Part shown: in pieces, positions 1-64,000 of the stretch
Layout of the letters: the number at the start of each line of letters is the position of its first letter
Position numbering within the stretch: position 1 is the first letter of the stretch
From: an uncultured Chryseobacterium sp.
Lineage (GTDB): Bacteria; Bacteroidota; Bacteroidia; Flavobacteriales; Weeksellaceae
DNA: 64,000 bases
Assembly: GCA_913778505.1 (NCBI GenBank)
Contig: CAJYWD010000036.1
Span: forward strand, 1 to 64,000
Direction: 5' to 3'
Notes under the pieces: model-generated
The model's database searches: none
Seen by the model: the letters and a program-made list of their open reading frames with translations, nothing else
Told to the model about the DNA's origin: nothing
Program-made: the position numbers and the translations under genes

Positions 1-174
1 AATGACAAACTCCCTGTGCATAAGGATTTTTAAATAACCTGAGTTCGGGTTAACGATCACACATCGCAAAGCTAAACAAAAATGGTTCTTCACCAAAAAG
101 TATGGAAATGAATAATAAATCCTGAAAGCAAAAATTTATAGAACACTTAACATAGGTAATGATTTCATTTAAAT

Positions 175-332
175 TACTCCGGAGGAGTAAAATCTGTGTA
201 GATAAAAAATATTCCTGCAAGAAAAAAAAGCCGTAGGTGTTCTATCTTATGGTTCGGACGTATGCCACTCCTCCGGAGTGATATTGTCGGGGCGAAAGGA
301 TTTTTACTACACAGATAAAACGCCTAACGGCG
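175..332. repeat. Composite inverted-repeat element
   Basis: The near-palindrome ACTCCGGAGGAGT lies at about 176-188 and its inverted partner CACTCCTCCGGAGTG at about 266-280. Outside and between these, ATCTGTGTAG (192-201) is matched exactly by CTACACAGAT (307-316), so the segment can fold into a long imperfect stem-loop. A small palindrome CGCCTAACGGCG closes the element at 321-332. It carries no ORF. The layout resembles the dispersed non-coding repeats of Chryseobacterium genomes; that family assignment is from memory. Confidence 0.55.
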
Positions 333-553
333 TTGAAAAAACTTTCGATATCTGCTCTATAATCAAAGTAATGAAATTCTCATTTCCACAATTTATGGCG
401 AAGAGCCACAAAAATTGATGATTTGATTTTCAATAATTCACACAGAAGGGGTACTTCCACAAGCGCAATGAGTTAAATTTTCCAAGAACATGCATTTTGT
501 CGACAGCCTGAACTGATGATCCTATAACACCTTAAACATCCTAACACATAACT

Positions 554-569
554 CTGAGCGGAGTCGAAG
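554..569. repeat. Dispersed repeat arm (CTGAGCGGAGTCGAAG type)
   Basis: CTGAGCGGAGTCGAAG is one arm of a dispersed flavobacterial repeat. Related copies occur at 25187-25211, inside the pabB reading frame, and at 46422-46488, where both degenerate arms of a stem-loop are present. Confidence 0.5.
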
Positions 570-797
570 ACCGCACCATTTTTTTAACCGCAATAACTAC
601 TGCATTCAACCCAACAGAACAAAGCCTTTTGAATACAGACTTTAAACCATTATCCGGTGATATCTTGTGTACCTGCGAAAAAAAAATTTCACATATAATA
701 TAATACGTCAAGTTTTGACGCCACAGTCCCAGATTTTTGTCCTGTCATTCAGCTGATGATATCAAAATCAATGTTCAATTATTAAAACACAAGAATT

Positions 798-1433
798 ATG
801 GGAAAGTTATACAACTCTCTATTATCAGGCTCCTCCGGACGCACAGGGCGTATCGTGGTGGCCAATGTCTACGGCAATGAAATCTCCAGGATCCGGCCAA
901 AGAAGCGTTCCGGCCAGCCCACAGCAAAGCAGATGCTCGTCCGAAACAGGATGAAACGCTGCGCCGGTTTTATGCAATCCTACAAAGCCTACGCCTGCAA
1001 GTATTATGGAACCCGCAACGGGATGAAGTCGGCCTACAATATGGCCATGACCAACCTGATGGAAAACTTCCAGATGGATTTTGACAAAGGCACCATCACA
1101 CCGGACTATCCGCAGCTGGCTTTTTCCAGAGGCAGCCTGATGGCAGCAGTACCGCAGTCACTGAACCTGGCTGGTGAAACGCTGGAGATTACGTGGCAGG
1201 ATAACTCCGGCGGCATCCCGGAACGCACTACCGATCAGGCACAGATTCTGGTGGCTGCTGAAGAAGAACTCCTGACATTTTTTGCAGAAAATGCCGCCAG
1301 TCGCGCAGATGGCGCCTACAGCCTGAATCTCCCGGTCAACTTCCGGGGCCGCACCCTGCACGTCTGGATAGCCTTTCGCACTGCTGACGGTAAAATGAGT
1401 TCCAACTCGCAGTACGCAGGAACAGCATCCTGA
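798..1433 (+). CDS. DUF6266 family protein
   Basis: A 211-residue protein with the opening MGKLYNSLLSGSSGRTGRIV and the tract RPKKRSGQPTAKQMLVRNRM, which match the Bacteroidetes DUF6266 family. The family has no known function. There is no signal peptide or membrane segment. The gene stands alone, with a repeat-rich region upstream and a strong intrinsic terminator directly downstream. By eye its GC content is in the mid-50s per cent with many GC-ending codons, clearly above most of the window, which suggests recent acquisition. DUF6266 genes are often scattered as variable copies, so a mobile or selfish character is possible but not shown here. Confidence 0.8.
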   Translation: MGKLYNSLLSGSSGRTGRIVVANVYGNEISRIRPKKRSGQPTAKQMLVRNRMKRCAGFMQSYKAYACKYYGTRNGMKSAYNMAMTNLMENFQMDFDKGTITPDYPQLAFSRGSLMAAVPQSLNLAGETLEITWQDNSGGIPERTTDQAQILVAAEEELLTFFAENAASRADGAYSLNLPVNFRGRTLHVWIAFRTADGKMSSNSQYAGTAS

Positions 1434-1440
1434 CATACAA

Positions 1441-1467
1441 AGCCAGTCCCTTCCGGGCTGGTTTTTT
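1441..1467 (+). terminator. Intrinsic terminator of the DUF6266 gene
   Basis: A 9-bp stem (1441-1449 with 1455-1463, including two G-U pairs) encloses a 5-nt loop and runs into six T residues. It lies 8 nt after the stop codon. Confidence 0.85.
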
Positions 1468-1596
1468 CTGAATCTCGTCAAAAAAAACTTCCATGGATTT
1501 CTCATCTTTTCGGGTTGGCGAAAACAAAAATCACTTAACAATCTACATTTAACTTATTTTTAGACGGACTCTCAAACACATTAACGGTTAAAAGAT

Positions 1597-1604
1597 TATC
1601 TTTG
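1597..1604 (+). promoter_or_regulatory. -7 promoter element TATCTTTG
   Basis: Matches the Bacteroidetes -7 consensus TAnnTTTG. It overlaps the in-frame TTG at 1602, so that codon cannot be the start of the downstream glycosyltransferase. This supports the ATG at 1620. No convincing -33 TTTG is visible. Confidence 0.6.
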
Positions 1605-1619
1605 CGAATTATTTCCCGG

Positions 1620-2336
1620 ATGAAGAAACTGGTTATTATTCCTACCTACAACGAAAAAGAAAACATCGAAAAGATCATTTCGGCGGTTTTTGCATTGCAG
1701 CAGGATTTTCATGTATTGGTGGTAGATGACTCTTCGCCGGACGGCACTGCAGAGATTGTAAAAAGCCTTCGTGAAAAATACCCCATTCAACTTCATCTGA
1801 CCATTAGAAAAATCAAGGATGGATTGGGAAAAGCTTATATCCATGGTTTCCAGTGGGCCATTCATAACGATTATGATTTCATCTTCGAGATGGATGCCGA
1901 CTTTTCCCACAATCCCAAAGATCTGGTCAAGCTCTTTGAGGCGTGCCAAAATGCGGATATGTCGGTAGGTTCCCGGTACTCACAGGGAGTCAATGTGGTC
2001 AATTGGCCTATGGGACGCGTGCTCCTCTCCTACTTTGCGTCCAAGTACGTACGCTTTGTTTTGGGTCTCCCGATCCACGATACCACGGCAGGATTTGTCT
2101 GTTTCCGAAAGGAGACCTTGATTGCCATTGGCCTGGATAAGATCAAGCTGAAAGGCTACGGCTTCCAGGTAGAAATGAAATACCGTGTATTTAAGAAAAA
2201 TCTGAAAATTGTGGAAGTCCCCATCATCTTCACAGACCGCACGGAAGGAGTGAGCAAGATGAACGGCGGCATCATTCAGGAAGCAGTCTTTGGCGTACTG
2301 AACCTCAAATGGAAAAACTTAATCGGTCAATTATAG
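1620..2336 (+). CDS. GT2 glycosyltransferase, polyprenol-phosphate mannosyltransferase type
   Basis: A 238-residue GT-A fold enzyme of family GT2. It opens with MKKLVIIPTYNEKENI, followed by VVDDSSPDGT for nucleotide-sugar binding and EMDADFSHNP as the DxD-type metal site. No C-terminal membrane domain follows, so it resembles bacterial dolichol/polyprenol monophosphomannose synthases, which move a hexose from a nucleotide sugar to undecaprenyl phosphate at the inner membrane face. The sugar itself is not predictable. The start at 1620 is chosen because an upstream TTG lies inside the -7 box. One base separates its stop from the DUF4296 gene, so the two are likely co-transcribed. Confidence 0.88.
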   Translation: MKKLVIIPTYNEKENIEKIISAVFALQQDFHVLVVDDSSPDGTAEIVKSLREKYPIQLHLTIRKIKDGLGKAYIHGFQWAIHNDYDFIFEMDADFSHNPKDLVKLFEACQNADMSVGSRYSQGVNVVNWPMGRVLLSYFASKYVRFVLGLPIHDTTAGFVCFRKETLIAIGLDKIKLKGYGFQVEMKYRVFKKNLKIVEVPIIFTDRTEGVSKMNGGIIQEAVFGVLNLKWKNLIGQL

Positions 2337-2337
2337 A

Positions 2338-2715
2338 ATGAAATACGGTTTGTTTTGTTTAATGATATTATTCTGCGCTGCGTCCTGTACGGAGGCGATA
2401 GAAAAACCGAAAGATGTACTGCCGGAAGAAAAAATGTCGGAGATCATCGCCGATTTTGCCATCAACGAGCAGAGCTACTCCATCGGCACCAACATCAACA
2501 CTGAAAATGCGACCCGTTTTATCCTGAAAAAATACAATATCAAAGGCCAGACCTTCACGGACAGCTACAGATATTACATGACCAAACCGGAAACCATGCA
2601 GGACATTTTGAGTGACGCGCAGGCGATCATCAAATCCAAAGATCCGAAAGCGGAAGCCTTCATCAACAAAAAAATGAAAGAGAACAGCGGGAATTTTCCG
2701 GAACAGGCCAGATAA
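2338..2715 (+). CDS. DUF4296 lipoprotein
   Basis: A 125-residue protein with a lipoprotein signal peptide ending in a lipobox-like CAASC at residues 13-17. The acidic helical region LPEEKMSEIIADFAINEQ marks the Bacteroidetes DUF4296 family, whose function is unknown. It starts 1 nt after the GT2 gene and is followed 66 nt later by tgt. It is probably anchored in the periplasmic leaflet of an envelope membrane. Confidence 0.85.
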   Translation: MKYGLFCLMILFCAASCTEAIEKPKDVLPEEKMSEIIADFAINEQSYSIGTNINTENATRFILKKYNIKGQTFTDSYRYYMTKPETMQDILSDAQAIIKSKDPKAEAFINKKMKENSGNFPEQAR

Positions 2716-2781
2716 GACCTCAAACATATACTTCAGTTGTGGTAATAGAATATACTGCAACATTAGAATTAATACAGAACA

Positions 2782-3912
2782 ATGAAATTTTTTGAAATAG
2801 AAAAATCATCCGAATCCAAGGCCAGAGCTGGTGTGATCACCACGGATCACGGTCAGATTCAGACCCCGATTTTTATGCCGGTGGGCACGGTGGCCTCCGT
2901 GAAAACCGTGCACCAGAGAGAACTGAAGGAGGACATCAAAGCCCAGATTATTCTCGGCAATACCTATCACCTGATGCTGCGCCCTGGCATGGACGTCATG
3001 CAGCAGGCTGGAGGACTGCACCAGTTTATGAACTGGGACCGGCCAATCCTTACAGATTCCGGAGGTTACCAGGTTTTTTCATTGGCAAAAAGCAGGAAAA
3101 TTACAGAAGACGGCGTCAAGTTCAAGTCGCATATTGATGGCAGCGCAAGGTTTATGTCACCGGAGATTTCAATGGAAATCCAGAGACAGATCGGCGCCGA
3201 TATTTTTATGGCATTTGACGAATGTATTGCGTATCCTAGTGAGTACAGCGCCGTGAAAAGTTCTATGGAACTCACGCACCGCTGGCTGAAACGCTGCATC
3301 GACTGGACGGAGCAGAACAAAGAACTGTACGGCCACAGACAGCGTCTTTTCCCTATTGTTCAGGGTTCATGTTTTTCGGATCTGAGGAAAATTTCGGCGG
3401 AAGTGATTGCCGAAGCCGGCGCAGAAGGCAATGCCATTGGCGGACTTTCCGTGGGCGAGCCGGAGGAAGAAATGTACCGCATCACCAATGAAGTGACAGA
3501 TATTCTGCCGAAAGAAAAACCGAGATACCTGATGGGCGTGGGAACGCCATGGAACATCATTGAGAGCATAGGATTTGGTGTGGATATGATGGACTGCGTT
3601 ATGCCGACTCGGAATGCAAGAAACGCCATGCTCTTCACATGGCAGGGCGTGATGAATATGAAAAATGAGAAATGGAAAACCGACTTCTCTCCACTGGACG
3701 AGTTCGGAACCAGTTTTGTAGACCAGGAATACAGCAAGGCTTATGTGCGTCACCTTTTTGTGGCCAAAGAATATCTTGCCAAGCAGATTGCCTCGATTCA
3801 TAACCTCGCATTCTATCTGGACCTGGTGAAAGTCGCAAGAGAACATATTATTGCCGGCGACTTCTACCAATGGAAAGAACAGATCATTCCTCAGCTAAAA
3901 CAGAGACTTTAG
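2782..3912 (+). CDS. tgt: Queuine tRNA-ribosyltransferase
   Basis: A 376-residue protein of typical bacterial Tgt length. It exchanges guanine at position 34 of GUN-anticodon tRNAs for preQ1. Visible motifs are ITTDHGQIQTPIFMPVGT, LGNTYHLMLRPG and ILTDSGGYQVFSL, the last carrying the conserved Asp of the base-binding pocket. GGLSVGEP and MDCVMPTRNARNA, which carries the nucleophilic Asp region, follow. The zinc-binding tail is altered: where the family normally has CxCxxC, I see GTSFVDQEYSKAYVRHLF with no cysteine triad. This is usual in Bacteroidetes Tgt proteins as far as I recall. Confidence 0.95.
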   Translation: MKFFEIEKSSESKARAGVITTDHGQIQTPIFMPVGTVASVKTVHQRELKEDIKAQIILGNTYHLMLRPGMDVMQQAGGLHQFMNWDRPILTDSGGYQVFSLAKSRKITEDGVKFKSHIDGSARFMSPEISMEIQRQIGADIFMAFDECIAYPSEYSAVKSSMELTHRWLKRCIDWTEQNKELYGHRQRLFPIVQGSCFSDLRKISAEVIAEAGAEGNAIGGLSVGEPEEEMYRITNEVTDILPKEKPRYLMGVGTPWNIIESIGFGVDMMDCVMPTRNARNAMLFTWQGVMNMKNEKWKTDFSPLDEFGTSFVDQEYSKAYVRHLFVAKEYLAKQIASIHNLAFYLDLVKVAREHIIAGDFYQWKEQIIPQLKQRL

Positions 3913-3983
3913 AAAAAAGTGATAAGTAAAAAGTAAGAAACATAATAAATCAATTTTATAATATTGAATAAATCAGATAACTT

Positions 3984-4039
3984 CCAACATCCAACATCCA
4001 ACATCCAACATCTAACATCTAACATCTGACATCTGACTT
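3984..4039. repeat. Tandem heptamer array, 8 units
   Basis: Eight consecutive 7-bp units abut the start codon of the permease gene at 4041. They are four CCAACAT, two CTAACAT, one CTGACAT and one CTGACTT. The graded divergence towards the gene suggests the left units are the most recently duplicated. Since the array is 5' untranslated, copy-number change would alter leader length and not the reading frame. Confidence 0.85.
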
Positions 4040-4040
4040 T

Positions 4041-5135
4041 ATGAAAATCATAGATCTTTACGTCATCAAAAAATATCTGGGAACCCTCATTTTTATGTTG
4101 GCTTTGTTGTCTATTATCGTATTGGTCGTAGATGTGCAGTCCAAAACGCCGAGGATTGAGAGCAACGGTTTTACAGTCGGTTATTTTCTCCTGAATTTCT
4201 ACCCGTTCTGGATCCTGAATCTGATCCTGACCTTCATGTCCATCCTGGTTTTCATCACCGTGATTTTCTTTACATCCAGAATGGCGAATAATACGGAGAT
4301 TGTAGCCATCGTCAGCAGTGGCACCAGCTTTCACCGGTTTGCAAAGCCTTACCTCATCACGTCTGTTCTGATTGCGTGTATCACCCTGGCACTGAATCAT
4401 TTTATATTGCCGTGGGCAAACATCAAGAAAAACGTGCTGGAACCTTATACCTATAATGCGATTAACAAAGAGAAACTTCTTGGCAATATGACGATTGCGT
4501 CTAACCTTAACCCCAGCGAGTACATCTTTGTGAACAGCTATAACAAGAAAGAAAACCGTGGCTCCGGCTATATGTATCAGAAATTTGACAAAAACAAAAA
4601 GCTGATTTACCAGATTACCGCAATGGACATCACGTGGGACGCCAAAAAGAAAAACTTCCTGGTCACCAACTATACCGAGCGCACCGCCGGAAAAAATGAC
4701 ACTGAAATCCTGGGCAATGGCACCAGCAAAATTCAGGATTTTAAGTTGCCGCCGTCAGAGCTATTTCCGGATAAACTCGTGGCTCAGAATAAAACAACAC
4801 CGGAATTGCTGGAAATGATCAAGCGTGAAAAAATGAAGGGCAACAGCAATGTGACCTCTTTCTACAACGAGCTTTACCAGCGCACTTCAATGCCCGTGTC
4901 CATCATCATCCTCACCTTTCTCGGATTGTCATTATCTTCCCAGAAAAAGCGTGGCGGCCTGGGACTGAACCTGGCTTTGGGAATTGCACTGGCGTTTCTC
5001 TTCGTATTTTCTTTTCAGGTACTGAATGTGGTTTCCGAAAATAAAACCCTGCCTCCGCTGCTCGCCATGTGGCTTCCAAACATCGTGTTTGCACCTGTAG
5101 CAGCGTATTTGTATATCAAGCGGGCTAATCAGTAA
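4041..5135 (+). CDS. LptF/LptG family permease (YjgP/YjgQ)
   Basis: A 364-residue membrane protein with the LptF/LptG arrangement. There are three N-terminal membrane segments (about residues 12-32, 55-80 and 100-120), then a periplasmic jellyroll-like domain of about 150 residues, then three C-terminal segments (about 280-357). LptF and LptG form the membrane part of the LptB2FG ABC exporter that extracts LPS from the inner membrane. I cannot decide between LptF and LptG. The start ATG at 4041 directly follows the heptamer array. It is separated from tgt by about 130 nt, most of which is repeat. Confidence 0.88.
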   Translation: MKIIDLYVIKKYLGTLIFMLALLSIIVLVVDVQSKTPRIESNGFTVGYFLLNFYPFWILNLILTFMSILVFITVIFFTSRMANNTEIVAIVSSGTSFHRFAKPYLITSVLIACITLALNHFILPWANIKKNVLEPYTYNAINKEKLLGNMTIASNLNPSEYIFVNSYNKKENRGSGYMYQKFDKNKKLIYQITAMDITWDAKKKNFLVTNYTERTAGKNDTEILGNGTSKIQDFKLPPSELFPDKLVAQNKTTPELLEMIKREKMKGNSNVTSFYNELYQRTSMPVSIIILTFLGLSLSSQKKRGGLGLNLALGIALAFLFVFSFQVLNVVSENKTLPPLLAMWLPNIVFAPVAAYLYIKRANQ

Positions 5136-5170
5136 TTTAGAAAAAAATACTGGCGTCCGGAGCATAAGCT

Positions 5171-5881
5171 TTAGTAAAGCAATTCGATTTGTTTGTGAAA
5201 AAACTTCCGAAGACCTTCCTGCTCCAGATCGATCCACAAAAAACCTTCCTCGTCAGCCTTTTTAATAATGCCATTTTGGCGCAAATTATTTTTCTGAAAA
5301 ACAGAAATTTCACTCTTGCGGAAAAGCTGTACATTGTACATTTCCATGATCATGTCGTCTTTAGGAATCGCTGTAATTTTGGAGGTAAAATAAGCATCAA
5401 ATCGATTCGTAAAGTCCATCAGATCAACATCAATACTGGACATTGACTTTACAGATCCTGCTTTGGGAAGCTGCGAAAAATCCGTCTGCAATACATTGAT
5501 CCCGATTCCGATAATGAAATAATCCGCCGCATCGATCCTTTTTTTCTCGATCAGCATGCCACAGACCTTTTTACCATTCAGTATAATATCGTTCGGCCAC
5601 TTGATTTTGACATCCGAACGGGTCAGATTGTCTAGAAAATCGCGGACTATGATTGCGGTATAATAATTGAGCAACACAGCAGAGACATGGATTTCGGAAG
5701 CGCTGATCCCAAAGGAATAGGCCAGATTCTGATCCGGAATTACCTTCCACGTGTTGCCATACTGTCCGCGCCCTTGCATCTGGTTAAAGGTAAAAACTAC
5801 TGCTGGTTCGTCTTCATTCAAAAGCGGGAGAATTTCGTCCTGAGTAGAAAAACAATTAGCAAGGTGAAGGATGCGGCGCAT
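5171..5881 (-). CDS. birA: Biotin--[acetyl-CoA-carboxylase] ligase
   Basis: A 236-residue biotin protein ligase catalytic domain. The biotinyl-AMP loop reads GRGQYGNTW, followed by KWPNDI and GIGINV, all expected for BirA/LplA-fold ligases. The protein attaches biotin to the biotin carboxyl carrier protein for fatty acid synthesis. There is no N-terminal winged-helix domain, so it should be a pure enzyme (group I BirA) and not a repressor. It is convergent with the permease gene and divergent from rsfS. Confidence 0.93.
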   Translation of the reverse strand: MRRILHLANCFSTQDEILPLLNEDEPAVVFTFNQMQGRGQYGNTWKVIPDQNLAYSFGISASEIHVSAVLLNYYTAIIVRDFLDNLTRSDVKIKWPNDIILNGKKVCGMLIEKKRIDAADYFIIGIGINVLQTDFSQLPKAGSVKSMSSIDVDLMDFTNRFDAYFTSKITAIPKDDMIMEMYNVQLFRKSEISVFQKNNLRQNGIIKKADEEGFLWIDLEQEGLRKFFHKQIELLY

Positions 5882-5940
5882 TTATGAAAACTTTATGAGA
5901 TTAAGGGTCACGAAACAAAAGATAAATAGATAAAAATCAA

Positions 5941-5948
5941 TAAATTTG
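5941..5948 (+). promoter_or_regulatory. -7 promoter element TAAATTTG (rsfS)
   Basis: Fits TAnnTTTG and lies 20 nt before the ATG of rsfS. The birA/rsfS intergenic gap holds promoters for both directions. Confidence 0.6.
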
Positions 5949-5968
5949 CAATTACACAATTTTTTTGA

Positions 5969-6331
5969 ATGAGTAAAAGTACAGAAAAACAATTATTAGT
6001 CGACAAAATCGTTGAGGCGATTCAGGATACAAAAGGTGAAGACATCCAGATCTTCGATCTGTCAGGCATAGAAAATTCGGTAGCAGAAACCTTCGTGATC
6101 TGCAGCGGAAATTCCAACACACAGGTTTCTGCCATCGCCGGTAACATCGAGAAAAAAGTAAGAAACGACATCAAAGAAAGACCTTGGCACGTGGAAGGTA
6201 CGGAAAATGCCATGTGGGTTTTGGTGGATTACGTTTCCGTGGTGGTGCACGTGTTCCAGAAACAGATCCGAGAATATTATGATATTGAGGAACTCTGGGG
6301 CGATGCCAAGATCACGACAATCGAAAGCTAA
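5969..6331 (+). CDS. rsfS: Ribosome silencing factor RsfS
   Basis: A 120-residue protein with the RsfS core: NSVAETFVICSGNSNTQV in the first half, then PWHVEGT, WVLVDYVSVVVHVF and REYYDIEELWGDA. RsfS binds ribosomal protein uL14 on the 50S subunit and blocks subunit joining when nutrients are scarce. It lies 42 nt upstream of ftsH in the same direction, an arrangement common in Bacteroidetes. Confidence 0.95.
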   Translation: MSKSTEKQLLVDKIVEAIQDTKGEDIQIFDLSGIENSVAETFVICSGNSNTQVSAIAGNIEKKVRNDIKERPWHVEGTENAMWVLVDYVSVVVHVFQKQIREYYDIEELWGDAKITTIES

Positions 6332-6373
6332 AAGATGCACACACCGCATCATCAATTTATTTAAAAGACTAGA

Positions 6374-8335
6374 ATGAATAATAAAGGATTCAATTGGTTC
6401 ATACCCGTTTTACTGGGTTTGATTTTACTCATATTTCTGCCCGGACTTCTGGGAGATTCTATGGTAAAAAACATCGATGAAAAAGATTTTTATGGCTTGG
6501 TTCAGCAGGGTAAGGTGAATGAAGTATTGGTTTACAAAGACAATTCTAAAGCAGACGTCTTTCTGACCAAGGAAGCCAAAGCAGAACTTCAGAAAGGCGA
6601 AAAGAAAAGCGATCCGCTTTCTGCCATCAATATTAAGCCAAGCCCGGACTTCGTACTGACCTACGGAGATTTAAGATATTTCCAGGAAAAATTTGACAAC
6701 ATTAATTCTAAACTGCCAAAACAGGCCAGAATGGAATTTGGTAAAAGCCAGGGATTCTTCTCAGATCTGCTTTTCACCGCATTATTCTGGATTGGGATTA
6801 TGGCGCTGTTCTATTTCGTCCTGTTCAGAAAAATGGGCGGCGGTGCAGGAGGTCCTGGCGGACAGATCTTCAGCATCGGAAAATCAAGGGCAAAATTATT
6901 TGACGAGAAGGACAAGATCCAGGTGACATTCAAGGATGTTGCAGGATTGGAAGGTGCTAAAGAAGAAGTTCAGGAAGTGGTAGATTTCCTTAAAAACTCC
7001 GAAAAATATACCAAGCTTGGTGGTAAAATCCCGAAAGGTGTTCTTTTGGTAGGCCCTCCGGGAACGGGTAAAACTTTGCTTGCAAAAGCAGTTGCCGGTG
7101 AAGCCAAGGTACCGTTCTTCTCACTCTCAGGTTCTGATTTTGTGGAGATGTTTGTGGGTGTCGGCGCTTCCAGAGTACGTGACTTGTTTGCACAGGCTAA
7201 AGCCAAATCGCCTGCAATAATTTTTATTGATGAGATTGATGCCATTGGTAGAGCGAGAGGAAAGGGTAACTTCACAGGTGGAAATGACGAACGAGAAAAC
7301 ACGCTGAATCAACTACTTACAGAGATGGACGGTTTTGGCACTGATACCAACGTCATCGTAATGGCGGCTACCAACCGTGCCGATATCCTGGACAAAGCCT
7401 TGATGAGAGCCGGAAGATTCGACCGTTCTATTTACGTGGATTTACCGGAACTTCACGAAAGAAAACAAATATTCGAAGTTCACCTTGCTAAAATTAAACT
7501 GGATCCGAATATTGACAGAGAATTCCTGGCCAAACAAACGCCGGGATTCAGCGGAGCAGACATTGCCAATGTCTGTAATGAGGCAGCGCTTATTGCTGCC
7601 AGAAATTCTCACGAATCGGTTACAAAACAGGATTTCCTGGATGCTGTAGACCGGATCATTGGCGGTCTTGAAAAGAAAAATAAAGCCATAAAACCTTCGG
7701 AAAAAAGAAGAGTCGCTTTCCACGAAGCAGGTCATGCTACAATTTCCTGGTTGGTAGAGCATGCTGCGCCATTGCTTAAAGTAACAATTGTTCCCAGAGG
7801 GCGATCTCTTGGTGCAGCCTGGTATCTTCCGGAAGAAAGACAACTTACCACTACCGAACAGATGCTGGACGAAATCTGTGCAACGTTGGGCGGAAGAGCC
7901 GCAGAACAGGCTGTTTTCGGAAATATTTCAACCGGGGCTTTATCTGATCTGGAAAGAGTGACGAAGCAAGCTCAAGCGATGGTGACGATCTATGGTCTGA
8001 ATGATAAAGTGGGTAATATCTCATACTATGACAGCTCGGGCCAATCCGAATACAGTTTTGGAAAACCTTATTCCGAGCAGACTGCTAAACTGATTGATGA
8101 AGAAATTTCCAAATTGATCGAGACGCAGTACATCCGTGCAGTCAATATCCTGACTGAAAACCGTGATAAGCTGGATGCGCTGGCTCAGAAATTACTGGAT
8201 AAAGAAGTCATTTTCCGCGAAGACCTGGAGGAAATTTTCGGAAAACGTGCCTGGGATCCGGAACTTACCGAGAAACCGGTTTCCAGTCTGGATAATCCTG
8301 CCGATGCAGGAAACGTCTTGAATTCAGAAAGTTAA
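6374..8335 (+). CDS. ftsH: ATP-dependent zinc metalloprotease FtsH
   Basis: A 653-residue membrane AAA+ protease. Two membrane segments (about residues 9-28 and 130-151) flank a periplasmic domain, and a Gly-rich linker follows. The AAA+ module has Walker A GPPGTGKT at 227-234, the pore motif [11 protein letters not shown], Walker [12 protein letters not shown] and the second region of homology [20 protein letters not shown]. The zinc site HEAGH is at 450-454. It degrades misfolded membrane proteins and short-lived regulators, including LpxC in other bacteria. The length and all motifs are normal. A strong terminator follows 28 nt after the stop. Confidence 0.97.
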
Positions 8336-8363
8336 TCTGTTTTTACAACATAAATGAACATAG

Positions 8364-8390
8364 AAATCCTGGTTTTACCGGGATTTTTTT
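8364..8390 (+). terminator. Intrinsic terminator after ftsH
   Basis: A 9-bp stem (8364-8372 with 8378-8386) with a TTTTA loop, ending in a run of T residues up to 8390. Confidence 0.88.
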
Positions 8391-8433
8391 ATTAAAACAA
8401 TAATTTGGTTTTTAGAGTATTATAAATATTCTT

Positions 8434-8441
8434 TACATTTG
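8434..8441 (+). promoter_or_regulatory. -7 promoter element TACATTTG
   Basis: A good TAnnTTTG match 28 nt upstream of the TTG start of the LUD gene, directly after the ftsH terminator. It marks the start of a new transcription unit. A TTTG at 8404-8407 is 26 nt away, longer than the usual -33/-7 spacing. Confidence 0.55.
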
Positions 8442-8469
8442 TAATAATTAATAAAAAAACCCACTTATT

Positions 8470-9048
8470 TTGAGTCTTTTCAAAAAACTCGTTAACAAAA
8501 TAATGAATCAGCCCGAGGAGGAAGAACCGGACGTTACCAAACTGGCCGACCAGCTTCGCGATGCCGATTTGGACTATAAGTTTGCGCAACTCTTCACGCA
8601 TTCGGGTGGTTTTTTTAATTACTGCGCCGATGAATCCGAGGCTTTGCAGACTTTGAATCAGATTATCAAAATCGAGCAGATCAATAATGTCTTCTGCTGG
8701 GACCAGGATCTGAGGAATTTTCTGGACGTCATCAAAACACCTTACACGCCGGAACTGACGGAGGATAACGATGCGGCATTTATCACCTGCGAATATCTGA
8801 TTGCCTTCGATGGAAGGATTATGCTTTCGCACAACAATATTCTGCATTACCACTCCTCCAGATTGCCTGGAAAGATTATCATTATGGCCAATATTTCCCA
8901 GATTGCAGGCAACCTGAATGAGGCGATGATGAAGGTGAAACGGGCGGGAAATCTCAAAAATCTGACCTCCATCAGCGGTAGTCAATCCAAACTCGACACG
9001 CCGAATAAGGATAATACCAAACTTTTCTTACTTTTGCTGGAAGATTAA
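8470..9048 (+). CDS. LUD domain protein (LutC/YkgG-like)
   Basis: A 192-residue protein opening SLFKKLVNKIMNQPEEEEPD. It contains the LUD-type core with VALS-like AAFITCEYLIAFDGRI and IIIMANISQIAGNL. LUD proteins include LutB/LutC of lactate utilisation, but single LUD proteins next to cdsA are common in flavobacteria and their role is unknown. The start is a TTG. The only in-frame ATG, at 8503, would remove the conserved N-terminal residues. The next gene, cdsA, begins 9 nt after its stop, so it probably leads a LUD-cdsA-psd operon. Confidence 0.82.
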   Translation: MSLFKKLVNKIMNQPEEEEPDVTKLADQLRDADLDYKFAQLFTHSGGFFNYCADESEALQTLNQIIKIEQINNVFCWDQDLRNFLDVIKTPYTPELTEDNDAAFITCEYLIAFDGRIMLSHNNILHYHSSRLPGKIIIMANISQIAGNLNEAMMKVKRAGNLKNLTSISGSQSKLDTPNKDNTKLFLLLLED

Positions 9049-9057
9049 ATTTCAACT

Positions 9058-9933
9058 TTGGATAAAAATTTCATTCAGCGTTCACTCTCCGGACTGGTTT
9101 ATGTCTTGATCATTGCCGTCTGCACTACGCCGCTTGGCGAAAAGATATTCAGCGGACTTTTCCCGGATGTCAAACAGCAGTATCTCTTTTACGGTCTCAT
9201 GACCTTCTTTCTGATTGTAGGACTGTATGAATGCATCAGAATTATGAAATTCGACAACAGCATTTATAAATGGCTGGTATTTCCCATTGCAGCGCTGATC
9301 TATTACCGCTTTACCAAACGTTTTTTTTATCACGGCTTTTTTTTCGATGTCAATTTCAGCGAGATGCTTTCGCTATTGCTGATCCCGATTGGAGCCATCA
9401 CACTATTCAAATTTCCGAAAGAATTATACTTCGAAAATGGTAAACTGATCTTTACGGTGGTCTATCTCGCACTTCCTTTTGGCTTTGCCCTCGGCTTACC
9501 CAGGTTCAGCACCATGGATCCTGACAAATCGTTTACGCTGGAAGTTTTTATGCTTTTCGTGCTTATCTGGAGCAGCGACACTTTTGCTTACATTACCGGA
9601 AGATTATTTGGCAAGCATAAAATGGCTCCCAAAATCTCCCCTAAAAAAACATGGGAAGGTTTTGCCGGCGGCGTGGTGCTGACTTTGATTCTTGGATTCT
9701 TTGTTGAGCAATATTTTCCGGACCTGCGTGGCAACTGGATAATTGTCGGATTCTTGGTAGCGGTTTTTGCGCCGCTTGGCGATTTGGTAGAAAGTCAGCT
9801 AAAGCGTAGTTTTGCAGTGAAGGACAGCGGAAATATTATTCCCGGACACGGCGGCGTGCTGGACAGACTGGATAGCTTCATCCTCTGTGCACCTGTAATT
9901 TACCTGTATTTTATTTTAGAAAAACTTTTTTAG
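9058..9933 (+). CDS. cdsA: Phosphatidate cytidylyltransferase
   Basis: A 291-residue membrane enzyme with about eight hydrophobic segments. It makes CDP-diacylglycerol from phosphatidic acid and CTP. The signature near the C-terminus is complete: APLGDLVESQLKRSFAVKD followed by PGHGGVLDRLDS. SDTFAYITGRLFGKHK and SPKKTWEGFAGG are also typical. The start is TTG (TTG GAT AAA), 9 nt after the LUD stop. It is followed 9 nt later by psd, so two consecutive steps of phosphatidylethanolamine synthesis are co-transcribed; phosphatidylserine synthase is not in this window. Confidence 0.95.
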   Translation: MDKNFIQRSLSGLVYVLIIAVCTTPLGEKIFSGLFPDVKQQYLFYGLMTFFLIVGLYECIRIMKFDNSIYKWLVFPIAALIYYRFTKRFFYHGFFFDVNFSEMLSLLLIPIGAITLFKFPKELYFENGKLIFTVVYLALPFGFALGLPRFSTMDPDKSFTLEVFMLFVLIWSSDTFAYITGRLFGKHKMAPKISPKKTWEGFAGGVVLTLILGFFVEQYFPDLRGNWIIVGFLVAVFAPLGDLVESQLKRSFAVKDSGNIIPGHGGVLDRLDSFILCAPVIYLYFILEKLF

Positions 9934-9942
9934 AACCGATAT

Positions 9943-10596
9943 ATGAAACTACATAAAGAGTCGAAAGGGACACTGATTGTTGCCATTTTGTTCATTGCGT
10001 TTATCGCCACAATATCCATTTATTATCTGGAAATATGGTCACTCATAATCCTGATTCCCATGTTGATGATGTTGGGACTGATCTTCTGGTTTTTCCGTGT
10101 GCCAACGCGTGCAATTCTGGATCACACAGAAAATGTGGTCGCTCCGGTAGACGGCAAAGTGGTGATGATTAAAGAAGTTTTTGAAGATGAAGTTCTGAAA
10201 GCCAATTGCATCCAGGTCTCTATTTTTATGTCTCCGCTGAACGTACACATCTGCCGCTATCCTGTGAGTGGTGATGTCACTTATAAAAAGTATCATCCCG
10301 GCAAATACCTCGTGGCATGGCATGAAAAATCTTCCACCGAAAACGAAAGAACGACAGTCGCTGTCAACAGTTTAACCAACCATCAGGTAGTGTTTCGCCA
10401 GATTGCAGGCTATGTGGCCAGAAGGATTGTTTTCTACTGCAATATTGAAGATAAAGCTAAGGCAGGACATGAGTTCGGATTCATTAAATTCGGATCCAGA
10501 ATGGACGTTTTTCTCCCGCTAGACACCGAGATCCTATGCAAAATCGGGGATAAAACCAAAGGCGGAATGGACGTGATTGCCAGACTTCGCGACTAA
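9943..10596 (+). CDS. psd: Phosphatidylserine decarboxylase proenzyme (short type)
   Basis: A 217-residue pyruvoyl-dependent decarboxylase that converts phosphatidylserine to phosphatidylethanolamine. Two N-terminal membrane helices (about residues 9-50) are followed by VVAPVDGKVV, the catalytic SPLNVHICRYPVSG region and the self-cleavage site FGSRMDVFLP. Autocleavage is expected between Gly184 and Ser185, leaving the pyruvoyl group on the new alpha chain. The length matches the short archaeal/Bacteroidetes-type enzyme. It is the last gene of the LUD-cdsA-psd operon and is convergent with the DUF4251 gene, with only 3 nt between the two stops. Confidence 0.95.
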   Translation: MKLHKESKGTLIVAILFIAFIATISIYYLEIWSLIILIPMLMMLGLIFWFFRVPTRAILDHTENVVAPVDGKVVMIKEVFEDEVLKANCIQVSIFMSPLNVHICRYPVSGDVTYKKYHPGKYLVAWHEKSSTENERTTVAVNSLTNHQVVFRQIAGYVARRIVFYCNIEDKAKAGHEFGFIKFGSRMDVFLPLDTEILCKIGDKTKGGMDVIARLRD

Positions 10597-10599
10597 ACT

Positions 10600-11139
10600 T
10601 TAAGGCTTATCTACCGAAATATTTCCGTCAAAGCTGATGGGCTGGCGATTATTGGATTGGATCGATAAGAATCCGCTTCCGTTTTTAAAAATCTCAAGGT
10701 TAAAAACATAATTCTCCCTCGCATCCTGTGGTTTGACGATCAGCAGTGTATTTCCCTTTCGCGTTTTGGACTCTGTGATGGTGAAAATTTTGGACTCAAA
10801 GCTGATTCCGCCACGCGAAGCATCGGCAGGATTCACATTGAAGGCTCTCCCGAAATAAGGCAGATAAACACTGAAAAGATCTTTCTTCAGGTTAAAACCG
10901 TAACCCGGATCCAAATTCATGATCCTGTTGCCCCCTGCACCCGGCATCGAATTGAGGATGTTCGTGGCATCGTTGCCCAGTGGGAACGCCCGCGTGGCAT
11001 TGTAATTAAATTCTCTGTTTTGGATTGCGGCAGTCAGTGCGGCTGGCTCCATATAGATTTGGGAAGTGCAGCTCATCATGGTGATCACCGCAGCCATCAG
11101 TAGGATCAATGGTCTCATTTTGAATATTTTAATTGTCAT
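10600..11139 (-). CDS. DUF4251 lipoprotein
   Basis: A 179-residue protein with a lipoprotein signal (hydrophobic LILLMAAVITMMSC). It ends in a beta-rich domain with the DUF4251 features FESKIFTITESKTRKGNTLLIV and YVFNLEIFKNGSGFLSIQSN. DUF4251 is a Bacteroidetes family without assigned function. A second in-frame ATG at 11118 gives a shorter signal peptide and has a more A-rich upstream region, so either start is possible. The upstream spacer on the minus strand separates it from the GT4 gene at 11201. Confidence 0.8.
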   Translation of the reverse strand: MTIKIFKMRPLILLMAAVITMMSCTSQIYMEPAALTAAIQNREFNYNATRAFPLGNDATNILNSMPGAGGNRIMNLDPGYGFNLKKDLFSVYLPYFGRAFNVNPADASRGGISFESKIFTITESKTRKGNTLLIVKPQDARENYVFNLEIFKNGSGFLSIQSNNRQPISFDGNISVDKP

Positions 11140-11200
11140 TGGAAATCAAAAACCATACAAGTTTTAGTTTAGATGGCGAACCGTTCCTAAAGTTAACCCG

Positions 11201-12301
11201 CTATAAAAGAATTTCCCTCGCAGCATCTGAAAAAATTCCAATGATCTCCGCTTCTTCGTTTTCCCAACAAAGCGTTTCTGCAGCAACATTTAAATTATGC
11301 AGATAGGGTGCCTTACCTTTTTTAAGAACAAGATTCAGTTTTTCAGCAAGATGTTTAGGCGAATGATTGCTCAAAATCTCTCCTACACCAAATGTGTTTA
11401 CGATATGTTTCATCTCCGGGAAGTCGGAAACCACCACAGGAACACGCGACTGGATATAATCAGAAATTTTATTGGGTAATGAGTAGTAATAACTCATACC
11501 ATTGTTTTCTTCCACACTAATGCCGACTGCTGCCAGAGGCGTGATTGTCCTCAAGTCATCCGGTACCAGCTTGCCCAAGAATTTTACTTTTGCCGACACA
11601 CCTGTATTCTCTGCAAGAGACCGGAACTCTTTTTCCATAGGTCCGCCGCCGGCAATCCAAAGTTCCGCATCCGGTATATACTGCATCGCCAGAATCGCTT
11701 TGTCCAGACCTCGTGAATAATTTAGCCAGCCTTGATAAAGGATAATCTTCGGCGAATGATCCGCTGCTCCATCGAATGCTATTTTTCGCGGAAGATTCCT
11801 TACAACAGTTGGACGCTTGATATGATATTCTTTCGCAAACCAGTCGGCGTACGAATCGCTGGCGGTGATCATACGTTTCATTTTTGGAACGAAATTCTTT
11901 TCGATGGCTTTCCATATTTTCTTTACCCAACGGCCTTGCAGTGTTGGCATTTCCGTAAAGATCTCGTGGCTGTCAAAGACCATGGGAATCTGCAGTTTTC
12001 TAGAAATCAGATAATTTGGCATGATCGTCTCTAGATCGTTGGCCAATAAAATGGTCTTATTGTCAGCATTTTTCCGGATCTCGTGATATAGTTTTCTCTG
12101 AAATTCTATATAAGCCATACGCAGCACTTTCGCTTTTAGTGCAATCCTGATCACAGGATATGGCCTGGACAACTCGGGTGCGCCGAGCCAGTCATTACCG
12201 ATCAATATCACCTGATAACCATTATCACCAAGGGTTTTGCAGACTTTCTCCACACGCTGGTCGGTTACCAAATTATTGAAGACGCTAACGATCACCTTCA
12301 T
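11201..12301 (-). CDS. GT4-type glycosyltransferase
   Basis: A 366-residue GT-B fold enzyme. The N-terminal Rossmann domain starts MKVIVSVFNNLVTDQRVEK and contains VFDSHEIFTEMP. The C-terminal Glycos_transf_1 domain has IILYQGWLNYSRGLDKAI and LWIAGGGPMEKEF, then the donor-binding YSLPNKISDYIQSRVPVVVSDFPEM. It should transfer a sugar from a nucleotide donor in cell-surface polysaccharide synthesis; donor and acceptor cannot be predicted. Its start codon overlaps the stop of the upstream YgjV-like gene by 4 nt (ATGA), so the two are translationally coupled. Confidence 0.87.
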   Translation of the reverse strand: MKVIVSVFNNLVTDQRVEKVCKTLGDNGYQVILIGNDWLGAPELSRPYPVIRIALKAKVLRMAYIEFQRKLYHEIRKNADNKTILLANDLETIMPNYLISRKLQIPMVFDSHEIFTEMPTLQGRWVKKIWKAIEKNFVPKMKRMITASDSYADWFAKEYHIKRPTVVRNLPRKIAFDGAADHSPKIILYQGWLNYSRGLDKAILAMQYIPDAELWIAGGGPMEKEFRSLAENTGVSAKVKFLGKLVPDDLRTITPLAAVGISVEENNGMSYYYSLPNKISDYIQSRVPVVVSDFPEMKHIVNTFGVGEILSNHSPKHLAEKLNLVLKKGKAPYLHNLNVAAETLCWENEEAEIIGIFSDAAREILL

Positions 12302-12519
12302 GGCAAATCATTTTTTGAAAGTTGATAGATCTGCACGAGTGCCAGAAGAGCGTTCGGGATAATCACGGGCCACAGCAAACCGCTGAAGATACCGTAAATC
12401 ACAAAGCAGATGCAACCCAGCAGATTGACTACCCGGATTACTTTGATTTTCTTGGAAAGGAAACTGCCCACGATGAAAGCGGAAGCCATATATCCCACAT
12501 ATTCCGGCCAATGGTTCAT
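12298..12519 (-). CDS. YgjV-like small membrane protein
   Basis: A 73-residue protein, starting MNHWPEYVGYMASAF, with three hydrophobic segments. It resembles part of the YgjV (Imp-YgjV) inner-membrane family, which has no known function. An ATG at 12552 in the same frame is rejected as the start because it lies upstream of the -7 box at 12547-12540. The 4-nt overlap with the glycosyltransferase gene suggests a shared function in envelope polysaccharide work, but this is inference from position only. Confidence 0.72.
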   Translation of the reverse strand: MNHWPEYVGYMASAFIVGSFLSKKIKVIRVVNLLGCICFVIYGIFSGLLWPVIIPNALLALVQIYQLSKNDLP

Positions 12520-12539
12520 TGTATCGATTTTGAGGAATA

Positions 12540-12547
12540 CAAACCTA
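12540..12547 (-). promoter_or_regulatory. -7 promoter element TAGGTTTG
   Basis: A TAnnTTTG match on the minus strand, 20 nt before the ATG at 12519. It decides the start of the YgjV-like gene. Confidence 0.6.
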
Positions 12548-12627
12548 AACAATTTATTAATGGTATAAAAAAAATCAGGTCATAAAGTCCCGTTTTTTCA
12601 ATTGGCAACTAATTTGCAAAATACTTT

Positions 12628-12642
12628 TTGTAAATTTTACAA
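12628..12642. promoter_or_regulatory. Palindrome upstream of clpC, possible operator
   Basis: TTGTAAATTTTACAA is a perfect 7-1-7 inverted repeat, 54 nt before the clpC ATG and between the divergent YgjV-like and clpC genes. Its size suits a dimeric repressor site. No regulator gene lies nearby, so binding is only a suggestion. Confidence 0.4.
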
Positions 12643-12696
12643 TTAAATATTGTAGGATTATTTATAAAAAACATAACTTAGTGAATATTTTTAATT

Positions 12697-15228
12697 ATGG
12701 ATTATAAATTTTCAGATGGTTTGAACCGCGTGTTCAAGCAAAGCAAAAATGAAGCAAGACGTTTGCAGAGTGAGTTTCTGAATACTGAACATTTCCTGTT
12801 AGGGATTATCAAAACTGAAAATTCGGCAAAAGAAATTCTTGAAAACCTGAACGCCGACCTCACCCAGATAAAGAGAAAGATCGAAACGCTGAGTGCTGTA
12901 AACTCTAATCCGTTCACGGCTAACATGGGCAGCATCTCTTTTACAAAAATGGCCGATCAGGCTGTGAAACGCTCCGAGCTGGAATGCCGTCAATATCAAT
13001 CTGCGGATATCAATACTGTGCATCTGCTACTAGGTGTTCTTTATAAGCAGGAAGATCCTACTTCCAGCATTCTGCAGGCTTATGACATCGATTATGATGC
13101 GGTGCAAAAAGAGTACAGAAAAATGCTGAAAAACACGGATCAGCTGCCGCAGAACAGTGCCTACGACGATGATGATGAAAAGGATGAGCCCTACAGCCAG
13201 ATGAAGAAGCCAACCGGCAGTCTTGGTGCGCAAAAAAGCAAAACACCTACTTTGGACAATTTCGGGCGAGACCTGACGTCGCTTGCAAGAGATGGAAAGC
13301 TGGATCCGGTGATTGGCCGTGAAAAAGAAATCGAGCGTGTTTCGCAGATTTTATCAAGAAGAAAGAAAAACAATCCGCTTCTGATTGGTGAGCCTGGGGT
13401 CGGTAAATCTGCAATCGCTGAAGGTCTGGCGCTCAGAATCCATCAGAAAAAAGTCTCCAGAGTGCTTTATGGTAAAAGAGTGATCACACTTGATCTTGCA
13501 AGCCTTGTGGCCGGAACCAAATACCGCGGACAGTTTGAGGAAAGAATGAAAGCGATTATGACGGAACTGGAGAAAAACCGCGACGTCATCCTTTTCATAG
13601 ATGAGCTGCACACCATTGTTGGCGCAGGAAGTTCTACAGGCAGTCTGGATGCATCCAATATGTTCAAACCCGCTTTGGCAAGAGGCGAAATCCAATGCAT
13701 CGGTGCAACTACGCTGGACGAATACCGCCAATACATCGAGAAAGATGGCGCTTTGGAACGTCGTTTCCAAAAAGTAATGGTAGAACCGACTTCCATTGAA
13801 GAAACAATCCAGATCCTTCATCAGATCAAAGATAAATACGAAGATCATCATAATGTTCATTATTCCGATGAGGCTCTTGCAGCTTGTGTTAATTTAACTT
13901 CTAGATACATCACAGACCGTTTCCTTCCGGACAAGGCGATCGATGCTATGGACGAAGCAGGCTCTAGAGTATATATCAAAAACATGAAGGTTCCAACGGA
14001 AATCATTGACCACGAAAAACGAATCGAGGAAGTGAAGGAACTGAAGCAACAGGCTGTGAAAGCTCAGGATTATCTGGAAGCCAGAAAACTGAAAGATGAA
14101 GAGGAAAGACTTCAGATTGAACTGAACATCGCCCAGGAACAATGGGATAAGGATGTGAAGGAGAAAAAAGAAGAAGTTACGGAAGAAAACGTGGCAGAAG
14201 TCGTTTCTATGATGAGCGGTGTTCCGGTAACAAAAGTTGGCAAAAATGAAATGGATAAACTGGCGCAAATGTACGAAAAGCTCAATGGGAAAGTGATCGG
14301 TCAGGAAGATGCTGTAAAAAAAGTGGTGAAAGCCATCCAAAGAAATAGAGCCGGACTGAAAGATCCGAACAGACCTATTGGTACGTTCATTTTCTTAGGA
14401 ACAACAGGTGTTGGTAAAACCGAGCTGGCCAAAGTGATGGCGCGCGAATTATTTGATTCTGATGAAGCATTGATCCGAATTGATATGAGCGAATATATGG
14501 AGAAATTTGCGGTGTCAAGATTGGTGGGAGCGCCTCCGGGATACGTTGGTTACGAAGAAGGCGGACAGCTGACCGAAGCTGTGAGAAGAAAACCTTATGC
14601 CGTAGTCCTTTTGGACGAGATTGAGAAAGCACATCCGGATGTTTTCAATATCCTATTGCAGATTTTGGACGAAGGTCACGTAACGGATTCATTGGGAAGA
14701 AAAATAGATTTTAGAAATACAATTATCATCCTGACTTCCAATATCGGAACCAGAGATCTGAAAGATTTCGGGGACGGTGTAGGATTCGGAACCAATGCGA
14801 AAAAAACCAATTCTGATGCACGAGCAAGATCCACCATAGAAAGTGCATTGAAAAAAGCCTTTGCGCCGGAATTCCTGAACAGGATTGATGATATCATTAT
14901 TTTCAACTCTCTTGAGCAGTCCGATATCAGAAGAATCATTGACCTCGAATTAGGAAAACTTTACAGCAGACTCGAAAAATTGGGTTACGGCGTGGAGCTT
15001 ACTGATGAAGCCAAAGATTTTATTGCTGAGAAAGGCTGGGACAAAGACTTTGGAGCTCGACCTCTGAAACGCGCCATCCAAAAATATATTGAAGATCTCT
15101 TGGCAGAAATGCTGGTCAACAAGCAATTTGGAGAGGGCGAAAAAGTAGTGCTGGAAGTCAATGATGCTAAAGATGGTTTGATTGGCAAATCTCAAAAAGA
15201 CAAGACAAACAAAGAAAGCGTCAATTAA
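12697..15228 (+). CDS. clpC: Clp protease ATP-binding subunit ClpC
   Basis: An 843-residue AAA+ unfoldase of HSP100 class. Two Clp_N repeats (about residues 1-150) are followed by AAA module 1, with Walker A GEPGVGKS starting at residue 231 and Walker B LFIDELH. A short coiled-coil middle domain follows (about 400-480). AAA module 2 has Walker A GTTGVGKT starting at 568 and VLLDEIEKAHPDV. The VGFG loop after AAA2 is the ClpP contact, so the protein should feed substrates to ClpP and is not a ClpB disaggregase. The middle domain is short, which also fits ClpC. The gene is monocistronic, with its own terminator. Confidence 0.95.
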   Translation: MDYKFSDGLNRVFKQSKNEARRLQSEFLNTEHFLLGIIKTENSAKEILENLNADLTQIKRKIETLSAVNSNPFTANMGSISFTKMADQAVKRSELECRQYQSADINTVHLLLGVLYKQEDPTSSILQAYDIDYDAVQKEYRKMLKNTDQLPQNSAYDDDDEKDEPYSQMKKPTGSLGAQKSKTPTLDNFGRDLTSLARDGKLDPVIGREKEIERVSQILSRRKKNNPLLIGEPGVGKSAIAEGLALRIHQKKVSRVLYGKRVITLDLASLVAGTKYRGQFEERMKAIMTELEKNRDVILFIDELHTIVGAGSSTGSLDASNMFKPALARGEIQCIGATTLDEYRQYIEKDGALERRFQKVMVEPTSIEETIQILHQIKDKYEDHHNVHYSDEALAACVNLTSRYITDRFLPDKAIDAMDEAGSRVYIKNMKVPTEIIDHEKRIEEVKELKQQAVKAQDYLEARKLKDEEERLQIELNIAQEQWDKDVKEKKEEVTEENVAEVVSMMSGVPVTKVGKNEMDKLAQMYEKLNGKVIGQEDAVKKVVKAIQRNRAGLKDPNRPIGTFIFLGTTGVGKTELAKVMARELFDSDEALIRIDMSEYMEKFAVSRLVGAPPGYVGYEEGGQLTEAVRRKPYAVVLLDEIEKAHPDVFNILLQILDEGHVTDSLGRKIDFRNTIIILTSNIGTRDLKDFGDGVGFGTNAKKTNSDARARSTIESALKKAFAPEFLNRIDDIIIFNSLEQSDIRRIIDLELGKLYSRLEKLGYGVELTDEAKDFIAEKGWDKDFGARPLKRAIQKYIEDLLAEMLVNKQFGEGEKVVLEVNDAKDGLIGKSQKDKTNKESVN

Positions 15229-15250
15229 TAACATGCTTTTAAACACACAG

Positions 15251-15278
15251 ATCACCTCTTCAAGGGGTGATTTTTTTT
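15251..15278 (+). terminator. Intrinsic terminator after clpC
   Basis: An 8-bp stem (15251-15258 with 15264-15271) with a TTCAA loop is followed by eight T residues. Confidence 0.88.
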
Positions 15279-15339
15279 GATCGCTTTATTGATTTTTTCA
15301 ATGCTCGAAATTATGATGAATCTAAAATTATTTAAATCG

Positions 15340-15347
15340 TATTTTTG
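15340..15347 (+). promoter_or_regulatory. -7 promoter element TATTTTTG (mnmA)
   Basis: A TAnnTTTG match 50 nt upstream of the mnmA ATG, downstream of the clpC terminator. Confidence 0.55.
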
Positions 15348-15397
15348 CAACCTCAAACTAAGAACTCCCGTCAAGAGTTTCGTAAAATTGAAAACAA

Positions 15398-16585
15398 ATG
15401 AAAATAGTAGTTGGCCTTTCCGGAGGCGTAGATTCCAGTGTGACCGCTTATCTTCTTCAACAGCAGGGTCACGAGGTTATCGGACTTTTTATGCGCAACT
15501 GGAATGATGCGTCTGTCACTTTGGAGGACGAGTGTCCCTGGATAGAAGACAGTAATGATGCGCTTCTCGTGGCACAAAAATTAGGAATTCCCTTTCAGGT
15601 GATTGATATGAGTGAGCTCTACAAAGAAAGAATTGTAGATTATATGTTCGATGAATATCAGAAAGGAAGAACACCCAATCCCGATGTTCTTTGTAACCGG
15701 GAAGTGAAATTCGATGTGTTCATGAAAACAGCTTTATCGCTTGGCGCTGAGAAAGTTGCAACGGGACATTATGCGCGCGTTCATTCCACAACGGATGAAA
15801 ATGGCAAAGAGATATTTCATCTTCTGGCTGGGAAAGACAACAACAAAGACCAAAGTTATTTCCTTTGCCAGTTGAGCCAAGACCAATTGTCAAAAGCGTT
15901 ATTCCCGATTGGAGAATTAACGAAACCCGAAGTCCGTGAAATTGCCAGGGAGCAAGGTTTGGTAACTGCGGACAAAAAAGATTCGCAAGGACTATGTTTC
16001 ATTGGAAAGGTGAGTTTACCGACATTTCTTCAACAACAATTGGTGCCGAAGGAAGGCGAAATTGTAGAAATCTTCAATGACTTTGCTGAATATTATAAAC
16101 CTCTGCCAAACTTCAATTCAAAACAAGAAGAATTGGAATATCTGTCGGCAAAAATCCAATATAAAAAAGAAGACGGGAAAGTCATTGGCAAGCATCAGGG
16201 TGCGCAGTTTTTTACCATCGGACAAAGCAAAGGCTTAGGAATAGGCGGACACAAAGAGAGCTGTTTCATCATCTCCCGAGAAATGGAGAACAATATCATT
16301 TTTGTAGGCGAAGGCAGAAATTTTCCCGGACTTTTCAGAAAAGCCTTGAAAATTGACAATTCTGAAGTTCATTGGGTTCGTGAAGATTTGAGATTGAAAA
16401 ACGGAGAATTGATGGAAGTAATGGCGAGAATCCGTTACCGTCAGACTTTGGAGAAAGCAACGATTTATCAATTCGAAGATGGCTTTTATATGGAATTCGA
16501 AAATCCTCAATCTGCTATTGCTGAAGGACAATTTGCTGCTTGGTATTTGGAGGATGAACTGATTGGAAGTGGAGTGATTTCTTAA
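15398..16585 (+). CDS. mnmA: tRNA-specific 2-thiouridylase MnmA
   Basis: A 395-residue enzyme that makes the 2-thio group of U34 in tRNA-Lys, -Glu and -Gln. The ATP pyrophosphatase P-loop SGGVDSS is at residues 8-14. The catalytic Cys is at about 99 in [12 protein letters not shown], and the persulfide Cys at about 200 in [10 protein letters not shown] segment of about 40 residues rich in charged and aromatic residues (about 225-265) interrupts the central domain. To my knowledge this insertion is usual in Bacteroidetes MnmA. The start is supported by the P-loop lying directly at the N-terminus. Confidence 0.96.
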
Positions 16586-16615
16586 ATAAGAATTTTGTTA
16601 TTTTAAATAAAATCG

Positions 16616-16651
16616 AAAACCTTAAATAAAAATTACCTTATTTAAGGTTTT
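16616..16651. repeat. Palindrome A, 14-bp perfect stem (TTAAATAA type)
   Basis: The arms 16616-16629 and 16638-16651 are perfect inverse complements around an 8-nt loop. The right arm runs into further T residues, so it can end mnmA transcription. The same TTAAATAA/TTATTTAA core recurs at 16869-16896. Single TTAAATAA copies also lie at 16582-16589 and 16603-16610. Confidence 0.8.
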
Positions 16652-16654
16652 TTG

Positions 16655-16662
16655 TATTTTTG
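16655..16662 (+). promoter_or_regulatory. -7 promoter element TATTTTTG (fic remnant)
   Basis: Located between palindrome A and the ATG at 16691, with 28 nt to the start. A one-base-changed copy (TATTTTTC) follows palindrome B at 16902-16909. Confidence 0.5.
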
Positions 16663-16690
16663 TTAAATGAAAGATTTTTAATTTAAGAAA

Positions 16691-16870
16691 ATGAAAAATT
16701 TTATTTGTGGTCATTTGATTAATCAGGGGTCTCATAAAAGTTTCCAGCCCAATCATATTAATAGGGATTGGTTCATTAATGATATGTCTATTCTAAATCT
16801 TTTGAGCAAAGCCGACCGACAATTAGAAAGATTAGACACCTTTTCACAAAATGTTAATATTGATTTATAA
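16691..16870 (+). pseudogene. Fic family protein, N-terminal remnant
   Basis: A 59-codon ORF (MKNFICGHLINQGSHKSFQP...) that matches the N-terminus of Bacteroidetes Fic proteins. The tract INRDWFINDMSILNLLSKADR then QLERLDTFS corresponds to the helical region before the Fic domain. In full-length proteins the text NIDLF is followed by the TKEA..SS.IEG segment and then by the HPFxxGNGR catalytic motif. Here the frame stops right after NIDL, where palindrome B begins. The AMP-transferase domain is absent, so no adenylylation activity is possible. Its promoter-like region and ATG are intact, so a short peptide could still be made. Confidence 0.75.
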
Positions 16871-16896
16871 TCTTAAATAAAATTTTATTTAAGATT
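16869..16896. repeat. Palindrome B, 28-bp perfect palindrome (TTAAATAA type)
   Basis: The arms 16869-16882 and 16883-16896 are perfect complements without a loop. The palindrome and the next 20 bases closely parallel palindrome A plus its promoter-like tail. It starts in the stop codon of the fic remnant and may also terminate the response-regulator gene from the other side. Confidence 0.8.
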
Positions 16897-16924
16897 TTTG
16901 CTATTTTTCTTAAATTAAGCAATT

Positions 16925-17674
16925 CTAATTTCCCGCCAGCCAATCTTTAAAATCTTTCACCCGCTCTCTGCTCACTGTAATGTCTTCATTCGGCTGGAAG
17001 TCCAAATCAACTTTGTAATTCGGGGAAGTGTGGATGTTTTTGATGTAATCTGAACTGACGATAAATTGTCTGTTCACGCGGAAAAATTTAGAATTTTCCA
17101 AAACATTTTCCAGTTCGTCCAACGTAAAATCCGTAGGAAAATTTCGCTCTTTGGTTTGGAGATAGACGATTTTGTTTTCGCTGTAGAAACAGCTGACTTC
17201 ATTGATGGAAACCACTTTCAGATTATAGCCGATTTTGACTAAAATCCTGGAAAGCGTAGACTTCTCTTTTCGTACGATTTGCCTGATTTCCTGTGAATTA
17301 ACCGTTCCTTCTTCCGGAAGGAAGGATTTGAATTTTTCAATGGCTTTTGCCAGATCTTCTTCCTCAATCGGTTTCAGAAGATAATCGATGCTATTCAATT
17401 TGAAAGCCTTCAAAGTGTATTGGTCAAAAGCCGTGGTGTAAATGATAAAAGCTTTTGTCGAGATTTTATCAAAAATATCAAAGGACAATCCGTCACCTAG
17501 AACGATATCCGAAAAAATCAGTTGCGGATGTTCATTTCCCTGAAACCAATCGACAGATCCCTCCACAGAATTGAGGCTTGCAACCAATTCTAAATCAGTA
17601 AATAAGCCTAATAATTTCTCAAGTCTTCTGACGGCCGGTTTCTCGTCTTCAATGATTATCGTTCTAATTTTCAT
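16925..17674 (-). CDS. LytTR family response regulator
   Basis: A 249-residue protein with an N-terminal receiver domain. Acidic pair EDE is at residues 9-11, the phospho-acceptor Asp56 lies in LIFSDIVLGDG, and the conserved Lys in LLKPIEEEDL. A C-terminal LytTR DNA-binding domain follows (about 140-249), with FFRVNRQFIVSSDYI and NEDITVSRERVKDFKDWL. It is the last gene of an operon that starts with a LytS-type kinase and is the obvious partner for it. LytTR regulators bind short direct repeats; the target genes may include the operon itself. Confidence 0.93.
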   Translation of the reverse strand: MKIRTIIIEDEKPAVRRLEKLLGLFTDLELVASLNSVEGSVDWFQGNEHPQLIFSDIVLGDGLSFDIFDKISTKAFIIYTTAFDQYTLKAFKLNSIDYLLKPIEEEDLAKAIEKFKSFLPEEGTVNSQEIRQIVRKEKSTLSRILVKIGYNLKVVSINEVSCFYSENKIVYLQTKERNFPTDFTLDELENVLENSKFFRVNRQFIVSSDYIKNIHTSPNYKVDLDFQPNEDITVSRERVKDFKDWLAGN

Positions 17675-17764
17675 ATGTGGAGTTTATTGTTTTTAATGGT
17701 CATTTGTTATCGCCCATCTTCTTCGGGATTTGCATAGAAGTTCGTTAAAGGCGATTTCATTGGT

Positions 17765-18340
17765 TCAATAAATAAATGGTATTAATTTTTTTGTGGATTT
17801 TCTATAGTCGATATAGTCTTGTCCGAATTGCTCGATCAATGCTTTTTCTTCAATTTTAATTCTGTATAAAAATGCTAAAAATGGCGGAATAAAAGCAATC
17901 GCTAAAGAAATCCAATTGTTAAGATAAATGCCCAATCCCAAAAATGTAAGGAGCGAAGCGGCATAAGAAGGATGTCTCAAAAGACTGTAAATGCCGTCTT
18001 TCTTGATTTTATGGTCTTTGCGAATCGTTACATCCACAGTAAAATATTTACCTAAAGATCTGATTATGAAAACCCGTGAGACAATACCTGCAAAAATCAA
18101 TAACAAGCCAAGATAAGTCATCCAACCATTTTCGTTTATCATCAAATTGAATGTTCCAAAACGGATATAAGAAACAAAAACCGATAACGAAATAGACAAG
18201 ATGATGATCACCCACAGAATACTTAACGATGATTTATCTTTATCTTTTTTGTCAGTATCATTGGATGCCAAACGTTGTTTATAGAATACCTCGGACGCAA
18301 GCCAAAAGAACATTAGAATGTAAAAAATAATCTGTATCAT
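17765..18340 (-). CDS. ICMT-like membrane methyltransferase
   Basis: A 191-residue protein with about five membrane segments. The C-terminal isoprenylcysteine carboxyl methyltransferase-like signature is present: LRHPSYAASLLTFLGLG for cofactor binding, and FGQDYIDYRKSTKKLIPFIY. Bacterial members of this family have no isoprenylated-protein partner and their substrates are unknown. It lies between two 2TM genes and the response regulator (stop-start gap 1 nt upstream), so it belongs to the two-component operon. Confidence 0.85.
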   Translation of the reverse strand: MIQIIFYILMFFWLASEVFYKQRLASNDTDKKDKDKSSLSILWVIIILSISLSVFVSYIRFGTFNLMINENGWMTYLGLLLIFAGIVSRVFIIRSLGKYFTVDVTIRKDHKIKKDGIYSLLRHPSYAASLLTFLGLGIYLNNWISLAIAFIPPFLAFLYRIKIEEKALIEQFGQDYIDYRKSTKKLIPFIY

Positions 18341-18341
18341 T

Positions 18342-18641
18342 TTATTTGTTTTTGTTCATTAATTTCTTAATTTTTCGTTGTTCCCAATCATTTCCAAAGA
18401 AAACTATTGCAGCGTGAACCAACAAGATGATTCCCCAAACAATTATGGTAAAGAACTGATTGACTTTAATCTTCATATAACCAAAATGATGATAGAGAAC
18501 ATTGAATATTATAAGTACAATATTAAAAGCTATGTAAGTGATTAAATGTGAATAAAATCCTTTAAGTTCTTTAACTCTCCTTTCGGCCTTTTTGTATTGG
18601 TTCATTGGCTCTGGAGTTTCTTCAAAGTTTGTGTTTTTCAT
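18342..18641 (-). CDS. 2TM domain protein
   Basis: A 99-residue protein with a basic amphipathic start (KKAERRVKELKGFYSHLITY), two membrane helices and a charged end (FFGNDWEQRKIKKLM). This is the Bacteroidetes 2TM domain (PF13239-like). It shares its whole architecture with the neighbour at 18657 and with the C-terminal domain of the kinase at 18975. Both termini should face the cytoplasm. Function unknown; its place suggests it interacts with the kinase. Confidence 0.88.
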   Translation of the reverse strand: MKNTNFEETPEPMNQYKKAERRVKELKGFYSHLITYIAFNIVLIIFNVLYHHFGYMKIKVNQFFTIIVWGIILLVHAAIVFFGNDWEQRKIKKLMNKNK

Positions 18642-18656
18642 AAAAACTTATTTGAA

Positions 18657-18959
18657 TCATTTATATTTCTCTGTCAACTCTTTGATTTTCTTGTCTTCCC
18701 AATCTTTTCCGAAGAAAAATCCCGGACAAAAAACGCCAGCTGCGTGCGCCAAAAGTCCGATTCCCCAGAAAACAGGAGTAGCCCAAATCTGCCAGCTCCA
18801 GAAACTATGCTCTTCCCGAATCTCGCTCCAATTAGCAAAAATAAGAAATAGGTTCACTAAAACATAGATTGTCAAATGCGTGTAAAAGCTTTTCAGGCGT
18901 TTTACTTTTCTTACGGCTTCACGATATTGGATATCGTTTTTATCATTAATAATTTCCAT
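18657..18959 (-). CDS. 2TM domain protein
   Basis: A 100-residue paralogue of the previous gene, with YREAVRKVKRLKSFYTHLTIYVLVN, two membrane helices and FFGKDWEDKKIKELTEKYK at the end. It begins 15 nt after the kinase stop. Three copies of this domain in tandem within one operon suggest duplication followed by fusion to, or release from, the kinase gene. Confidence 0.88.
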   Translation of the reverse strand: MEIINDKNDIQYREAVRKVKRLKSFYTHLTIYVLVNLFLIFANWSEIREEHSFWSWQIWATPVFWGIGLLAHAAGVFCPGFFFGKDWEDKKIKELTEKYK

Positions 18960-18974
18960 TGTTTTGTTTTTAGA

Positions 18975-20291
18975 TTATTTCTGATTGTTCATAATTTCAC
19001 GGATTTTCTTTTCTTCCCAGTTTCTGCCTATTGCAAAAGTGTTCATTCCATGTGCCAGGATGCCAATTCCCCAGCCCAGCATTGGCCAGTAGAACCAAAT
19101 TCTTTCCGGTGATATCAGTAGGTTGATGATCACTAAAAATGGAATCACAATGCAATAAGAAATCAAGTTGCCGTAGAATCCTTTCAGTTCTTTTACTCTT
19201 TTTACCGCTCTTTCGTAAGCGATGTTTTCTGTGGTTTCGGAGGTGTAAGTGGTCATTGTTTGAGATTTTTTTTCGATTAATATGGGGATTTTGACTTTGA
19301 AAGTCTGCTCTGTTTTTTCTATAAAAACGTTTTCTTTGGTAAGCAGTGCATAACGCTGAACAATGTTGGCAAGACCAATTCCGGCGCTTTCTTTAAGTTG
19401 TTCTCTCGGCTGAAGATTATTCTCAATGCTGAGAAATTTTCCTTCGGTGAAGATTCTGATTTTCAAAGGTTTTGATGAGGTTGCGAAATTATGTTTGATG
19501 CAATTTTCCAATAATAATTGTAATGACAGCGGAACCACGAATTTTTGCAAGTCATCAGCATTGACGTCAAAAGTAAAATCAACGCTGTCTTCAAATCTGG
19601 TTTTGAGAAGATTGCAATAGATTTTTGCAAATTCTATCTCGTCTTCCACTTTCACCATCTCTTTGTCTTTCTGTTCCAGAACGTAGCGGTAAATTTTGGA
19701 CATCGATGTCGCGAATTTCTGCGCCTGATCCGGATTCTCGTCAATCAACGCCGTTAAAACATTGAGTGAATTAAACAAAAAGTGCGGATCCAGCTGATTC
19801 TTAAGCGATTCAAACTGAGCGTTCGCCGATTTGGCTATCAATTTCTGCTCTACCACTTCTTTTTTGGTATTTTTCTTGAGCTCTTCCATGAATCCCTTGG
19901 CATGCAAAATGGCGGAAATCAGAAAGGCGATATTCAGAATAAACCAATTGGTAAAATTCATCTTCTCGGAAAAGAAATATTCCGTGGACATTCCGTTAAT
20001 CATCACAAAAACCAAATAATTACAACAGAAAATCAATACAACATTGGTAATAATGGTAGCTATCACACCTAAAATTGTTCTGATTCTGGTATGTTCCGTC
20101 CAGGAATACCTTCGATTTAGAAAATCATTGACCATTCCGTTTCCGAATGACAGTACAAAGGAATAGATAAACGCATTCAGAATATACAATAACAGATTCT
20201 TAAAGCTTTTCTCATCATTAAAAAATGTAAAAAACAGCATGCCTGTGCCGATGGATATCCAGAGTATGGTGATGAAGGATTGCTTTTTCAT
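18975..20291 (-). CDS. LytS-type sensor histidine kinase with C-terminal 2TM domain
   Basis: A 438-residue protein. Four N-terminal membrane helices (about 5-23, 32-52, 71-98 and 112-131) lead into a His_kinase domain with the H-box NQLDPHFLFNSLN (phospho-acceptor His170). The N-box is LLENCIKHNF and the G-box GIGLANI. After the ATPase domain ends at about residue 340, a linker leads to a complete 2TM domain (VKRVKELKGFYGNLISY through NWEEKKIREIM, about 360-435). The enzyme is thus anchored at both ends. It heads the operon; a TAATTTTG box lies 17 nt before the ATG. Confidence 0.92.
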   Translation of the reverse strand: MKKQSFITILWISIGTGMLFFTFFNDEKSFKNLLLYILNAFIYSFVLSFGNGMVNDFLNRRYSWTEHTRIRTILGVIATIITNVVLIFCCNYLVFVMINGMSTEYFFSEKMNFTNWFILNIAFLISAILHAKGFMEELKKNTKKEVVEQKLIAKSANAQFESLKNQLDPHFLFNSLNVLTALIDENPDQAQKFATSMSKIYRYVLEQKDKEMVKVEDEIEFAKIYCNLLKTRFEDSVDFTFDVNADDLQKFVVPLSLQLLLENCIKHNFATSSKPLKIRIFTEGKFLSIENNLQPREQLKESAGIGLANIVQRYALLTKENVFIEKTEQTFKVKIPILIEKKSQTMTTYTSETTENIAYERAVKRVKELKGFYGNLISYCIVIPFLVIINLLISPERIWFYWPMLGWGIGILAHGMNTFAIGRNWEEKKIREIMNNQK

Positions 20292-20443
20292 TTCTTAATT
20301 TCTTGGTTCAAAATTATTTCAATCCGAGAAAGTAAACAATTATTAGTTACCGAATGGTAAAAAATAGTACCTGAATGGTAAAATAAGCTTCGATACAATA
20401 AAAGGAACGCTATTTGCTTAGCAGTTGAGACAAATATTAATTT

Positions 20444-20638
20444 ATGAAGAACAGTATCGAAATCATATTCGCAGGACTTTTCGGAACTGCCACAGTCCTG
20501 GGAATATTCGCCGCAAGAAAATATTTCCGAGACAGAATTTATAACACAGATTATTCCGACCATCACATGCTATTCGGAAATTCTGCCAAGTCTTATGCTC
20601 ACCCGAATGACGGTGTAGAGCTGGACGCATTCCTATAA
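20444..20638 (+). CDS. Small predicted membrane protein
   Basis: A 64-residue ORF (MKNSIEIIFAGLFGTATVLGIF...) with one N-terminal membrane helix (about 6-24) and a polar tail. I do not recognise the family. Support comes from its own ATG, from its isolation between a divergent kinase gene and an unrelated gene, and from a strong terminator 28 nt after its stop. It is probably a single-pass inner-membrane peptide. Confidence 0.6.
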   Translation: MKNSIEIIFAGLFGTATVLGIFAARKYFRDRIYNTDYSDHHMLFGNSAKSYAHPNDGVELDAFL

Positions 20639-20665
20639 CACCAACTCTATTTAATTATATTGATT

Positions 20666-20691
20666 TCCGGTTCTTACGAGCCGGATTTTTT
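20666..20691 (+). terminator. Intrinsic terminator of the small ORF
   Basis: An 8-bp stem (20666-20673 with 20678-20685, one G-U pair) with a TTAC loop and a T tract. Confidence 0.85.
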
Positions 20692-20755
20692 GTTGAAAAC
20701 TTTCCGGAATTTTAAGAGACTTTTTATTTTTCAAGTGATAATTTTGAACTCATTC

Positions 20756-20827
20756 TCTCGCTCATTTTGCAGATTGCGCAAATTATTTTTTATTGTAAAT
20801 CTGCTATAATCAATAAAATCTGCGAGA
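20756..20827. repeat. Dispersed inverted repeat (TCTCGCAGATT family), copy 1
   Basis: It starts TCTCGCTCATTTTGCAGATT and ends with the inverted form AAAATCTGCGAGA. Related copies are at 21890-21954 and 43229-43300. This copy ends 15 nt before the ATG at 20842 and so contributes the leader of the radical SAM gene. Confidence 0.7.
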
Positions 20828-20841
20828 AAAATTAGATTCTA

Positions 20842-21882
20842 ATGTCAGATTTAGTTCCAAAAGGTCAAGGTGCGCAGCGCAACGTCATCAACCGATTCGA
20901 CAGATACACCTTCGAGCCGGAAGACTATGAATTAGACAAAATCAAAACCCAGGTGACAGAAGTTTTCCCGAAAACCATTATCAATGTTGTGAAAAGTCCG
21001 GACCTTTCAATGGATTATTCGATGAATCCGTACCAAGGTTGCGAACACGGCTGTTCCTATTGTTTTGCAAGACCTACTCACGAATTCTGGGGTTACAGCG
21101 CAGGCGTTGATTTTGAAAGAAAATTAATGGTCAAGAAAAATGCGCCTCAACTTTTGGAAAAAACCTTTCAGAAGAAATCTTACGTTCCGAAACCGATCAT
21201 GCTTTCCGGAAATACGGATTGTTACCAACCGATTGAGAGACAATTTGAAATCACCAGAAAACTGCTTCAGGTATGTTTGGATTACAGACATCCGGTTTCC
21301 ATCATCACCAAAAACGCTTTGATTCTGAGAGATTTGGATATTCTTGAAAAGATGAATGAGAAAAATCTGATTTCGGTGAATTTGAGCATTCCAACTTTGA
21401 ATGAAGATTTAAGACGCGTGATGGAACCCAGAACTTCAACCGCTAAGAACAAACTAAAAGTGATTGAAGTCTTATCTGAGAAAAATATTCCTGTGAATGT
21501 GATGATTGCGCCCGTAATTCCGGGTCTGACAAGTGAAGAAAGTTTGTCCATTATGAAATCTGTTTCCGAAGCGGGCGCCAGAAGTTGTGGTTACACTTTG
21601 GTACGATTGAATGACACGGTTGAACCGGTTTTTGTTCAGTGGTTGGAAGCGCATTTCCCGGATAGAAAAGACAAAGTCCTGAATCTCATCCGCTCAATGC
21701 GAGGTGGAAATCTTGGCGAAAAACGTTTTTTCCAGCGTTACCAAGGCGAAGGCAATATTGCTGAAATGATTCATAAAACCTTTGAAATCGGGAAGAAGAA
21801 ATTTTTTAACAATGGGGAAAGAGCGATTCTTACGACTGAGCATTTTACAGGAAGCAGAACGCAACAGTTACGATTGTTTTAA
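20842..21882 (+). CDS. PA0069 family radical SAM protein
   Basis: A 346-residue radical SAM protein. The cluster motif CEHGCSYCFARPTHEFWG (CxxxCxxC) lies at about residue 67, followed by the strand MLSGNTDCYQPIE that binds SAM. The C-terminus GSRTQQLRLF is typical of the PA0069 family, which is related to spore photoproduct lyase. A DNA- or nucleotide-repair role is assumed for the family, but no substrate has been shown as far as I know. It is flanked on both sides by copies of the same inverted repeat. Confidence 0.9.
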   Translation: MSDLVPKGQGAQRNVINRFDRYTFEPEDYELDKIKTQVTEVFPKTIINVVKSPDLSMDYSMNPYQGCEHGCSYCFARPTHEFWGYSAGVDFERKLMVKKNAPQLLEKTFQKKSYVPKPIMLSGNTDCYQPIERQFEITRKLLQVCLDYRHPVSIITKNALILRDLDILEKMNEKNLISVNLSIPTLNEDLRRVMEPRTSTAKNKLKVIEVLSEKNIPVNVMIAPVIPGLTSEESLSIMKSVSEAGARSCGYTLVRLNDTVEPVFVQWLEAHFPDRKDKVLNLIRSMRGGNLGEKRFFQRYQGEGNIAEMIHKTFEIGKKKFFNNGERAILTTEHFTGSRTQQLRLF

Positions 21883-21889
21883 GAATATA

Positions 21890-21954
21890 TTTCTCGCAGA
21901 TTTAACAGATTCAGCAGATAAAAAAATTTGCTTAATCTGCCCGATTTGCGAGAA
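21890..21954. repeat. Dispersed inverted repeat (TCTCGCAGATT family), copy 2
   Basis: The arms TTTCTCGCAGATT and, inverted, GATTTGCGAGAAA flank internal AGATT/AATCT units. The element sits between the radical SAM gene and menD and begins 7 nt after the stop codon. Confidence 0.75.
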
Positions 21955-21983
21955 AGTTCTATTTAGCTTCAAATGGTTTTGAT

Positions 21984-21991
21984 TAAATTTG
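21984..21991 (+). promoter_or_regulatory. -7 promoter element TAAATTTG (menD)
   Basis: TAnnTTTG match 32 nt upstream of the menD ATG. Confidence 0.55.
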
Positions 21992-22023
21992 CAAACTGAT
22001 TTATTTCTCAGTAATTTTCCCCA

Positions 22024-23703
22024 ATGAAGCAATATTCCGCAAAGCGCAGCATCCAGATTCTCGCTCATATTCTTGAACAATACGGCATCGATAAAATCAT
22101 CATTTCTCCGGGTTCCAGAAACGCACCCTTGGCGATTCATTTTTCCGAGATTGATGCCTTCCAGTGTTACAGTATTGTGGACGAAAGAGCTGCCGCTTTT
22201 GTAGGCTTGGGAATGTCGAAATCGATTAAGAAACCTGTTGCGATCACCTGCACAAGTGGTTCTGCTGCAGCCAATTATTATCCGGCCATTGTGGAAGCGT
22301 TTTATCAGAATGTACCGCTTTTGGTTTTGACAGCAGACAGACCTGCGGATTTTGTGGATATTTTTGATGGGCAGACCATTCGTCAAAAAAATATTTTCCA
22401 GCAGCATTCTTACGGCGATTTCGAATTGTTGGAAGATGATTCTTCGACAGGCTCAGAATTATCTGCGGATGATTATAATCTCGAAACCATCAAAAAAGCA
22501 GTTGAATTGTGCATCGAAAAAAGCGGGCCGGTTCACATCAATATTCCTTTGGCAGAACCGCTTTATAATTTGTTGGACGAGTTGCCTGTAATGCCGGCTG
22601 TCGAGAAAACGATTCAGAAAAAGAATTATGAATTACCTTCCAATCTTGTTGCGGATTGGCATACTTCCAAAAGAATTATGATTTTAACCGGAACATTGTC
22701 TCCCAATCCGGAACTGGAAGCGCAGCTGTCACAATTGGTTAAAAATCATACAGTTGTCGTTTTAACGGAAATGAATTCCAATCTTCAGCACGATAAATTT
22801 TTTGCGCATATCGACCGATATATCACCGATTTTTCTGAAGAAGATTATCATACTTACGCGCCGGATTTGCTGATTACCATCGGGCAAAATGTGGTTTCAA
22901 AACGGGTAAAGCAATTCCTTAGAAAAGCCAAACCAAAGCAACATTGGCACATCGATGAATATTGGCAGCCAGACACTTATTTTATTCTGAGTCAAAAAAT
23001 TGAAACAAAGCCGGAAGTCTTCTTTTCAAAATTATTGAAATTGATTAATCTGGAACCGAGACCTTATTTCAATCTTTGGGATGTTCTTAGAGATAAAAAG
23101 GATGCAAAACACGAGGAATATCTGAACAAAGCACCATTTTCGGATTTCTATCTATTTAATCAGTTATCGAATCAAATTCCTGAAAATTACCGGATTCATT
23201 TCTCTAATTCTTCGGCAATACGATACGCTCAATTATTTGAATATCAGAAATATGATGTGTATTGCAACCGTGGAACCAGCGGCATCGACGGCTGTACTTC
23301 TACGGCAATGGGATTTGCGATGATGGAAGATGAACCAACGATTCTAATTACCGGCGATTTGTCATTTTTCTACGACATCAATGGGCTTTGGAATCAGTAC
23401 ATTCCGCCTTATACGAGAATTGTGATTTTCAATAATGGCGAAGGCAATATTTTCAAAATCATTCCCGGACCAGGCGGAACGAATGCGTTGGACGAATTTA
23501 TCGCCACTCAGCATCACAGAAATGCAGAATTATTAGCGAAGAATTTCGGCTTCGATTATACACGAGTTGAGGATGAGATTTCTCTTGACCGTGTTTTACC
23601 CAATTATTTCAAGCCGGATTCCAGACCAAAAATCCTGGAAGTCATGACTTCGGAGTGTAACAATGCGGATGTTCTGAAGCAGTATTTTGAAAGCTTGAAA
23701 TAA
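22024..23703 (+). CDS. menD: SEPHCHC synthase MenD
   Basis: A 559-residue thiamine-diphosphate enzyme that joins isochorismate and 2-oxoglutarate in menaquinone synthesis. The N-terminal domain has IISPGSRNAPL and VDERAAAFVGLG, with the catalytic Glu in the latter, and CTSGSAAANYYPAIVEA. The C-terminal ThDP domain has NRGTSGIDGCTSTAMGF and the GDLSFFYDINGLWN metal-binding motif. Menaquinone is the respiratory quinone of flavobacteria. The other men genes are not in the window. The convergent pabBC pair downstream also draws on chorismate. Confidence 0.95.
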   Translation: MKQYSAKRSIQILAHILEQYGIDKIIISPGSRNAPLAIHFSEIDAFQCYSIVDERAAAFVGLGMSKSIKKPVAITCTSGSAAANYYPAIVEAFYQNVPLLVLTADRPADFVDIFDGQTIRQKNIFQQHSYGDFELLEDDSSTGSELSADDYNLETIKKAVELCIEKSGPVHINIPLAEPLYNLLDELPVMPAVEKTIQKKNYELPSNLVADWHTSKRIMILTGTLSPNPELEAQLSQLVKNHTVVVLTEMNSNLQHDKFFAHIDRYITDFSEEDYHTYAPDLLITIGQNVVSKRVKQFLRKAKPKQHWHIDEYWQPDTYFILSQKIETKPEVFFSKLLKLINLEPRPYFNLWDVLRDKKDAKHEEYLNKAPFSDFYLFNQLSNQIPENYRIHFSNSSAIRYAQLFEYQKYDVYCNRGTSGIDGCTSTAMGFAMMEDEPTILITGDLSFFYDINGLWNQYIPPYTRIVIFNNGEGNIFKIIPGPGGTNALDEFIATQHHRNAELLAKNFGFDYTRVEDEISLDRVLPNYFKPDSRPKILEVMTSECNNADVLKQYFESLK

Positions 23704-23726
23704 TTAGTGATTATCAAAACATAATA

Positions 23727-23769
23727 TTGTCATTCCGTAGGAAAAGCTCAGATTCCTACGGAATGACAA
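23727..23769. repeat. 17-bp inverted repeat between convergent menD and pabC
   Basis: The arms 23727-23743 and 23753-23769 are perfect complements (core GTCATTCCGTAGGAA) around a 9-nt loop. There is no long T tract on either side. The core resembles a repeat that is frequent in Chryseobacterium intergenic regions; here it may act as a bidirectional terminator. Confidence 0.75.
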
Positions 23770-23794
23770 AGTTTGCTTTCAATTTTTTCTAATT

Positions 23795-24421
23795 TTAAAA
23801 CTCCAAATCCGATTCTTCTTTTGGAAGATTGATGATTTTTTCAATCGGATAAATGAATATATCATCGAAGTCATTCAACGCATTGATGAGCTGAAAATGT
23901 GTAAATTCTTTGATGTTATCTAAAGTGATTTCTGTTTCCTTGATTTTTTTTGATTGTAGAAGATTTTGTCTCATCACACCATTCAGAAGATAACTTTTTG
24001 GTGTGAACCAGGTTCTATCTTTCAGGAATAAAAGATTGGAATAGGATGTGTCCGTAATCTGATTATTTTTCACAATAATAACTTCATCTGCGTGACTTTT
24101 ATCTTTCAGTTTTTGTAATTGCGTCCTGTCAGCAGACTTAAAGCTATAGTCTATATCGTTATCAATAATCAATTCAAAATCATCTAATTCTGAAATCGCA
24201 TAAGGAATAATTTGTGTTTTGAATTGGTTTTCCAAATCATATTCGATTCGGAATTTGCAAAGTCCGTTTTCATCGTGCTCCAAATTTAGAAATAAACTGT
24301 AAATATCAATTTTGCATTCTTTCCCGAAATGCGAAAAAGTGTCGTTCATTCTTTTCTGATGAAGTTCTTTCAGGAAAATTTCTTGGTTTTCAACTTTGAT
24401 GCTTTCAATAAATCGGGACAT
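23795..24421 (-). CDS. Aminotransferase class IV, PabC-like
   Basis: A 208-residue PLP enzyme of fold type IV. The expected Lys lies in SFKSADRTQLQ, and the phosphate-binding section reads ITDTSYSNLLFLKDRTW followed by LLNGVMRQNLL. It is short but matches flavobacterial 4-amino-4-deoxychorismate lyases, which release p-aminobenzoate for folate synthesis. Its start overlaps the end of the pabB-like gene by 17 nt, so translation is coupled and the folate assignment gains support. No glutaminase subunit (PabA) is present nearby. Confidence 0.8.
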   Translation of the reverse strand: MSRFIESIKVENQEIFLKELHQKRMNDTFSHFGKECKIDIYSLFLNLEHDENGLCKFRIEYDLENQFKTQIIPYAISELDDFELIIDNDIDYSFKSADRTQLQKLKDKSHADEVIIVKNNQITDTSYSNLLFLKDRTWFTPKSYLLNGVMRQNLLQSKKIKETEITLDNIKEFTHFQLINALNDFDDIFIYPIEKIINLPKEESDLEF

Positions 24422-25379
24422 AGATTTTGTTTTTCATTTCTTCGTATTCGCTGACAAGGTCACTTTGATGGGTAATTCCACCTCCACTTTTGAAAAACAG
24501 TTTCTCATTCTCTTTTTCTATAAAACGTATCATCACGCAAGAATCCAGATTTTTGCCATCAAAATAACCTGCAATTCCTGTATAAAATCCTCTGTCGTAT
24601 TGCTCGGCTTCCAGAATGATTTCCAAAGTTTTTGGTTTTGGCGCACCCAAAATAGAACCTGCTGGCAACAACTTTTGAAGAATAGTTCCGATTTTATTTT
24701 GATATTCAGGTTTGATTTCGCCTTCGATTTCGGAACTCATCGCCAGGAGATTTTTCTGCTTGGTTTTGATGTAATCTATTCTTTGGAATTCTTTTACCTG
24801 AACATTATCTGCAACCATGCTCAAATCATTTCTCAGCAAATCGACAACGGTGTAATGTTCCGCCTTTTCTTTCGGGTCATTTTTCAGAATGTCCTTTGCA
24901 TCTTCGATTTCTGCATCGATGGTTCCTTTCATCGGATATGTAAAAATCTTGTTATCAATGATTTCTATAAAAGTTTCCGGTGAGAAAAACACAAATTCCT
25001 CCGGAATCAGAACCTTGTATTTTGCTTTTGAAAACTGAAAAATATCTTCTAAACTTAAGTTGGTTTCGATTTCAGTTTTCCTTGTATAATTAGTGAGATA
25101 AGAATTCCCTTTTCTGAGATTTTCCTGAACGATTTCAAATCCTTTTTTATAATCTTCTAATGTTTCGGGAAATGATTGCCATTCAACACTTCGACTCTGC
25201 TCAGTGTGACAAAAATTAGTGTTTGTAACATTGTGGAAATCAATCAACAAAGTCTTATTTTCAATTTCGATTCTTGTAAAAATTCTGACTTCATCCATCA
25301 AAAAATTAATCAGAAAAAAGAACGGTTGTTTTCTCTCTGACAAGTCGTCCATCGCTAGAAACCTCGGATTCTCAAACAT
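24405..25379 (-). CDS. pabB: Aminodeoxychorismate synthase component I (PabB-like)
   Basis: A 324-residue chorismate-binding enzyme starting MFENPRFLAMDDL. The C-terminal core is intact: TYPMKGTID, LRNDLSMVAD, LPAGSILGAPKPKT and DRGFYTGIAGYFDG. It makes 4-amino-4-deoxychorismate for folate. The start at 25379 is preferred over an upstream in-frame start at 25499, because a -7 box (TATTTTTG) lies at 25392-25385. Residues near 58-68 read CHTEQSRSVEW; these are encoded by a copy of a dispersed intergenic repeat inserted in frame, in the variable N-terminal half. The rest of the frame is open. Confidence 0.85.
   Translation of the reverse strand: MFENPRFLAMDDLSERKQPFFFLINFLMDEVRIFTRIEIENKTLLIDFHNVTNTNFCHTEQSRSVEWQSFPETLEDYKKGFEIVQENLRKGNSYLTNYTRKTEIETNLSLEDIFQFSKAKYKVLIPEEFVFFSPETFIEIIDNKIFTYPMKGTIDAEIEDAKDILKNDPKEKAEHYTVVDLLRNDLSMVADNVQVKEFQRIDYIKTKQKNLLAMSSEIEGEIKPEYQNKIGTILQKLLPAGSILGAPKPKTLEIILEAEQYDRGFYTGIAGYFDGKNLDSCVMIRFIEKENEKLFFKSGGGITHQSDLVSEYEEMKNKIYVPIY
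25187..25211. repeat. Dispersed repeat copy inside the pabB frame
   Basis: The 25-bp segment contains CTTCGACTCTGCTCAG flanked by a CACT..AGTG inverted repeat and a following TGACA. It is the same sequence type as 554-569 and 46422-46444. On the minus strand it is translated as part of CHTEQSRSVEW. Confidence 0.8.
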
Positions 25380-25384
25380 AGAAA

Positions 25385-25392
25385 CAAAAATA
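25385..25392 (-). promoter_or_regulatory. -7 promoter element TATTTTTG (pabB)
   Basis: Only 5 nt separate the box from the ATG at 25379, so the transcript would be nearly leaderless. It fixes the start of pabB. Confidence 0.6.
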
Positions 25393-25453
25393 GAAAAAAG
25401 ATGATAGAGAAAAGATAAAAGACCTGAAATGTGGTTTATCAGCTCTAATCTGC

Positions 25454-25461
25454 TACTTTTG
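25454..25461 (+). promoter_or_regulatory. -7 promoter element TACTTTTG
   Basis: A TAnnTTTG match 17 nt before the ATG at 25479. It forms a divergent promoter pair with the pabB box. Confidence 0.6.
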
Positions 25462-25478
25462 CAAAAAGTTTGAATACA

Positions 25479-26186
25479 ATGACGACGCAAAAACCCCAAA
25501 TCGGAAATATTATCTCAGAAGCCTATCAGTATTGGATGCGGACGCTGCCTTTCCAGGTACTTTTCAGTGTCATTTATTTTTCGATATTCATGTTTACGGC
25601 GATGTACGCGTACCGTTATTACGGGCTTTTTGATGAGATCATGAAAATCCAGCATCTTTTCTATTCCGATTTCAAAACTTTCACAGAAAAATACAGTGCC
25701 ATTATGCAGACGGACAATGCATTGTCTTTTGTGATGTCGACTCTGGTTATAAAATCGGTTATTTTCCCACTGAACATTGGCTTTCTCAAAATTTTCAGGA
25801 AGCTGGATCTTGGTGAGCAGCCGCAGATGTCAGACCTCTTCGCCGGATTTCAGGGGCACTATTTCTTTATCTTTCTGATATATGCTCTGGCGTGGAATTT
25901 TTTCAATTACTATCTCGGCTTTTTCACCATTGTTTGGATCCCGATGCTGCTAATGACGCCAGCGCTAATCTTTTTCAAAAATTTTAATATTCTCATGGCC
26001 TTCCGGATTAGCACGCAGGTGTTCAGGAACAACATTCTTCTGCTAATGCTGGCTACCGTCATTGCCATTATCATCTCTTACAGCGGACTGATCATGTTCT
26101 TTTTCGGCATTTTCGTCACGTTTCCATTTTGGAACGCTGTGATTTATGTTCTTTATAAGCGTTTGATTGGCATCTTTGAACAATAA
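25479..26186 (+). CDS. Multipass membrane protein of unknown function
   Basis: A 235-residue protein, starting MTTQKPQIGNIISEAYQYW, with five or six hydrophobic segments. The N-terminal amphipathic helix before the first membrane segment and the long aromatic-rich helices resemble the next gene, so both may descend from a common ancestor. I do not recognise a named family. A TTG at 25470 is in frame but too close to the -7 box. Nothing in the context shows its role. Confidence 0.75.
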   Translation: MTTQKPQIGNIISEAYQYWMRTLPFQVLFSVIYFSIFMFTAMYAYRYYGLFDEIMKIQHLFYSDFKTFTEKYSAIMQTDNALSFVMSTLVIKSVIFPLNIGFLKIFRKLDLGEQPQMSDLFAGFQGHYFFIFLIYALAWNFFNYYLGFFTIVWIPMLLMTPALIFFKNFNILMAFRISTQVFRNNILLLMLATVIAIIISYSGLIMFFFGIFVTFPFWNAVIYVLYKRLIGIFEQ

Positions 26187-26223
26187 TTTTTTAGAAGTAC
26201 ATCCATTTAAAGAAATTTTTGTG

Positions 26224-26231
26224 TAGTTTTG
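26224..26231 (+). promoter_or_regulatory. -7 promoter element TAGTTTTG
   Basis: TAnnTTTG match 24 nt upstream of the ATG at 26256; an in-frame TTG at 26229 lies inside the box and is thereby excluded as start. Confidence 0.55.
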
Positions 26232-26255
26232 AGTATCAACTACAAAAAAAACTTT

Positions 26256-26984
26256 ATGGAAAATTTTAATGAATTCGATTCTCCTGCTGTAACACCTGTC
26301 AAAGAAACCGGAGCAATCATTTCCCACGCTTTTGAAATCTTCAAAAATACATTCCTGTACTGTCTACTTGCGGTCGTTATTTATTTTCTACTGGGCTATC
26401 TCGTTCAGCTGCTTACAGGATTTAATTCCTCGATGCTAATTGAGCAGATAAAAGAATCGGGAGGAGATATTAATTATAAAGAAGTAGTCGCCGCACCTGG
26501 ATTTGCCGCTTACAGTGGCGCAAATTTCCTGGTCACTCTATTGCTTTCTCCGATTTTTGTGAGTTTAATTTATGTTGCCAATAAGTCCAATTTTAAACAA
26601 CCCATTACCGTAGGCGATATTTTCTTCGCATACAGACAGAATTTTCTAAACATTGTCATCTATGCTTTGATAACACAGATCGCTCTGACAATTTTGTTTT
26701 TTATGTGCTTTTTTCCAGCCCTGCTTGCCGCTCCATTTTTCTTTTTAGGTTATCCTATTTTAATATTCGAAAAAGCGAGTGCCTTTGACGCATTGAAGAA
26801 ATCTTTTGCTGTGGCGCAGGATAATTATGGCACGATATTATTTACTGCATTTCTCGCTGGGCTTATCAGTATTTCTGGATTAATACTTTGTTGCGTTGGA
26901 GTATACTTAACTATTCCTTTTGCATACATTGCCATGTATTCTACTTACTGCGCTTATTTTGGAGCACCCAAACAACTAAGTTAA
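26256..26984 (+). CDS. Multipass membrane protein of unknown function
   Basis: A 242-residue protein (MENFNEFDSPAVTPVKETG...) with about six hydrophobic segments and the motif LIFEKASAFDALKKSFAVAQDNYG near the C-terminal third. That motif is typical of glycerophosphoryl-diester-phosphodiesterase-like or DUF975-type membrane proteins. The assignment is weak. It probably acts in the cytoplasmic membrane. It is followed 23 nt later by the AI-2E-type permease gene in the same direction. Confidence 0.75.
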   Translation: MENFNEFDSPAVTPVKETGAIISHAFEIFKNTFLYCLLAVVIYFLLGYLVQLLTGFNSSMLIEQIKESGGDINYKEVVAAPGFAAYSGANFLVTLLLSPIFVSLIYVANKSNFKQPITVGDIFFAYRQNFLNIVIYALITQIALTILFFMCFFPALLAAPFFFLGYPILIFEKASAFDALKKSFAVAQDNYGTILFTAFLAGLISISGLILCCVGVYLTIPFAYIAMYSTYCAYFGAPKQLS

Positions 26985-27007
26985 TATAAAATAAATCACA
27001 AAATACT

Positions 27008-28099
27008 ATGTCAGATTTCGGTAAACCCATAGATTCAGTTGTTATCAAGCAGATTGCACTAATACTTTTAATCTGCGTGCTAGTCGGATTGATTTGCTGG
27101 AATCTGGCATTGTTCATTCCAGCTCTTCTTGGAGCTGTAACGCTGTATATCATTTGCCGGAAATATAATTTCTACCTCATCGAGGAAAAAAACTGGAAAC
27201 CATGGATTTCCGCCACAGTACTCATGCTGGCTTCATTAATTGTCCTCATCATTCCCATCTATTTCACTATAGATCAAATGGTTGCAAAGCTAGACAACGC
27301 CCAGGCTTACATGCAGAAATTTAATGTATTTCTGGAGAAAATTCATCAATTTATTTATCAGAAAGTTGGGTTCGATATCCTGAGTAAAGAAAACATCACT
27401 AAGGTTACCAACTTTGCAGGAACATTCAGTACTAAGGCTCTCAGCACTACTTTTAATACATTTACTATAGTTTCGTCGATGTATTTTATTCTGTATTTCA
27501 TGTTTGTGAAGCCCAGATTCTTCGAGAGAATCGTTTCGCGTGCGATGCCTTTTAAAAAAACAAACACCCAATTACTCGGCGACAAATTCGTGAAACTGGT
27601 GATGGCCAACGCTATCGGAATACCTGTGGTGGCATTAGGCCAGGGATTTGTGGCATTGATAGGATACTGGATTTTCGGTGCACCAAGTCCGATGCTGTTA
27701 TTTGCATTAACGGCGCTAGCATCGATGCTTCCTGTCGTTGGCGCTGCAATTATCTATGCGCCTGTCGCCATCTTTATGATCGCTGAAGGACAGACGGGAC
27801 CAGGCGTCGGAATATTGGTTTATGGACTGATTGTAGTCGGGCTTACTGATAATTTACTTCGGTTTACCCTACTGAAAAGACTGGAAGACATCCATCCGCT
27901 TATTACTGTTTTTGGAATCATTATGGGTATGAATATTTTTGGGTTTATGGGACTGATTTTCGGACCGATTCTCATGTCGCTCACCGTATTGCTGATTCAG
28001 GTTTACCGAGACGAATTTTCAGGTGACGATGCGCCACCTCCGCTCGAAATTCCCAACCAGGACAAAGATCTGGAAGAAGAACCCAAGCTCATCATCTAA
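27008..28099 (+). CDS. AI-2E family transporter (PerM-like)
   Basis: A 363-residue membrane protein with about seven to eight helices. The hallmark region of the family is seen in VVALGQGFVALIGYWIFG, ASMLPVVGAAIIYAPVA and LLRFTLLKRLEDIHPLITVFGI. Family members export the quorum molecule AI-2 or act as Na+/H+ antiporters; the substrate here is not known. The next gene, DUF3820, begins at the base after its stop codon, so the two are one unit. Confidence 0.9.
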   Translation: MSDFGKPIDSVVIKQIALILLICVLVGLICWNLALFIPALLGAVTLYIICRKYNFYLIEEKNWKPWISATVLMLASLIVLIIPIYFTIDQMVAKLDNAQAYMQKFNVFLEKIHQFIYQKVGFDILSKENITKVTNFAGTFSTKALSTTFNTFTIVSSMYFILYFMFVKPRFFERIVSRAMPFKKTNTQLLGDKFVKLVMANAIGIPVVALGQGFVALIGYWIFGAPSPMLLFALTALASMLPVVGAAIIYAPVAIFMIAEGQTGPGVGILVYGLIVVGLTDNLLRFTLLKRLEDIHPLITVFGIIMGMNIFGFMGLIFGPILMSLTVLLIQVYRDEFSGDDAPPPLEIPNQDKDLEEEPKLII

Positions 28100-28324
28100 A
28101 TGGAAAACGGAATTAACCCGCAGATTCTCCAGGAAATCTGCGAAGTACGAATGCCATTTGGAAAATATAAAAATACCATCCTTGCCGACCTTCCCATTTC
28201 CTACCTAGAATGGTTTATGCGCAACGGCGGATTTCCTAAAGGCAAACTGGGAATGCAACTTGCCACTATTTACGAAATCAAATTAAATGGACTTTCAGAT
28301 TTGCTAAGGCCGCTCAGAAGATAA
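28100..28324 (+). CDS. DUF3820 family protein
   Basis: A 74-residue protein with the family core MPFGKYKNTILADLPISYLEWF then LGMQLATIYEIKLNGL. Pfam describes DUF3820 as a putative quorum-sensing-regulated virulence factor, but no mechanism is known. It starts directly after the stop of the AI-2E-type gene. Confidence 0.85.
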   Translation: MENGINPQILQEICEVRMPFGKYKNTILADLPISYLEWFMRNGGFPKGKLGMQLATIYEIKLNGLSDLLRPLRR

Positions 28325-28332
28325 TTTTTCGG

Positions 28333-28340
28333 TAAATTTG
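28333..28340 (+). promoter_or_regulatory. -7 promoter element TAAATTTG
   Basis: TAnnTTTG match 16 nt before the ATG of the GT9 gene; marks a new transcription unit after DUF3820. Confidence 0.55.
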
Positions 28341-28356
28341 CCGGGATTAAAGCTTT

Positions 28357-29388
28357 ATGAAGAAAAAAATAAATGCCATCCGGCGGTCCGTAATGAAAAG
28401 CCTGACCAAAAACATTGGCAAATCTCAGCAAAAAAAACAATCTGGCGGAGCGATGAAGGTGAAAAAGGTCTTGATCTCAAGACCCAATCACAGGCTGGGA
28501 AATCTTTTGCTGCTTACACCACTGGTTCAGGAAATCGAAAATACGTTTCCGGAAAGCCAGATCGATCTGTTTGTGAAAGGCGGTGTCACGCCCATCATTT
28601 ACAAGAATTATAAAAGCATCAGAAACATATATCAGCTTCCGAAAAAGCCTTTCAGCAATCTTTCTCGGTATATCAAAGGCTGGTTTGCGCTACGCTGGAA
28701 CAATTATGATCTCGTGATCAACGCCACACAAGGCTCTTCTTCGGGAAGGCTGTCCATTCTTTTTTCCAAAGCTGATTATAAATTTTTTGGAGAAGATGTA
28801 GAAGAACTTAGTTTTGTCTATCCCGATTATCATCACATCGCCAAAAACACCATCTATAATCTGAGACATTTCCTTAAGGATTTTGGCGTAGAAAACAAAA
28901 AGGAGGTTCCAATGCTGGATTTGAGATTAGATGATAAAGAAATTGCAGATGGAAAAAAGAAATTAGACACTTTGGTAGGGAATGACAAAAAAACGATTTG
29001 TCTGTTTACGAATGCCACCGGCGACAAAATCTATTCAGAAGATTGGTGGAATGATTTTTACAAAAAACTAGCAGCAGCGTTTCCTGATTACAATATTGCC
29101 GAGCTATTGCCTGTAGAAAACATATCAAAATTAAACTTTAGAATTCCACATTTTTACAGCAAGGATGTTCGCGAGATGGGAGGTTTTTTGGCTAACTGTG
29201 CACTTTTCATTGCGGCAGATAATGGCGTGATGCATTTGGCAAGCGCTTCCGGAGTTCCGACTGTAGGTCTTTTCAAGGTCACTAATGAAACGATGTATAA
29301 GCCTTATAACGAAAAAAGTTTTTCTGTTAGTACTAATGATCTGACAACGGATGAAGTAATCCACCGAATCAAAACGACTTTAAACTAA
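28357..29388 (+). CDS. GT9 glycosyltransferase (heptosyltransferase-like)
   Basis: A 343-residue protein with a basic N-terminal extension of about 32 residues, followed by VLISRPNHRLGNLLLLTPLV, the typical opening of ADP-heptose:LPS transferases. The C-terminal domain has FIAADNGVMHLASASGVPTVGLF. It should add a heptose or related sugar to the lipid A-core region. It is followed 33 nt later by a gene for an LPS-kinase-like protein, which supports a role in LPS core synthesis. Confidence 0.9.
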   Translation: MKKKINAIRRSVMKSLTKNIGKSQQKKQSGGAMKVKKVLISRPNHRLGNLLLLTPLVQEIENTFPESQIDLFVKGGVTPIIYKNYKSIRNIYQLPKKPFSNLSRYIKGWFALRWNNYDLVINATQGSSSGRLSILFSKADYKFFGEDVEELSFVYPDYHHIAKNTIYNLRHFLKDFGVENKKEVPMLDLRLDDKEIADGKKKLDTLVGNDKKTICLFTNATGDKIYSEDWWNDFYKKLAAAFPDYNIAELLPVENISKLNFRIPHFYSKDVREMGGFLANCALFIAADNGVMHLASASGVPTVGLFKVTNETMYKPYNEKSFSVSTNDLTTDEVIHRIKTTLN

Positions 29389-29421
29389 GTAGACTCACCG
29401 ACTAACCCTGAAACTGACCTC

Positions 29422-30183
29422 ATGAACTTTATCCTTGCCGACACCTATTCCCGTTACAAAAATGATTTTTTGAAAATTATTGATAATTTTAAGACGAGCG
29501 GAATCTTAGTTGGTCACGGAAACAGAAATACGGTGAAGCGATTCCATATTGCTGATGTTGAGTTCAATTTCAAGTCTTTCAAGCAGCACAATGTGATCAA
29601 CCGTCATGTGTATAAATACTACAGAAAATCCAAGGCAAGGCGTTCCTTTGAATATGCTAATCTGCTGCTGAGCAAAAATTTTCACACGCCGTCGCCCGTG
29701 GGCTATGTTGAATTTTTTGATTTCTGGGGACTGACCTCAAGTTATTACATCAGTGAACAACTGGAAAACTGTTTTCCGCTGTCCGACGTTCTCTATGATC
29801 ATCAGTTTGAAGATCGCGAATTTTTAATCCGGAAATATGCCGAACTCATTTTCCATCTCCACGAAAGCGGCATTGAGTTTATTGACAACGCTTCCGGCAA
29901 CTTCCTCATCAAAAAGGAAAATGATTGTTATCAATTTTATCTGGTTGATCTTAACCGAATGAATTTTCACACGGTCTACGAAAATGATCAACGGTTGAGC
30001 AACTTTTCACGGCTCACCAGCGAACAGGAAATCATCGCCATTATCAGTGACGAATATGCTAAGTTATCCGGAATTCCGGCGCAATATTGTGTGGATAAAA
30101 TCAATGAAGCATCAGAGAGCACACAGCGACAGCGCAGGCTAAAGCAGAAGCTGAAGTTCTACAAATATTTTCTGAAAAAGTAG
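29422..30183 (+). CDS. Lipopolysaccharide kinase-like protein (InaA/Kdo kinase family)
   Basis: A 253-residue protein of the kinase fold. The catalytic segment reads LHESGIEFIDNASGNFLI, an altered HRD-like loop, and is followed by YLVDLNRMNF in place of DFG. A glycine loop is not obvious; the N-terminal VGHGNRNTVKRF could replace it. The family includes WaaP and KdkA, which phosphorylate the LPS inner core. It is the second gene of the GT9 unit. Confidence 0.82.
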   Translation: MNFILADTYSRYKNDFLKIIDNFKTSGILVGHGNRNTVKRFHIADVEFNFKSFKQHNVINRHVYKYYRKSKARRSFEYANLLLSKNFHTPSPVGYVEFFDFWGLTSSYYISEQLENCFPLSDVLYDHQFEDREFLIRKYAELIFHLHESGIEFIDNASGNFLIKKENDCYQFYLVDLNRMNFHTVYENDQRLSNFSRLTSEQEIIAIISDEYAKLSGIPAQYCVDKINEASESTQRQRRLKQKLKFYKYFLKK

Positions 30184-30192
30184 TGCGGATGT

Positions 30193-30260
30193 GTCGCTCC
30201 TACGGAGCTGCACATTATACCAATTTACTTGCTACAAACATTTCGCTCCTACGGAGCTCC
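30193..30260. repeat. Two direct copies of a GCTCCTACGGAGC hairpin repeat
   Basis: CGCTCCTACGGAGCT occurs at 30195-30209 and 30244-30258. Each copy can form a 5-bp GCTCC/GGAGC hairpin. The pair fills the space between the convergent LPS-kinase and uvrB genes. Confidence 0.75.
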
Positions 30261-30271
30261 TTAACAGCAAT

Positions 30272-32263
30272 CTATTCTTTGAGAGCGGCAATCTCATCGC
30301 GGAGTTTGGCTGCCTTGATAAAGTCAAGATTCTTGGCTGCACTTTCCATCTCTTTCTGCTTTTGCGCAATGATTTTGGTAATATCCTCGCTGCCGTAATT
30401 GGCCTTGGTTTCAGCCACTTCCTGCAAAATTTCTTTGTGCGTATATTTTTCATCCGGGAAATCCTTGCTTCTACCAACGAGGTTTTCACTGATCTTCTTA
30501 TTCAACGCTTGCGGAACTTTGCCATGCTCTTCATTGTAACGCATCTGTTTTTCTCTACGGTAATTGGTCTCGTCAATCGTATTCTGCATCGATTTGGTCA
30601 TCTTATCGGCATACATGATGGCGCGACCGTTCAGGTTTCTTGCCGCTCTACCAACCGTCTGAATCATCGATCTTCTGGAACGCAGCATACCTTCTTTATC
30701 CGCATCCAAAATGGCAACCAGAGACACTTCCGGCAAATCAAGACCTTCTCTTAAAAGGTTGACACCAACTAAAACATCGAACAAGCCCAGACGCAAATCC
30801 TGCATAATCTGGATTCTTTCCAAAGTTTCGACATCTGAATGAATGTATCTGGTCCGGATACCAACTTTGGTAAAATATTTAGTCAGCTCTTCAGCCATCT
30901 TTTTGGTCAAAGTCGTCACCAGGACACGCTCATCCAGCTCTACTCTTTTATGAATTTCTTCGATCAAATCATCAATCTGATTGACTGTTGGTCTTACTTC
31001 GATAATCGGGTCCAGAAGTCCTGTCGGACGGATGATTTGCTCAATATAAGTTCCCCCGGTTTTTTCCAGTTCATAATCGGCGGGTGTTGCCGACACATAA
31101 ATCACCTGATTCTGCATATCCTCGAACTCGTTGAATTTCAGCGGACGGTTGTCCATTGCAGCAGGCAGGCGGAATCCGTGTTCTACCAATACCTCTTTCC
31201 GGCTCCGGTCGCCTCCGTACATGGCGTGAACCTGGGGAATGGTAACGTGGCTTTCATCAATCACCATCAGGAAATCCTTGGGAAAATAGTCCAATAAGCA
31301 AAAAGGTCTGGATCCCGGAATTCTGCCATCCATATAGCGGGAATAGTTCTCAATACCGGAACAGTAGCCTAATTCACGAATCATCTCCAAATCCAGTTCT
31401 GTCCGTTCTTCCAAGCGTTTCGCTTCCAAAGGTTTTTCAATATCACGGAAAAAATCGACCTGCTTTACCAAATCATCCTGAATCTGTCGGATTGCGCTCT
31501 GCATGGTTTCCGGAGTGGTCACGAAGAGATTGGCAGGATAAATATTAATAGAATCAAAATTTGCAGTAACATTGCCCGACACAGGATCAAAGCTTTGGAT
31601 CTTCTCAATTTGGTCACCAAAAAACTGGATTCTGATGGCAGTGTCTGCGTAAGCTGGATAAATATCGATCACGTCTCCCTTTACACGAAACGTTCCTCGC
31701 TGAAATTCATTTAAAGCTCTGGAATACAACGCACTAACCAAAGAGTGAAGCAATCTGGTTCTGGATATTTTTTCATTTTTGTCCAATGTAATCAATGACT
31801 TATGAAATTCTGTCGGATTCCCGATACCGTAAATGCAGGAAACCGAAGCGACAATCAAGACATCGCGCCTTCCGGAGAGTAAACTCGCCGTTGCAGACAA
31901 TCTTAATTTCTCCACTTCTTCATTGATACTCAGATCCTTTTCTATGTAAGTATTGGTAGAAGCGATGAAGGCTTCCGGCTGATAATAATCGTAATAACTC
32001 ACGAAATATTCTACCGCATTGTCCGGGAAAAATTCCTTGAACTCCATAAACAGCTGCGCCGCCAAAGTCTTGTTGTGCGCCAGAACCAAAGTCGGTTTCT
32101 GAACCTGCTGCACCACATTGGCCACCGTAAAAGTTTTTCCGGAGCCGGTAACACCGAGAAGCGTTTGATATTTTTCCCCGATGTTGATGCCTTCTACCAA
32201 TTTTTCAATGGCTTGAGGCTGGTCGCCAGTCGGTTGATATTCTGAATGAAGTTTGAATTCCAT
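30272..32263 (-). CDS. uvrB: Excinuclease ABC subunit UvrB
   Basis: A 663-residue damage-verifying helicase of nucleotide excision repair. Motif I GVTGSGKT lies at about residues 38-45. The beta-hairpin YFVSYYDYYQPEA inserts into DNA. LLDYFPKDFLMVIDESH is the DEAD-type motif, and VLVGVNLLREGLDLPEVSLV and QTVGRAARN follow. The C-terminal UVR domain (IAQKQKEMESAAKNLDF) for UvrC contact is present. The length is normal. The -7 box TAAATTTG at 32275-32268 sits only 4 nt before the ATG. Confidence 0.97.
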   Translation of the reverse strand: MEFKLHSEYQPTGDQPQAIEKLVEGINIGEKYQTLLGVTGSGKTFTVANVVQQVQKPTLVLAHNKTLAAQLFMEFKEFFPDNAVEYFVSYYDYYQPEAFIASTNTYIEKDLSINEEVEKLRLSATASLLSGRRDVLIVASVSCIYGIGNPTEFHKSLITLDKNEKISRTRLLHSLVSALYSRALNEFQRGTFRVKGDVIDIYPAYADTAIRIQFFGDQIEKIQSFDPVSGNVTANFDSINIYPANLFVTTPETMQSAIRQIQDDLVKQVDFFRDIEKPLEAKRLEERTELDLEMIRELGYCSGIENYSRYMDGRIPGSRPFCLLDYFPKDFLMVIDESHVTIPQVHAMYGGDRSRKEVLVEHGFRLPAAMDNRPLKFNEFEDMQNQVIYVSATPADYELEKTGGTYIEQIIRPTGLLDPIIEVRPTVNQIDDLIEEIHKRVELDERVLVTTLTKKMAEELTKYFTKVGIRTRYIHSDVETLERIQIMQDLRLGLFDVLVGVNLLREGLDLPEVSLVAILDADKEGMLRSRRSMIQTVGRAARNLNGRAIMYADKMTKSMQNTIDETNYRREKQMRYNEEHGKVPQALNKKISENLVGRSKDFPDEKYTHKEILQEVAETKANYGSEDITKIIAQKQKEMESAAKNLDFIKAAKLRDEIAALKE

Positions 32264-32267
32264 CTAA

Positions 32268-32275
32268 CAAATTTA
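32268..32275 (-). promoter_or_regulatory. -7 promoter element TAAATTTG (uvrB)
   Basis: Four bases (TTAG) separate the box from the uvrB ATG; a near-leaderless transcript is expected. Confidence 0.6.
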
Positions 32276-32303
32276 CGAAATAAATAGTGGTTTTCAACCA
32301 AGC

Positions 32304-32344
32304 AAAAACCGTGTCGAAGTAGAAACTCTGACACGGTTTTTTTT
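32304..32344. terminator. Bidirectional intrinsic terminator
   Basis: A 12-bp perfect stem (32304-32315 with 32330-32341) with a 14-nt loop. On the minus strand it ends in five T residues and lies just after the BlaR1-like gene, which it should terminate ahead of uvrB. On the plus strand it also ends in T residues. Confidence 0.85.
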
Positions 32345-32363
32345 GAACTTAACTTTAAAAACT

Positions 32364-33710
32364 CTATTGAAAATTCATCGTAATTGGAAACTGAAAAACA
32401 GTTGCTGCAGACTTTCCTTCTTCAGTAGCCGGTTTCCAAAGTTTGCCCTGGGTAACTATCTTCATCGTTTTTACTGCCTCATTATTAAAAGCTGTGTTAG
32501 GACCTTCTGCTCTCACATCTTTAGTAACACCATTTTCATCAATAGTGATATAAATATTCGTTTTCAGTGTTCCGTCCTTTTTCTCAAAGGCTGAAGAGTC
32601 AAATGTATTAGAGAAAGCCATTCTCAAACTATTTAGACCTTCGGGGAATTCTGCTGGGGTTATGTCTCTTGCTGGTGGCGGTGGTGGCGGAATCGGGAGC
32701 TCATTCTCCTTCAATTCTTTCACAGCTGATAATTTTCCAGCTTTCTTAACAGCTTTGATTTTTGATACTTGCTGTAGTTTTTTCTGAGGAATAGTGTCAG
32801 ACTTTATGGATTCTGCAATTATCGGTTCCTGAATGCTAACTTTTTCAGAAATAATATCTGAAGCGTAAACTTTCTGGACAAATAAGATGCTTAATCCCGC
32901 AAAAGCAGAAACCGCAATTAGTTTTTTTGGTTTTTCGAATTTTGACTTCTTGGTTGTCATCATAATAAATCGTTTTTTGGTGTTATTGTAATTGAATTGG
33001 TGTGTTAGTTTCAGATTTTGTGTTTGGAGGATTTCTGAAAGAATCAAAGTTTGATAATCTTTCACATTATTTTTTTGTTGAATAATACTTTCATCTGCCA
33101 AAAACTCGTGGTTATCAATCATCGCTTTTTTAAAAAAATACAATGCAGGATTAAACCAGGAAATTACTCTCAACATCTCAAGAAAAAGTACATCTATAGA
33201 ATGTTTCTGAACAATATGTGTTTTCTCGTGAAGGAAAATTCTGTTATCGATTTGCCCGTTTTCGAAATAAGTTTTATTGAGATAGATTTTATTCCAAAAA
33301 CTGAACGGCGGTAGTTGCTTATCAATCAATTTTACCTTTTGGCTTTGATAAATCGTGTCTACACCTTTCAATTCACTGATTTTTTTAATTGAAAGAATCA
33401 ATTTGAAAATCAGTAAAATAGAAACCACAACAAAAGTCGAAAGAATTAAACTTAGCCAATCAAATTGTGAGGTTTGATTTGTATTCTGAATTAATTGTTG
33501 TGTCTGGATTTCATCAAATACCAATTGATTTTTCTTTTGCGAAACTGCGGGTAAATTGATTTTTAAAAACGGGATCACATAAGAGAATACCAAAGCGAAC
33601 AAAAGGTAAAATCTGTTGAAGCGGAACATTTTTTCCCGTTCTAGAATTGCGTAATAAATGCTTATCAAAACTGATGAGCAGAGTATGATTTTTAAAATGA
33701 TGATGAGCAT
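32364..33710 (-). CDS. M56 (BlaR1-like) metallopeptidase with TonB-like C-terminus
   Basis: A 448-residue membrane protein. Three membrane segments (about 3-21, 33-50 and 86-107) precede the M56 zinc-protease motif HEKTH at 161-165, with NHEFLADE as the third ligand region. A further membrane helix (about 267-285) is followed by a periplasmic part with a Pro stretch near 340. The end is an energy-transducer TonB-like domain (TNIYITIDENGVTKDVRAEG to the end) in place of a penicillin-binding sensor. In BlaR1 the protease responds to a signal and frees DNA of BlaI. The signal here cannot be a beta-lactam bound by a PBP domain. Confidence 0.88.
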   Translation of the reverse strand: MLIIILKIILCSSVLISIYYAILEREKMFRFNRFYLLFALVFSYVIPFLKINLPAVSQKKNQLVFDEIQTQQLIQNTNQTSQFDWLSLILSTFVVVSILLIFKLILSIKKISELKGVDTIYQSQKVKLIDKQLPPFSFWNKIYLNKTYFENGQIDNRIFLHEKTHIVQKHSIDVLFLEMLRVISWFNPALYFFKKAMIDNHEFLADESIIQQKNNVKDYQTLILSEILQTQNLKLTHQFNYNNTKKRFIMMTTKKSKFEKPKKLIAVSAFAGLSILFVQKVYASDIISEKVSIQEPIIAESIKSDTIPQKKLQQVSKIKAVKKAGKLSAVKELKENELPIPPPPPPARDITPAEFPEGLNSLRMAFSNTFDSSAFEKKDGTLKTNIYITIDENGVTKDVRAEGPNTAFNNEAVKTMKIVTQGKLWKPATEEGKSAATVFQFPITMNFQ

Positions 33711-33711
33711 C

Positions 33712-34083
33712 TTAATCTTTTATTTCTTTGTCAATGATGTCTCGGAGTTCTTTCAATTGTTTCTGAGACAGTTTGGAATTCGATGTAAAAAACGAAGCAA
33801 ATTGGCTCACAGAATTATTAAAAAAACGGTCAATCATAGAAGACATCTCACCCTGGAAATAATCTTCCTTCTTTACTTTTGGAAAATATTCTCTTGAATT
33901 TCCAAACGTTTTATAGCCTATCAAATCTTTGTTCTGCATTCTTTTAAGCAGCGTGGCCACGGTGGTTGCAGCAGGTTTTGGCTCGGCACATTCCTCAAGA
34001 ATATCTTTCATAAATACCTTTTCCCGTTTCCAGAGAATTTCCATCAGAACCATCTCGGTATCTGTTAATTTCTGTTCATTCAT
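33712..34083 (-). CDS. BlaI/MecI/CopY family repressor
   Basis: A 123-residue winged-helix protein. LTDTEMVLMEILWKREKVFMKDILEE is the HTH, PAATTVATLLKRMQNKDLIGY the recognition and wing region, and the C-terminal half is the dimerisation part. It is followed after 1 nt by the M56 gene, the usual repressor-protease pair. An operator-like palindrome lies in its own promoter, so autoregulation is likely. Confidence 0.93.
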   Translation of the reverse strand: MNEQKLTDTEMVLMEILWKREKVFMKDILEECAEPKPAATTVATLLKRMQNKDLIGYKTFGNSREYFPKVKKEDYFQGEMSSMIDRFFNNSVSQFASFFTSNSKLSQKQLKELRDIIDKEIKD

Positions 34084-34102
34084 TCTACAAGATTAAAATT
34101 GT

Positions 34103-34118
34103 TTCTACAAATGTAGAA
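34103..34118 (-). promoter_or_regulatory. BlaI-type operator overlapping the -7 box
   Basis: TTCTACAAATGTAGAA is a perfect 7-2-7 inverted repeat with the TACAnnTGTA core of BlaI/MecI sites. Read on the minus strand it contains TACATTTG, a full -7 consensus, at 34115-34108. A second half-site TTCTACA lies at 34083-34089 and overlaps the start codon. Repressor binding would cover the promoter. Confidence 0.75.
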
Positions 34119-34137
34119 TAAATTTTGAAATAATCAT

Positions 34138-34145
34138 TATTTTTG
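34138..34145 (+). promoter_or_regulatory. -7 promoter element TATTTTTG
   Basis: TAnnTTTG match 14 nt before the ATG at 34160, divergent from the blaI promoter and 20 nt from its operator. Confidence 0.55.
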
Positions 34146-34159
34146 ATGAAAATTGTTAG

Positions 34160-34618
34160 ATGAAAAAAGCCATTCTTCTGCTGCTGGTATCCTTAGCATC
34201 CTGTCAATCCGCTAAAAATCAATATTTGGAACTTTCTAAAAACATCAAAGTCAAGAATGGTTATTGGGAAGAAAAGGATGATTATCCTGGACAAAATTTC
34301 ATTTCGAAAGGTCATTATCTGAAAGGTCATAAGTCCGGAAAATGGCTAACGACACTGAACGGCCACCGCTATCAGAAAGATATTTACAAGGACTCCGTGA
34401 CCAAAACCAGATTCTACCATAGCAATGGAAGGCTCTTTAAAAAAGGAAAATCAAAAACTATCAAAAATGCTAATTCTGTTGTGTGGTTTTACGATGGTGT
34501 ATGGAAGTATTATGACGAAAGGGGTAAACTCAGTCATATCAAGATATACGGCAAGGATAAAAATTCCGACAGCATCAGCTGCAAACCAATGCGCAGCAAA
34601 TGCCATCGATTGTACTAA
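34160..34618 (+). CDS. MORN-like lipoprotein
   Basis: A 152-residue protein with a lipoprotein signal (LLLLVSLASC, Cys15). The mature part holds repeats of the toxin-antitoxin/MORN type: FISKGHYLKGHKSGKWLT, then FYHSNGRLFKKGKSK and WKYYDERGKLSHIKIY. Such repeats form beta-sheets at the membrane surface; no function is known. It is divergent from the blaI gene and may share its control region. Confidence 0.72.
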   Translation: MKKAILLLLVSLASCQSAKNQYLELSKNIKVKNGYWEEKDDYPGQNFISKGHYLKGHKSGKWLTTLNGHRYQKDIYKDSVTKTRFYHSNGRLFKKGKSKTIKNANSVVWFYDGVWKYYDERGKLSHIKIYGKDKNSDSISCKPMRSKCHRLY

Positions 34619-34656
34619 CGGCACTATTTTTTCATTGACCTGAAAAAATAAAAGTT

Positions 34657-35856
34657 ATGATAAAATCCACATTACCAATTATTTTGACTTTAACCACGGC
34701 GCTATATTCCTGCCAGGGCAAAGGCAAACCAAGCGAGCCTACAGCGCGGGAAGAGAAGCCAAATACAGATTACAAACCTGCATTTCCCGGCCAAACCAGA
34801 ATTACTCCCGTTAAAACTAAAACGCCTTACCAAGTTGAGATTATCAATAGTACCCTGGGAAAACCTTGGGGAATTATCAATTTGCCGGACGGCAGATTTT
34901 TAATCACTGAAAAATCCGGTTATATGAATGTCGTATCTGCGGACGGAAAACAGGTGATGAAAATTGACGGTTTCCCAAAAGTGGACGCCAAGGGTCAAGG
35001 CGGCATGCTGGACGTTGCTCTGGATCCTGATTTTAAATACAACAACATCATCTACTTCAGTTTTTCGGAACCTTACGAAGGCGGGAATCACACGGCTGTG
35101 GGCAAAGGAAAATTATCTGCAGATATGAAAACGATTTCTGATGTGAAAGTTATTTTCCGTGCAACACCTACTTACGATGGCGATAAACATTATGGCAGCC
35201 GACTGGTTTTTGATAAGGACGGAAATCTTTTTGTCAGCACAGGCGAGCGATCTGACAAACAAACCAGGGTTTATGCTCAGAAGACAGACAATTATCTTGG
35301 TAAAATCCTGAAAATTACCAAAGACGGCCAGCCGGCAGCCGGAAATCCATTTATTGGAAAAGCGGGTTACAAACCGGAAATCTTTGCCTATGGTATTCGC
35401 AGTCCTCAGGGATTGGCATTGGATGAAAAAGGTCAGCTCTGGGACATTGAAATGGGACCAAGAGGCGGTGATGAAATCAACCTGATCCAGGCAGGAAAAA
35501 ATTATGGCTGGGGCGATGTCACTTATGGAATCGAATATTCCGGAGAGAAAATCAACAATGGAACAACGCAGAAAGAAGGTACAGAACAGCCGGTTTATTA
35601 TTGGGATCCGGTGGTTTCGCCGAGCGGCGTAACTTTCTATACAGGAAATATTGAGGAATGGAAAAACAATCTTTTCATCGGATGCCTAAGCGGTGAGCAC
35701 ATTAACAGAATTGTCCTCAAAGATAATAAAGTAGTAGGCGAAGAACGGTTATTACTGGATCAAAAAGAAAGATTCCGTGATGTTTTGAATGGAATGGACG
35801 GCAATCTGTATGGCATCACAGACAGTGGAAAGCTTTATAAAATCTCCAGAAAGTAA
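34657..35856 (+). CDS. PQQ-dependent sugar dehydrogenase (soluble GDH/YliI type) lipoprotein
   Basis: A 399-residue protein with a lipoprotein signal (ALYSC) and a six-bladed beta-propeller of the GSDH family. Typical features are LGKPWGIINLPDGRFLITEKSG, QGGMLDVALDPDF, DKHYGSRLVFDKDGNLFVSTGERSD and YAYGIRSPQGLA-like AYGIRSPQGLALDE. VVSPSGVTFYTG is seen near the end. The family oxidises aldoses in the periplasm with PQQ and Ca2+. No PQQ-synthesis genes are in this window, so the cofactor may be taken up from outside. The TAA stop is part of the terminator stem. Confidence 0.9.
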   Translation: MIKSTLPIILTLTTALYSCQGKGKPSEPTAREEKPNTDYKPAFPGQTRITPVKTKTPYQVEIINSTLGKPWGIINLPDGRFLITEKSGYMNVVSADGKQVMKIDGFPKVDAKGQGGMLDVALDPDFKYNNIIYFSFSEPYEGGNHTAVGKGKLSADMKTISDVKVIFRATPTYDGDKHYGSRLVFDKDGNLFVSTGERSDKQTRVYAQKTDNYLGKILKITKDGQPAAGNPFIGKAGYKPEIFAYGIRSPQGLALDEKGQLWDIEMGPRGGDEINLIQAGKNYGWGDVTYGIEYSGEKINNGTTQKEGTEQPVYYWDPVVSPSGVTFYTGNIEEWKNNLFIGCLSGEHINRIVLKDNKVVGEERLLLDQKERFRDVLNGMDGNLYGITDSGKLYKISRK

Positions 35857-35897
35857 AAAGAATCCGTCTCACAACAGAAAGTGAGACGGATTCTTTT
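35856..35897. terminator. Bidirectional terminator between convergent genes
   Basis: A 17-bp perfect stem (35856-35872 with 35881-35897) and an 8-nt loop, with T residues on the plus strand and A residues on the other side. It serves both the sugar dehydrogenase and the TonB-dependent receptor gene. Confidence 0.92.
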
Positions 35898-35911
35898 ATT
35901 GTATTGGAAGG

Positions 35912-38377
35912 TTAGAAATTAAACATAATTCTCGTAAACACCTGTCTGCCGGCAAATCCCATTTGCACAGGATCAAAAATACCTCCCGATTCCGTGTTTC
36001 CCGCAGACACTGAGCTGATCTGCTTGGTCGGATACCTATTGAAAATATTTTTGCCTCCTAAGATCCAGCTAAGATGCTTGCTGAATTCGTATCCAAAGGA
36101 TAAGTCTGTAGTGGTTTTCGGGTTGTATATCTGATAATCATCGTCTCCATTATATCCGATAAGAGTAACCTTGTCAAATCTCACAAACTGAATATTGGTG
36201 TTGAATTTCCCTAGTTTGTAATTAAGGCTTAGATTTATCTTTGTTTTTGGTGCTGATGCCAGAATAAACGCTCTTTCGCGTGCGCTGAGGTAAGTATCCT
36301 CCAGACCTTTCAGCTTATCAGATGTGTGTACATTGAGGATTTTCATGTGGTTATAGTTGCCGGCAAGCGTTGCGGTCAGCTTACCCGCTCCAATATTTTC
36401 ATTATAACTAAGAATTACATCCACACCTTTGGAATCCGTATCAACAGCATTTGAAAAGAATTGAGCCTGGTTGATGCTTTGATCCAGATTACCGCCGGTA
36501 GCAGCCAGAAGTATATCGCGGTTAAAAGTTCCTGTAAGTACAATTCTGTTTTTTACCTTGATGTAATAACCATCTACGGTCGCCGTAAATTTCTTGGAAT
36601 TGAAGGTAAAGCCAGCGCTTGCGTTGTCGGAAGTTTCCTGTTTCAGCTGAGGGATGCCCACCGCTGCTGCAAGACTGCTGTCATTGGAAGCAAGAAGAAT
36701 GGTTGTCAGCTGTCCCGCCTGGAAGTTCGTAAACTGAAGACTATAATATCTCTGAACCAGCGAGGGCGCACGGAATCCGGTAGAAACGGATCCGCGGAAT
36801 GCAAACTGTGGCGTGATAGCATATCTTGTAGAGATTTTTCCGTTTAGCGTACCACCAAAATCGCTGTAGTTTTCGTAGCGGGCGGCTGCGCTTACCATCC
36901 ATCGTTTAGTAATATCCAGTTCGGTGTCTACATATCCTGCGATATTATTCCTATTCTTACTTAGATCATTAGAATAACCCGGAAATCCCTGCGACCCTCC
37001 TGGCCTGTAGCGTACAGGATTGGTATCCGGATCTGTGCCGGTCCCTGGAACTGTTACATATAAGCTAGGATCCGTAGCGATAGTTACTACATTTCCGTTC
37101 ACGTCATACATCGCATAGGATGCTTCATCTCCTTTGATTATTTTGAAGTTTTCGTAGCGGAATTCTGAACCAAACGCCACGTTCAGCCCCTCCAGCACAT
37201 CAAATGATTTTGTGGCGTTGAAACCTGTGGTGTTCTGAAGCAGAGAATGTCCTCCTGCATTGAAGCTTGTCGGTGATTTTAGACCAAGAGTAGCATTAAG
37301 GGTATTATCGACCTCATACATAAATCGGTTATTTCCCAAAGCATTGTAAAAATCCACGCTCCAGTCATCAACTTTAAATTTTAATCCGTTATCAAATGTA
37401 TAATCGCTGATCTTTGTGTTTTCTATCGGATTGAATCCGTTGGGATATATTTCCGGAATATTTCCGTCCGCATCCGCAGACCTGGTCCAGGCATAGGCGT
37501 GCGTGTTTCTGTAGGAATAACCGGGTTGAGAGTAAAATGTAAGATGATGGGAAAGAGGAACTTCTATATTCCCAAAGAAATAGACATTCCGTGATTTTGC
37601 ATCACCGAAACGCTGCCTGGGAGCCTGATAGATATCCCGATTGGCATTTCTGATAGCATAATCCTTATCCAGAAACGATAAGGTGAAATTTCCGAAACCT
37701 CCTTTTGTTCCGATTTTGATTCCATAATTCCCGCTAAAGTCCAGAGTGTTGCCATCCAGTTTTCTATCAGAGACGACATCATTATTTTTTCCGGGACTTC
37801 CGAATACATTAACACCGTAGAAAGCATTACCTTCAAAACCGTGGTTCCTGTCGTTCAGCACGACATTTATCACTCCGGCGATAGCATCAGAGCCATATTG
37901 GGCAGAAGCACCGTCCCGCAGGATTTCGACTCTTTTTATAGCAGCAGTTGGGATGGTATTCAGATCAGAGCCGGTATTTCCACGGCCTCTGGTTCCGAAC
38001 AGGTTAATCAATGAAGACTGATGGTATCTTTTTCCATTGAGCAGAAGCAATGTCTGATCCGGACCCAACCCCCTGAGCGTAGCCGGATCTACAGCGTCTG
38101 CACCATCCGAGCCGGATTGCTTATTGGAATTGAAAGAAGGTGCCGTAAACTGTAAGAGTTGATTGACATCAACCTGGCCTGTAGCAGCACTGGCCTGCCT
38201 TACATCTATAATATCTACAGGCACAGGCGTATCAACTGCTGTTCTTTTCTTGTTTCTGGAACCGGTAATTACAACCTGGTCAATAGTGTTTTCTTTAGAT
38301 AGTGAATCTTTTTGCTGAGCTAGCAAAATACTGGAAGCACCCAAAAAGAACAGGGTGCCAATGTTTTTAAATGTCAT
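35912..38377 (-). CDS. TonB-dependent outer-membrane receptor
   Basis: An 821-residue receptor with a signal peptide (about 1-20) and a TonB box-like start IDQVVITGSR. The plug domain reads LLQFTAPSFNSNKQ then LRGLGPDQTLLLLNGKRYH, and VEILRDGASAQYGSDAIAGVINVVLND. The 22-strand barrel ends in the aromatic RIMFNF. There is no carboxypeptidase-like N-terminal domain and no SusD partner, so it is more like a siderophore or small-molecule receptor than a polysaccharide-utilisation protein. The substrate is unknown. A -7 box TATTTTTG lies 18 nt before the ATG on the minus strand. Confidence 0.93.
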   Translation of the reverse strand: MTFKNIGTLFFLGASSILLAQQKDSLSKENTIDQVVITGSRNKKRTAVDTPVPVDIIDVRQASAATGQVDVNQLLQFTAPSFNSNKQSGSDGADAVDPATLRGLGPDQTLLLLNGKRYHQSSLINLFGTRGRGNTGSDLNTIPTAAIKRVEILRDGASAQYGSDAIAGVINVVLNDRNHGFEGNAFYGVNVFGSPGKNNDVVSDRKLDGNTLDFSGNYGIKIGTKGGFGNFTLSFLDKDYAIRNANRDIYQAPRQRFGDAKSRNVYFFGNIEVPLSHHLTFYSQPGYSYRNTHAYAWTRSADADGNIPEIYPNGFNPIENTKISDYTFDNGLKFKVDDWSVDFYNALGNNRFMYEVDNTLNATLGLKSPTSFNAGGHSLLQNTTGFNATKSFDVLEGLNVAFGSEFRYENFKIIKGDEASYAMYDVNGNVVTIATDPSLYVTVPGTGTDPDTNPVRYRPGGSQGFPGYSNDLSKNRNNIAGYVDTELDITKRWMVSAAARYENYSDFGGTLNGKISTRYAITPQFAFRGSVSTGFRAPSLVQRYYSLQFTNFQAGQLTTILLASNDSSLAAAVGIPQLKQETSDNASAGFTFNSKKFTATVDGYYIKVKNRIVLTGTFNRDILLAATGGNLDQSINQAQFFSNAVDTDSKGVDVILSYNENIGAGKLTATLAGNYNHMKILNVHTSDKLKGLEDTYLSARERAFILASAPKTKINLSLNYKLGKFNTNIQFVRFDKVTLIGYNGDDDYQIYNPKTTTDLSFGYEFSKHLSWILGGKNIFNRYPTKQISSVSAGNTESGGIFDPVQMGFAGRQVFTRIMFNF

Positions 38378-38469
38378 TTTTCTTCATATTTACTTCAAAA
38401 ATAATTATTTTGACAATCAGAAGCTAAAAAAATAACATATTTTTCAATAAATTTATAGTTTAGTTAATA

Positions 38470-38493
38470 TGACCCCTATAAAATAAGGGGTCA
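38470..38493. repeat. Perfect hairpin upstream of the receptor gene
   Basis: TGACCCCT and AGGGGTCA pair perfectly around an 8-nt A/T loop. It is 92 nt upstream of the receptor start and 47 nt after the tsaB stop. No T run follows on the minus strand, so it is either a weak terminator of tsaB or a regulatory site for the receptor. Confidence 0.6.
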
Positions 38494-38540
38494 TAAGGTT
38501 GTTTTTACATAAATTTCTTATGGTTAAATGATTTAAAAAA

Positions 38541-39227
38541 TTAGTTCTTTTTTATGCGGTCAACTTTCTTGATTCCTTGAAAGTCTTTCAAATAAAAAGG
38601 TTCAAAATAAGCTACATCTTCAAAATCATTGCAATTATATTTCTCAACAGATTTTTTAATTAGTCCTTTTGCGGATGGATAGATATCCGCTCGGAATTCT
38701 GCGTGATGAAGATTTAATATTTCCTGTGCCTTTTTTGCGCCGTCTCCAATGAAGAGGATTTTTTTGTCAGCCAAGTCTGAAAAAGAAGTTTCATCGAGGA
38801 TTTTTGCTTCGGTCTCAGAAATCATCTCGCCTGATTGCCCGTCAAAAACCGCGGTGTAAACTTCCATTCTTCTGGCATCAATCAACGGAACAATCAACTC
38901 AAAACCCTGGTTTACAAATGCTTCCACCATGGAATCCAAAGAATTAACGGCTATCAAAGGTAATTTTAAGCCATAACAAAACCCTTTGGCAGAAGCCGCT
39001 CCAATTCTAAGTCCTGTGTAAGAGCCAGGACCTTTCCCGAGAGCAATGGCATCTAAATCTTTGAGAGCAATCTCTGCGCCCTCCAATGCCCACTCTACAA
39101 ATGTGTGAAGACTTTCGGACTGTTTGTAATTTTCGGAAACTTCCTCGCAGAGACATAATAATATTTCACCATCAGAAATGGCAACAGAACAGTTTTTGGA
39201 TGAGGTTTCTATGTGGAGGATTTTCAT
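38541..39227 (-). CDS. tsaB: tRNA threonylcarbamoyladenosine biosynthesis protein TsaB
   Basis: A 228-residue ASKHA-fold protein with ILHIETSSKNCSVAIS at the N-terminus and the family core GKGPGSYTGLRIGAASAKGF. It supports TsaD in making t6A at position 37 of ANN-decoding tRNAs. The other tsa genes are not in the window. The -7 box TACATTTG at 39239-39232 is 4 nt before the ATG. Confidence 0.94.
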   Translation of the reverse strand: MKILHIETSSKNCSVAISDGEILLCLCEEVSENYKQSESLHTFVEWALEGAEIALKDLDAIALGKGPGSYTGLRIGAASAKGFCYGLKLPLIAVNSLDSMVEAFVNQGFELIVPLIDARRMEVYTAVFDGQSGEMISETEAKILDETSFSDLADKKILFIGDGAKKAQEILNLHHAEFRADIYPSAKGLIKKSVEKYNCNDFEDVAYFEPFYLKDFQGIKKVDRIKKN

Positions 39228-39231
39228 TCTA

Positions 39232-39239
39232 CAAATGTA
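39232..39239 (-). promoter_or_regulatory. -7 promoter element TACATTTG (tsaB)
   Basis: Four bases (TAGA) lie between the box and the tsaB ATG. Confidence 0.58.
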
Positions 39240-39255
39240 AGAATTAAGAAAATAA

Positions 39256-39687
39256 TTATTTCAAACCCACACTCTGCCGGCTCCATAATTTCCAGATTCC
39301 TTTCTGTCGAATCCAGAATTCGAGGACAGATAATTTCATTTCAAAAATCTCGGTTTTATAAAGACCTTTCACAGCAATGATCCTTCGTACATTGGCAAAT
39401 TTATTTCTGAGTTTAAATTCCTTTAATTCTGTTTCTTTGACGGATTGATATTTTACTTTTCCGGATTCGAAATCTTTTTTAAAATCATCTTTATTCTGAA
39501 TCCATCCATTGGAATGTCCAAAGGAAACGTCATCAGAAAACAATTCTAAAATTTTAGAATCATTATTTTCCATCAACGAATCCAACTTTGAAATCTGATG
39601 CAATAATACTTTTTCCTTCTTCGAAAAATTTTGAGAAAATCCGAAAACGAAAAAGATTACAAATAAAAAACTAAAAACAGATTTCAT
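39256..39687 (-). CDS. Secreted NTF2-like protein
   Basis: A 143-residue protein with a signal peptide (FVIFFVFGFSQ) and a single NTF2/DUF4440-like domain: EKVLLHQISKLDSLMENNDS, LFSDDVSFGHSNGWIQNKDDF and LEFWIRQKGIWKLWSRQSVGL. Such domains bind small ligands, but the function here is unknown. Its ATG overlaps the stop of the SDR gene by 1 nt (TAATG), so they are translated together. Confidence 0.82.
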   Translation of the reverse strand: MKSVFSFLFVIFFVFGFSQNFSKKEKVLLHQISKLDSLMENNDSKILELFSDDVSFGHSNGWIQNKDDFKKDFESGKVKYQSVKETELKEFKLRNKFANVRRIIAVKGLYKTEIFEMKLSVLEFWIRQKGIWKLWSRQSVGLK

Positions 39688-40436
39688 TATTTCCTGTAAA
39701 TCGTTCTGGGCTCAGCCTGCGCTTTCGGATAAATCGTCATATCCGAGATGGAAATCCTTTCCGGAACATTAATGCAGTAAGCAATCGCATCCGCAATATC
39801 TTCGGCTTTCAAAGCTTCGTAACCGGCATAAACTGTCGCGGCTCTTTCATCATCGCCCTTAAATCTCACTTTCGAGAATTCTGTTTCCACAGCGCCCGGC
39901 TGGATGTTGGTCACACGGATTCCGAATTCCGTCAGCTCGATTCTCATCCCTTCAGAAATCACATCCACCGCTTTTTTGGATGCGCAATACACTACGCCAT
40001 TGGCATAAGTTTGACGCGCTGCAACCGAACTGATATTGATGATTTGTCCGTTTTGTTGTTCTTTCATCAGTTTAATGATAGGCTGAGAAACATACAGCAA
40101 ACCTTTGACATTGCCGTCCATCATCGCATTCCAATCTTCGATGTTTCCATCCGAAATCGGTTCCAGTCCGTGTGCGTTTCCCGCATTATTGATGAGAACA
40201 TCAATATTTTTCCAGTCTTCAGGCAGTGAATTGATCGCCTCAAAAACTTCATCCGAATGACGGACATCAAAGTTTAAACTAAATATTTCGGTTTGTTGCG
40301 ATAACTCAGTTTTAAGTTCGTCCAGAACGGTTTGATTTCTTCCGCAAATGATGAGTCTGTTTTTTTGTTGTGCTAATAAGATAGCTGTGGCTTTCCCGAT
40401 TCCGGAAGTGGCTCCGGTGATGAATATTGTTTTCAA
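39687..40436 (-). CDS. SDR family NAD(P)-dependent oxidoreductase
   Basis: A 249-residue classical short-chain dehydrogenase. The cofactor motif TGATSGIG is at residues 6-13, NNAGNA follows, and the catalytic Ser..YxxxK is seen as ISSVAARQTYANGVVYCASKK. The arrangement is closest to YdfG-type (3-hydroxy acid/serine) dehydrogenases. The start is a TTG, because no ATG lies before the nucleotide-binding strand. The NTF2-like gene follows with a 1-nt overlap. Confidence 0.9.
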   Translation of the reverse strand: MKTIFITGATSGIGKATAILLAQQKNRLIICGRNQTVLDELKTELSQQTEIFSLNFDVRHSDEVFEAINSLPEDWKNIDVLINNAGNAHGLEPISDGNIEDWNAMMDGNVKGLLYVSQPIIKLMKEQQNGQIINISSVAARQTYANGVVYCASKKAVDVISEGMRIELTEFGIRVTNIQPGAVETEFSKVRFKGDDERAATVYAGYEALKAEDIADAIAYCINVPERISISDMTIYPKAQAEPRTIYRK

Positions 40437-40464
40437 TTTTACTTTAGATTTAGGAATACAAAAT

Positions 40465-40531
40465 TAACGCAAAGTCGCAAGCATTTTTGATATAAGAACT
40501 AAAAAAGTCGCAAATAAAAACTTTGCGACTT
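40465..40531. repeat. GTCGCAAA inverted repeat with terminator function
   Basis: AAGTCGCAAA (40505-40514) and TTTGCGACTT (40522-40531) pair perfectly. On the minus strand the stem is followed by a T run, so it terminates msrB. A third unit of the same sequence (GCAAAGTCGCAA) lies at about 40469-40480. Confidence 0.75.
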
Positions 40532-40572
40532 AAATATTATTATTGAAGACATTTTGTGCCTTGCTATAAAAT

Positions 40573-41118
40573 CTACTTCTTGCTGTCTGGCTGAAAATCC
40601 AGACTGGCAGAATTCATACAGTATCGTGTTCCGGTTGGCGGTGGCCCGTCATTGAAAACGTGTCCCAGATGCGAATCGCAACGTTTGCAAAGCACTTCGA
40701 TACGTTCCATTCCGTGAGAGGAATCTCGTTTGTAACTGACGCCTTCTTTATCTGCTTCGAAAAAGCTTGGCCAGCCGCAAGTGCTCGCAAATTTAGAGTC
40801 TGAGCGAAACAGGTGATTCCCGCAAACTGCGCAGTAATATTCGCCTAACTCATCAAATTCATTGTATTTTCCTGTAAAGGGATATTCGGTATTGGCTTCT
40901 CTTGCAATGGCATACACATCCGGCGGAAGGATTTTTTTCCATTCTTCGTTGGAAACGTGTAATTTAGTTCGGTCCGTCCTGGAGTAATAAGGATTGTTGG
41001 CGTGTGTGTTATCTTCCATTTTAGTGGTTTGTGTAGGTTGTTTGGTTAAATCGACTTTTTTATGCGCGCACTGCTGCAAAAATAAAGTCATTATCATTAA
41101 AAAAATTACATTTTTCAT
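40573..41118 (-). CDS. msrB: Peptide-methionine (R)-S-oxide reductase MsrB, lipoprotein
   Basis: A 181-residue protein with a lipoprotein signal (LFLQQCAHKK). The MsrB domain is complete. The zinc ligands are CAVC and CKRC, STCGWPSFFEAD is conserved, and the catalytic Cys lies in GTRYCMNSASLDF. It reduces the R-form of methionine sulfoxide. The signal peptide puts it in the envelope, so it repairs oxidised periplasmic or surface proteins; its reductant there is not known. Confidence 0.94.
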   Translation of the reverse strand: MKNVIFLMIMTLFLQQCAHKKVDLTKQPTQTTKMEDNTHANNPYYSRTDRTKLHVSNEEWKKILPPDVYAIAREANTEYPFTGKYNEFDELGEYYCAVCGNHLFRSDSKFASTCGWPSFFEADKEGVSYKRDSSHGMERIEVLCKRCDSHLGHVFNDGPPPTGTRYCMNSASLDFQPDSKK

Positions 41119-41215
41119 CTGCTTATTTTTATTATTTTAAAGGTCAGATGGAACGCAAGCGTTTCATTTTATAAATTTACTAAACTCGATGTTGGATTCC
41201 ATTATCATAAGATAG

Positions 41216-42574
41216 TTAAACAAATGCACTCATTCCGGTAATTGAACGGCCGACAATCAGCGAGTTGATTTCTTTCGTGCCTTCGTAGGAATAAATTGCT
41301 TCTGCGTCGGCCACAAAGCGGGCAACATCGTGTTCCAGAAGAATTCCGTTTCCGCCCATTACTTCTCTAGCTTGTGCTACGACATCGCGCGTTCTCAGGC
41401 TGCAGAAAACTTTGGCTAAGGAAGCGTGTTCATCTTTCAAAATTCCTGCATCCTGCATTTCTGACAATCTGAAAACCAAGGTTTGCATCGCTGTCAGGTT
41501 GGACAACATTTCTACCAAATGTCCCTGAATTAACTGGAAAGACGCAATCGGTTTTCCGAATTGTTTGCGTTTTCTGGTGTAATCCAAAGCACTTTCATAA
41601 GCACCTCTTGCGCAGCCTGTCGCCATCCACGCCACACCGGCTCTGGTCATTTGAAGAACTTTTGCCGTATCTTTGAAACTATTGGCGTGTTCCATTTTCT
41701 GAGAATCTGCAACGAAACAATCTTTCATGGTAATCAGTCCGTTTTGGACAATTCTGAGAGCCATCTTTCCCCTGATTTTCTCAACGGAAAAACCTTCTGT
41801 ATCTTTCTCGACAATGAAACCCTTGACCTGATTATCATCCAAATCTCTTGCCCAAATAATAATAACATCCGCAAAAGTGGCGTTTCCAATCCATTTTTTC
41901 TGACCATTCAGAATCCAGCCGCCTTCTACTTTTTTGCAGGTTGTTGTCAATCCGCCTGCTGCACCCGAACCCACTTCCGGCTCCGTCAATCCAAATGCGC
42001 CAATCAAATCGAATTGCTGCATTCCAGGCAGATATTTCTGTTTCTGTTCTTCGGAACCGCACATATAAATTGAACCCATTGACAATCCTGACTGAACACC
42101 GAAAAACGTTGCCAACGATGCATCGACTCTGGCAATTTCCATGGCAATGACACCTTCCATCAGGAACGGTAAATTCGGGCAACCGTAACCTTCATAAGTG
42201 ACGCCGCAGAGATTCAGCTTTTTGAATTTTGGGATGAGTTCGTGTGGAAAATCGTCTGTGAGCCAATATCTGTTGACCAAAGGTTTTGCTTCTTTCTCCA
42301 TAAATTCCCGAACCTTTAGTTGAATTGCTCTTTGCTCATCCGTCAGTTTCATGTGCAGTTCATAAAAATCCCCATTGATGGGTGGTAATTCTCTTTTCTT
42401 TCCGGAAGAATCGAGCATTTTGGTAAGACTGTTCAGTTGGTTTTTATCAAGTTTTGAAAACTGAGACATGAGTTTTGGAAGATCCACATTTTGGGAAATA
42501 GCGGATAATTGGTCTATATCTATATTTTTCAAAAGGCTGATGATGCCTTTGATTTTGGAAACCGTGTTATTCAT
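41216..42574 (-). CDS. Acyl-CoA dehydrogenase (glutaryl-CoA dehydrogenase-like)
   Basis: A 452-residue flavoprotein. The first ~70 residues form a non-catalytic extension rich in Leu and Lys. They are followed by LTDEQRAIQLKVREF, the FAD/substrate motif FGLTEPEVGSGAAGG and GQKKWIGN. The catalytic Glu lies in YSYEGTKEINSLIVGRSITG. The pattern is nearest to glutaryl-CoA dehydrogenases, which act in lysine and tryptophan breakdown. I cannot be sure of the substrate without the flanking pathway. The gene stands alone. Confidence 0.88.
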   Translation of the reverse strand: MNNTVSKIKGIISLLKNIDIDQLSAISQNVDLPKLMSQFSKLDKNQLNSLTKMLDSSGKKRELPPINGDFYELHMKLTDEQRAIQLKVREFMEKEAKPLVNRYWLTDDFPHELIPKFKKLNLCGVTYEGYGCPNLPFLMEGVIAMEIARVDASLATFFGVQSGLSMGSIYMCGSEEQKQKYLPGMQQFDLIGAFGLTEPEVGSGAAGGLTTTCKKVEGGWILNGQKKWIGNATFADVIIIWARDLDDNQVKGFIVEKDTEGFSVEKIRGKMALRIVQNGLITMKDCFVADSQKMEHANSFKDTAKVLQMTRAGVAWMATGCARGAYESALDYTRKRKQFGKPIASFQLIQGHLVEMLSNLTAMQTLVFRLSEMQDAGILKDEHASLAKVFCSLRTRDVVAQAREVMGGNGILLEHDVARFVADAEAIYSYEGTKEINSLIVGRSITGMSAFV

Positions 42575-42636
42575 AGATCTGTTTTTCTGTAGAATGCAAT
42601 TAATATTCCTAAAAAGCTTTCCTAAATAGACTCTTG

Positions 42637-42819
42637 AACCACAAAAGGCACAAAAGATTAAGACCTAAGCTGATTTAATTGTTGAAAAAAGTACAAATAA
42701 ATGTACGTAATCTTTTATAATCAAAGATTTTCTTCTAATATGAACTTTTTGCGATAAAGATTATTTAAATCTAAAGTGACTAAAGAGCTATTATAAAAAC
42801 TTTTGTGCCTTTTGTGGTT
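42637..42819. repeat. 183-bp element with perfect 20-bp terminal inverted repeats
   Basis: The ends 42637-42656 and 42800-42819 (core ACCACAAAAGGCACAAAAG) are perfect complements. The inside is AT-rich and has no ORF, but has a smaller internal inverted repeat (AATCTTTTATAATCAAAGATT). A related hairpin is at 47656-47709. The right end supplies the -33-like TTTG (42811-42814) of the next promoter. No clear target-site duplication is visible. Confidence 0.8.
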
Positions 42820-42832
42820 CCTATAAATTTCG

Positions 42833-42840
42833 TAATTTTG
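42833..42840 (+). promoter_or_regulatory. -33/-7 promoter of the metal cassette
   Basis: TTTG at 42811-42814 and TAATTTTG at 42833-42840 are separated by 18 nt, the expected Bacteroidetes spacing. The ATG follows 7 nt after the box. The -33 half belongs to the upstream repeat element. Confidence 0.65.
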
Positions 42841-42847
42841 CAAAACA

Positions 42848-43219
42848 ATGCTGAGAAAGTTTCAATTGATATTAATGATTTTCTCTTTGGGGATTTTCGT
42901 ATTTCCGAAGCAAAATTTTAATACACAGTTGGCACAGAATTCTTGTTGTGAAGCTCAGAAATCAGATTCTGACTGTTGCAAAAAAGAAGAAAAAAAATCA
43001 GATTCCTGCCATCACGATTCTAAAAAAGAAAAAGACTGCAAAGACAATTGTACGACTTGCAAAACCTGCAGTTCTGGCTTCGTTTTTTCTGTTGTTCTGA
43101 ATAACTTTGACAATAAACTGAAAACATTGGTTTTCGAAATCAACAATCCATTTTCTTATTATTCACAATCGCCTTTAGCAAGGTCTTTCAATATTTGGCA
43201 ACCGCCTAAGCTTGGTTAA
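42848..43219 (+). CDS. Secreted Cys-rich metal-binding-like protein
   Basis: A 123-residue protein with an N-terminal hydrophobic segment (about 4-20) and a polar region with nine Cys and two His. These lie in NSCCEAQ, SDCCKKEE, SCHHDS, DCKDN and CTTCKTC, followed by a second hydrophobic stretch (FVFSVVLNNF). I do not know a named family. The Cys pattern and the next two genes suggest a periplasmic or membrane-tethered metal chelator (copper is the best guess). Confidence 0.75.
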   Translation: MLRKFQLILMIFSLGIFVFPKQNFNTQLAQNSCCEAQKSDSDCCKKEEKKSDSCHHDSKKEKDCKDNCTTCKTCSSGFVFSVVLNNFDNKLKTLVFEINNPFSYYSQSPLARSFNIWQPPKLG

Positions 43220-43228
43220 TTTTAAAAA

Positions 43229-43300
43229 TTTCTCACTGATTACGCAAATTTTGCAGATTTTTTGCAAATCAATCTGCTTAATCCGTAAAATCTGCGAGAA
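43229..43300. repeat. Dispersed inverted repeat (TCTCGCAGATT family), copy 3
   Basis: TTTCTCACTGATTACGCAAATT at the left and AAAATCTGCGAGAA at the right, with internal GCAGATT/AATCTGC units. It lies between the Cys-rich gene and the HMA gene. Confidence 0.72.
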
Positions 43301-43353
43301 TTAAATTTTGAAGATTTATTTAAATCTTAATTCAATAATTAAAATTAATCAAA

Positions 43354-43746
43354 ATGAATACCATCCTAAAATCAGGAATTTTATTCCTTTCTATATTTCT
43401 ATTTTCCAATTTTTCTGCTCAAACTAAAACCTTCAAAGCACGTGTGGAAGGCAACTGCGGAATGTGCAAGGAACGCATCGAAACCGCTGCAAAAGCTGAT
43501 AAAAACGTAAAATCAGCCGACTGGAGTATGAGCAAAAAAGTCCTGACCGTGAGTTATGACGCCTCCAAAACCGACAAAAAAGCGATTCTGAAAAACGTTG
43601 CATCAGTTGGCCACGACAACGAAATGTTCCGTGCTTCTGACAAAGTCTATAATGATCTGGATGCCTGCTGCCAGTACGACCGCCCGGACAACAGCAAAAA
43701 GTTGGCGAAAAATGCCGATAAAAAGCAAGTCTGCGAGCTTAAATAA
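43354..43746 (+). CDS. Secreted HMA (heavy-metal-associated) domain protein
   Basis: A 130-residue protein. The signal peptide ends about residue 22 (FSNFSAQ), and a ferredoxin-like HMA domain follows with the metal site GNCGMCKERIE (Cys35, Cys38). A conserved extension reads VGHDNE (85-90) and LDACCQYDR (CC at 105-106). The tail is Lys-rich with one more Cys (QVCELK). HMA domains carry Cu(I) or similar ions. Its residues 27-110 align closely, position for position, with the N-terminal domain of the next gene's receptor, 14 nt downstream. Confidence 0.9.
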   Translation: MNTILKSGILFLSIFLFSNFSAQTKTFKARVEGNCGMCKERIETAAKADKNVKSADWSMSKKVLTVSYDASKTDKKAILKNVASVGHDNEMFRASDKVYNDLDACCQYDRPDNSKKLAKNADKKQVCELK

Positions 43747-43766
43747 TTAATTTAAATTTTTTGACG

Positions 43767-46112
43767 ATGAATTATTTAAGTAGAAAACTTATGTTTTCTG
43801 TGTTGCTCCTTTGTTCGATATTTTCATTCGCACAAACCGTTACAGAACAGTTTTTGGTAAAGGGAAATTGCGGGCAATGTAAAGCAAGAATAGAAAAAGC
43901 AGCCTTGAAAGCCGGCGCACAGACCGCAAATTGGACCGCCGACAATCAGACTCTGACGATGACGCTGGATGAATCGAAAGTGAAATGTGACAATATCCTG
44001 AAACAAATCGCTGAAGTTGGTCACGATAACGAGAAATATAAAGCACCTGAAGAAGTTTATAAAAATCTGCCTGCGTGTTGCTTATACACAAGAGGTTCCG
44101 ATTTTGAAAAACCGAATGACACGCTTCAACATCAATCAGATTCGGATAAAAAAACCAATCAGATTGAAGGCGTAAAACTGACAAGAGAAAAAGAAACAAC
44201 AGCTATCAGCAAAAAAGAAGCGGGATTGATGTTCAATATCAGTTCCAAGGAATTGCTGAAAGCGGCTTGCTGTAACCTCTCGGAAAGTTTTGAAACCAAT
44301 GCAACTGTGGATGTTTCATTCAGTAATGCGGTGACGGGAACTAAACAGTTGAAAATGTTGGGATTAGACCAAAAATACACGCTTTTAACGAAAGAACAAT
44401 TACCTGAAATCCGTGGATTGGCCGCGCCTTATGGACTGAATTTCATTCCCGGAAAATGGATTGGCGGCATCCAATTGACAAAAGGTGGAAGTACGGTTGT
44501 GAACGGTTACGAAAGTATCACGGGACAAATCAATACGGAACTTTTGAACTCTCACGATGATGATAAAAAAGCTCAGACAGAAATCAACTTGTTTTCCGAT
44601 AACAATGGTCGTGTGGAAGCGAATGTGACGAGCACTTCTCCGATTTCTGATAAATGGACGCAAAGTGTTTTGCTCCACGGCAACGGAACTTTTGGCGATA
44701 CCGATATGAACGATGATGGTTTTCTTGACCGGCCAAAAGGAAGTCAGTTAAACGTAGCTTATCTTTTGAATTACAATGATTTGCAAGGCTCAGGATTTGG
44801 TTCACATTTCGGAATTAATTACTTGAAAGATGAAAGAACAGCCGGACAAATCGGATTCAAAAAAAGGATTCCGCAAAAAGATCAATCGCTTTATGGTGTC
44901 GGGATTGATATTTCGAGATTCCAGGTTTGGAACAAAACCGGTTATGTTTTCAAAGGAAAACCTTATCAAAGTCTTGGCTGGATGAATCAACTGACTTATC
45001 ATCAGCAAGATAGCTTTTTTGGATTGAGAAATTATTTTGGGAAAGAGACATCTTATTATTCCAACTTGATTTTCGAAAGTATCATTGGAAATACGAATAA
45101 TAAGTATAAAGTTGGAGCAAGTTTCTTGTATGATAAATATGATGAGGATTATCTTCTGGATAACTACAAAAGAACCGAAACCGTTCCGGGATTGTTCGCA
45201 GAATATACTTTGACAGGCGAAAAATTCACTTTGGTAACAGGCGCGCGCATTGATTTTCATAATCTTGCGGGAACACAGTTTACACCGAGAATGAATTTCA
45301 AATATGATCTGACTCCAAAAACGATTTTCCGAGTTTCAGCCGGAAGAGGTTTCCGAACGGCGAATATTTTTGCGGAAAGTCAGGCTTATTTTGCATCGAA
45401 CCGTCAAATCCAAATCATCAATAATGGTGGAGAAATCTATGGTTTGAAACCGGAAATTGCCTGGAATTATGGCGTTAGCCTTCAGCAGGAATTCAAATTG
45501 TTTGGGAGAAAATCCACGCTTTTGGCTGACTTTTTCAGAACCGATTTCCAAAATCAGGTCGTGACAGATTTGGATGAATCTGCTCAGAAAATTTTATTTT
45601 ATAATCTTGAAGGAAAATCTTTTGCCAATAGTTTCCAGACACAATGGGATTTCGAGCCTGTGAAAAATCTGGAATTCCGAGTGGCTTACAAATATTATGA
45701 TGTGGCTTTGGATTATCTGAGCGGACTGAAAAAAGTGCCGTTTATGGCGAAACATCGTGGATTTGCGAATCTGGCTTATTCAACCAATAAAACGGAGAAA
45801 GGTGGATTTTGGAGCTTTGACACAACTCTGAACTTAGTTGGAAAACAACGACTTCCAAACACAAAATCGAATCCTACGGAATTCCAGATGGGAGATTACT
45901 CGCCAAGTTATGCCACTTTGAATGCTCAGATTTCCAGAAATTTTTCCGGGAAAATCAGAGTTTATTTGGGTGGAGAAAATTTGACCGGCTATCAACAAAA
46001 AGTAGCGATTCTGGATGCAGCTAATCCGTTCGGAAATTATTTTGACGGCGGAATGGTTTATGCGCCAATTATGAAACAGAATTTCTATGTTGGTGTAGAT
46101 TTTAAGTTTTAA
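43767..46112 (+). CDS. TonB-dependent receptor with N-terminal HMA domain
   Basis: A 781-residue receptor. The signal peptide is followed by an HMA domain (GNCGQCKARIE, Cys35 and Cys38), the extension VGHDNE (84-89) and LPACCLYTR (CC at 104-105). After a linker comes the plug domain (KAACCNLSESFETNATVDV; GKWIGGIQLTKGGSTVVNGYESITGQIN) and a 22-strand barrel ending YVGVDFKF. In most Bacteroidetes receptors of this kind a carboxypeptidase-regulatory-like domain is at the N-terminus; here HMA takes its place. The HMA domain would face the periplasm and could pass metal to or from the soluble HMA protein encoded just upstream. The start is ATG 43767, not the TTG 6 nt earlier. Confidence 0.92.
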   Translation: MNYLSRKLMFSVLLLCSIFSFAQTVTEQFLVKGNCGQCKARIEKAALKAGAQTANWTADNQTLTMTLDESKVKCDNILKQIAEVGHDNEKYKAPEEVYKNLPACCLYTRGSDFEKPNDTLQHQSDSDKKTNQIEGVKLTREKETTAISKKEAGLMFNISSKELLKAACCNLSESFETNATVDVSFSNAVTGTKQLKMLGLDQKYTLLTKEQLPEIRGLAAPYGLNFIPGKWIGGIQLTKGGSTVVNGYESITGQINTELLNSHDDDKKAQTEINLFSDNNGRVEANVTSTSPISDKWTQSVLLHGNGTFGDTDMNDDGFLDRPKGSQLNVAYLLNYNDLQGSGFGSHFGINYLKDERTAGQIGFKKRIPQKDQSLYGVGIDISRFQVWNKTGYVFKGKPYQSLGWMNQLTYHQQDSFFGLRNYFGKETSYYSNLIFESIIGNTNNKYKVGASFLYDKYDEDYLLDNYKRTETVPGLFAEYTLTGEKFTLVTGARIDFHNLAGTQFTPRMNFKYDLTPKTIFRVSAGRGFRTANIFAESQAYFASNRQIQIINNGGEIYGLKPEIAWNYGVSLQQEFKLFGRKSTLLADFFRTDFQNQVVTDLDESAQKILFYNLEGKSFANSFQTQWDFEPVKNLEFRVAYKYYDVALDYLSGLKKVPFMAKHRGFANLAYSTNKTEKGGFWSFDTTLNLVGKQRLPNTKSNPTEFQMGDYSPSYATLNAQISRNFSGKIRVYLGGENLTGYQQKVAILDAANPFGNYFDGGMVYAPIMKQNFYVGVDFKF

Positions 46113-46131
46113 AATCCTTGAAATAACAATT

Positions 46132-46166
46132 AAAAACCTCGTCAAATTTGGCGAGGTTTTGTTTTT
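46132..46166. terminator. Bidirectional terminator
   Basis: AAAAACCTCG (46132-46141) pairs with CGAGGTTTT (46152-46160), and the loop contains CAAA/TTTG that can pair further. T residues follow on the plus strand. It separates the receptor gene from the convergent DUF2007 gene. Confidence 0.85.
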
Positions 46167-46167
46167 A

Positions 46168-46392
46168 TCAGTTGTCTTTTTTATAAAATTCAGTCATCAG
46201 TTCATTCGCTTTTTCAAGGTCATTTTCCGAGACTTTTAGCTGGACGCCGCCACTGGTATTGTTGAACAAATTGTAAGTATTGGCCAGAATATTTCCAAAG
46301 ACAAAGGTTTCTATTCCATTGGTTTCCAGGAAAATTTTGAGCATTTCCGCTTCAATTTCTGTATTGAAAATCTTGAGTATGATCAGTTCCAT
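46168..46392 (-). CDS. DUF2007 family protein
   Basis: A 74-residue protein (MELIILKIFNTEIEAEMLKIFLETNGIE...) with the DUF2007 pattern, a small alpha/beta domain annotated in Pfam as a putative signal-transducing protein. The sequence GGVQLKVSENDLEKANELM is typical. It is cytoplasmic and single-gene; function unknown. Confidence 0.85.
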   Translation of the reverse strand: MELIILKIFNTEIEAEMLKIFLETNGIETFVFGNILANTYNLFNNTSGGVQLKVSENDLEKANELMTEFYKKDN

Positions 46393-46421
46393 AATTAATT
46401 TGTTTAATTTAATTTCAAACG

Positions 46422-46488
46422 CTTCTACTCTGCTCAGTGCGACATCGTAAATGTTCTTTAAGAAATGTCAGTCTATGCGGAGTCAAAG
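46422..46488. repeat. Stem-loop of the CTTCGACTC..CAGTGTGACA repeat family
   Basis: The left arm 46422-46444 (CTTCTACTCTGCTCAGTG...) and the right arm 46466-46488 (TGTCAGTCTATGCGGAG...) are degenerate inverse copies around a 21-nt loop. This is the most complete copy of the family that is also seen at 554-569 and inside pabB. Confidence 0.6.
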
Positions 46489-46508
46489 AATTTATTTTTA
46501 TTCAAATA

Positions 46509-47519
46509 TTAAATTTTTTGTTTTAGAATCGCCTTATTGATCTTATTAATCAATTCCGGACCTTCGTAGATAAAACCAGTGTAAAGCTGAACAAGACTTG
46601 CGCCAGCTTCCAGTTTTTCCAGGGCATCCTGCGCAGAATGAATGCCGCCAACACCGATGATTGGAAACGCTTTTCCACTTTTTTCGGATAAAAACCGGAT
46701 GACTTCTGTAGAGCGTTTGGTTAAAGGTTTTCCGGAAAGTCCGCCCATTTCGGATTTATTCTCTGAAGTTAAATTTTCCCGGGACAAGGTTGTGTTGGTG
46801 GCAATAACGCCGGCAATCTGAGTTTCCTTAACAATATCGATAATGTCCAGAAGCTGTTCATCCGTCAAATCCGGCGCAATTTTCAAAAGAATTGGCTTTG
46901 GCTTTGGCTTCTCAAAATTAAGGTTCTGAAGTGTTGACAACAATTCTGTCAACGGTTTCTTGTCCTGAAGTTCACGGAGATTGGGTGTATTTGGTGAACT
47001 GACGTTGACTACGAAATAATCGACGTAAGGAAATAATTTTTCGAAACAGATTTTGTAATCGTTGACGGCTTCTTCGTTTGGCGTAACTTTATTCTTTCCG
47101 ATGTTTCCGCCAATCAGAACGTTTTTGTTTTTCTTCAGACGCTCAATCGCTTCATCCACACCTCCGTTATTAAAACCCATTCTGTTGATAATCGCAGAAT
47201 CTTCTTTCAATCGGAACAATCTTTTTTTGTCATTTCCAGGTTGCGGTTTCGGTGTCAAAGTCCCGATTTCTATGAATCCGAATCCAAGACCTGACAATTC
47301 CTTAAACAATTTGGCGTCTTTATCAAAACCCGCTGCTAATCCAACAGGATTTTTGAATTTCAATCCAAAAACTTCCCGTTCAAGACGTTGATCTTCGATT
47401 GGCTTTGGCAGGAATAATTTGGCAAGAAATCCAAAATTCTTAAAAAAAGAAAAGGTAAAATGATGAATCTCTTCCGGGTCGAATTTGAAAAGAAGCGGAC
47501 GAATTAGGCTTTTGTACAT
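46509..47519 (-). CDS. pyrD: Dihydroorotate dehydrogenase (quinone), class 2
   Basis: A 336-residue enzyme that oxidises dihydroorotate to orotate in pyrimidine synthesis and passes electrons to menaquinone. The amphipathic N-terminus [20 protein letters not shown] is the membrane-association helix of class 2 enzymes. [26 protein letters not shown] and NRMGFNNGG follow. The catalytic Ser region [14 protein letters not shown] and [19 protein letters not shown] are all intact. Confidence 0.96.
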
Positions 47520-47655
47520 CGGAGAAAAGTTTTACAAATTTACGGTTTTGTAAGGATAATTAATTAAAAAATCACTTAATGATTAAACACAAGACACAAA
47601 GTAGAATTAAATTGATTTTGCTTTTAATAAACCATAAATACTTTGAATACTTTTT

Positions 47656-47709
47656 ACCACAAAAGTCACAAAAGATTTTTTCATTAATGTCTTTTTTTAC
47701 TTTTGTGGT
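47656..47709. repeat. Hairpin related to the 42637 element
   Basis: ACCACAAAAGTCACAAAAGA pairs with the inverted form near CTTTTTTTACTTTTGTGGT. The first 19 bases differ from the arm at 42638 by one base (GTCAC in place of GGCAC). The region 47520-47786 has no ORF. Confidence 0.65.
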
Positions 47710-47786
47710 TCATCAACAATTTTAGAATTCAAGAAAAATAATCTAAAATCTTTATATCTTTACTTAGATTTTATCCCAAACTTTCA

Positions 47787-49442
47787 ATGATTTCACATAC
47801 TTTTTATAAAAGTTTTATTCATATATTTTCCTTTTTGCTTTTCTCGTCCCAGACTTTTGCAATGACACCAAAAGACTGTGAAAAGATGGTCATCAAAGCG
47901 GTGGAAGCGATGAACAAGAAAGAATTTGTGAAGTCACTTCAAATACTTTCCAAAACCAAAAAAATTGCTCAGGATAACCGTTGGTATCGCGAAGAATTTC
48001 TGGCTGTCAACAATATTGGCGCTAATTATTATATGATGCTGGACTACGGCGAGGCGCTCAATAATTATCTGGATGCTTACAAAATTGCGGTTGCTCATCT
48101 GGATGAAAAATCGGAAATGACGGTTCTCAACAACATCGCGATTCTCTATTCCCGGGACAACAAAGTTGATAAGGCCGAAGAATATTTTTCCAAAGCCTAC
48201 GAATTGGCCGGAAAGGTTAATAACAAGACTTCCAAAGGCTTATACGCCATTAATCTGACGATTGTCAATAATGAAAAAGGTGATTACAAAAAAGCAAAAA
48301 AATATATTGATGAAGCGCTGAAACTCACCGCCAATTCGCCTTATTATATATTGGCCAAATCCACCAATATGGAAACGCTGGTAAATCTCAAACAATTTGA
48401 TGCAGCTGAAAAAATAGCCAATGAACTTCTTCCGAAACTCAATGGTGTGGAATATGCCGAGTATAAAACCCAGGTTTACTACAATCTTTCCGTAATAGAA
48501 GAGCGGAGAAACGACCTTACAAAAGCCTTCGGATTCCTGCAACTTGCCGAGAAGAATAACCTTAATTTTGATTTCAGGGAAAATATTTTCGGGCGATTCA
48601 GCAAGCTGTATCAGAAGACCAGCGATATCCAGCGCGCCGTTTCCTACAAAGATTCCATTATGGCTGTGAGAGATTCTGTGAACAGGATAAAGAACGGACA
48701 GCTTTTCGAAAACAGCAAAATCAAATTCGAACTTCAGAACTCACAGAAAGATCTGGCGGAAAGCAAAGGACAGCTCACATCGCAGCGTTCTTTTTTCATC
48801 AAAGGGATTCTTCTGGCTGTCTTTATTGTTCTGATCATTTTCTGGGCGCTGAGAAACAGCATCGTCAAAAACAAGCAGCAGAAGATCATCGAACAGAATA
48901 AAGCGGAAATTGCCAAACTGGAACTAGAACAGGAAAAAAAGAATAAGGAAATCCTTGAAAATCAACTCAAAGAAAAAGAAGTTCTTGCTCTTCTGGAGCA
49001 GGAAAAATTCCGAAATGAGCTGGAAGCCAAAAACCGTAAACTCACGGCCAAAGCGCTTCAACTCTCCACTAAAATAGAATTGATTGATGACCTCATCAAA
49101 ACGTTGTCCAGAGAATCCGAGGATCTGAAAAACGTTAACCTCAGCCAAATTATCCAGCAATTCAAGATTCTCCAGAAGCAGACGCACGAGGAAGAAAGTT
49201 TTCTGGTTCATTTTGAGGAAGTGAATCAGGGTTTTATTAACAAACTCAAGCAGCTGCATCCTGATCTCAATTCCAATGACATCAGATTCCTTTCCTATAT
49301 TTATATGAACCTGTCTATGAAGGAAATCTCAATTATTTTCAACATCACGCCGGAGGCCTGTCGCAAGCGGAAGGAACGAATTGTGAAGAAGATGGGACTG
49401 GAAGAAAACATTGATCTATACCACTATATCACAGCGATTTAG
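47787..49442 (+). CDS. TPR-containing transmembrane HTH regulator
   Basis: A 551-residue protein. The signal peptide (about 1-26) leads into a periplasmic array of TPR units (about 30-300, for example YGEALNNYLDAYKIA and KVDKAEEYFSKAYELAG). One membrane helix follows at about 333-352 (IKGILLAVFIVLIIFWAL), then a long coiled coil rich in Glu, Lys and Gln. The C-terminal LuxR-like HTH reads LSMKEISIIFNITPEACRKRKERIVKK. This is the common flavobacterial one-component design, in which extracytoplasmic TPRs sense a partner and the cytoplasmic HTH controls transcription. The next gene encodes a secreted protein and may be its target. Confidence 0.88.
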   Translation: MISHTFYKSFIHIFSFLLFSSQTFAMTPKDCEKMVIKAVEAMNKKEFVKSLQILSKTKKIAQDNRWYREEFLAVNNIGANYYMMLDYGEALNNYLDAYKIAVAHLDEKSEMTVLNNIAILYSRDNKVDKAEEYFSKAYELAGKVNNKTSKGLYAINLTIVNNEKGDYKKAKKYIDEALKLTANSPYYILAKSTNMETLVNLKQFDAAEKIANELLPKLNGVEYAEYKTQVYYNLSVIEERRNDLTKAFGFLQLAEKNNLNFDFRENIFGRFSKLYQKTSDIQRAVSYKDSIMAVRDSVNRIKNGQLFENSKIKFELQNSQKDLAESKGQLTSQRSFFIKGILLAVFIVLIIFWALRNSIVKNKQQKIIEQNKAEIAKLELEQEKKNKEILENQLKEKEVLALLEQEKFRNELEAKNRKLTAKALQLSTKIELIDDLIKTLSRESEDLKNVNLSQIIQQFKILQKQTHEEESFLVHFEEVNQGFINKLKQLHPDLNSNDIRFLSYIYMNLSMKEISIIFNITPEACRKRKERIVKKMGLEENIDLYHYITAI

Positions 49443-49574
49443 AAAAAATGTCACGCTTTTTCTGTAAAGGCGTCCTGTTATTTCCAGATTTATTTTTTGC
49501 GTTGTTAAGATTTATCCCAACATTTGTTTGAGAGCATTTGAGATGAATCAGGCAAATAAAAAATAAATTGACAT

Positions 49575-51866
49575 ATGAAAAAATTTACGCTTTTGGCCAG
49601 TCTTGCGTTGGCATTCCTTTCCAATTCCATAAGCGCACAGGTAGAGATCCTGGGCAATAAGGAATTCGGGAGAATTTTTGAAGTTACATACAGCACGAAA
49701 GAACAAAATATAGTTTATGCCAGCACCATTAACAATCATATTTTAATCTCGAAAGATAATGGTGTGAATTGGAATGTACTTAAGTCCTTTCCATCATCCA
49801 TGGGTGACATTACCAAGATGAACATCAGCAAGGACGGCAATCTCCTCACGTTCTCTACCATTAAAAACAGCATTGGTGAGATCCATGTATTTAACATTGC
49901 GACGAGAACAATCATCAAGACGTTTGAGCTGCCAAATGCATGGGAAGCGCCTTACGTGGCAGCCTACAATTTCTTTGACAATGATACAGATAATCTGATT
50001 GTGAGCTCACAGTTTCAGTACGGTCTGGGCACGGCCAACCGCGTGTACGTGACCAACGACGGCGGTCTGAGCTGGAGGGAAATTTATTATTCTGTGGAGG
50101 ACAATCAGAATATCATCACCAGCGAAGTGGCATTTGGCGCAACGGATAAAAATAAAATCTACCTCGCCAATGGTAACGGCAGTGAAGGCTCGTATGGTGG
50201 TCTCATGATCTCTGCAGATGGTGGCAATACTTTTGTCAATAAGCTGGAAGGCAGTGTGCTCGGCACTATGGAGTTCAACCCGAATAATCCGGATGAAATG
50301 TATGTGGGAACTGGTATCAGTTTCGGCGCAAGTCCGGAAAAGCTGCATCACTCTACAGACGGAGGAAATACATGGAAAGACGAGCCTGTCACATTCGGCA
50401 CGAATGGCATCCTCAATAATATTCTGGCCATTAAATATAATCCGCTGGATAACAACAACATCATTGTCCTGGAAGAAGATGAGATTATTACCACTACAGA
50501 CGGCGGCGCAACATGGAAAAGTGTAGAATATCCTTACGACAGTCTCGACAGCTATTACTACGGTCTCAAGGCGAGCTTCAATCCTTTCAAAGCCGGTGAA
50601 CTCTTCATCACAGGAAATTACAAGCCTTTGTTTTCTACAGACAATGGTAGTACACTCACGCAGATCAAAACACCGTTCTTCAGCGCCACCGGCAGAGTTT
50701 CATTGTTCGAAAATAATAACGCCAAGCATCTGTATTACAGCGTTCAGAACGGATTTGTCCACAAAAACATGACAGACAATACCGAGAACGCTTACGAAAT
50801 TCAACCTCTTAACATCTTCAGCACCAACAATAATCCGGCTTACATTCCGGACTCCAAAAAAGAGGGAAGGATTTATTCGTACAAAGGTGGCTTTTCCGGA
50901 TCCACGCTGGCCATGAGTGATAATTTCGGTGCCGAATTTACGCCCATCTATAGCACGTTTACAAGCGGACTGACCAATATTATTCCGGATCCACAAATCA
51001 GCAATCAGGTATATGCTACCTTCAGTAACTGGGGACAGGGTGAACTGAGTAAGATCAACTTCAACAATCCTGAGGACGTTATCTCAACCAATATTAGCCT
51101 TCCGACTCAAGGTTCTGTTTATAAAATCCTGCATCCGAATAATCTTTCAGATGAGTTTTTTATGCTGATTGGTTCGGAACTTTATAAAACAACGAATGGC
51201 GGAACAGATTGGACGGCGGTCACGATTGATGCCAATCTTCCTGAGGAGACTGCTATTCTTGATATTTCTCAGAATCCTAAAAATACCAATCAGCTGGCCC
51301 TGGGCACATCCGCAGGAGTTTATATTTCCAATGACAAAGGCGCTACCTGGAGCCAGTCTTCGGATTTTGTATGCTATAAAGTGAGCTATTCTGATGTGAA
51401 TGACGGTGTCCTGGTGGCAGCCACTTACAGTGCAATGTATACCAATTTTAACATTTTTTACTCTGTGGATAACGGCGCTACCTGGAAAATGGTCAACCGT
51501 CAAGATTTCCTTGAGGCGGAAACTACTTCCATTGCCATTGATTTTTCGGATGCCAAGGCATACATTTACATTAACTCCTTTGATCTGGGGCTGATAGGAT
51601 ACAATCTTCCTCTGGAAATCCTGGCAAGCAGCGAGACTTCCGCAAATCAGGCACAGATTAAAGTGTATCCGAATCCTGTTTCGGATGTCCTTCATATCGA
51701 AAATAAAAATCTGAAATCTGCTGCATTGTACAGTATGGACGGCAAAAAACTGATGGAAACTCAATCCAGTGAATTGCATGTCTCCAGCCTTCCTAAAGGT
51801 GTCTACATGGTAAGACTTGTAACGTCTGACGATAAAATCCTCAGCAAAAAAGTAATTAAAAAGTAA
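49575..51866 (+). CDS. T9SS-secreted Asp-box (BNR/sortilin-like) repeat protein
   Basis: A 763-residue protein with a Sec signal (LALAFLSNSISAQ) and at least eight Asp-box motifs of the S-x-D-x-G-x-x-W type. Examples are ISKDNGVNW, VTNDGGLSW, STDGGNTW, TTDGGATW, TTNGGTDW, SNDKGATW and SVDNGATW, which indicate one or two beta-propellers. The last ~80 residues form a type A sorting domain (VYPNPVSDVLHI to LPKGVYMVRLVTSDDKILSKKVIKK). It should be exported by the type IX system and released or anchored on the cell surface. The fold is shared with sialidases and plant-wall hydrolases, but no catalytic residues can be assigned. Confidence 0.92.
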   Translation: MKKFTLLASLALAFLSNSISAQVEILGNKEFGRIFEVTYSTKEQNIVYASTINNHILISKDNGVNWNVLKSFPSSMGDITKMNISKDGNLLTFSTIKNSIGEIHVFNIATRTIIKTFELPNAWEAPYVAAYNFFDNDTDNLIVSSQFQYGLGTANRVYVTNDGGLSWREIYYSVEDNQNIITSEVAFGATDKNKIYLANGNGSEGSYGGLMISADGGNTFVNKLEGSVLGTMEFNPNNPDEMYVGTGISFGASPEKLHHSTDGGNTWKDEPVTFGTNGILNNILAIKYNPLDNNNIIVLEEDEIITTTDGGATWKSVEYPYDSLDSYYYGLKASFNPFKAGELFITGNYKPLFSTDNGSTLTQIKTPFFSATGRVSLFENNNAKHLYYSVQNGFVHKNMTDNTENAYEIQPLNIFSTNNNPAYIPDSKKEGRIYSYKGGFSGSTLAMSDNFGAEFTPIYSTFTSGLTNIIPDPQISNQVYATFSNWGQGELSKINFNNPEDVISTNISLPTQGSVYKILHPNNLSDEFFMLIGSELYKTTNGGTDWTAVTIDANLPEETAILDISQNPKNTNQLALGTSAGVYISNDKGATWSQSSDFVCYKVSYSDVNDGVLVAATYSAMYTNFNIFYSVDNGATWKMVNRQDFLEAETTSIAIDFSDAKAYIYINSFDLGLIGYNLPLEILASSETSANQAQIKVYPNPVSDVLHIENKNLKSAALYSMDGKKLMETQSSELHVSSLPKGVYMVRLVTSDDKILSKKVIKK

Positions 51867-51887
51867 AAATAATTGCTAATCTGCACG

Positions 51888-51916
51888 AAAGCTTCTCAGA
51901 AATGGGAAGCTTTTCT
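51888..51916 (+). terminator. Terminator after the T9SS protein gene
   Basis: A 10-bp stem (51888-51897 with 51904-51913, one G-U pair) with a 6-nt loop and a short T run. Confidence 0.8.
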
Positions 51917-51918
51917 CA

Positions 51919-52620
51919 TTAGATATATTTCCCCAGATCAAAATTCAGGATGCTCCCGATTTCTAAAAATCCGGTGTTTACTTGCAATCCTGCCCGGATG
52001 CTGACGGCCTGATGACTCATCGGGTGTTGGAAACTCAAATAGTGCGAATGTAAAGGCATCGCTGTGATATTAAAAGTGTTGAGCCACAATTTATTCTGCT
52101 TGTTACAGCCATGCTTCCTGCAGCCCAATATCGGATGCAAGATATGTTTGAAATGCTTTCTTAACTGATGAAATCTCCCTGTTTCCGGAGTGGCCTCTAC
52201 CAGAGAATAGCGGGAAGTCGGATGTTTGAGAAATGGCAACTCGATTTCGGAAATTTGCAACCTACGGTAATAGGTAACCGCATTCTGGACGATTTCATTT
52301 TCATTGGTCAGATAGTAGTCAATCGTTTCCTCCTCCTTTGTCCAGCCACGGAGAATGGCCAGGTATTTCTTCTCCACTTCACGGTTCATAAACTGGTCGC
52401 TGATGAGTTTTAGCGTTTCTTTATCAAAGGCAAATAACAAAACGCCCGAAGTTTTCCGGTCCAGGCGGTGAACCAGATGAACCTTCTTGCCCATCTGATT
52501 CGTCAGTTTATCTACCGCATATTCATCTGCCGGACCAGCGTATTTGGATTTGTGAACCAGAAGTCCGCTCGGTTTATTGATGGCAATCAGGTAATCATCC
52601 TGATAAAGAATTTCTAACAT
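51919..52620 (-). CDS. truC: RNA pseudouridine synthase, TruC/RluA family
   Basis: A 233-residue enzyme without an S4 domain. It starts LEILYQDDYLIAINKPSGLLVH, and the catalytic Asp lies in HRLDRKTSGVLLFA. ETGRFHQLRKHFKHILHPILG is the conserved third motif. The length and motifs match TruC, which modifies U65 in tRNA; the exact RNA target is inferred. The -7 box TACTTTTG at 52632-52625 is 4 nt from the ATG. Confidence 0.88.
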   Translation of the reverse strand: MLEILYQDDYLIAINKPSGLLVHKSKYAGPADEYAVDKLTNQMGKKVHLVHRLDRKTSGVLLFAFDKETLKLISDQFMNREVEKKYLAILRGWTKEEETIDYYLTNENEIVQNAVTYYRRLQISEIELPFLKHPTSRYSLVEATPETGRFHQLRKHFKHILHPILGCRKHGCNKQNKLWLNTFNITAMPLHSHYLSFQHPMSHQAVSIRAGLQVNTGFLEIGSILNFDLGKYI

Positions 52621-52624
52621 TGGG

Positions 52625-52632
52625 CAAAAGTA
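52625..52632 (-). promoter_or_regulatory. -7 promoter element TACTTTTG (truC)
   Basis: Four bases (CCCA) separate the box from the ATG. Confidence 0.6.
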
Positions 52633-52684
52633 AAATTTTCCTTACTAATTATTTCAAAACGTGATAAGAATTGATTTTAAAAAC

Positions 52685-52692
52685 TATATTTG
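52685..52692 (+). promoter_or_regulatory. -7 promoter element TATATTTG
   Basis: TAnnTTTG match 17 nt before the ATG at 52710. Confidence 0.55.
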
Positions 52693-52709
52693 AATCCAAA
52701 TAAAACAAA

Positions 52710-53150
52710 ATGACCGAAATAGAAAAAATTAACGAGGAAATCCGAAACTATAAGCTTTTTAAGATTCAAAGAATGGATGCGAGAGAACAACAGTTCTCCG
52801 AATTAAGAAATGATTTAATTAAAATCAGAAAAAATGAAATCATTAATTATTTGGTTGCATTCTTGAACATTCTTGCTGTTTTATTTTTAATTTACAATGC
52901 TATTAGATCTCTAGTAGACAAAGCTTATTTTCAAAATAGTTACGAATTAATTTATGGAAATTTTATCACAGTTATTGTACTTTCATTATTTCTTACTTAC
53001 AAGTTTGTTTCATACAATTTAAAGCTTAAAAAGCACATCAAATCTGTTGACGGCGCAGTTTCATACTTTGCCGGAGAGAGTAATATTCTAAAAAGTGTTT
53101 ACGAAAATTACGTTGAAAACTATTTAGAAGCCTCAAAAAGAAAAAGATAA
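52710..53150 (+). CDS. Small membrane protein of unknown function
   Basis: A 146-residue protein with a charged N-terminal coiled-coil stretch (about 1-45), two membrane helices (about 47-68 and 85-105) and a cytoplasmic tail. The sequence is AT-rich with high Lys and Asn. I do not recognise a family. It has its own -7 box, and the stem-loop element at 53213 lies downstream. Confidence 0.65.
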   Translation: MTEIEKINEEIRNYKLFKIQRMDAREQQFSELRNDLIKIRKNEIINYLVAFLNILAVLFLIYNAIRSLVDKAYFQNSYELIYGNFITVIVLSLFLTYKFVSYNLKLKKHIKSVDGAVSYFAGESNILKSVYENYVENYLEASKRKR

Positions 53151-53212
53151 TAGTTAAATTAATGCAACCAAATGACATTGTTTATTTGATTTTTTTAGCA
53201 GACTTTTTCCTT

Positions 53213-53318
53213 AGCCCTGATGGCAGTGAAAATCCTTTTTTGCGTCTGTCAATTTTATTTTGGAACTGAAAACTTTATGCAAAAAAAGATTGTAACGGAC
53301 AGCAGGTTCCCGGCTCCG
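53213..53318. repeat. Conserved flavobacterial intergenic stem-loop element
   Basis: The element opens AGCCCTGATGGCAGTG and ends GGACAGCAGGTTCCCGGCTCC. Its inner arms CCTTTTTTGC (53234-53243) and GCAAAAAAAG (53279-53288) pair, and the outermost AGCC/GGCT can pair too. I recall very similar elements (AGCCC-GAT-GAAG..., ...GCGGACAGC-GG...) in many flavobacterial genomes in intergenic positions. The conserved flanks around a variable stem suggest a structured RNA or DNA element of unknown role. Confidence 0.6.
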
Positions 53319-53374
53319 AAAAATTGATATATCAAAACTTCCGTCATCCATCATTCAACTTCCTACATTTTCCT

Positions 53375-53382
53375 TATTTTTG
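53375..53382 (+). promoter_or_regulatory. -7 promoter element TATTTTTG (glyS)
   Basis: TAnnTTTG match 21 nt before the GlyRS ATG. Confidence 0.58.
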
Positions 53383-53403
53383 CACTTCAATTCAACATAA
53401 ATT

Positions 53404-54945
53404 ATGGCAAAGCAAGAAGATGTTTTCAAAAAAGTGGTTTCCCACGCTAAAGAATATGGTTTTATTTTTCCTTCCAGCGAGATCTATGACGGACTTTCGG
53501 CCATCTACGATTACGGCCAGAACGGCGCGGAACTGAAAAATAACATCAAACAATACTGGTGGAAAGCGATGGTTCAGCTGAACGAAAATATCGTAGGGAT
53601 TGATTCTGCCATTTTTATGCACCCAACCATCTGGAAAGCTTCCGGACACGTGGATGCGTTCAACGATCCGTTGATTGATAATAAAGATTCAAAAAAACGT
53701 TTCCGTGCGGATGTTTTGGTGGAAGATTACTGCGCCAAAATCGAAGACAAGGAAAATAAAGAAATAGAAAAAGCGGCAAAACGTTTTGGTGACGCTTTTG
53801 ACAAAGCTCAGTTTGAAGCGACCAATCCGAAAATTATTGAATATCGGGAGAAAAGAGCCGCAATCCTTTCCAGACTGGCAAAATCTCTTGAGAAAGAAGA
53901 CCTTGCGGATGTAAAAGCTTTGATTGAAGAATTGGAAATTGCTGACCCGGATACCGGTTCTAAAAACTGGACGGAAGTGAGACAATTCAATCTCATGTTC
54001 GGGACCAAATTAGGCGCTTCTGCAGATTCTGCAACCGACCTTTATCTGAGACCGGAAACGGCTCAGGGTATTTTTGTGAATTACCTTAACGTTCAAAAAA
54101 CCTCTCGTCACAAACTGCCTTTTGGGATTGCTCAGATTGGCAAAGCTTTTAGAAATGAGATTGTTGCGAGACAGTTTATTTTCAGGATGAGAGAATTTGA
54201 GCAGATGGAAATGCAATATTTCGTTCCGCCGGGAACCGAGTTGGAATTCTACGAGCAATGGAAGAAAACGCGTCTTAACTGGCACTTGGCACTTGGTTTA
54301 GGCGAAGATAATTACCGTTTCCACGACCACGAGAAACTGGCGCATTATGCCAATGCTGCGGCTGATATCGAGTTTAATTTCCCATTCGGATTCAAAGAAT
54401 TGGAAGGAATTCACTCCAGAACCGACTTTGACCTTTCGGCGCACGAAAAATTCTCTGGCAGAAAGATCCAGTATTTTGATCCGGAAAGAAATGAGAATTA
54501 TGTGCCTTATGTTGTAGAAACATCTGTGGGACTTGATCGATTATTCCTAGCCATTTTCTCCAACTCCCTGAAAGATGAGGTTTTGGAAGACGGTTCGGAA
54601 AGAACAGTTTTGAGCCTGCCGCCAGCTTTGGCACCTGTAAAAGCAGCGATTTTGCCTTTGGTAAAAAAAGACGGTTTGCCGGAATTTGCGGATAAAATTT
54701 TCAATGACTTGAAGTTTGATTTCAATGTTTTTTACGAAGAGAAAGATGCAATCGGAAAACGTTACAGAAGACAAGACGCCATCGGAACGCCTTTCTGTAT
54801 CACTGTGGATCACGATTCTTTGAACGATAATACGGTAACCATAAGATACAGAGACACCATGCAGCAGGAAAGAGTTCCGGTTTCTCAGCTGAGACGAATT
54901 ATTGATGAGAAGGTGAATTTCAGGACGTTACTTTCGAAGATTTAA
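53404..54945 (+). CDS. glyS: Glycine--tRNA ligase, dimeric type
   Basis: A 513-residue class II synthetase of the homodimeric (eukaryote/archaeal/Bacteroidetes) form and not the alpha2-beta2 bacterial form. YGFIFPSSEIYDGLSAIYDYGQ opens the catalytic domain. Motif 2 is seen as AFRNEIVARQFIFRMREFEQMEMQYF and motif 3 as VVETSVGLDRLFLAIFSN. The C-terminal anticodon-binding domain is present (APVKAAILPLVKKDGL, then RRQDAIGTPFCITVD). Nothing is unusual for the phylum. Confidence 0.95.
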   Translation: MAKQEDVFKKVVSHAKEYGFIFPSSEIYDGLSAIYDYGQNGAELKNNIKQYWWKAMVQLNENIVGIDSAIFMHPTIWKASGHVDAFNDPLIDNKDSKKRFRADVLVEDYCAKIEDKENKEIEKAAKRFGDAFDKAQFEATNPKIIEYREKRAAILSRLAKSLEKEDLADVKALIEELEIADPDTGSKNWTEVRQFNLMFGTKLGASADSATDLYLRPETAQGIFVNYLNVQKTSRHKLPFGIAQIGKAFRNEIVARQFIFRMREFEQMEMQYFVPPGTELEFYEQWKKTRLNWHLALGLGEDNYRFHDHEKLAHYANAAADIEFNFPFGFKELEGIHSRTDFDLSAHEKFSGRKIQYFDPERNENYVPYVVETSVGLDRLFLAIFSNSLKDEVLEDGSERTVLSLPPALAPVKAAILPLVKKDGLPEFADKIFNDLKFDFNVFYEEKDAIGKRYRRQDAIGTPFCITVDHDSLNDNTVTIRYRDTMQQERVPVSQLRRIIDEKVNFRTLLSKI

Positions 54946-54966
54946 GATAAAAATTTTTATATAACG

Positions 54967-54996
54967 AAAATCCCGATTCTAAAGTCGGGATTTTTT
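54967..54996 (+). terminator. Terminator after glyS
   Basis: A 10-bp perfect stem (54967-54976 with 54985-54994) with an 8-nt loop and a run of T residues. Confidence 0.9.
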
Positions 54997-55022
54997 ATTT
55001 TTGAAAAAAAAATTAATTAACA

Positions 55023-56603
55023 ATGAAAAAACTTTCAGCTTGTTTATTTCTGGGAAGTATCATTTTGACGAACGCCCAGTCTCAGGATTTAACTAAACTT
55101 GCGTCCGGTGAGAATGTCAGGTTTAATGCCATTTACGATAAAAAAGGTGAAAAAGTGGAAGGTTACTTTACACTTTTTGACAAAGGAAAAGCCGGCGAAG
55201 ACAAAAAGAAGTTTGAATATTTCATCCTGGACAAGAATCTCAATACCGTAGCCAATAAAGAGTTTGAAGCCGATAAAACGGTCGCAAGCTACAGGGCTTA
55301 CACCAACGTGCGCGGCAAACTTACATTGTCACCCAGATTGATTTACAACTATCTGGCTGCAGCTGGTGGCGCTAAAAAATTTGTTTTCCCGTCTGATAAA
55401 GAAGTGGATTTGTTTACCAACGAGATGACAGACCGTAACGAAAAATGCTATGAAGATGATAAGCTGGTAGATTGCCCGTCTGACAATACTCTAAAAGAAG
55501 AAAGACAAAAAACCAAGGATGAGAAAAAGACAAAAGGCTTCATCACACGTTCTATCGTTTGGGAAACGAAATTCGATAATTATCTGGTGGTTAAATATGA
55601 TGATTATGACAAGTACACTAAAAATGATAAACTGATTCTTTACACTCCGGACTCGAAAGAAATCTGGTCATATTCTTACAACCAAAACGGTTCCAAGGAT
55701 ACTGATGAACACCTGAGAATCCTGGCGTTGGACGAGGATAAGATCTTCACAATCCTTCGAAAAACCCAGTCTAAAAAAAGTACATTTTCATTAATCGTTT
55801 TCGATGCGAAAAATGGGACAGTTTTAAAGCAAATGCCACTCGAACCACTCTTGGAACAATTTCCGGCGAAGGTCAACAAGGAAACCACATTGAAATATCT
55901 TTCCGGGATGTACACACAGATTGGTGATATCGGCAACAGTAAAAACTTTGATGACAGTTTTGTTCTGGTAGGCAGAGCTTATGAAGCTGCGGATGTAGGC
56001 TATTATAACCTGAATGGCGAAGGCTACGTGAGAATGTTGATTGATAAAAAAAATCTGGATGTAAAATTCGATTACTTTTCCTATGTTGATGACCTGTCCA
56101 AAAAGATTTCTGCTGTGAAATCCGGTGGCAGAATGGAAGCCGGATATTACCTGGCGCCGAGAGATTTTTATTTTATGAAGAATGGAAGCGTCGGAATCCT
56201 CACCGAGATGTACAAAGATGAAGGCGCTTACAGTGCCAGCAAAAATAAAGATTTCTATTACATCTACACAGACCCTGATTTTAAAATTATCGACGCCAAG
56301 CAAATCCCGAAAGAAATGTCCAAATTTTCTTCTACGGATTATCTTTTTTCACAAAACATCAAAGGCGGCGATGATGTGGTTTTCTTCTATCAGGATGTTG
56401 TAAAAGATGAAAACAGAAAGAAAAAGCTGAATCTATACATCAATACTTTGATCAACAACCAATTCAAGCAGGAGATCATCCCTATTGGCACCGAAGAAAA
56501 CACGATTATTCCGTACGTTGCGAAAGAAGGCTATATTCTTCTGAATGAATACAATAAGAAAGATAAATACAACCAGATCCGTCTGGAAAAACTGAATTAT
56601 TAA
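55023..56603 (+). CDS. Large secreted protein of unknown function
   Basis: A 526-residue protein with a Sec signal peptide (KKLSACLFLGSIILTNAQSQ) and a Lys- and Asp-rich mature part of alternating beta-strand character. There is no sorting tail, no membrane helix and no catalytic motif that I recognise. Sections such as VRFNAIYDKKGEKVEGYFTLFDKG and DSFVLVGRAYEA suggest a beta-propeller or beta-sandwich. It stands alone between two terminators, so it has its own promoter. It is probably periplasmic. Confidence 0.75.
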   Translation: MKKLSACLFLGSIILTNAQSQDLTKLASGENVRFNAIYDKKGEKVEGYFTLFDKGKAGEDKKKFEYFILDKNLNTVANKEFEADKTVASYRAYTNVRGKLTLSPRLIYNYLAAAGGAKKFVFPSDKEVDLFTNEMTDRNEKCYEDDKLVDCPSDNTLKEERQKTKDEKKTKGFITRSIVWETKFDNYLVVKYDDYDKYTKNDKLILYTPDSKEIWSYSYNQNGSKDTDEHLRILALDEDKIFTILRKTQSKKSTFSLIVFDAKNGTVLKQMPLEPLLEQFPAKVNKETTLKYLSGMYTQIGDIGNSKNFDDSFVLVGRAYEAADVGYYNLNGEGYVRMLIDKKNLDVKFDYFSYVDDLSKKISAVKSGGRMEAGYYLAPRDFYFMKNGSVGILTEMYKDEGAYSASKNKDFYYIYTDPDFKIIDAKQIPKEMSKFSSTDYLFSQNIKGGDDVVFFYQDVVKDENRKKKLNLYINTLINNQFKQEIIPIGTEENTIIPYVAKEGYILLNEYNKKDKYNQIRLEKLNY

Positions 56604-56609
56604 AATAAG

Positions 56610-56637
56610 AAAAGCGAGAATCAACTCTCGCTTTTTT
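56610..56637. terminator. Bidirectional terminator overlapping an M48 stop codon
   Basis: The 10-bp perfect stem (56610-56619 with 56626-56635) has a 6-nt loop. The stop codon of the convergent minus-strand gene (56621-56623) lies in the loop. Confidence 0.9.
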
Positions 56638-57919
56638 CATAAAAATCCTTGATCTTGCGGATTTCGTCCAGATTCAGATTCCACATCAGGGAAAGGAATT
56701 GCTGATAGCTGTAACTCTGTTTCTTTGGGTCGATTTTATCGAGATAGCGGTTCAGCGTGTAAGCTTTTCTAGCTTCATAAATTTTATTAAAAAACTTGCC
56801 CAAATAAAATTTTGCAAAATCGTCATCCGGCTTTTTCTGCAAAATCGCAAGACAATTATAGATTCCCAGTCCATACTTTTCTGTATCATAATAATTCGGG
56901 ATAATGCGTTTTCCGGCCAGCTCTTTCAGTTCTTTAAAGGCAGGCGTGGCATCTCTCTCCTCCTGATTGAAGCCGCCTTCTGTAATCTTCTGTTTCAGCA
57001 ACGTCATTCGAAGGTCAATATTCGGATGACTTTTTAATGAGTCTTCCGAGATTTTCTTCGTGTACAGTTTGTAATTATATTGGGAAAAATCTTCCATTTT
57101 CAGCCATTCAACCTTGAATTTCTGATTGGGAATATCAAACACTTTCCTGTAAGTTGTCGTGTAGATGCTGTCCGGCTTCTGCTCATCCACGGACTTCAGC
57201 AGCTGAAGCGCAGAGACAAAAGCATCTTTTTGGAGACCTAGCTTTTTATAATATTCGAAACCGAGCGAATCTGCTCTGATTTCCTGCTCACGGCGCTCTT
57301 TCATATTCGAGTACAACATCGTCTTGAACATCTCAAAAGCTTTTTCTTGCTGATTTGCAGATTTTTTAAGAAGGGAAACCTCTGTTTTCTTGTCGTTGTT
57401 TTTCCTGATTCTGGACAGAATGGAATGAATAGTGTGCTCCAATCGGGCATGGGCCATCTCGTGACAGATAATCCCAATAAACTGATTATCATTATTAAGA
57501 TAATAAAACAATCCCGAATTGACGACCAATGTGTGATCACCAAAGTTGAAAGCATTGGGCTCATTATCTTTAGCAATTAAGATGTTGAAATCATTTGGAA
57601 TATCTGGGTTCTTATCGGCAATCATTTGGACTTTTTCTTTGACAAAGCTGATAAACCTTTCATCAAAGAGATAATTGCGGTCTTTGATGTCCTCTTCCAG
57701 ACTTGTTTGGAACGCCGAGAAAACTTTCGATAACTCCCTGTTTTCGGAACCGCTGTACTTTTTAATTCCCTTATTGAAGATTTTGGATTTTTCCTTGTAT
57801 CCTGTCAAAAACTGCTTTCTTTGAGGATAATCAGCAGTATCGATTTTGAAGTTTTGCGCATTGATATTCTGAATGATAATTAAAATCAGAATATTATAAA
57901 ATCTCGTTATTAGTTTCAT
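56621..57919 (-). CDS. M48 family metallopeptidase (BepA/YfgC-like)
   Basis: A 432-residue protein with a signal peptide (about 1-21) and a zinc-protease domain. HEMAH is at residues 153-157 and the third-ligand region reads EIRADSLGFEYYKKLGLQ. The C-terminal part is helical and may be TPR-like. The family includes periplasmic proteases that control outer-membrane protein assembly; this role is inferred. The -7 box TATATTTG at 57931-57924 lies 4 nt before the ATG. Confidence 0.88.
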   Translation of the reverse strand: MKLITRFYNILILIIIQNINAQNFKIDTADYPQRKQFLTGYKEKSKIFNKGIKKYSGSENRELSKVFSAFQTSLEEDIKDRNYLFDERFISFVKEKVQMIADKNPDIPNDFNILIAKDNEPNAFNFGDHTLVVNSGLFYYLNNDNQFIGIICHEMAHARLEHTIHSILSRIRKNNDKKTEVSLLKKSANQQEKAFEMFKTMLYSNMKERREQEIRADSLGFEYYKKLGLQKDAFVSALQLLKSVDEQKPDSIYTTTYRKVFDIPNQKFKVEWLKMEDFSQYNYKLYTKKISEDSLKSHPNIDLRMTLLKQKITEGGFNQEERDATPAFKELKELAGKRIIPNYYDTEKYGLGIYNCLAILQKKPDDDFAKFYLGKFFNKIYEARKAYTLNRYLDKIDPKKQSYSYQQFLSLMWNLNLDEIRKIKDFYEKSES

Positions 57920-57923
57920 ATTA

Positions 57924-57931
57924 CAAATATA
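57924..57931 (-). promoter_or_regulatory. -7 promoter element TATATTTG (M48 gene)
   Basis: Four bases (TAAT) separate the box from the ATG at 57919. Confidence 0.6.
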
Positions 57932-57980
57932 ACAAGCAATAATAATTTGATAATAATTATCTTAGTTAAAATAATTAATT

Positions 57981-58448
57981 ATGACTCAGCCCATCAACTT
58001 TTCCGCAGAAATCCGACAACACCAAGACATCAATGCTGCCTTTGTCAATTTTCCTTTTGACACGTTTGAATTATTTGGCAAGAAAGGCCAGGTCAAAGTC
58101 AAAGTTCTGCTTGACGACAAAGTGGAATACAGAAGCAGCCTGGCAAATATGGGCGGCGGCTGCCACAGATTAGGGTTGACTCAAGCTATAAGAAAAGAAT
58201 TAGGAAAGACTTTTGGAGATCTTATTGAGGTTAAGCTTTGGGAAGATAAAGAAGAACGAGTCGTCATTGTTCCCGAAGATGTTCAGGAATTACTGAATCC
58301 AAAAGCGAAAGAATTCTATGATTCGTTGTCTTACACGCACAAGAAAGAATACATCCGTTGGATAGAAGATGCTAAAAAAGAAGAAACGCGCAAACGCCGG
58401 AAAGTCAAAATGATTGAGATGCTTTTGGATGGTAAAAAAGGGATTTAA
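57981..58448 (+). CDS. DUF1905/YdeI (bacteriocin-protection OmdA-like) protein
   Basis: A 155-residue cytoplasmic protein. The DUF1905 beta-barrel part (FVNFPFDTFELFGKKGQVKVKVLLDD, then MGGGCHRLGLTQAIRKELGK) is followed by the OmdA-type tail DSLSYTHKKEYIRWIEDAKKEETRKRR. The family is linked to bacteriocin tolerance in some bacteria, but its reaction is unknown. It is divergent from the M48 gene and followed by guaC. Confidence 0.88.
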   Translation: MTQPINFSAEIRQHQDINAAFVNFPFDTFELFGKKGQVKVKVLLDDKVEYRSSLANMGGGCHRLGLTQAIRKELGKTFGDLIEVKLWEDKEERVVIVPEDVQELLNPKAKEFYDSLSYTHKKEYIRWIEDAKKEETRKRRKVKMIEMLLDGKKGI

Positions 58449-58486
58449 GAAATCGCTTAACATAATCTTTTAAACAATTAATTTCC

Positions 58487-58494
58487 TAATTTTG
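58487..58494 (+). promoter_or_regulatory. -7 promoter element TAATTTTG (guaC)
   Basis: The box ends 4 nt before the guaC ATG at 58499. A second ATG at 58495 is in another frame. Confidence 0.58.
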
Positions 58495-58498
58495 ATGG

Positions 58499-59539
58499 AT
58501 GCGAATAGAAAACGAAATCAAGTTAGGGTTCAAAGATGTGATGTTTCGTCCGAAACGTTCCACACTCAAATCCCGCAGCGAAGTGACAATAGAGCGAGAA
58601 TTCACTTTTCTTCATACTCAGAAAAAATGGAGTGGCGTTCCGCTGATTGCGGCGAATATGGACACCGTCGGAACTTTCGAAATGGCGGAAGCGCTTTATA
58701 AAGACAAAATCATTACAGCAATCCATAAGCATTATTCCGTACAGGAATGGTCTGATTTTCTGAAAGATAAAAGCGATGACTTCTACCAATACGTTGCCCT
58801 GAGTACCGGAACCGGAAAAGCGGATGAAGAGAAAATTAAAACAATTCTGGATGCCAATCCTAAAATCCAGTTTTTGTGTATTGATGTTGCCAATGGTTAT
58901 TCCGAGCATTTTGTAGAATTTGTGAAAAAAGCCCGTCAGAATTTTCCAGATAAAATCATTATGGCAGGTAATGTTGTAACCGGCGAAATGGTGGAAGAAC
59001 TGATTTTGGCTGGAGCTGACATCATCAAAGTTGGAATCGGACCAGGTTCGGTCTGTACTACGCGTGTGAAAACCGGCGTTGGCTATCCTCAACTTTCAGC
59101 GATTATCGAATGTGCGGATGCAGCGCATGGTTTGGGTGGTCAAATCATCGGTGATGGTGGTTGCAAAGTTCCTGGCGATGTGGCAAAAGCTTTTGGTGGC
59201 GGTTCAGACTTCGTAATGCTGGGCGGAATGTTTGCCGGACACGACGAAAGTGGCGGTGAATTGATCACAGAAAATGGAAAAACCTTCCGACTATTCTACG
59301 GAATGAGTTCCCAGACTGCGATGGATAAACATTCCGGAGGTGTTGCCGAATATCGCGCTTCCGAAGGAAAAACCGTGAAAGTTCCTTACAAAGGTCCGGT
59401 GGCAGAAACGGTAAAAGATATTTTGGGAGGCGTTCGTTCGACGTGTACTTATGTTGGTGCATCCAAGCTGAAAGAGTTGTCTAAGCGAACGACTTTCATA
59501 CGTGTACAAGAGCAAGAAAATCAGGTTTTTAACGGATAA
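58499..59539 (+). CDS. guaC: GMP reductase
   Basis: A 346-residue IMPDH/GMPR-family enzyme that converts GMP to IMP with NADPH. It starts [22 protein letters not shown] and has no CBS domains, which separates it from IMP dehydrogenase. The active-site loop is [15 protein letters not shown], with the catalytic Cys at residue 186 as in E. coli Gua[16 protein letters not shown] and [16 protein letters not shown], with the phosphate and NADPH contacts, follow. The length equals the family norm. Confidence 0.95.
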
Positions 59540-59542
59540 TTT

Positions 59543-60274
59543 TTGAAAGATGTATTTCACATAACTAATGGCGATTATCTTGCTGATGATTTGAAGGAAA
59601 CTTCAATTGAAGGTGAGATAATTATTTGTCGCGAAGCTTTGGTTTCTGGAAATTTGAAAGCTGATTCTCTGAAAGATTTTTGGGATTTGAGAGCTGATGT
59701 TATTTCTGAAGATTACAATGTTTCCAAGGAAAGTTATTATCAAAAATCTGTTTCAGAATTTGAAAAGATTCTGAATATTCCGGAAGGTTCTGAGGTCAAT
59801 CTTTGGTTTGAGGATGATTTGTTTTGTCAGATTAATTTGTGGTTTTGTATCTCATTACTTTCCAATATTAATAATTTAAAAATCTATAGAATCTTTCCAA
59901 AAACAACTGTAGAAAATCATTGGAAAGGTTTCGCAAACTATGATTATTCCGATTTGAAAAACGCCTTAGAATCCAAAGTTTTATTTAATGAAAATGATAT
60001 TGATTTAGCCGTTAATCTGTGGAAAGCCTATCAAAATAATGACATCGATTCATTGAAACAATTATCTGAAAATCAATCCAATTGTTTTCATTTTTTGAAA
60101 GAAGTTATCGATGCTTACATTAATACAAATCCAGAAGATTTCATAACAAATCAAATTGAAAATGGCCTGACAGATTTTGAATCAGTCTTTAAACAATTCC
60201 AAGAAGAATTGGGAATTTTTGGTTTTGGAGATTTGCAGGTCAGGAAGATTTATGAGAAAATTTCTAATATTTAA
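59543..60274 (+). CDS. DUF1835 domain protein
   Basis: A 243-residue cytoplasmic protein. The N-terminal part matches DUF1835 (VFHITNGDYLADDL, IIICREALVSGNL, and LWFEDDLFCQINLWFCISLL). The C-terminal half is helical and charged. The domain has no known function. The start is a TTG (TTG AAA GAT), 3 nt after the guaC stop, so the gene is probably co-transcribed with guaC. Its composition is more AT-rich than guaC. Confidence 0.83.
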   Translation: MKDVFHITNGDYLADDLKETSIEGEIIICREALVSGNLKADSLKDFWDLRADVISEDYNVSKESYYQKSVSEFEKILNIPEGSEVNLWFEDDLFCQINLWFCISLLSNINNLKIYRIFPKTTVENHWKGFANYDYSDLKNALESKVLFNENDIDLAVNLWKAYQNNDIDSLKQLSENQSNCFHFLKEVIDAYINTNPEDFITNQIENGLTDFESVFKQFQEELGIFGFGDLQVRKIYEKISNI

Positions 60275-60277
60275 AAT

Positions 60278-61018
60278 ATGATTCGACAGCTATTCATCAT
60301 TTTATTAAATCTTTTATTTGTAACTATAAATGCTCAGCACAATATGCGCCCTTTGGAAGAATTAGTTAATAAAAAAGACTCTGCTTGGCCAATTGTTCAA
60401 GAAATGGTCAAATCTGCAAAGAATAAAGTTGAGATTCTTCATGTAAATGCTGAAAAAACCAATGATGCACTTTACAAAACTCAAGTTACCACACGTTCGC
60501 CAATGGGCGCAATTGTTTATAATACAGGTGGCATTTTAGTAGATAATGGCTGGATTAGGATTCTTGGTTCTGGCAATACAAAACTTGATAGAAGTCTTCC
60601 CGATTGGAACAAAGGAAAATCATTTAAAGAATTTGGAGAATCTCCTTCATTTTTATTGATTGCTGATGATGCAATTGGTGGATTTTTTATTCTAAATGGC
60701 GGAAGTCTTGGAGAGGATTTGGGCAAAGTTTATTATTTTGCTCCTGATAATTTGGAATATGAACCTTTAGATATTACTTATACCGAATTTCTCGATTTTT
60801 GTTTCAATAATGATTTGAATCAGTTTTACAAAGACAATCGCTGGAAAAATTGGCAAAAAGAAGTTTCGGAATTAGACGGAAATAAAGTTTTCAGCTTCTA
60901 TCCTTATTTGTGGACAAAAGAAGGTAAAGACATCAATAAAAATTCTCGAAAAGCAATTTCAATCGAAGAACAATATAATCTGAATATTGAATTCCGAAAA
61001 CAACTTGGATTACAATAA
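60278..61018 (+). CDS. DUF2625 secreted protein
   Basis: A 246-residue protein with a signal peptide (LFIILLNLLFVTINAQ) and the DUF2625 core (RPLEELVNKKDSAWPIVQEM, then VDNGWIRILGSGN, FLLIADDAIGGFFILNGG and GKVYYFAPDNLEYEPLDI). No function is known; the N-terminal signal places it in the periplasm. It begins 3 nt after the DUF1835 gene and closes a guaC-DUF1835-DUF2625 unit. Confidence 0.85.
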   Translation: MIRQLFIILLNLLFVTINAQHNMRPLEELVNKKDSAWPIVQEMVKSAKNKVEILHVNAEKTNDALYKTQVTTRSPMGAIVYNTGGILVDNGWIRILGSGNTKLDRSLPDWNKGKSFKEFGESPSFLLIADDAIGGFFILNGGSLGEDLGKVYYFAPDNLEYEPLDITYTEFLDFCFNNDLNQFYKDNRWKNWQKEVSELDGNKVFSFYPYLWTKEGKDINKNSRKAISIEEQYNLNIEFRKQLGLQ

Positions 61019-61025
61019 ACAAATT

Positions 61026-61046
61026 CAGCCGAATTTGGCTGGTTTT
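61026..61046 (+). terminator. Weak terminator after the DUF2625 gene
   Basis: A 5-bp stem CAGCC/GGCTG (61026-61030 with 61037-61041) with a 6-nt loop and four T residues, between two convergent genes. Confidence 0.5.
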
Positions 61047-61049
61047 CTA

Positions 61050-61622
61050 TCAAAGCTTATCCAATTCTCTTCTCAGTGTAATCGACGCTTTTTTAACCTC
61101 TTGTGTCCAATCGTCAGCGGCATTACCGTCTGCGCCGTCTGAAATATATTTAAGACAGAGAAAATCGATTTTCTCATATTCCGCCACTTTCGCCAGCGCA
61201 AAAGCTTCCATATCGATGACATTATATTCAGGATTGATATGCTCCATTTCGAATTGGTCTCCGGAACCGCATATCCCATTGGGGAGATTTTCTATAATTA
61301 ATCCATATTCCAGCAGAATTGATTCATTGGAAAGTGGTGTTTCAAATTTCTGAAAACCCAAAGCTCTGACATCCATATCTCTCTGAATAAAACGGCTGCA
61401 ATTCACAACGCTTCCTCTGTCAAACGTTGTGCTTCCGGCAGTTCCCAGATTGATAATTAAATCGGGATTGAACTTCTGAATGGCCTTTGTAAGATTATAA
61501 GTCGCTTTAACTTTTCCTATGCCTACAAAGACTTTATTATGATTTTCAAATTCATTTGCTGCTTCGGATTCCAAAGCAAAAACCAGTAGAATTTTGTTGT
61601 AATTCTTTCCGTTAATATTCAT
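61050..61622 (-). CDS. MTA/SAH-type nucleosidase
   Basis: A 190-residue purine nucleosidase (PNP_UDP fold). It shows LLVFALESEAANEF, LIINLGTAGSTT, IDMEAFALAKVAE with the ribose-binding Met-Glu pair, and the catalytic Asp region LKYISDGADGNA. It should cleave the glycosidic bond of 5'-methylthioadenosine, S-adenosylhomocysteine or 5'-deoxyadenosine. 5'-deoxyadenosine is the by-product of radical SAM enzymes, and the gene lies 10 nt after a radical SAM gene in the same direction. It is shorter than typical Pfs (about 230). Confidence 0.85.
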   Translation of the reverse strand: MNINGKNYNKILLVFALESEAANEFENHNKVFVGIGKVKATYNLTKAIQKFNPDLIINLGTAGSTTFDRGSVVNCSRFIQRDMDVRALGFQKFETPLSNESILLEYGLIIENLPNGICGSGDQFEMEHINPEYNVIDMEAFALAKVAEYEKIDFLCLKYISDGADGNAADDWTQEVKKASITLRRELDKL

Positions 61623-61632
61623 TATCAGTTAT

Positions 61633-63036
61633 TTAAAACAAAACCTTGTCATCTTTTCTTAATTCCTCCAGATATTGGCTTTTATCGTCACGATAAAAAA
61701 GATTCATCGTCTCAAAAGGAATCATTTTTAAATCTTTGTTGACGATGTGAACGCAGGATTTTTTGACCGCACGGACATCAAAATCGTGGGCATCCATAAA
61801 ATTCATAATGATGATTCTGAACAGATTATCATAATCCAAATCAGGTGCAGAAACCTCTGGAAGACAACATAATAACTGATTGACTTTAGGTTTCACCTTA
61901 TCCACAGAAATGCCGGTGCTGAAGATGTCCAAAAGCTGCATCTGCAATCCAGTATCCTGTTCGTAAACGATGGTATTCCGGGTTTCGTTATTGAGTAAAT
62001 CGGCAGGATTGATATATCTTGTCAAAGGAATGGTTTCGCCTTCCAATTTTAGAATGTAGCCCATTGCCAGAGCATCCGGATTACACGGAACCGGAATGAT
62101 ATCATCCGAATTCAGAAGCGGAAATTGATTCAGAATCTCTTGTCTTACTTCTGTTAAAGTTATCTTTTCGTGCGCCGAATCTTCCCGGTTTCTTCCGGCA
62201 ATTTCGACTGGTTGGAAGGTGATGCCACGCACACATTGTTGTTTCAGAGCAAACTCGATGATTTTGCCAATTTCATCAATATTTTTATCTTTTTGAAGAA
62301 CGATGACAAGCGTTGTGGAAAGATTCAGAGCATTGAGTTTTTCCAAAGCCTTCATTCTTATATCAGTCAAATCCTTTCCCCGAAAATCTTCCAGAACTTC
62401 AGGTTTAAAGGAATCAAACTGGAGATAAATTTCAAATTCAGGCGCATAAGTAGCGAGCTTTTCAGCAAAACCGGGGTCATTGGCGATTCTTATACCGTTG
62501 GTATTGAGCATCAGATGCTTGATGGGCTTTGACTTCGCAATGTCCATTATTTTGAAAAACTCGGGATGAACGGTCGGCTCTCCACCACTGATCTGAACCA
62601 CATCCGGCTCGCCTTCATTTTTGACAATGACATCAAACATGGCTTCAATTTCTTCCAGACTTCTGTGACTTCCGTAATGGGGCGACGACATGGCGTAGCA
62701 CGTTGGGCAAGTCAGATTGCAACGGTCTGTCACCTCAACAATAGAAAGACAGCTGTGTTGCTCGTGATCCACGCACAATCCGCAATCGTAAGGACAGCCA
62801 TATTCTACATCTGTTCCGAAATGAACAGGCATTTCGGATGCTTTGTTGTAGTTTCTGATGTTCTTATAATAATGAACGTCGGATGCGATTTTGGTTTTGA
62901 AAAATCCGTGGTCAGGACATCTCTTGGTCATAAAAACCGACTCATCCTCAATGATGATTTTCGCACCAACTCTCTTGAGACATTCCGGACAGAGGCTGAT
63001 AGTGTAATCGTAATAGGTATAATTTCTTACAGGCAT
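61633..63036 (-). CDS. Radical SAM protein of the MJ0619/Tes-like architecture
   Basis: A 467-residue protein. An N-terminal zinc-ribbon-like part (SLCPECLKRVGA, KRCPDHGFFKTKI) leads to the Cys-rich block YGCPYDCGLCVDHEQHSCLS. The radical SAM motif EVTDRCNLTCPTCYAMSSP (CxxxCxxC) follows, and QISGGEPTVHPEFF is the SAM-binding GGE strand. The C-terminal part has a further LLCCLPEV pair. This order matches the family of archaeal MJ0619 and the tetraether lipid synthase Tes, which joins lipid tails. The bacterial role is unknown. Upstream lie a 2-TM protein and an Lgt-like membrane protein, so a lipid or lipoprotein substrate is a fair inference. Confidence 0.88.
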   Translation of the reverse strand: MPVRNYTYYDYTISLCPECLKRVGAKIIIEDESVFMTKRCPDHGFFKTKIASDVHYYKNIRNYNKASEMPVHFGTDVEYGCPYDCGLCVDHEQHSCLSIVEVTDRCNLTCPTCYAMSSPHYGSHRSLEEIEAMFDVIVKNEGEPDVVQISGGEPTVHPEFFKIMDIAKSKPIKHLMLNTNGIRIANDPGFAEKLATYAPEFEIYLQFDSFKPEVLEDFRGKDLTDIRMKALEKLNALNLSTTLVIVLQKDKNIDEIGKIIEFALKQQCVRGITFQPVEIAGRNREDSAHEKITLTEVRQEILNQFPLLNSDDIIPVPCNPDALAMGYILKLEGETIPLTRYINPADLLNNETRNTIVYEQDTGLQMQLLDIFSTGISVDKVKPKVNQLLCCLPEVSAPDLDYDNLFRIIIMNFMDAHDFDVRAVKKSCVHIVNKDLKMIPFETMNLFYRDDKSQYLEELRKDDKVLF

Positions 63037-63047
63037 AATTCAAATTT

Positions 63048-63281
63048 TTACATTCCGCCGCATATCACGCCACTTATCAATCCACAAATCAGTAGTGAAA
63101 TCAGCATCGTCTGCCAAAACTGGGATTTGGAAAACTTGCGTCCTTCTTTGGATTCGTAAATCAGCTTGATGAACACGGTAACAACCAGGGAAACGAAGAA
63201 GGCTACCACCAGAATAATTCCAATGATGAGGGCTACCAAACCGCCCAGGCCGCCTACTTCCAAAATGATCAGACTTTTCAT
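63048..63281 (-). CDS. Small two-TM protein
   Basis: A 77-residue protein with two hydrophobic helices (about 11-38 and 59-75) joined by a basic loop (YESKEGRKFSKSQF). I do not recognise a family. It overlaps the Lgt-like gene by 4 nt and ends 11 nt before the radical SAM gene, so it is co-translated with the former. The short loop could hold a membrane partner for the radical SAM enzyme. Confidence 0.72.
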   Translation of the reverse strand: MKSLIILEVGGLGGLVALIIGIILVVAFFVSLVVTVFIKLIYESKEGRKFSKSQFWQTMLISLLICGLISGVICGGM

Positions 63282-64000
63282 ATTTTACGGATTTTCAATG
63301 CTGTTGAATGCCATGATGTTCTTAACTTAAAGATATAATAAATTATCATAACCAGAGACACCAGCTGAATAGTTCCCAAATTTCCTAAAATTTCTACTTT
63401 GGGCTTAATGAAATCCAACATAAAGCGGAATGTGAAGTAACTCAACATAAATACCTGAAAGACAAAACCTGACGGATAATAGAATTTCGTTTGAATATAC
63501 CATAAAACAAATGTGAGGATAATCAGGAAAGCAATTTCATACAGTGCTACCGGATGTCTGAGATATTGGTCACCGAGACGCATTCCAAAAACCGAATCTG
63601 TCGGAATCCCATAAGTTTCTTCATAAATTCCGGTGAAAAAGCAACCAATCCGGCCAATAATCATTGCAAAAATTAAAGGATAAACCATCAGATCACCTGT
63701 GCTTTTATGATAACCTGCGATTTTTTTTGCCAGTTCCACGCCGATTAATCCAAATGACAATCCTCCGACAATGGTGTTGCTGGTCCAGAATCTTTTCAGA
63801 TCAAAGTGATGGAAGAACAGATCAGGGTTTTCCAGATTACCGATCAATTTAGAACCTATCAGTGCACCACCTGTTGCTCCAATCAGCACTGCAGCAGATT
63901 TTGCAAAATCCATGTTTTCCGGAGATTTTCTTTTAAGATAAAAATACAGCCGCATAGCCAGAAAAATCCCGAGCGTTTCAAATACGGGATGAGCAAGAAC
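63278..64000 (-). CDS. Lgt-like prolipoprotein diacylglyceryl transferase, partial (5' end outside window)
   Basis: At least 241 residues. The reading frame is open to the window edge (the last visible residues read VLAHPVFETLGIFLAM before RLYFYLKRK), so the N-terminus lies outside. The visible part has six or seven membrane helices, with Lgt-like motifs GRIGCFFTGIYEETYG and YLRHPVALYEIAF. Lgt transfers diacylglycerol from phosphatidylglycerol to prolipoproteins. The usual GRxGNFxNxE signature is changed (Cys replaces Asn), so it may be a divergent paralogue with another substrate. An ATG at 63955 is internal to the frame. Confidence 0.85.
   Translation of the reverse strand, partial: VLAHPVFETLGIFLAMRLYFYLKRKSPENMDFAKSAAVLIGATGGALIGSKLIGNLENPDLFFHHFDLKRFWTSNTIVGGLSFGLIGVELAKKIAGYHKSTGDLMVYPLIFAMIIGRIGCFFTGIYEETYGIPTDSVFGMRLGDQYLRHPVALYEIAFLIILTFVLWYIQTKFYYPSGFVFQVFMLSYFTFRFMLDFIKPKVEILGNLGTIQLVSLVMIIYYIFKLRTSWHSTALKIRKI

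Follow-up and report, generated by a model that had tools for sequence, protein, structure and literature searches.

In the window, the whole stretch of 64,000 nucleotides from an uncultured Chryseobacterium sp. that was analysed, three genes coding for an Lgt-like membrane protein, a radical SAM (rSAM) enzyme of the Tes/TrsS family, and a small membrane protein with a C-terminal cysteine constitute a co-inherited cassette, and sequence comparison clearly indicates that they belong together. The best reading of this cassette is an unusual lipid modification, in which the Lgt-like enzyme would lipidate the C-terminal cysteine and the Tes-like enzyme would alter the lipid tails; the chemistry is what we infer, and this reading is put forward as plausible but tentative. 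The earlier note on this DNA proposed a functional link between the Lgt-like and rSAM genes, a lipid or lipoprotein target, and a dedicated role for a neighbouring nucleosidase; the first is supported by the present data, the second is still the most natural reading, and the third is not supported.

All genes of the locus are located on the minus strand. The Lgt-like membrane protein gene (63278..64000) is clipped by the window edge, its full ORF being C36:63278-64045 including the stop (255 aa), and is followed by the gene of the small protein with two transmembrane (TM) segments (63048..63281, 77 aa), the third cassette member and candidate acceptor, by the rSAM gene (61633..63036, 467 aa), and by the gene of a PNP-superfamily (MTA/SAH-type) nucleosidase (61050..61622, 190 aa; Pfam PNP_UDP_1, 60.1 bits), probably a flank gene. 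The tight packing described previously was confirmed when re-measured from the ORFs (4-nt overlap, 11-nt gap, and 10-nt gap). Pfam scores were 80.9 bits for LGT (cut-off 24.9) in the Lgt-like protein and 94.4 for Radical_SAM and 71.3 for the HMPTM zinc ribbon in the rSAM protein, and no family was found above cut-off in the 77-aa protein.

In the family of the window the Lgt-like and rSAM genes are held by the same 27 of 120 genomes and are linked in all 27 at a distance of at most 1.6 kb, and in the genus of the window 3 of 13 genomes have both genes and 10 have neither. In the survey of 247 genomes of the phylum this rSAM type (E < 1e-90) was detected in 20, where the Lgt-like gene was present in 20/20 and linked in 19, versus 1/227 genomes without the rSAM (Fisher 1.6e-28, kinship ignored). 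Certain genomes carry two ids (e.g., L007 = L202, L010 = L203), and the two sets were never mixed in a count. The cassette genes are found on different contigs in G034 and G272, the rSAM is missing from G017 although its Lgt-like gene is present, and no small protein with a C-terminal cysteine was recognised at the G034 and G017 loci. Distant versions of the cassette were found in Mycobacterium, Nonomuraea, and Persicobacter records; in the plasmid collection the rSAM adjoined in 4 of 5 records with an Lgt-like match, a pair of small genes separating the two enzyme genes in both mycobacteria, and the viral contigs searched with the Lgt-like protein contained no relative. Between the rSAM of the window and that of L012 dN was 0.016 and dS 1.87. 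The earlier note made the functional link of the pair dependent on a conserved gene order and on another Lgt in the genome; since a canonical lgt is present elsewhere (C26:29954-30730) and the pair is co-inherited, this link survives and is strong. In the available text of the literature containing both “diacylglyceryl transferase” and “radical SAM” the pair is not described.

The Lgt-like protein possesses both the Pfam LGT domain and the Lgt fold, and seven long helices are seen in the AF2 model of its L010 homologue. Its altered Lgt signature GRIGCFFTGIYEETYG (63608..63655, minus strand) contains R132 (R143 in E. coli numbering), C135 in place of N146, and G146 (G154), each column being conserved in 32/32 rows of the Lgt-like alignment. 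Arg207 (63425..63427, minus strand) is the equivalent of R239 and is R in 32/32 Lgt-like and 29/29 comparison rows, the latter called canonical and yet including paralogues (12/29 with C at N146), due to which only the Lgt-like side of the residue table is relied on. The alignment thus bears out the altered motifs reported in the earlier note: R143, R239, and G154, which belong to the essential residues of canonical Lgt, are kept in 32/32 rows, while H103 is found in 0/32, N146 in 0/32, and Y26 in 3/32. The two retained arginines are thought to activate phosphatidylglycerol. The functional role of the signature residues is treated in PMC4728403 and PMC13251419, and according to the available part of the latter the essential residues of the E. 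coli enzyme include Y26, H103, and N146; because these residues are replaced here, the activity or the acceptor of the Lgt-like protein may differ. In the same available part M. smegmatis MSMEG_5408, with Y26H and N146C, is presumed to have low Lgt activity.

From the Pfam LGT match, the Lgt fold, and the conserved R143 and R239 it might be supposed that the protein is a back-up Lgt for ordinary lipoproteins and only a chance neighbour of an unrelated rSAM. This is extremely improbable, as the two genes co-occur across genera and phyla, another, better-scoring LGT match is present in 22/22 searched genomes bearing the Lgt-like gene, and H103, N146, and Y26 are lost.

The rSAM enzyme is related to Tes (7tol) with a phmmer E of 4e-62 and a profile E of 2.5e-62 across residues 11–455. 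Among NCBIfam models TrsS (321.3 bits, cut-off 490) and Tes (273.2 bits, cut-off 450) are the two best full-length ones, both below cut-off, and SPASM peptide maturases score far lower. The order of its cysteine blocks matches that of Tes, as was claimed before. The first is a rubredoxin-type motif, C16-X2-C19-X20-C40-X2-H43 (62908..62991, minus strand), with the same spacing as C9/C12/C33/H36 of Tes and with three cysteines in 27/27 rSAM rows; the second is the N-terminal auxiliary cluster motif C81-X3-C85-X2-C88 with H91 (62764..62796, minus strand; 26/27 rows), corresponding to C73/C77/C80 of Tes; and the third is the radical SAM motif C106-X3-C110-X2-C113 (62698..62721, minus strand; 27/27 rows, C106 in 22/22 Lgt-linked rows). 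In the alignment Met411 (61804..61806, minus strand) corresponds to Met439, a labile cluster ligand of Tes in the numbering of the available text of PMC9433317. Distant cassettes share less of Tes, since Met411 is Met in 15/22 Lgt-linked rows (T or K in displayed distant rows), and the N-terminal cluster cysteines are kept in 18/22 Lgt-linked rSAMs of the tree set (the four without them include L125, M. avium, and Nonomuraea). Tyr459, strictly conserved in Tes, is replaced by Ile431 in the rSAM of the window and by Ile/Val in displayed Lgt-linked rows. The AF2 model of the rSAM, built from 27 near-identical sequences, was poor (pLDDT 45.6) and was not used. The “MJ0619/Tes group” of the earlier note needs one correction: according to the available part of PMC9433317 MJ0619 is itself Tes (GDGT-MAS) and does not form a second group.

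Two other assignments of the rSAM were rejected. For anti-phage defence PADLOC gave only weak pVip matches (47.5 and 39.4 bits), which covered the generic rSAM core, and the NCBIfam viperin score was below cut-off (40.7 versus 180 bits). A TrsS enzyme with a methyltransferase partner was considered as well: in the related loci of M. vanbaalenii, Salinirubellus, Halorarius, and Haloarcula a methyltransferase adjoins the rSAM, with no Lgt among the features listed, but none was found among the ORFs flanking the rSAM of the window, and the TrsS cut-off was exceeded in 0/395 genomes of the phylum. L123 has an ICMT-like membrane methyltransferase.

The small protein of the window ends in ...GLISGVI-C-GGM, with the Cys74 codon at 63060..63062 (minus strand). 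In 38 proteins, compiled by hand beside the cassette, the cysteine is present in 38/38 at 3–14 residues before the C-terminus with a hydrophobic run ahead of it in 38/38, and by hydropathy and charge, from which the topology was derived, a net-positive loop precedes this run in 36/38. The median pairwise identity of these proteins is as low as 0.18 (18%), and the cysteine is the sole aligned column common to all 38, the next best column reaching 26. The invariant C-terminal cysteine is a new observation of this analysis. The lipobox consensus is [LVI][ASTVI][GAS]C at the N-terminus; here the cysteine is C-terminal and in most proteins follows I, T, L, A, or V, so that the tail departs from the canonical lipobox, which counts against the lipidation reading.

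In the genome contigs a small TM ORF with a C-terminal cysteine adjoins the cassette in 80/80 loci (76 by BLAST; L011, L016, and L040 by eye; L029 found separately). This protein, listed in the earlier note as a 2-TM protein, is the regular third member, a point that the note missed together with the invariant cysteine. Near-copies or later finds outside the set of 38 (L111, L163, L164, L166, L175, L180, the second L120 ORF, and L207) all have the tail cysteine. Of 138 automatically collected ORFs 18 lack it and were not counted; 15 of these overlie guaC on the opposite strand, and for the remaining 3, of which two belong to short loci and one to L076, there was no larger ORF for comparison. 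In L032 and L075 the small protein was found by BLAST, having been missed by automatic collection through start-codon overlap. The strict tail pattern, drafted after the small proteins had been seen, matched 14 of 50 six-frame ORFs (45–160 aa, at least 2 TM), and all 14 were cassette small proteins; this control took the place of a first one, uninformative with 4 ORFs only. No Pfam family was above cut-off in the eight small proteins scanned. BLAST grouping of the 38 gave one group with composition statistics off and 9 groups by default (23, 6, 2, 2, and five singles), and neither grouping settles common descent. Loose ORFs with a cysteine in the last 16 residues occur in L116, L194, and L195, where the loop-helix-Cys layout is missing on reading. 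In the Lgt-less rSAM loci L124, L187, and L188 (by script) and L197 (by listing) no small protein with a C-terminal cysteine was detected.

These last data speak against a lipid-only pathway, in which the Tes-like enzyme would couple or alter phospholipid tails (e.g., in iso-diabolic-acid-type membrane-spanning lipids), head groups would be swapped or removed by the Lgt-like protein, and the small protein would serve only as a membrane scaffold. In the available text of PMC9433317 free lipids are the substrates of Tes, which also binds phospholipids of bacteria, and its bacterial homologues have been proposed, without proof, as makers of membrane-spanning lipids from iso-branched tails (available parts of PMC8941075 and PMC11868695). 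This pathway leaves unexplained both why small proteins that diverge so widely have in common a single invariant residue, the C-terminal cysteine, and why no such protein was detected at the four Lgt-less loci checked, and is regarded as possible but rather doubtful.

Lipidation of the small protein is preferred here, and the modification of a lipid or lipoprotein by radical chemistry, as proposed earlier, is still the most natural reading, with the contribution of the nucleosidase dropped. The positive loop of the small protein is probably cytosolic, which would place the cysteine on the periplasmic side of the membrane, the site of Lgt action, as a putative acceptor for the Lgt-like transferase donating a diacylglyceryl-type group. 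The Tes-like enzyme, presumably cytosolic, would abstract a hydrogen from the lipid tail and couple or alter the tail, either before or after its transfer to the cysteine. Iso-branched tails are common in this bacterial group and may resemble the Tes substrate. This would yield a radical-modified lipid on a small membrane protein or, if the latter is cut ahead of the cysteine, on a lipopeptide of 4–15 residues.

Small genes adjoining an rSAM often encode its substrates, and here the small gene adjoins the rSAM, with two small paralogues in each of L118, L176, L178, L206, and L209, as might be expected of a RiPP-like maturation where the rSAM crosslinks the small-protein precursor and handling or export of the product falls to the Lgt-like protein. 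Yet the best full-length models are those of TrsS and Tes and not of SPASM peptide maturases, and the cysteine is predicted to be across the membrane from the presumably cytosolic rSAM, making such a maturation quite unlikely.

The fourth gene is probably a flank gene outside the conserved cassette. The four-gene cluster of the earlier note is present as placed, but the conserved unit comprises three genes, and the nucleosidase as a cassette member was rejected on locus comparison and genome survey. Its presence within 1 kb of the cassette, on either side, in 9/27 cassette genomes of the family, and anywhere in the genome in 20/27 versus 27/93 others (p 3.8e-5, kinship ignored), would agree with a nucleosidase clearing 5'-deoxyadenosine for the rSAM. 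Against this dedicated role, it is present in 8/10 cassette-less genomes of the genus, is nearby in 0/9 cassette genomes of genus g2, and lies beside the cassette in only 6/80 named relatives. Moreover, in the cassette-less sister genomes L204 and L205 it directly adjoins fabG, while other genomes hold the cassette between the two; in L199, L200, and L201, also cassette-less, genes intervene or fabG is outside the stretch, so direct adjacency was seen in 2/5 loci read. According to these facts such a four-gene unit is very improbable.

Sequences of Tes homologues from bacteria have been known since 2022, with unconfirmed activity (available parts of PMC8941075, PMC11868695, and PMC9433317). 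The cassette supplies one bacterial clade of them with a regular partner, an Lgt-fold transferase, and with a candidate acceptor, making the chemistry directly testable in easily grown aerobic bacteria; it would also suggest what some, at least, of the divergent “second Lgt” proteins combining N146C and Y26H do. The joint reading, in which proteins are lipidated by a new route, small membrane precursors bearing a mirror-placed lipobox at the C-terminus receive a lipid on cysteine from an Lgt relative dedicated to them, and a Tes-type radical enzyme joins or alters the tails of this lipid to give a membrane-spanning or macrocyclic anchor, possibly freed as a 4–15-residue lipopeptide, on a cassette spread between Bacteroidota and Actinomycetota, is unlikely to hold in full.

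Compared with the lipoprotein signal, the layout of the small protein as read from hydropathy and charge (positive loop, hydrophobic run, Cys) sits at the wrong, C-terminal, end. Compared with canonical Lgt, the Lgt-like protein is without H103, has N146C and mostly Y26H, and with 33.8 bits is below the TIGR00544 equivalog cut-off of 118.9. The TrsS radical SAM (seleno)protein (NF045646) is the best NCBIfam model, matching nearly the whole length of the rSAM. With Tes (GDGT-MAS, MJ0619) homology extends along nearly the full length, and the rubredoxin, N-terminal auxiliary, and RS clusters and the labile Met have counterparts in the rSAM of the window, while the cysteine pattern of the C-terminal cluster is altered and the enzyme is partnered with an Lgt-like protein; to our knowledge, archaeal ether lipids are not expected in the host. 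The bacterial membrane-spanning lipid synthase Mss, a tail-coupling enzyme in bacteria, is likened to the cassette enzyme by its description alone in the available text of PMC11868695.

On the minus strand of the window the genes of an Lgt-like protein (63278-64000; the complete gene reaches 64045 on the contig), a two-helix small protein of 77 aa (63048-63281), a radical SAM protein of 467 aa (61633-63036), and a nucleosidase of 190 aa (61050-61622) follow one another with a 4-nt overlap, an 11-nt gap, and a 10-nt gap; the tight packing claimed in the earlier note was borne out in the coordinates and in all three spacings. The Lgt-like, radical SAM, and nucleosidase products have Pfam family matches, while none over cut-off was obtained for the small protein. 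The radical SAM enzyme of Epilithonimonas hungarica is 98% identical to that of the window; judging by such named relatives, the genus is probably Epilithonimonas, in the family Weeksellaceae and the phylum Bacteroidota. Upstream (L003:4124-6572, in the locus read around these genes) the genes of a 123-aa protein with no match in Pfam and of a 616-aa protein that looks secreted are found, and in two other loci (L202, L203) fabG is found there.

The Lgt-like, radical SAM, and small-protein genes almost certainly form a co-inherited cassette. Among 247 genomes of the phylum the radical SAM query found 22 with an E value no higher than 1e-30, of which 20 fell below 1e-90, and the Lgt-like query found 21 below 1e-25, including all of those 20; in 19/20 a single contig holds both genes, no more than about 1.2 kb apart, and in the other genome (G034) they are on separate contigs. 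The two genomes with weaker radical SAM matches are G096, with an adjoining Lgt-like gene, and G066, without it. In the family survey of 120 genomes an identical set of 27 holds both genes, within 1.6 kb in every case, and in the window's genus both are present in 3/13 genomes and neither in 10/13. The association claimed for this pair therefore holds across family and phylum, and such a distribution indicates that its two genes are acquired and lost together. Fisher tests of co-occurrence, with kinship ignored, gave 1.6e-28 and 1.9e-27; the better argument is the repeated co-absence inside a single genus.

Several departures from the common arrangement were observed. An orphan Lgt-like gene (30% identity; L195, G017:C10) occurs in a genome where the radical SAM gene is absent at the thresholds used, and in L207 (G397:C125) an opposite-orientation gene for a 397-aa protein parts the pair. 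In the distant cassettes of G121, G156, and G370 (L122, L123, L198) the two genes are about 1 kb apart, and in L123 the intervening stretch encodes a membrane methyltransferase of ICMT/PEMT-like type (Pfam ICMT, 49.9 bits).

The nucleosidase, which the earlier note had counted in the cluster, is probably a neighbour gene instead and was rejected as a cassette member. It is present in 47 of the 120 family genomes and in 8/10 cassette-less genomes of the window's genus; of five cassette-less loci read, two (L204, L205) have fabG as its immediate neighbour, and in three (L199, L200, L201) other genes surround it. The three cassette genes are found between fabG and nucleosidase in L202, L203, and L208, while in Elizabethkingia (L084) the nucleosidase lies between fabG and the cassette. 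In the window's genome it may be co-transcribed with the cassette.

The pair is not confined to one phylum. In a plasmid collection of 72,556 records the Lgt-like query matched 5 and the radical SAM query 10, with 4 in common (Persicobacter psychrovividus, Mycobacterium avium, M. branderi, and Nonomuraea gerenzanensis), where the two genes are neighbours; the Nonomuraea "plasmid" is probably a chromosome, given its length of 11.9 Mb. In M. avium and M. branderi the cassette is carried on linear plasmids (L191, L192), with two small proteins ending CTGLNP.. encoded between the pair. Inspection of 4 of the other 6 radical SAM plasmid records (M. vanbaalenii and three haloarchaea) showed a methyltransferase gene next after the radical SAM gene and no listed Lgt.

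The genome also possesses a canonical Lgt, for which a check elsewhere in the genome had been proposed: a 423-aa protein (L004:4502-5770, on G000:C26) with a long N-terminal extension starting like a signal peptide; the LGT match begins well inside it.

The third cassette member is a small protein of 2-4 predicted helices. For most loci of the window's family, as for the mycobacteria, its gene stands between those of the two enzymes; for most loci of another family of the order (f2) it comes after the radical SAM gene. A small protein with Cys near its end was present in 80/80 loci from genome contigs; none was seen in L119, a locus that stops at the contig edge. Five cassettes (L118, L176, L178, L206, L209) have two. 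In 38 small proteins picked by hand from 30 loci (median pairwise identity 0.18) the Cys lies 3-14 residues from the C-terminus and is the sole column common to all, the next best being common to 26; Cys elsewhere is rare (19/2913 residues), and the probability that one falls by chance among the final 15 is about 0.09. In all 38 the terminal Cys follows 7-24 consecutive residues that include neither His nor a charged residue, with Gly at -2 in 26/38, and the loop before this run is net-positive in 36/38; the positive-inside rule predicts a cytosolic loop and an outward-facing Cys. A strict tail pattern, drawn up after the cassette proteins were seen and missing the window's own copy, matched 14/50 six-frame ORFs (45-160 aa, two or more helices, from the window and 15 loci), all 14 being cassette members. 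An N-terminal LEVG(N/G/D)LxGL motif, which may be a recognition signal, recurs in many small proteins from the window's family and from f2.

The chemistry of the cassette is inferred from homology throughout. The Lgt-like protein would probably transfer a lipid group, and there is a somewhat better than even chance that the radical SAM enzyme would act on a lipid tail, while the terminal Cys of the small protein is a possible acceptor, at slightly under even chances. The whole statement, from cassette to acceptor, is proposed tentatively, just below the last step, since the steps strongly depend on each other. No prior description of the Lgt-like/radical SAM pair was found in searches that covered open-access papers only.

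The window enzyme matches the tetraether lipid synthase Tes (7tol) with a phmmer E of 4e-62, and the family profile covers its residues 11-455 (E 2.5e-62). Of its earlier assignment to an "MJ0619/Tes group" the Cys-block order stands, but MJ0619 is not something besides Tes: in the structure report (PMC9433317) it is Tes itself, and the older pterin-methylase assignment is judged incorrect because bound lipids were found. Surveys have turned up Tes homologues in bacteria, the activity of which is described as unconfirmed (PMC8941075, PMC11868695). Compared with L012, the window enzyme is 97% identical at dS 1.87 (Lgt-like protein 73%, GuaC 88%), and compared with L203 also 97% (GuaC 99%); judging by these identities, its constraint is strong. 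In a tree of 30 radical SAM proteins a branch (support 90/79) separates the 22 rows that bear the label Lgt-linked (L116 of G034 bears it on account of its genome alone), together with G272, where a different contig holds the Lgt-like gene, from Tes, G066, G302, three haloarchaeal rows, and M. vanbaalenii; this grouping is only a hint, given the program's warnings about long branches and unusual composition.

Like Tes, the window enzyme has the labile Met and the motifs of the rubredoxin site, the N-terminal cluster, and the RS cluster; unlike Tes, it has Ile for Tyr459 and a different set of Cys around the C-terminal cluster. Among the 22 Lgt-linked rows Cys318 and the RS Cys106 are each conserved in 22/22, the N-terminal cluster Cys in 18/22, and Met411 in 15/22; at the position of Tyr459 those displayed have Ile or Val, and Tes and the Lgt-less G066 have Tyr. 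According to these counts and this replacement the Lgt-linked group departs from Tes in a consistent way, with fewer Tes features in distant members. For the small protein, hydropathy and charge predict the layout of a lipoprotein signal, with an n-region, an h-region, and a Cys, though placed at the C-terminus.
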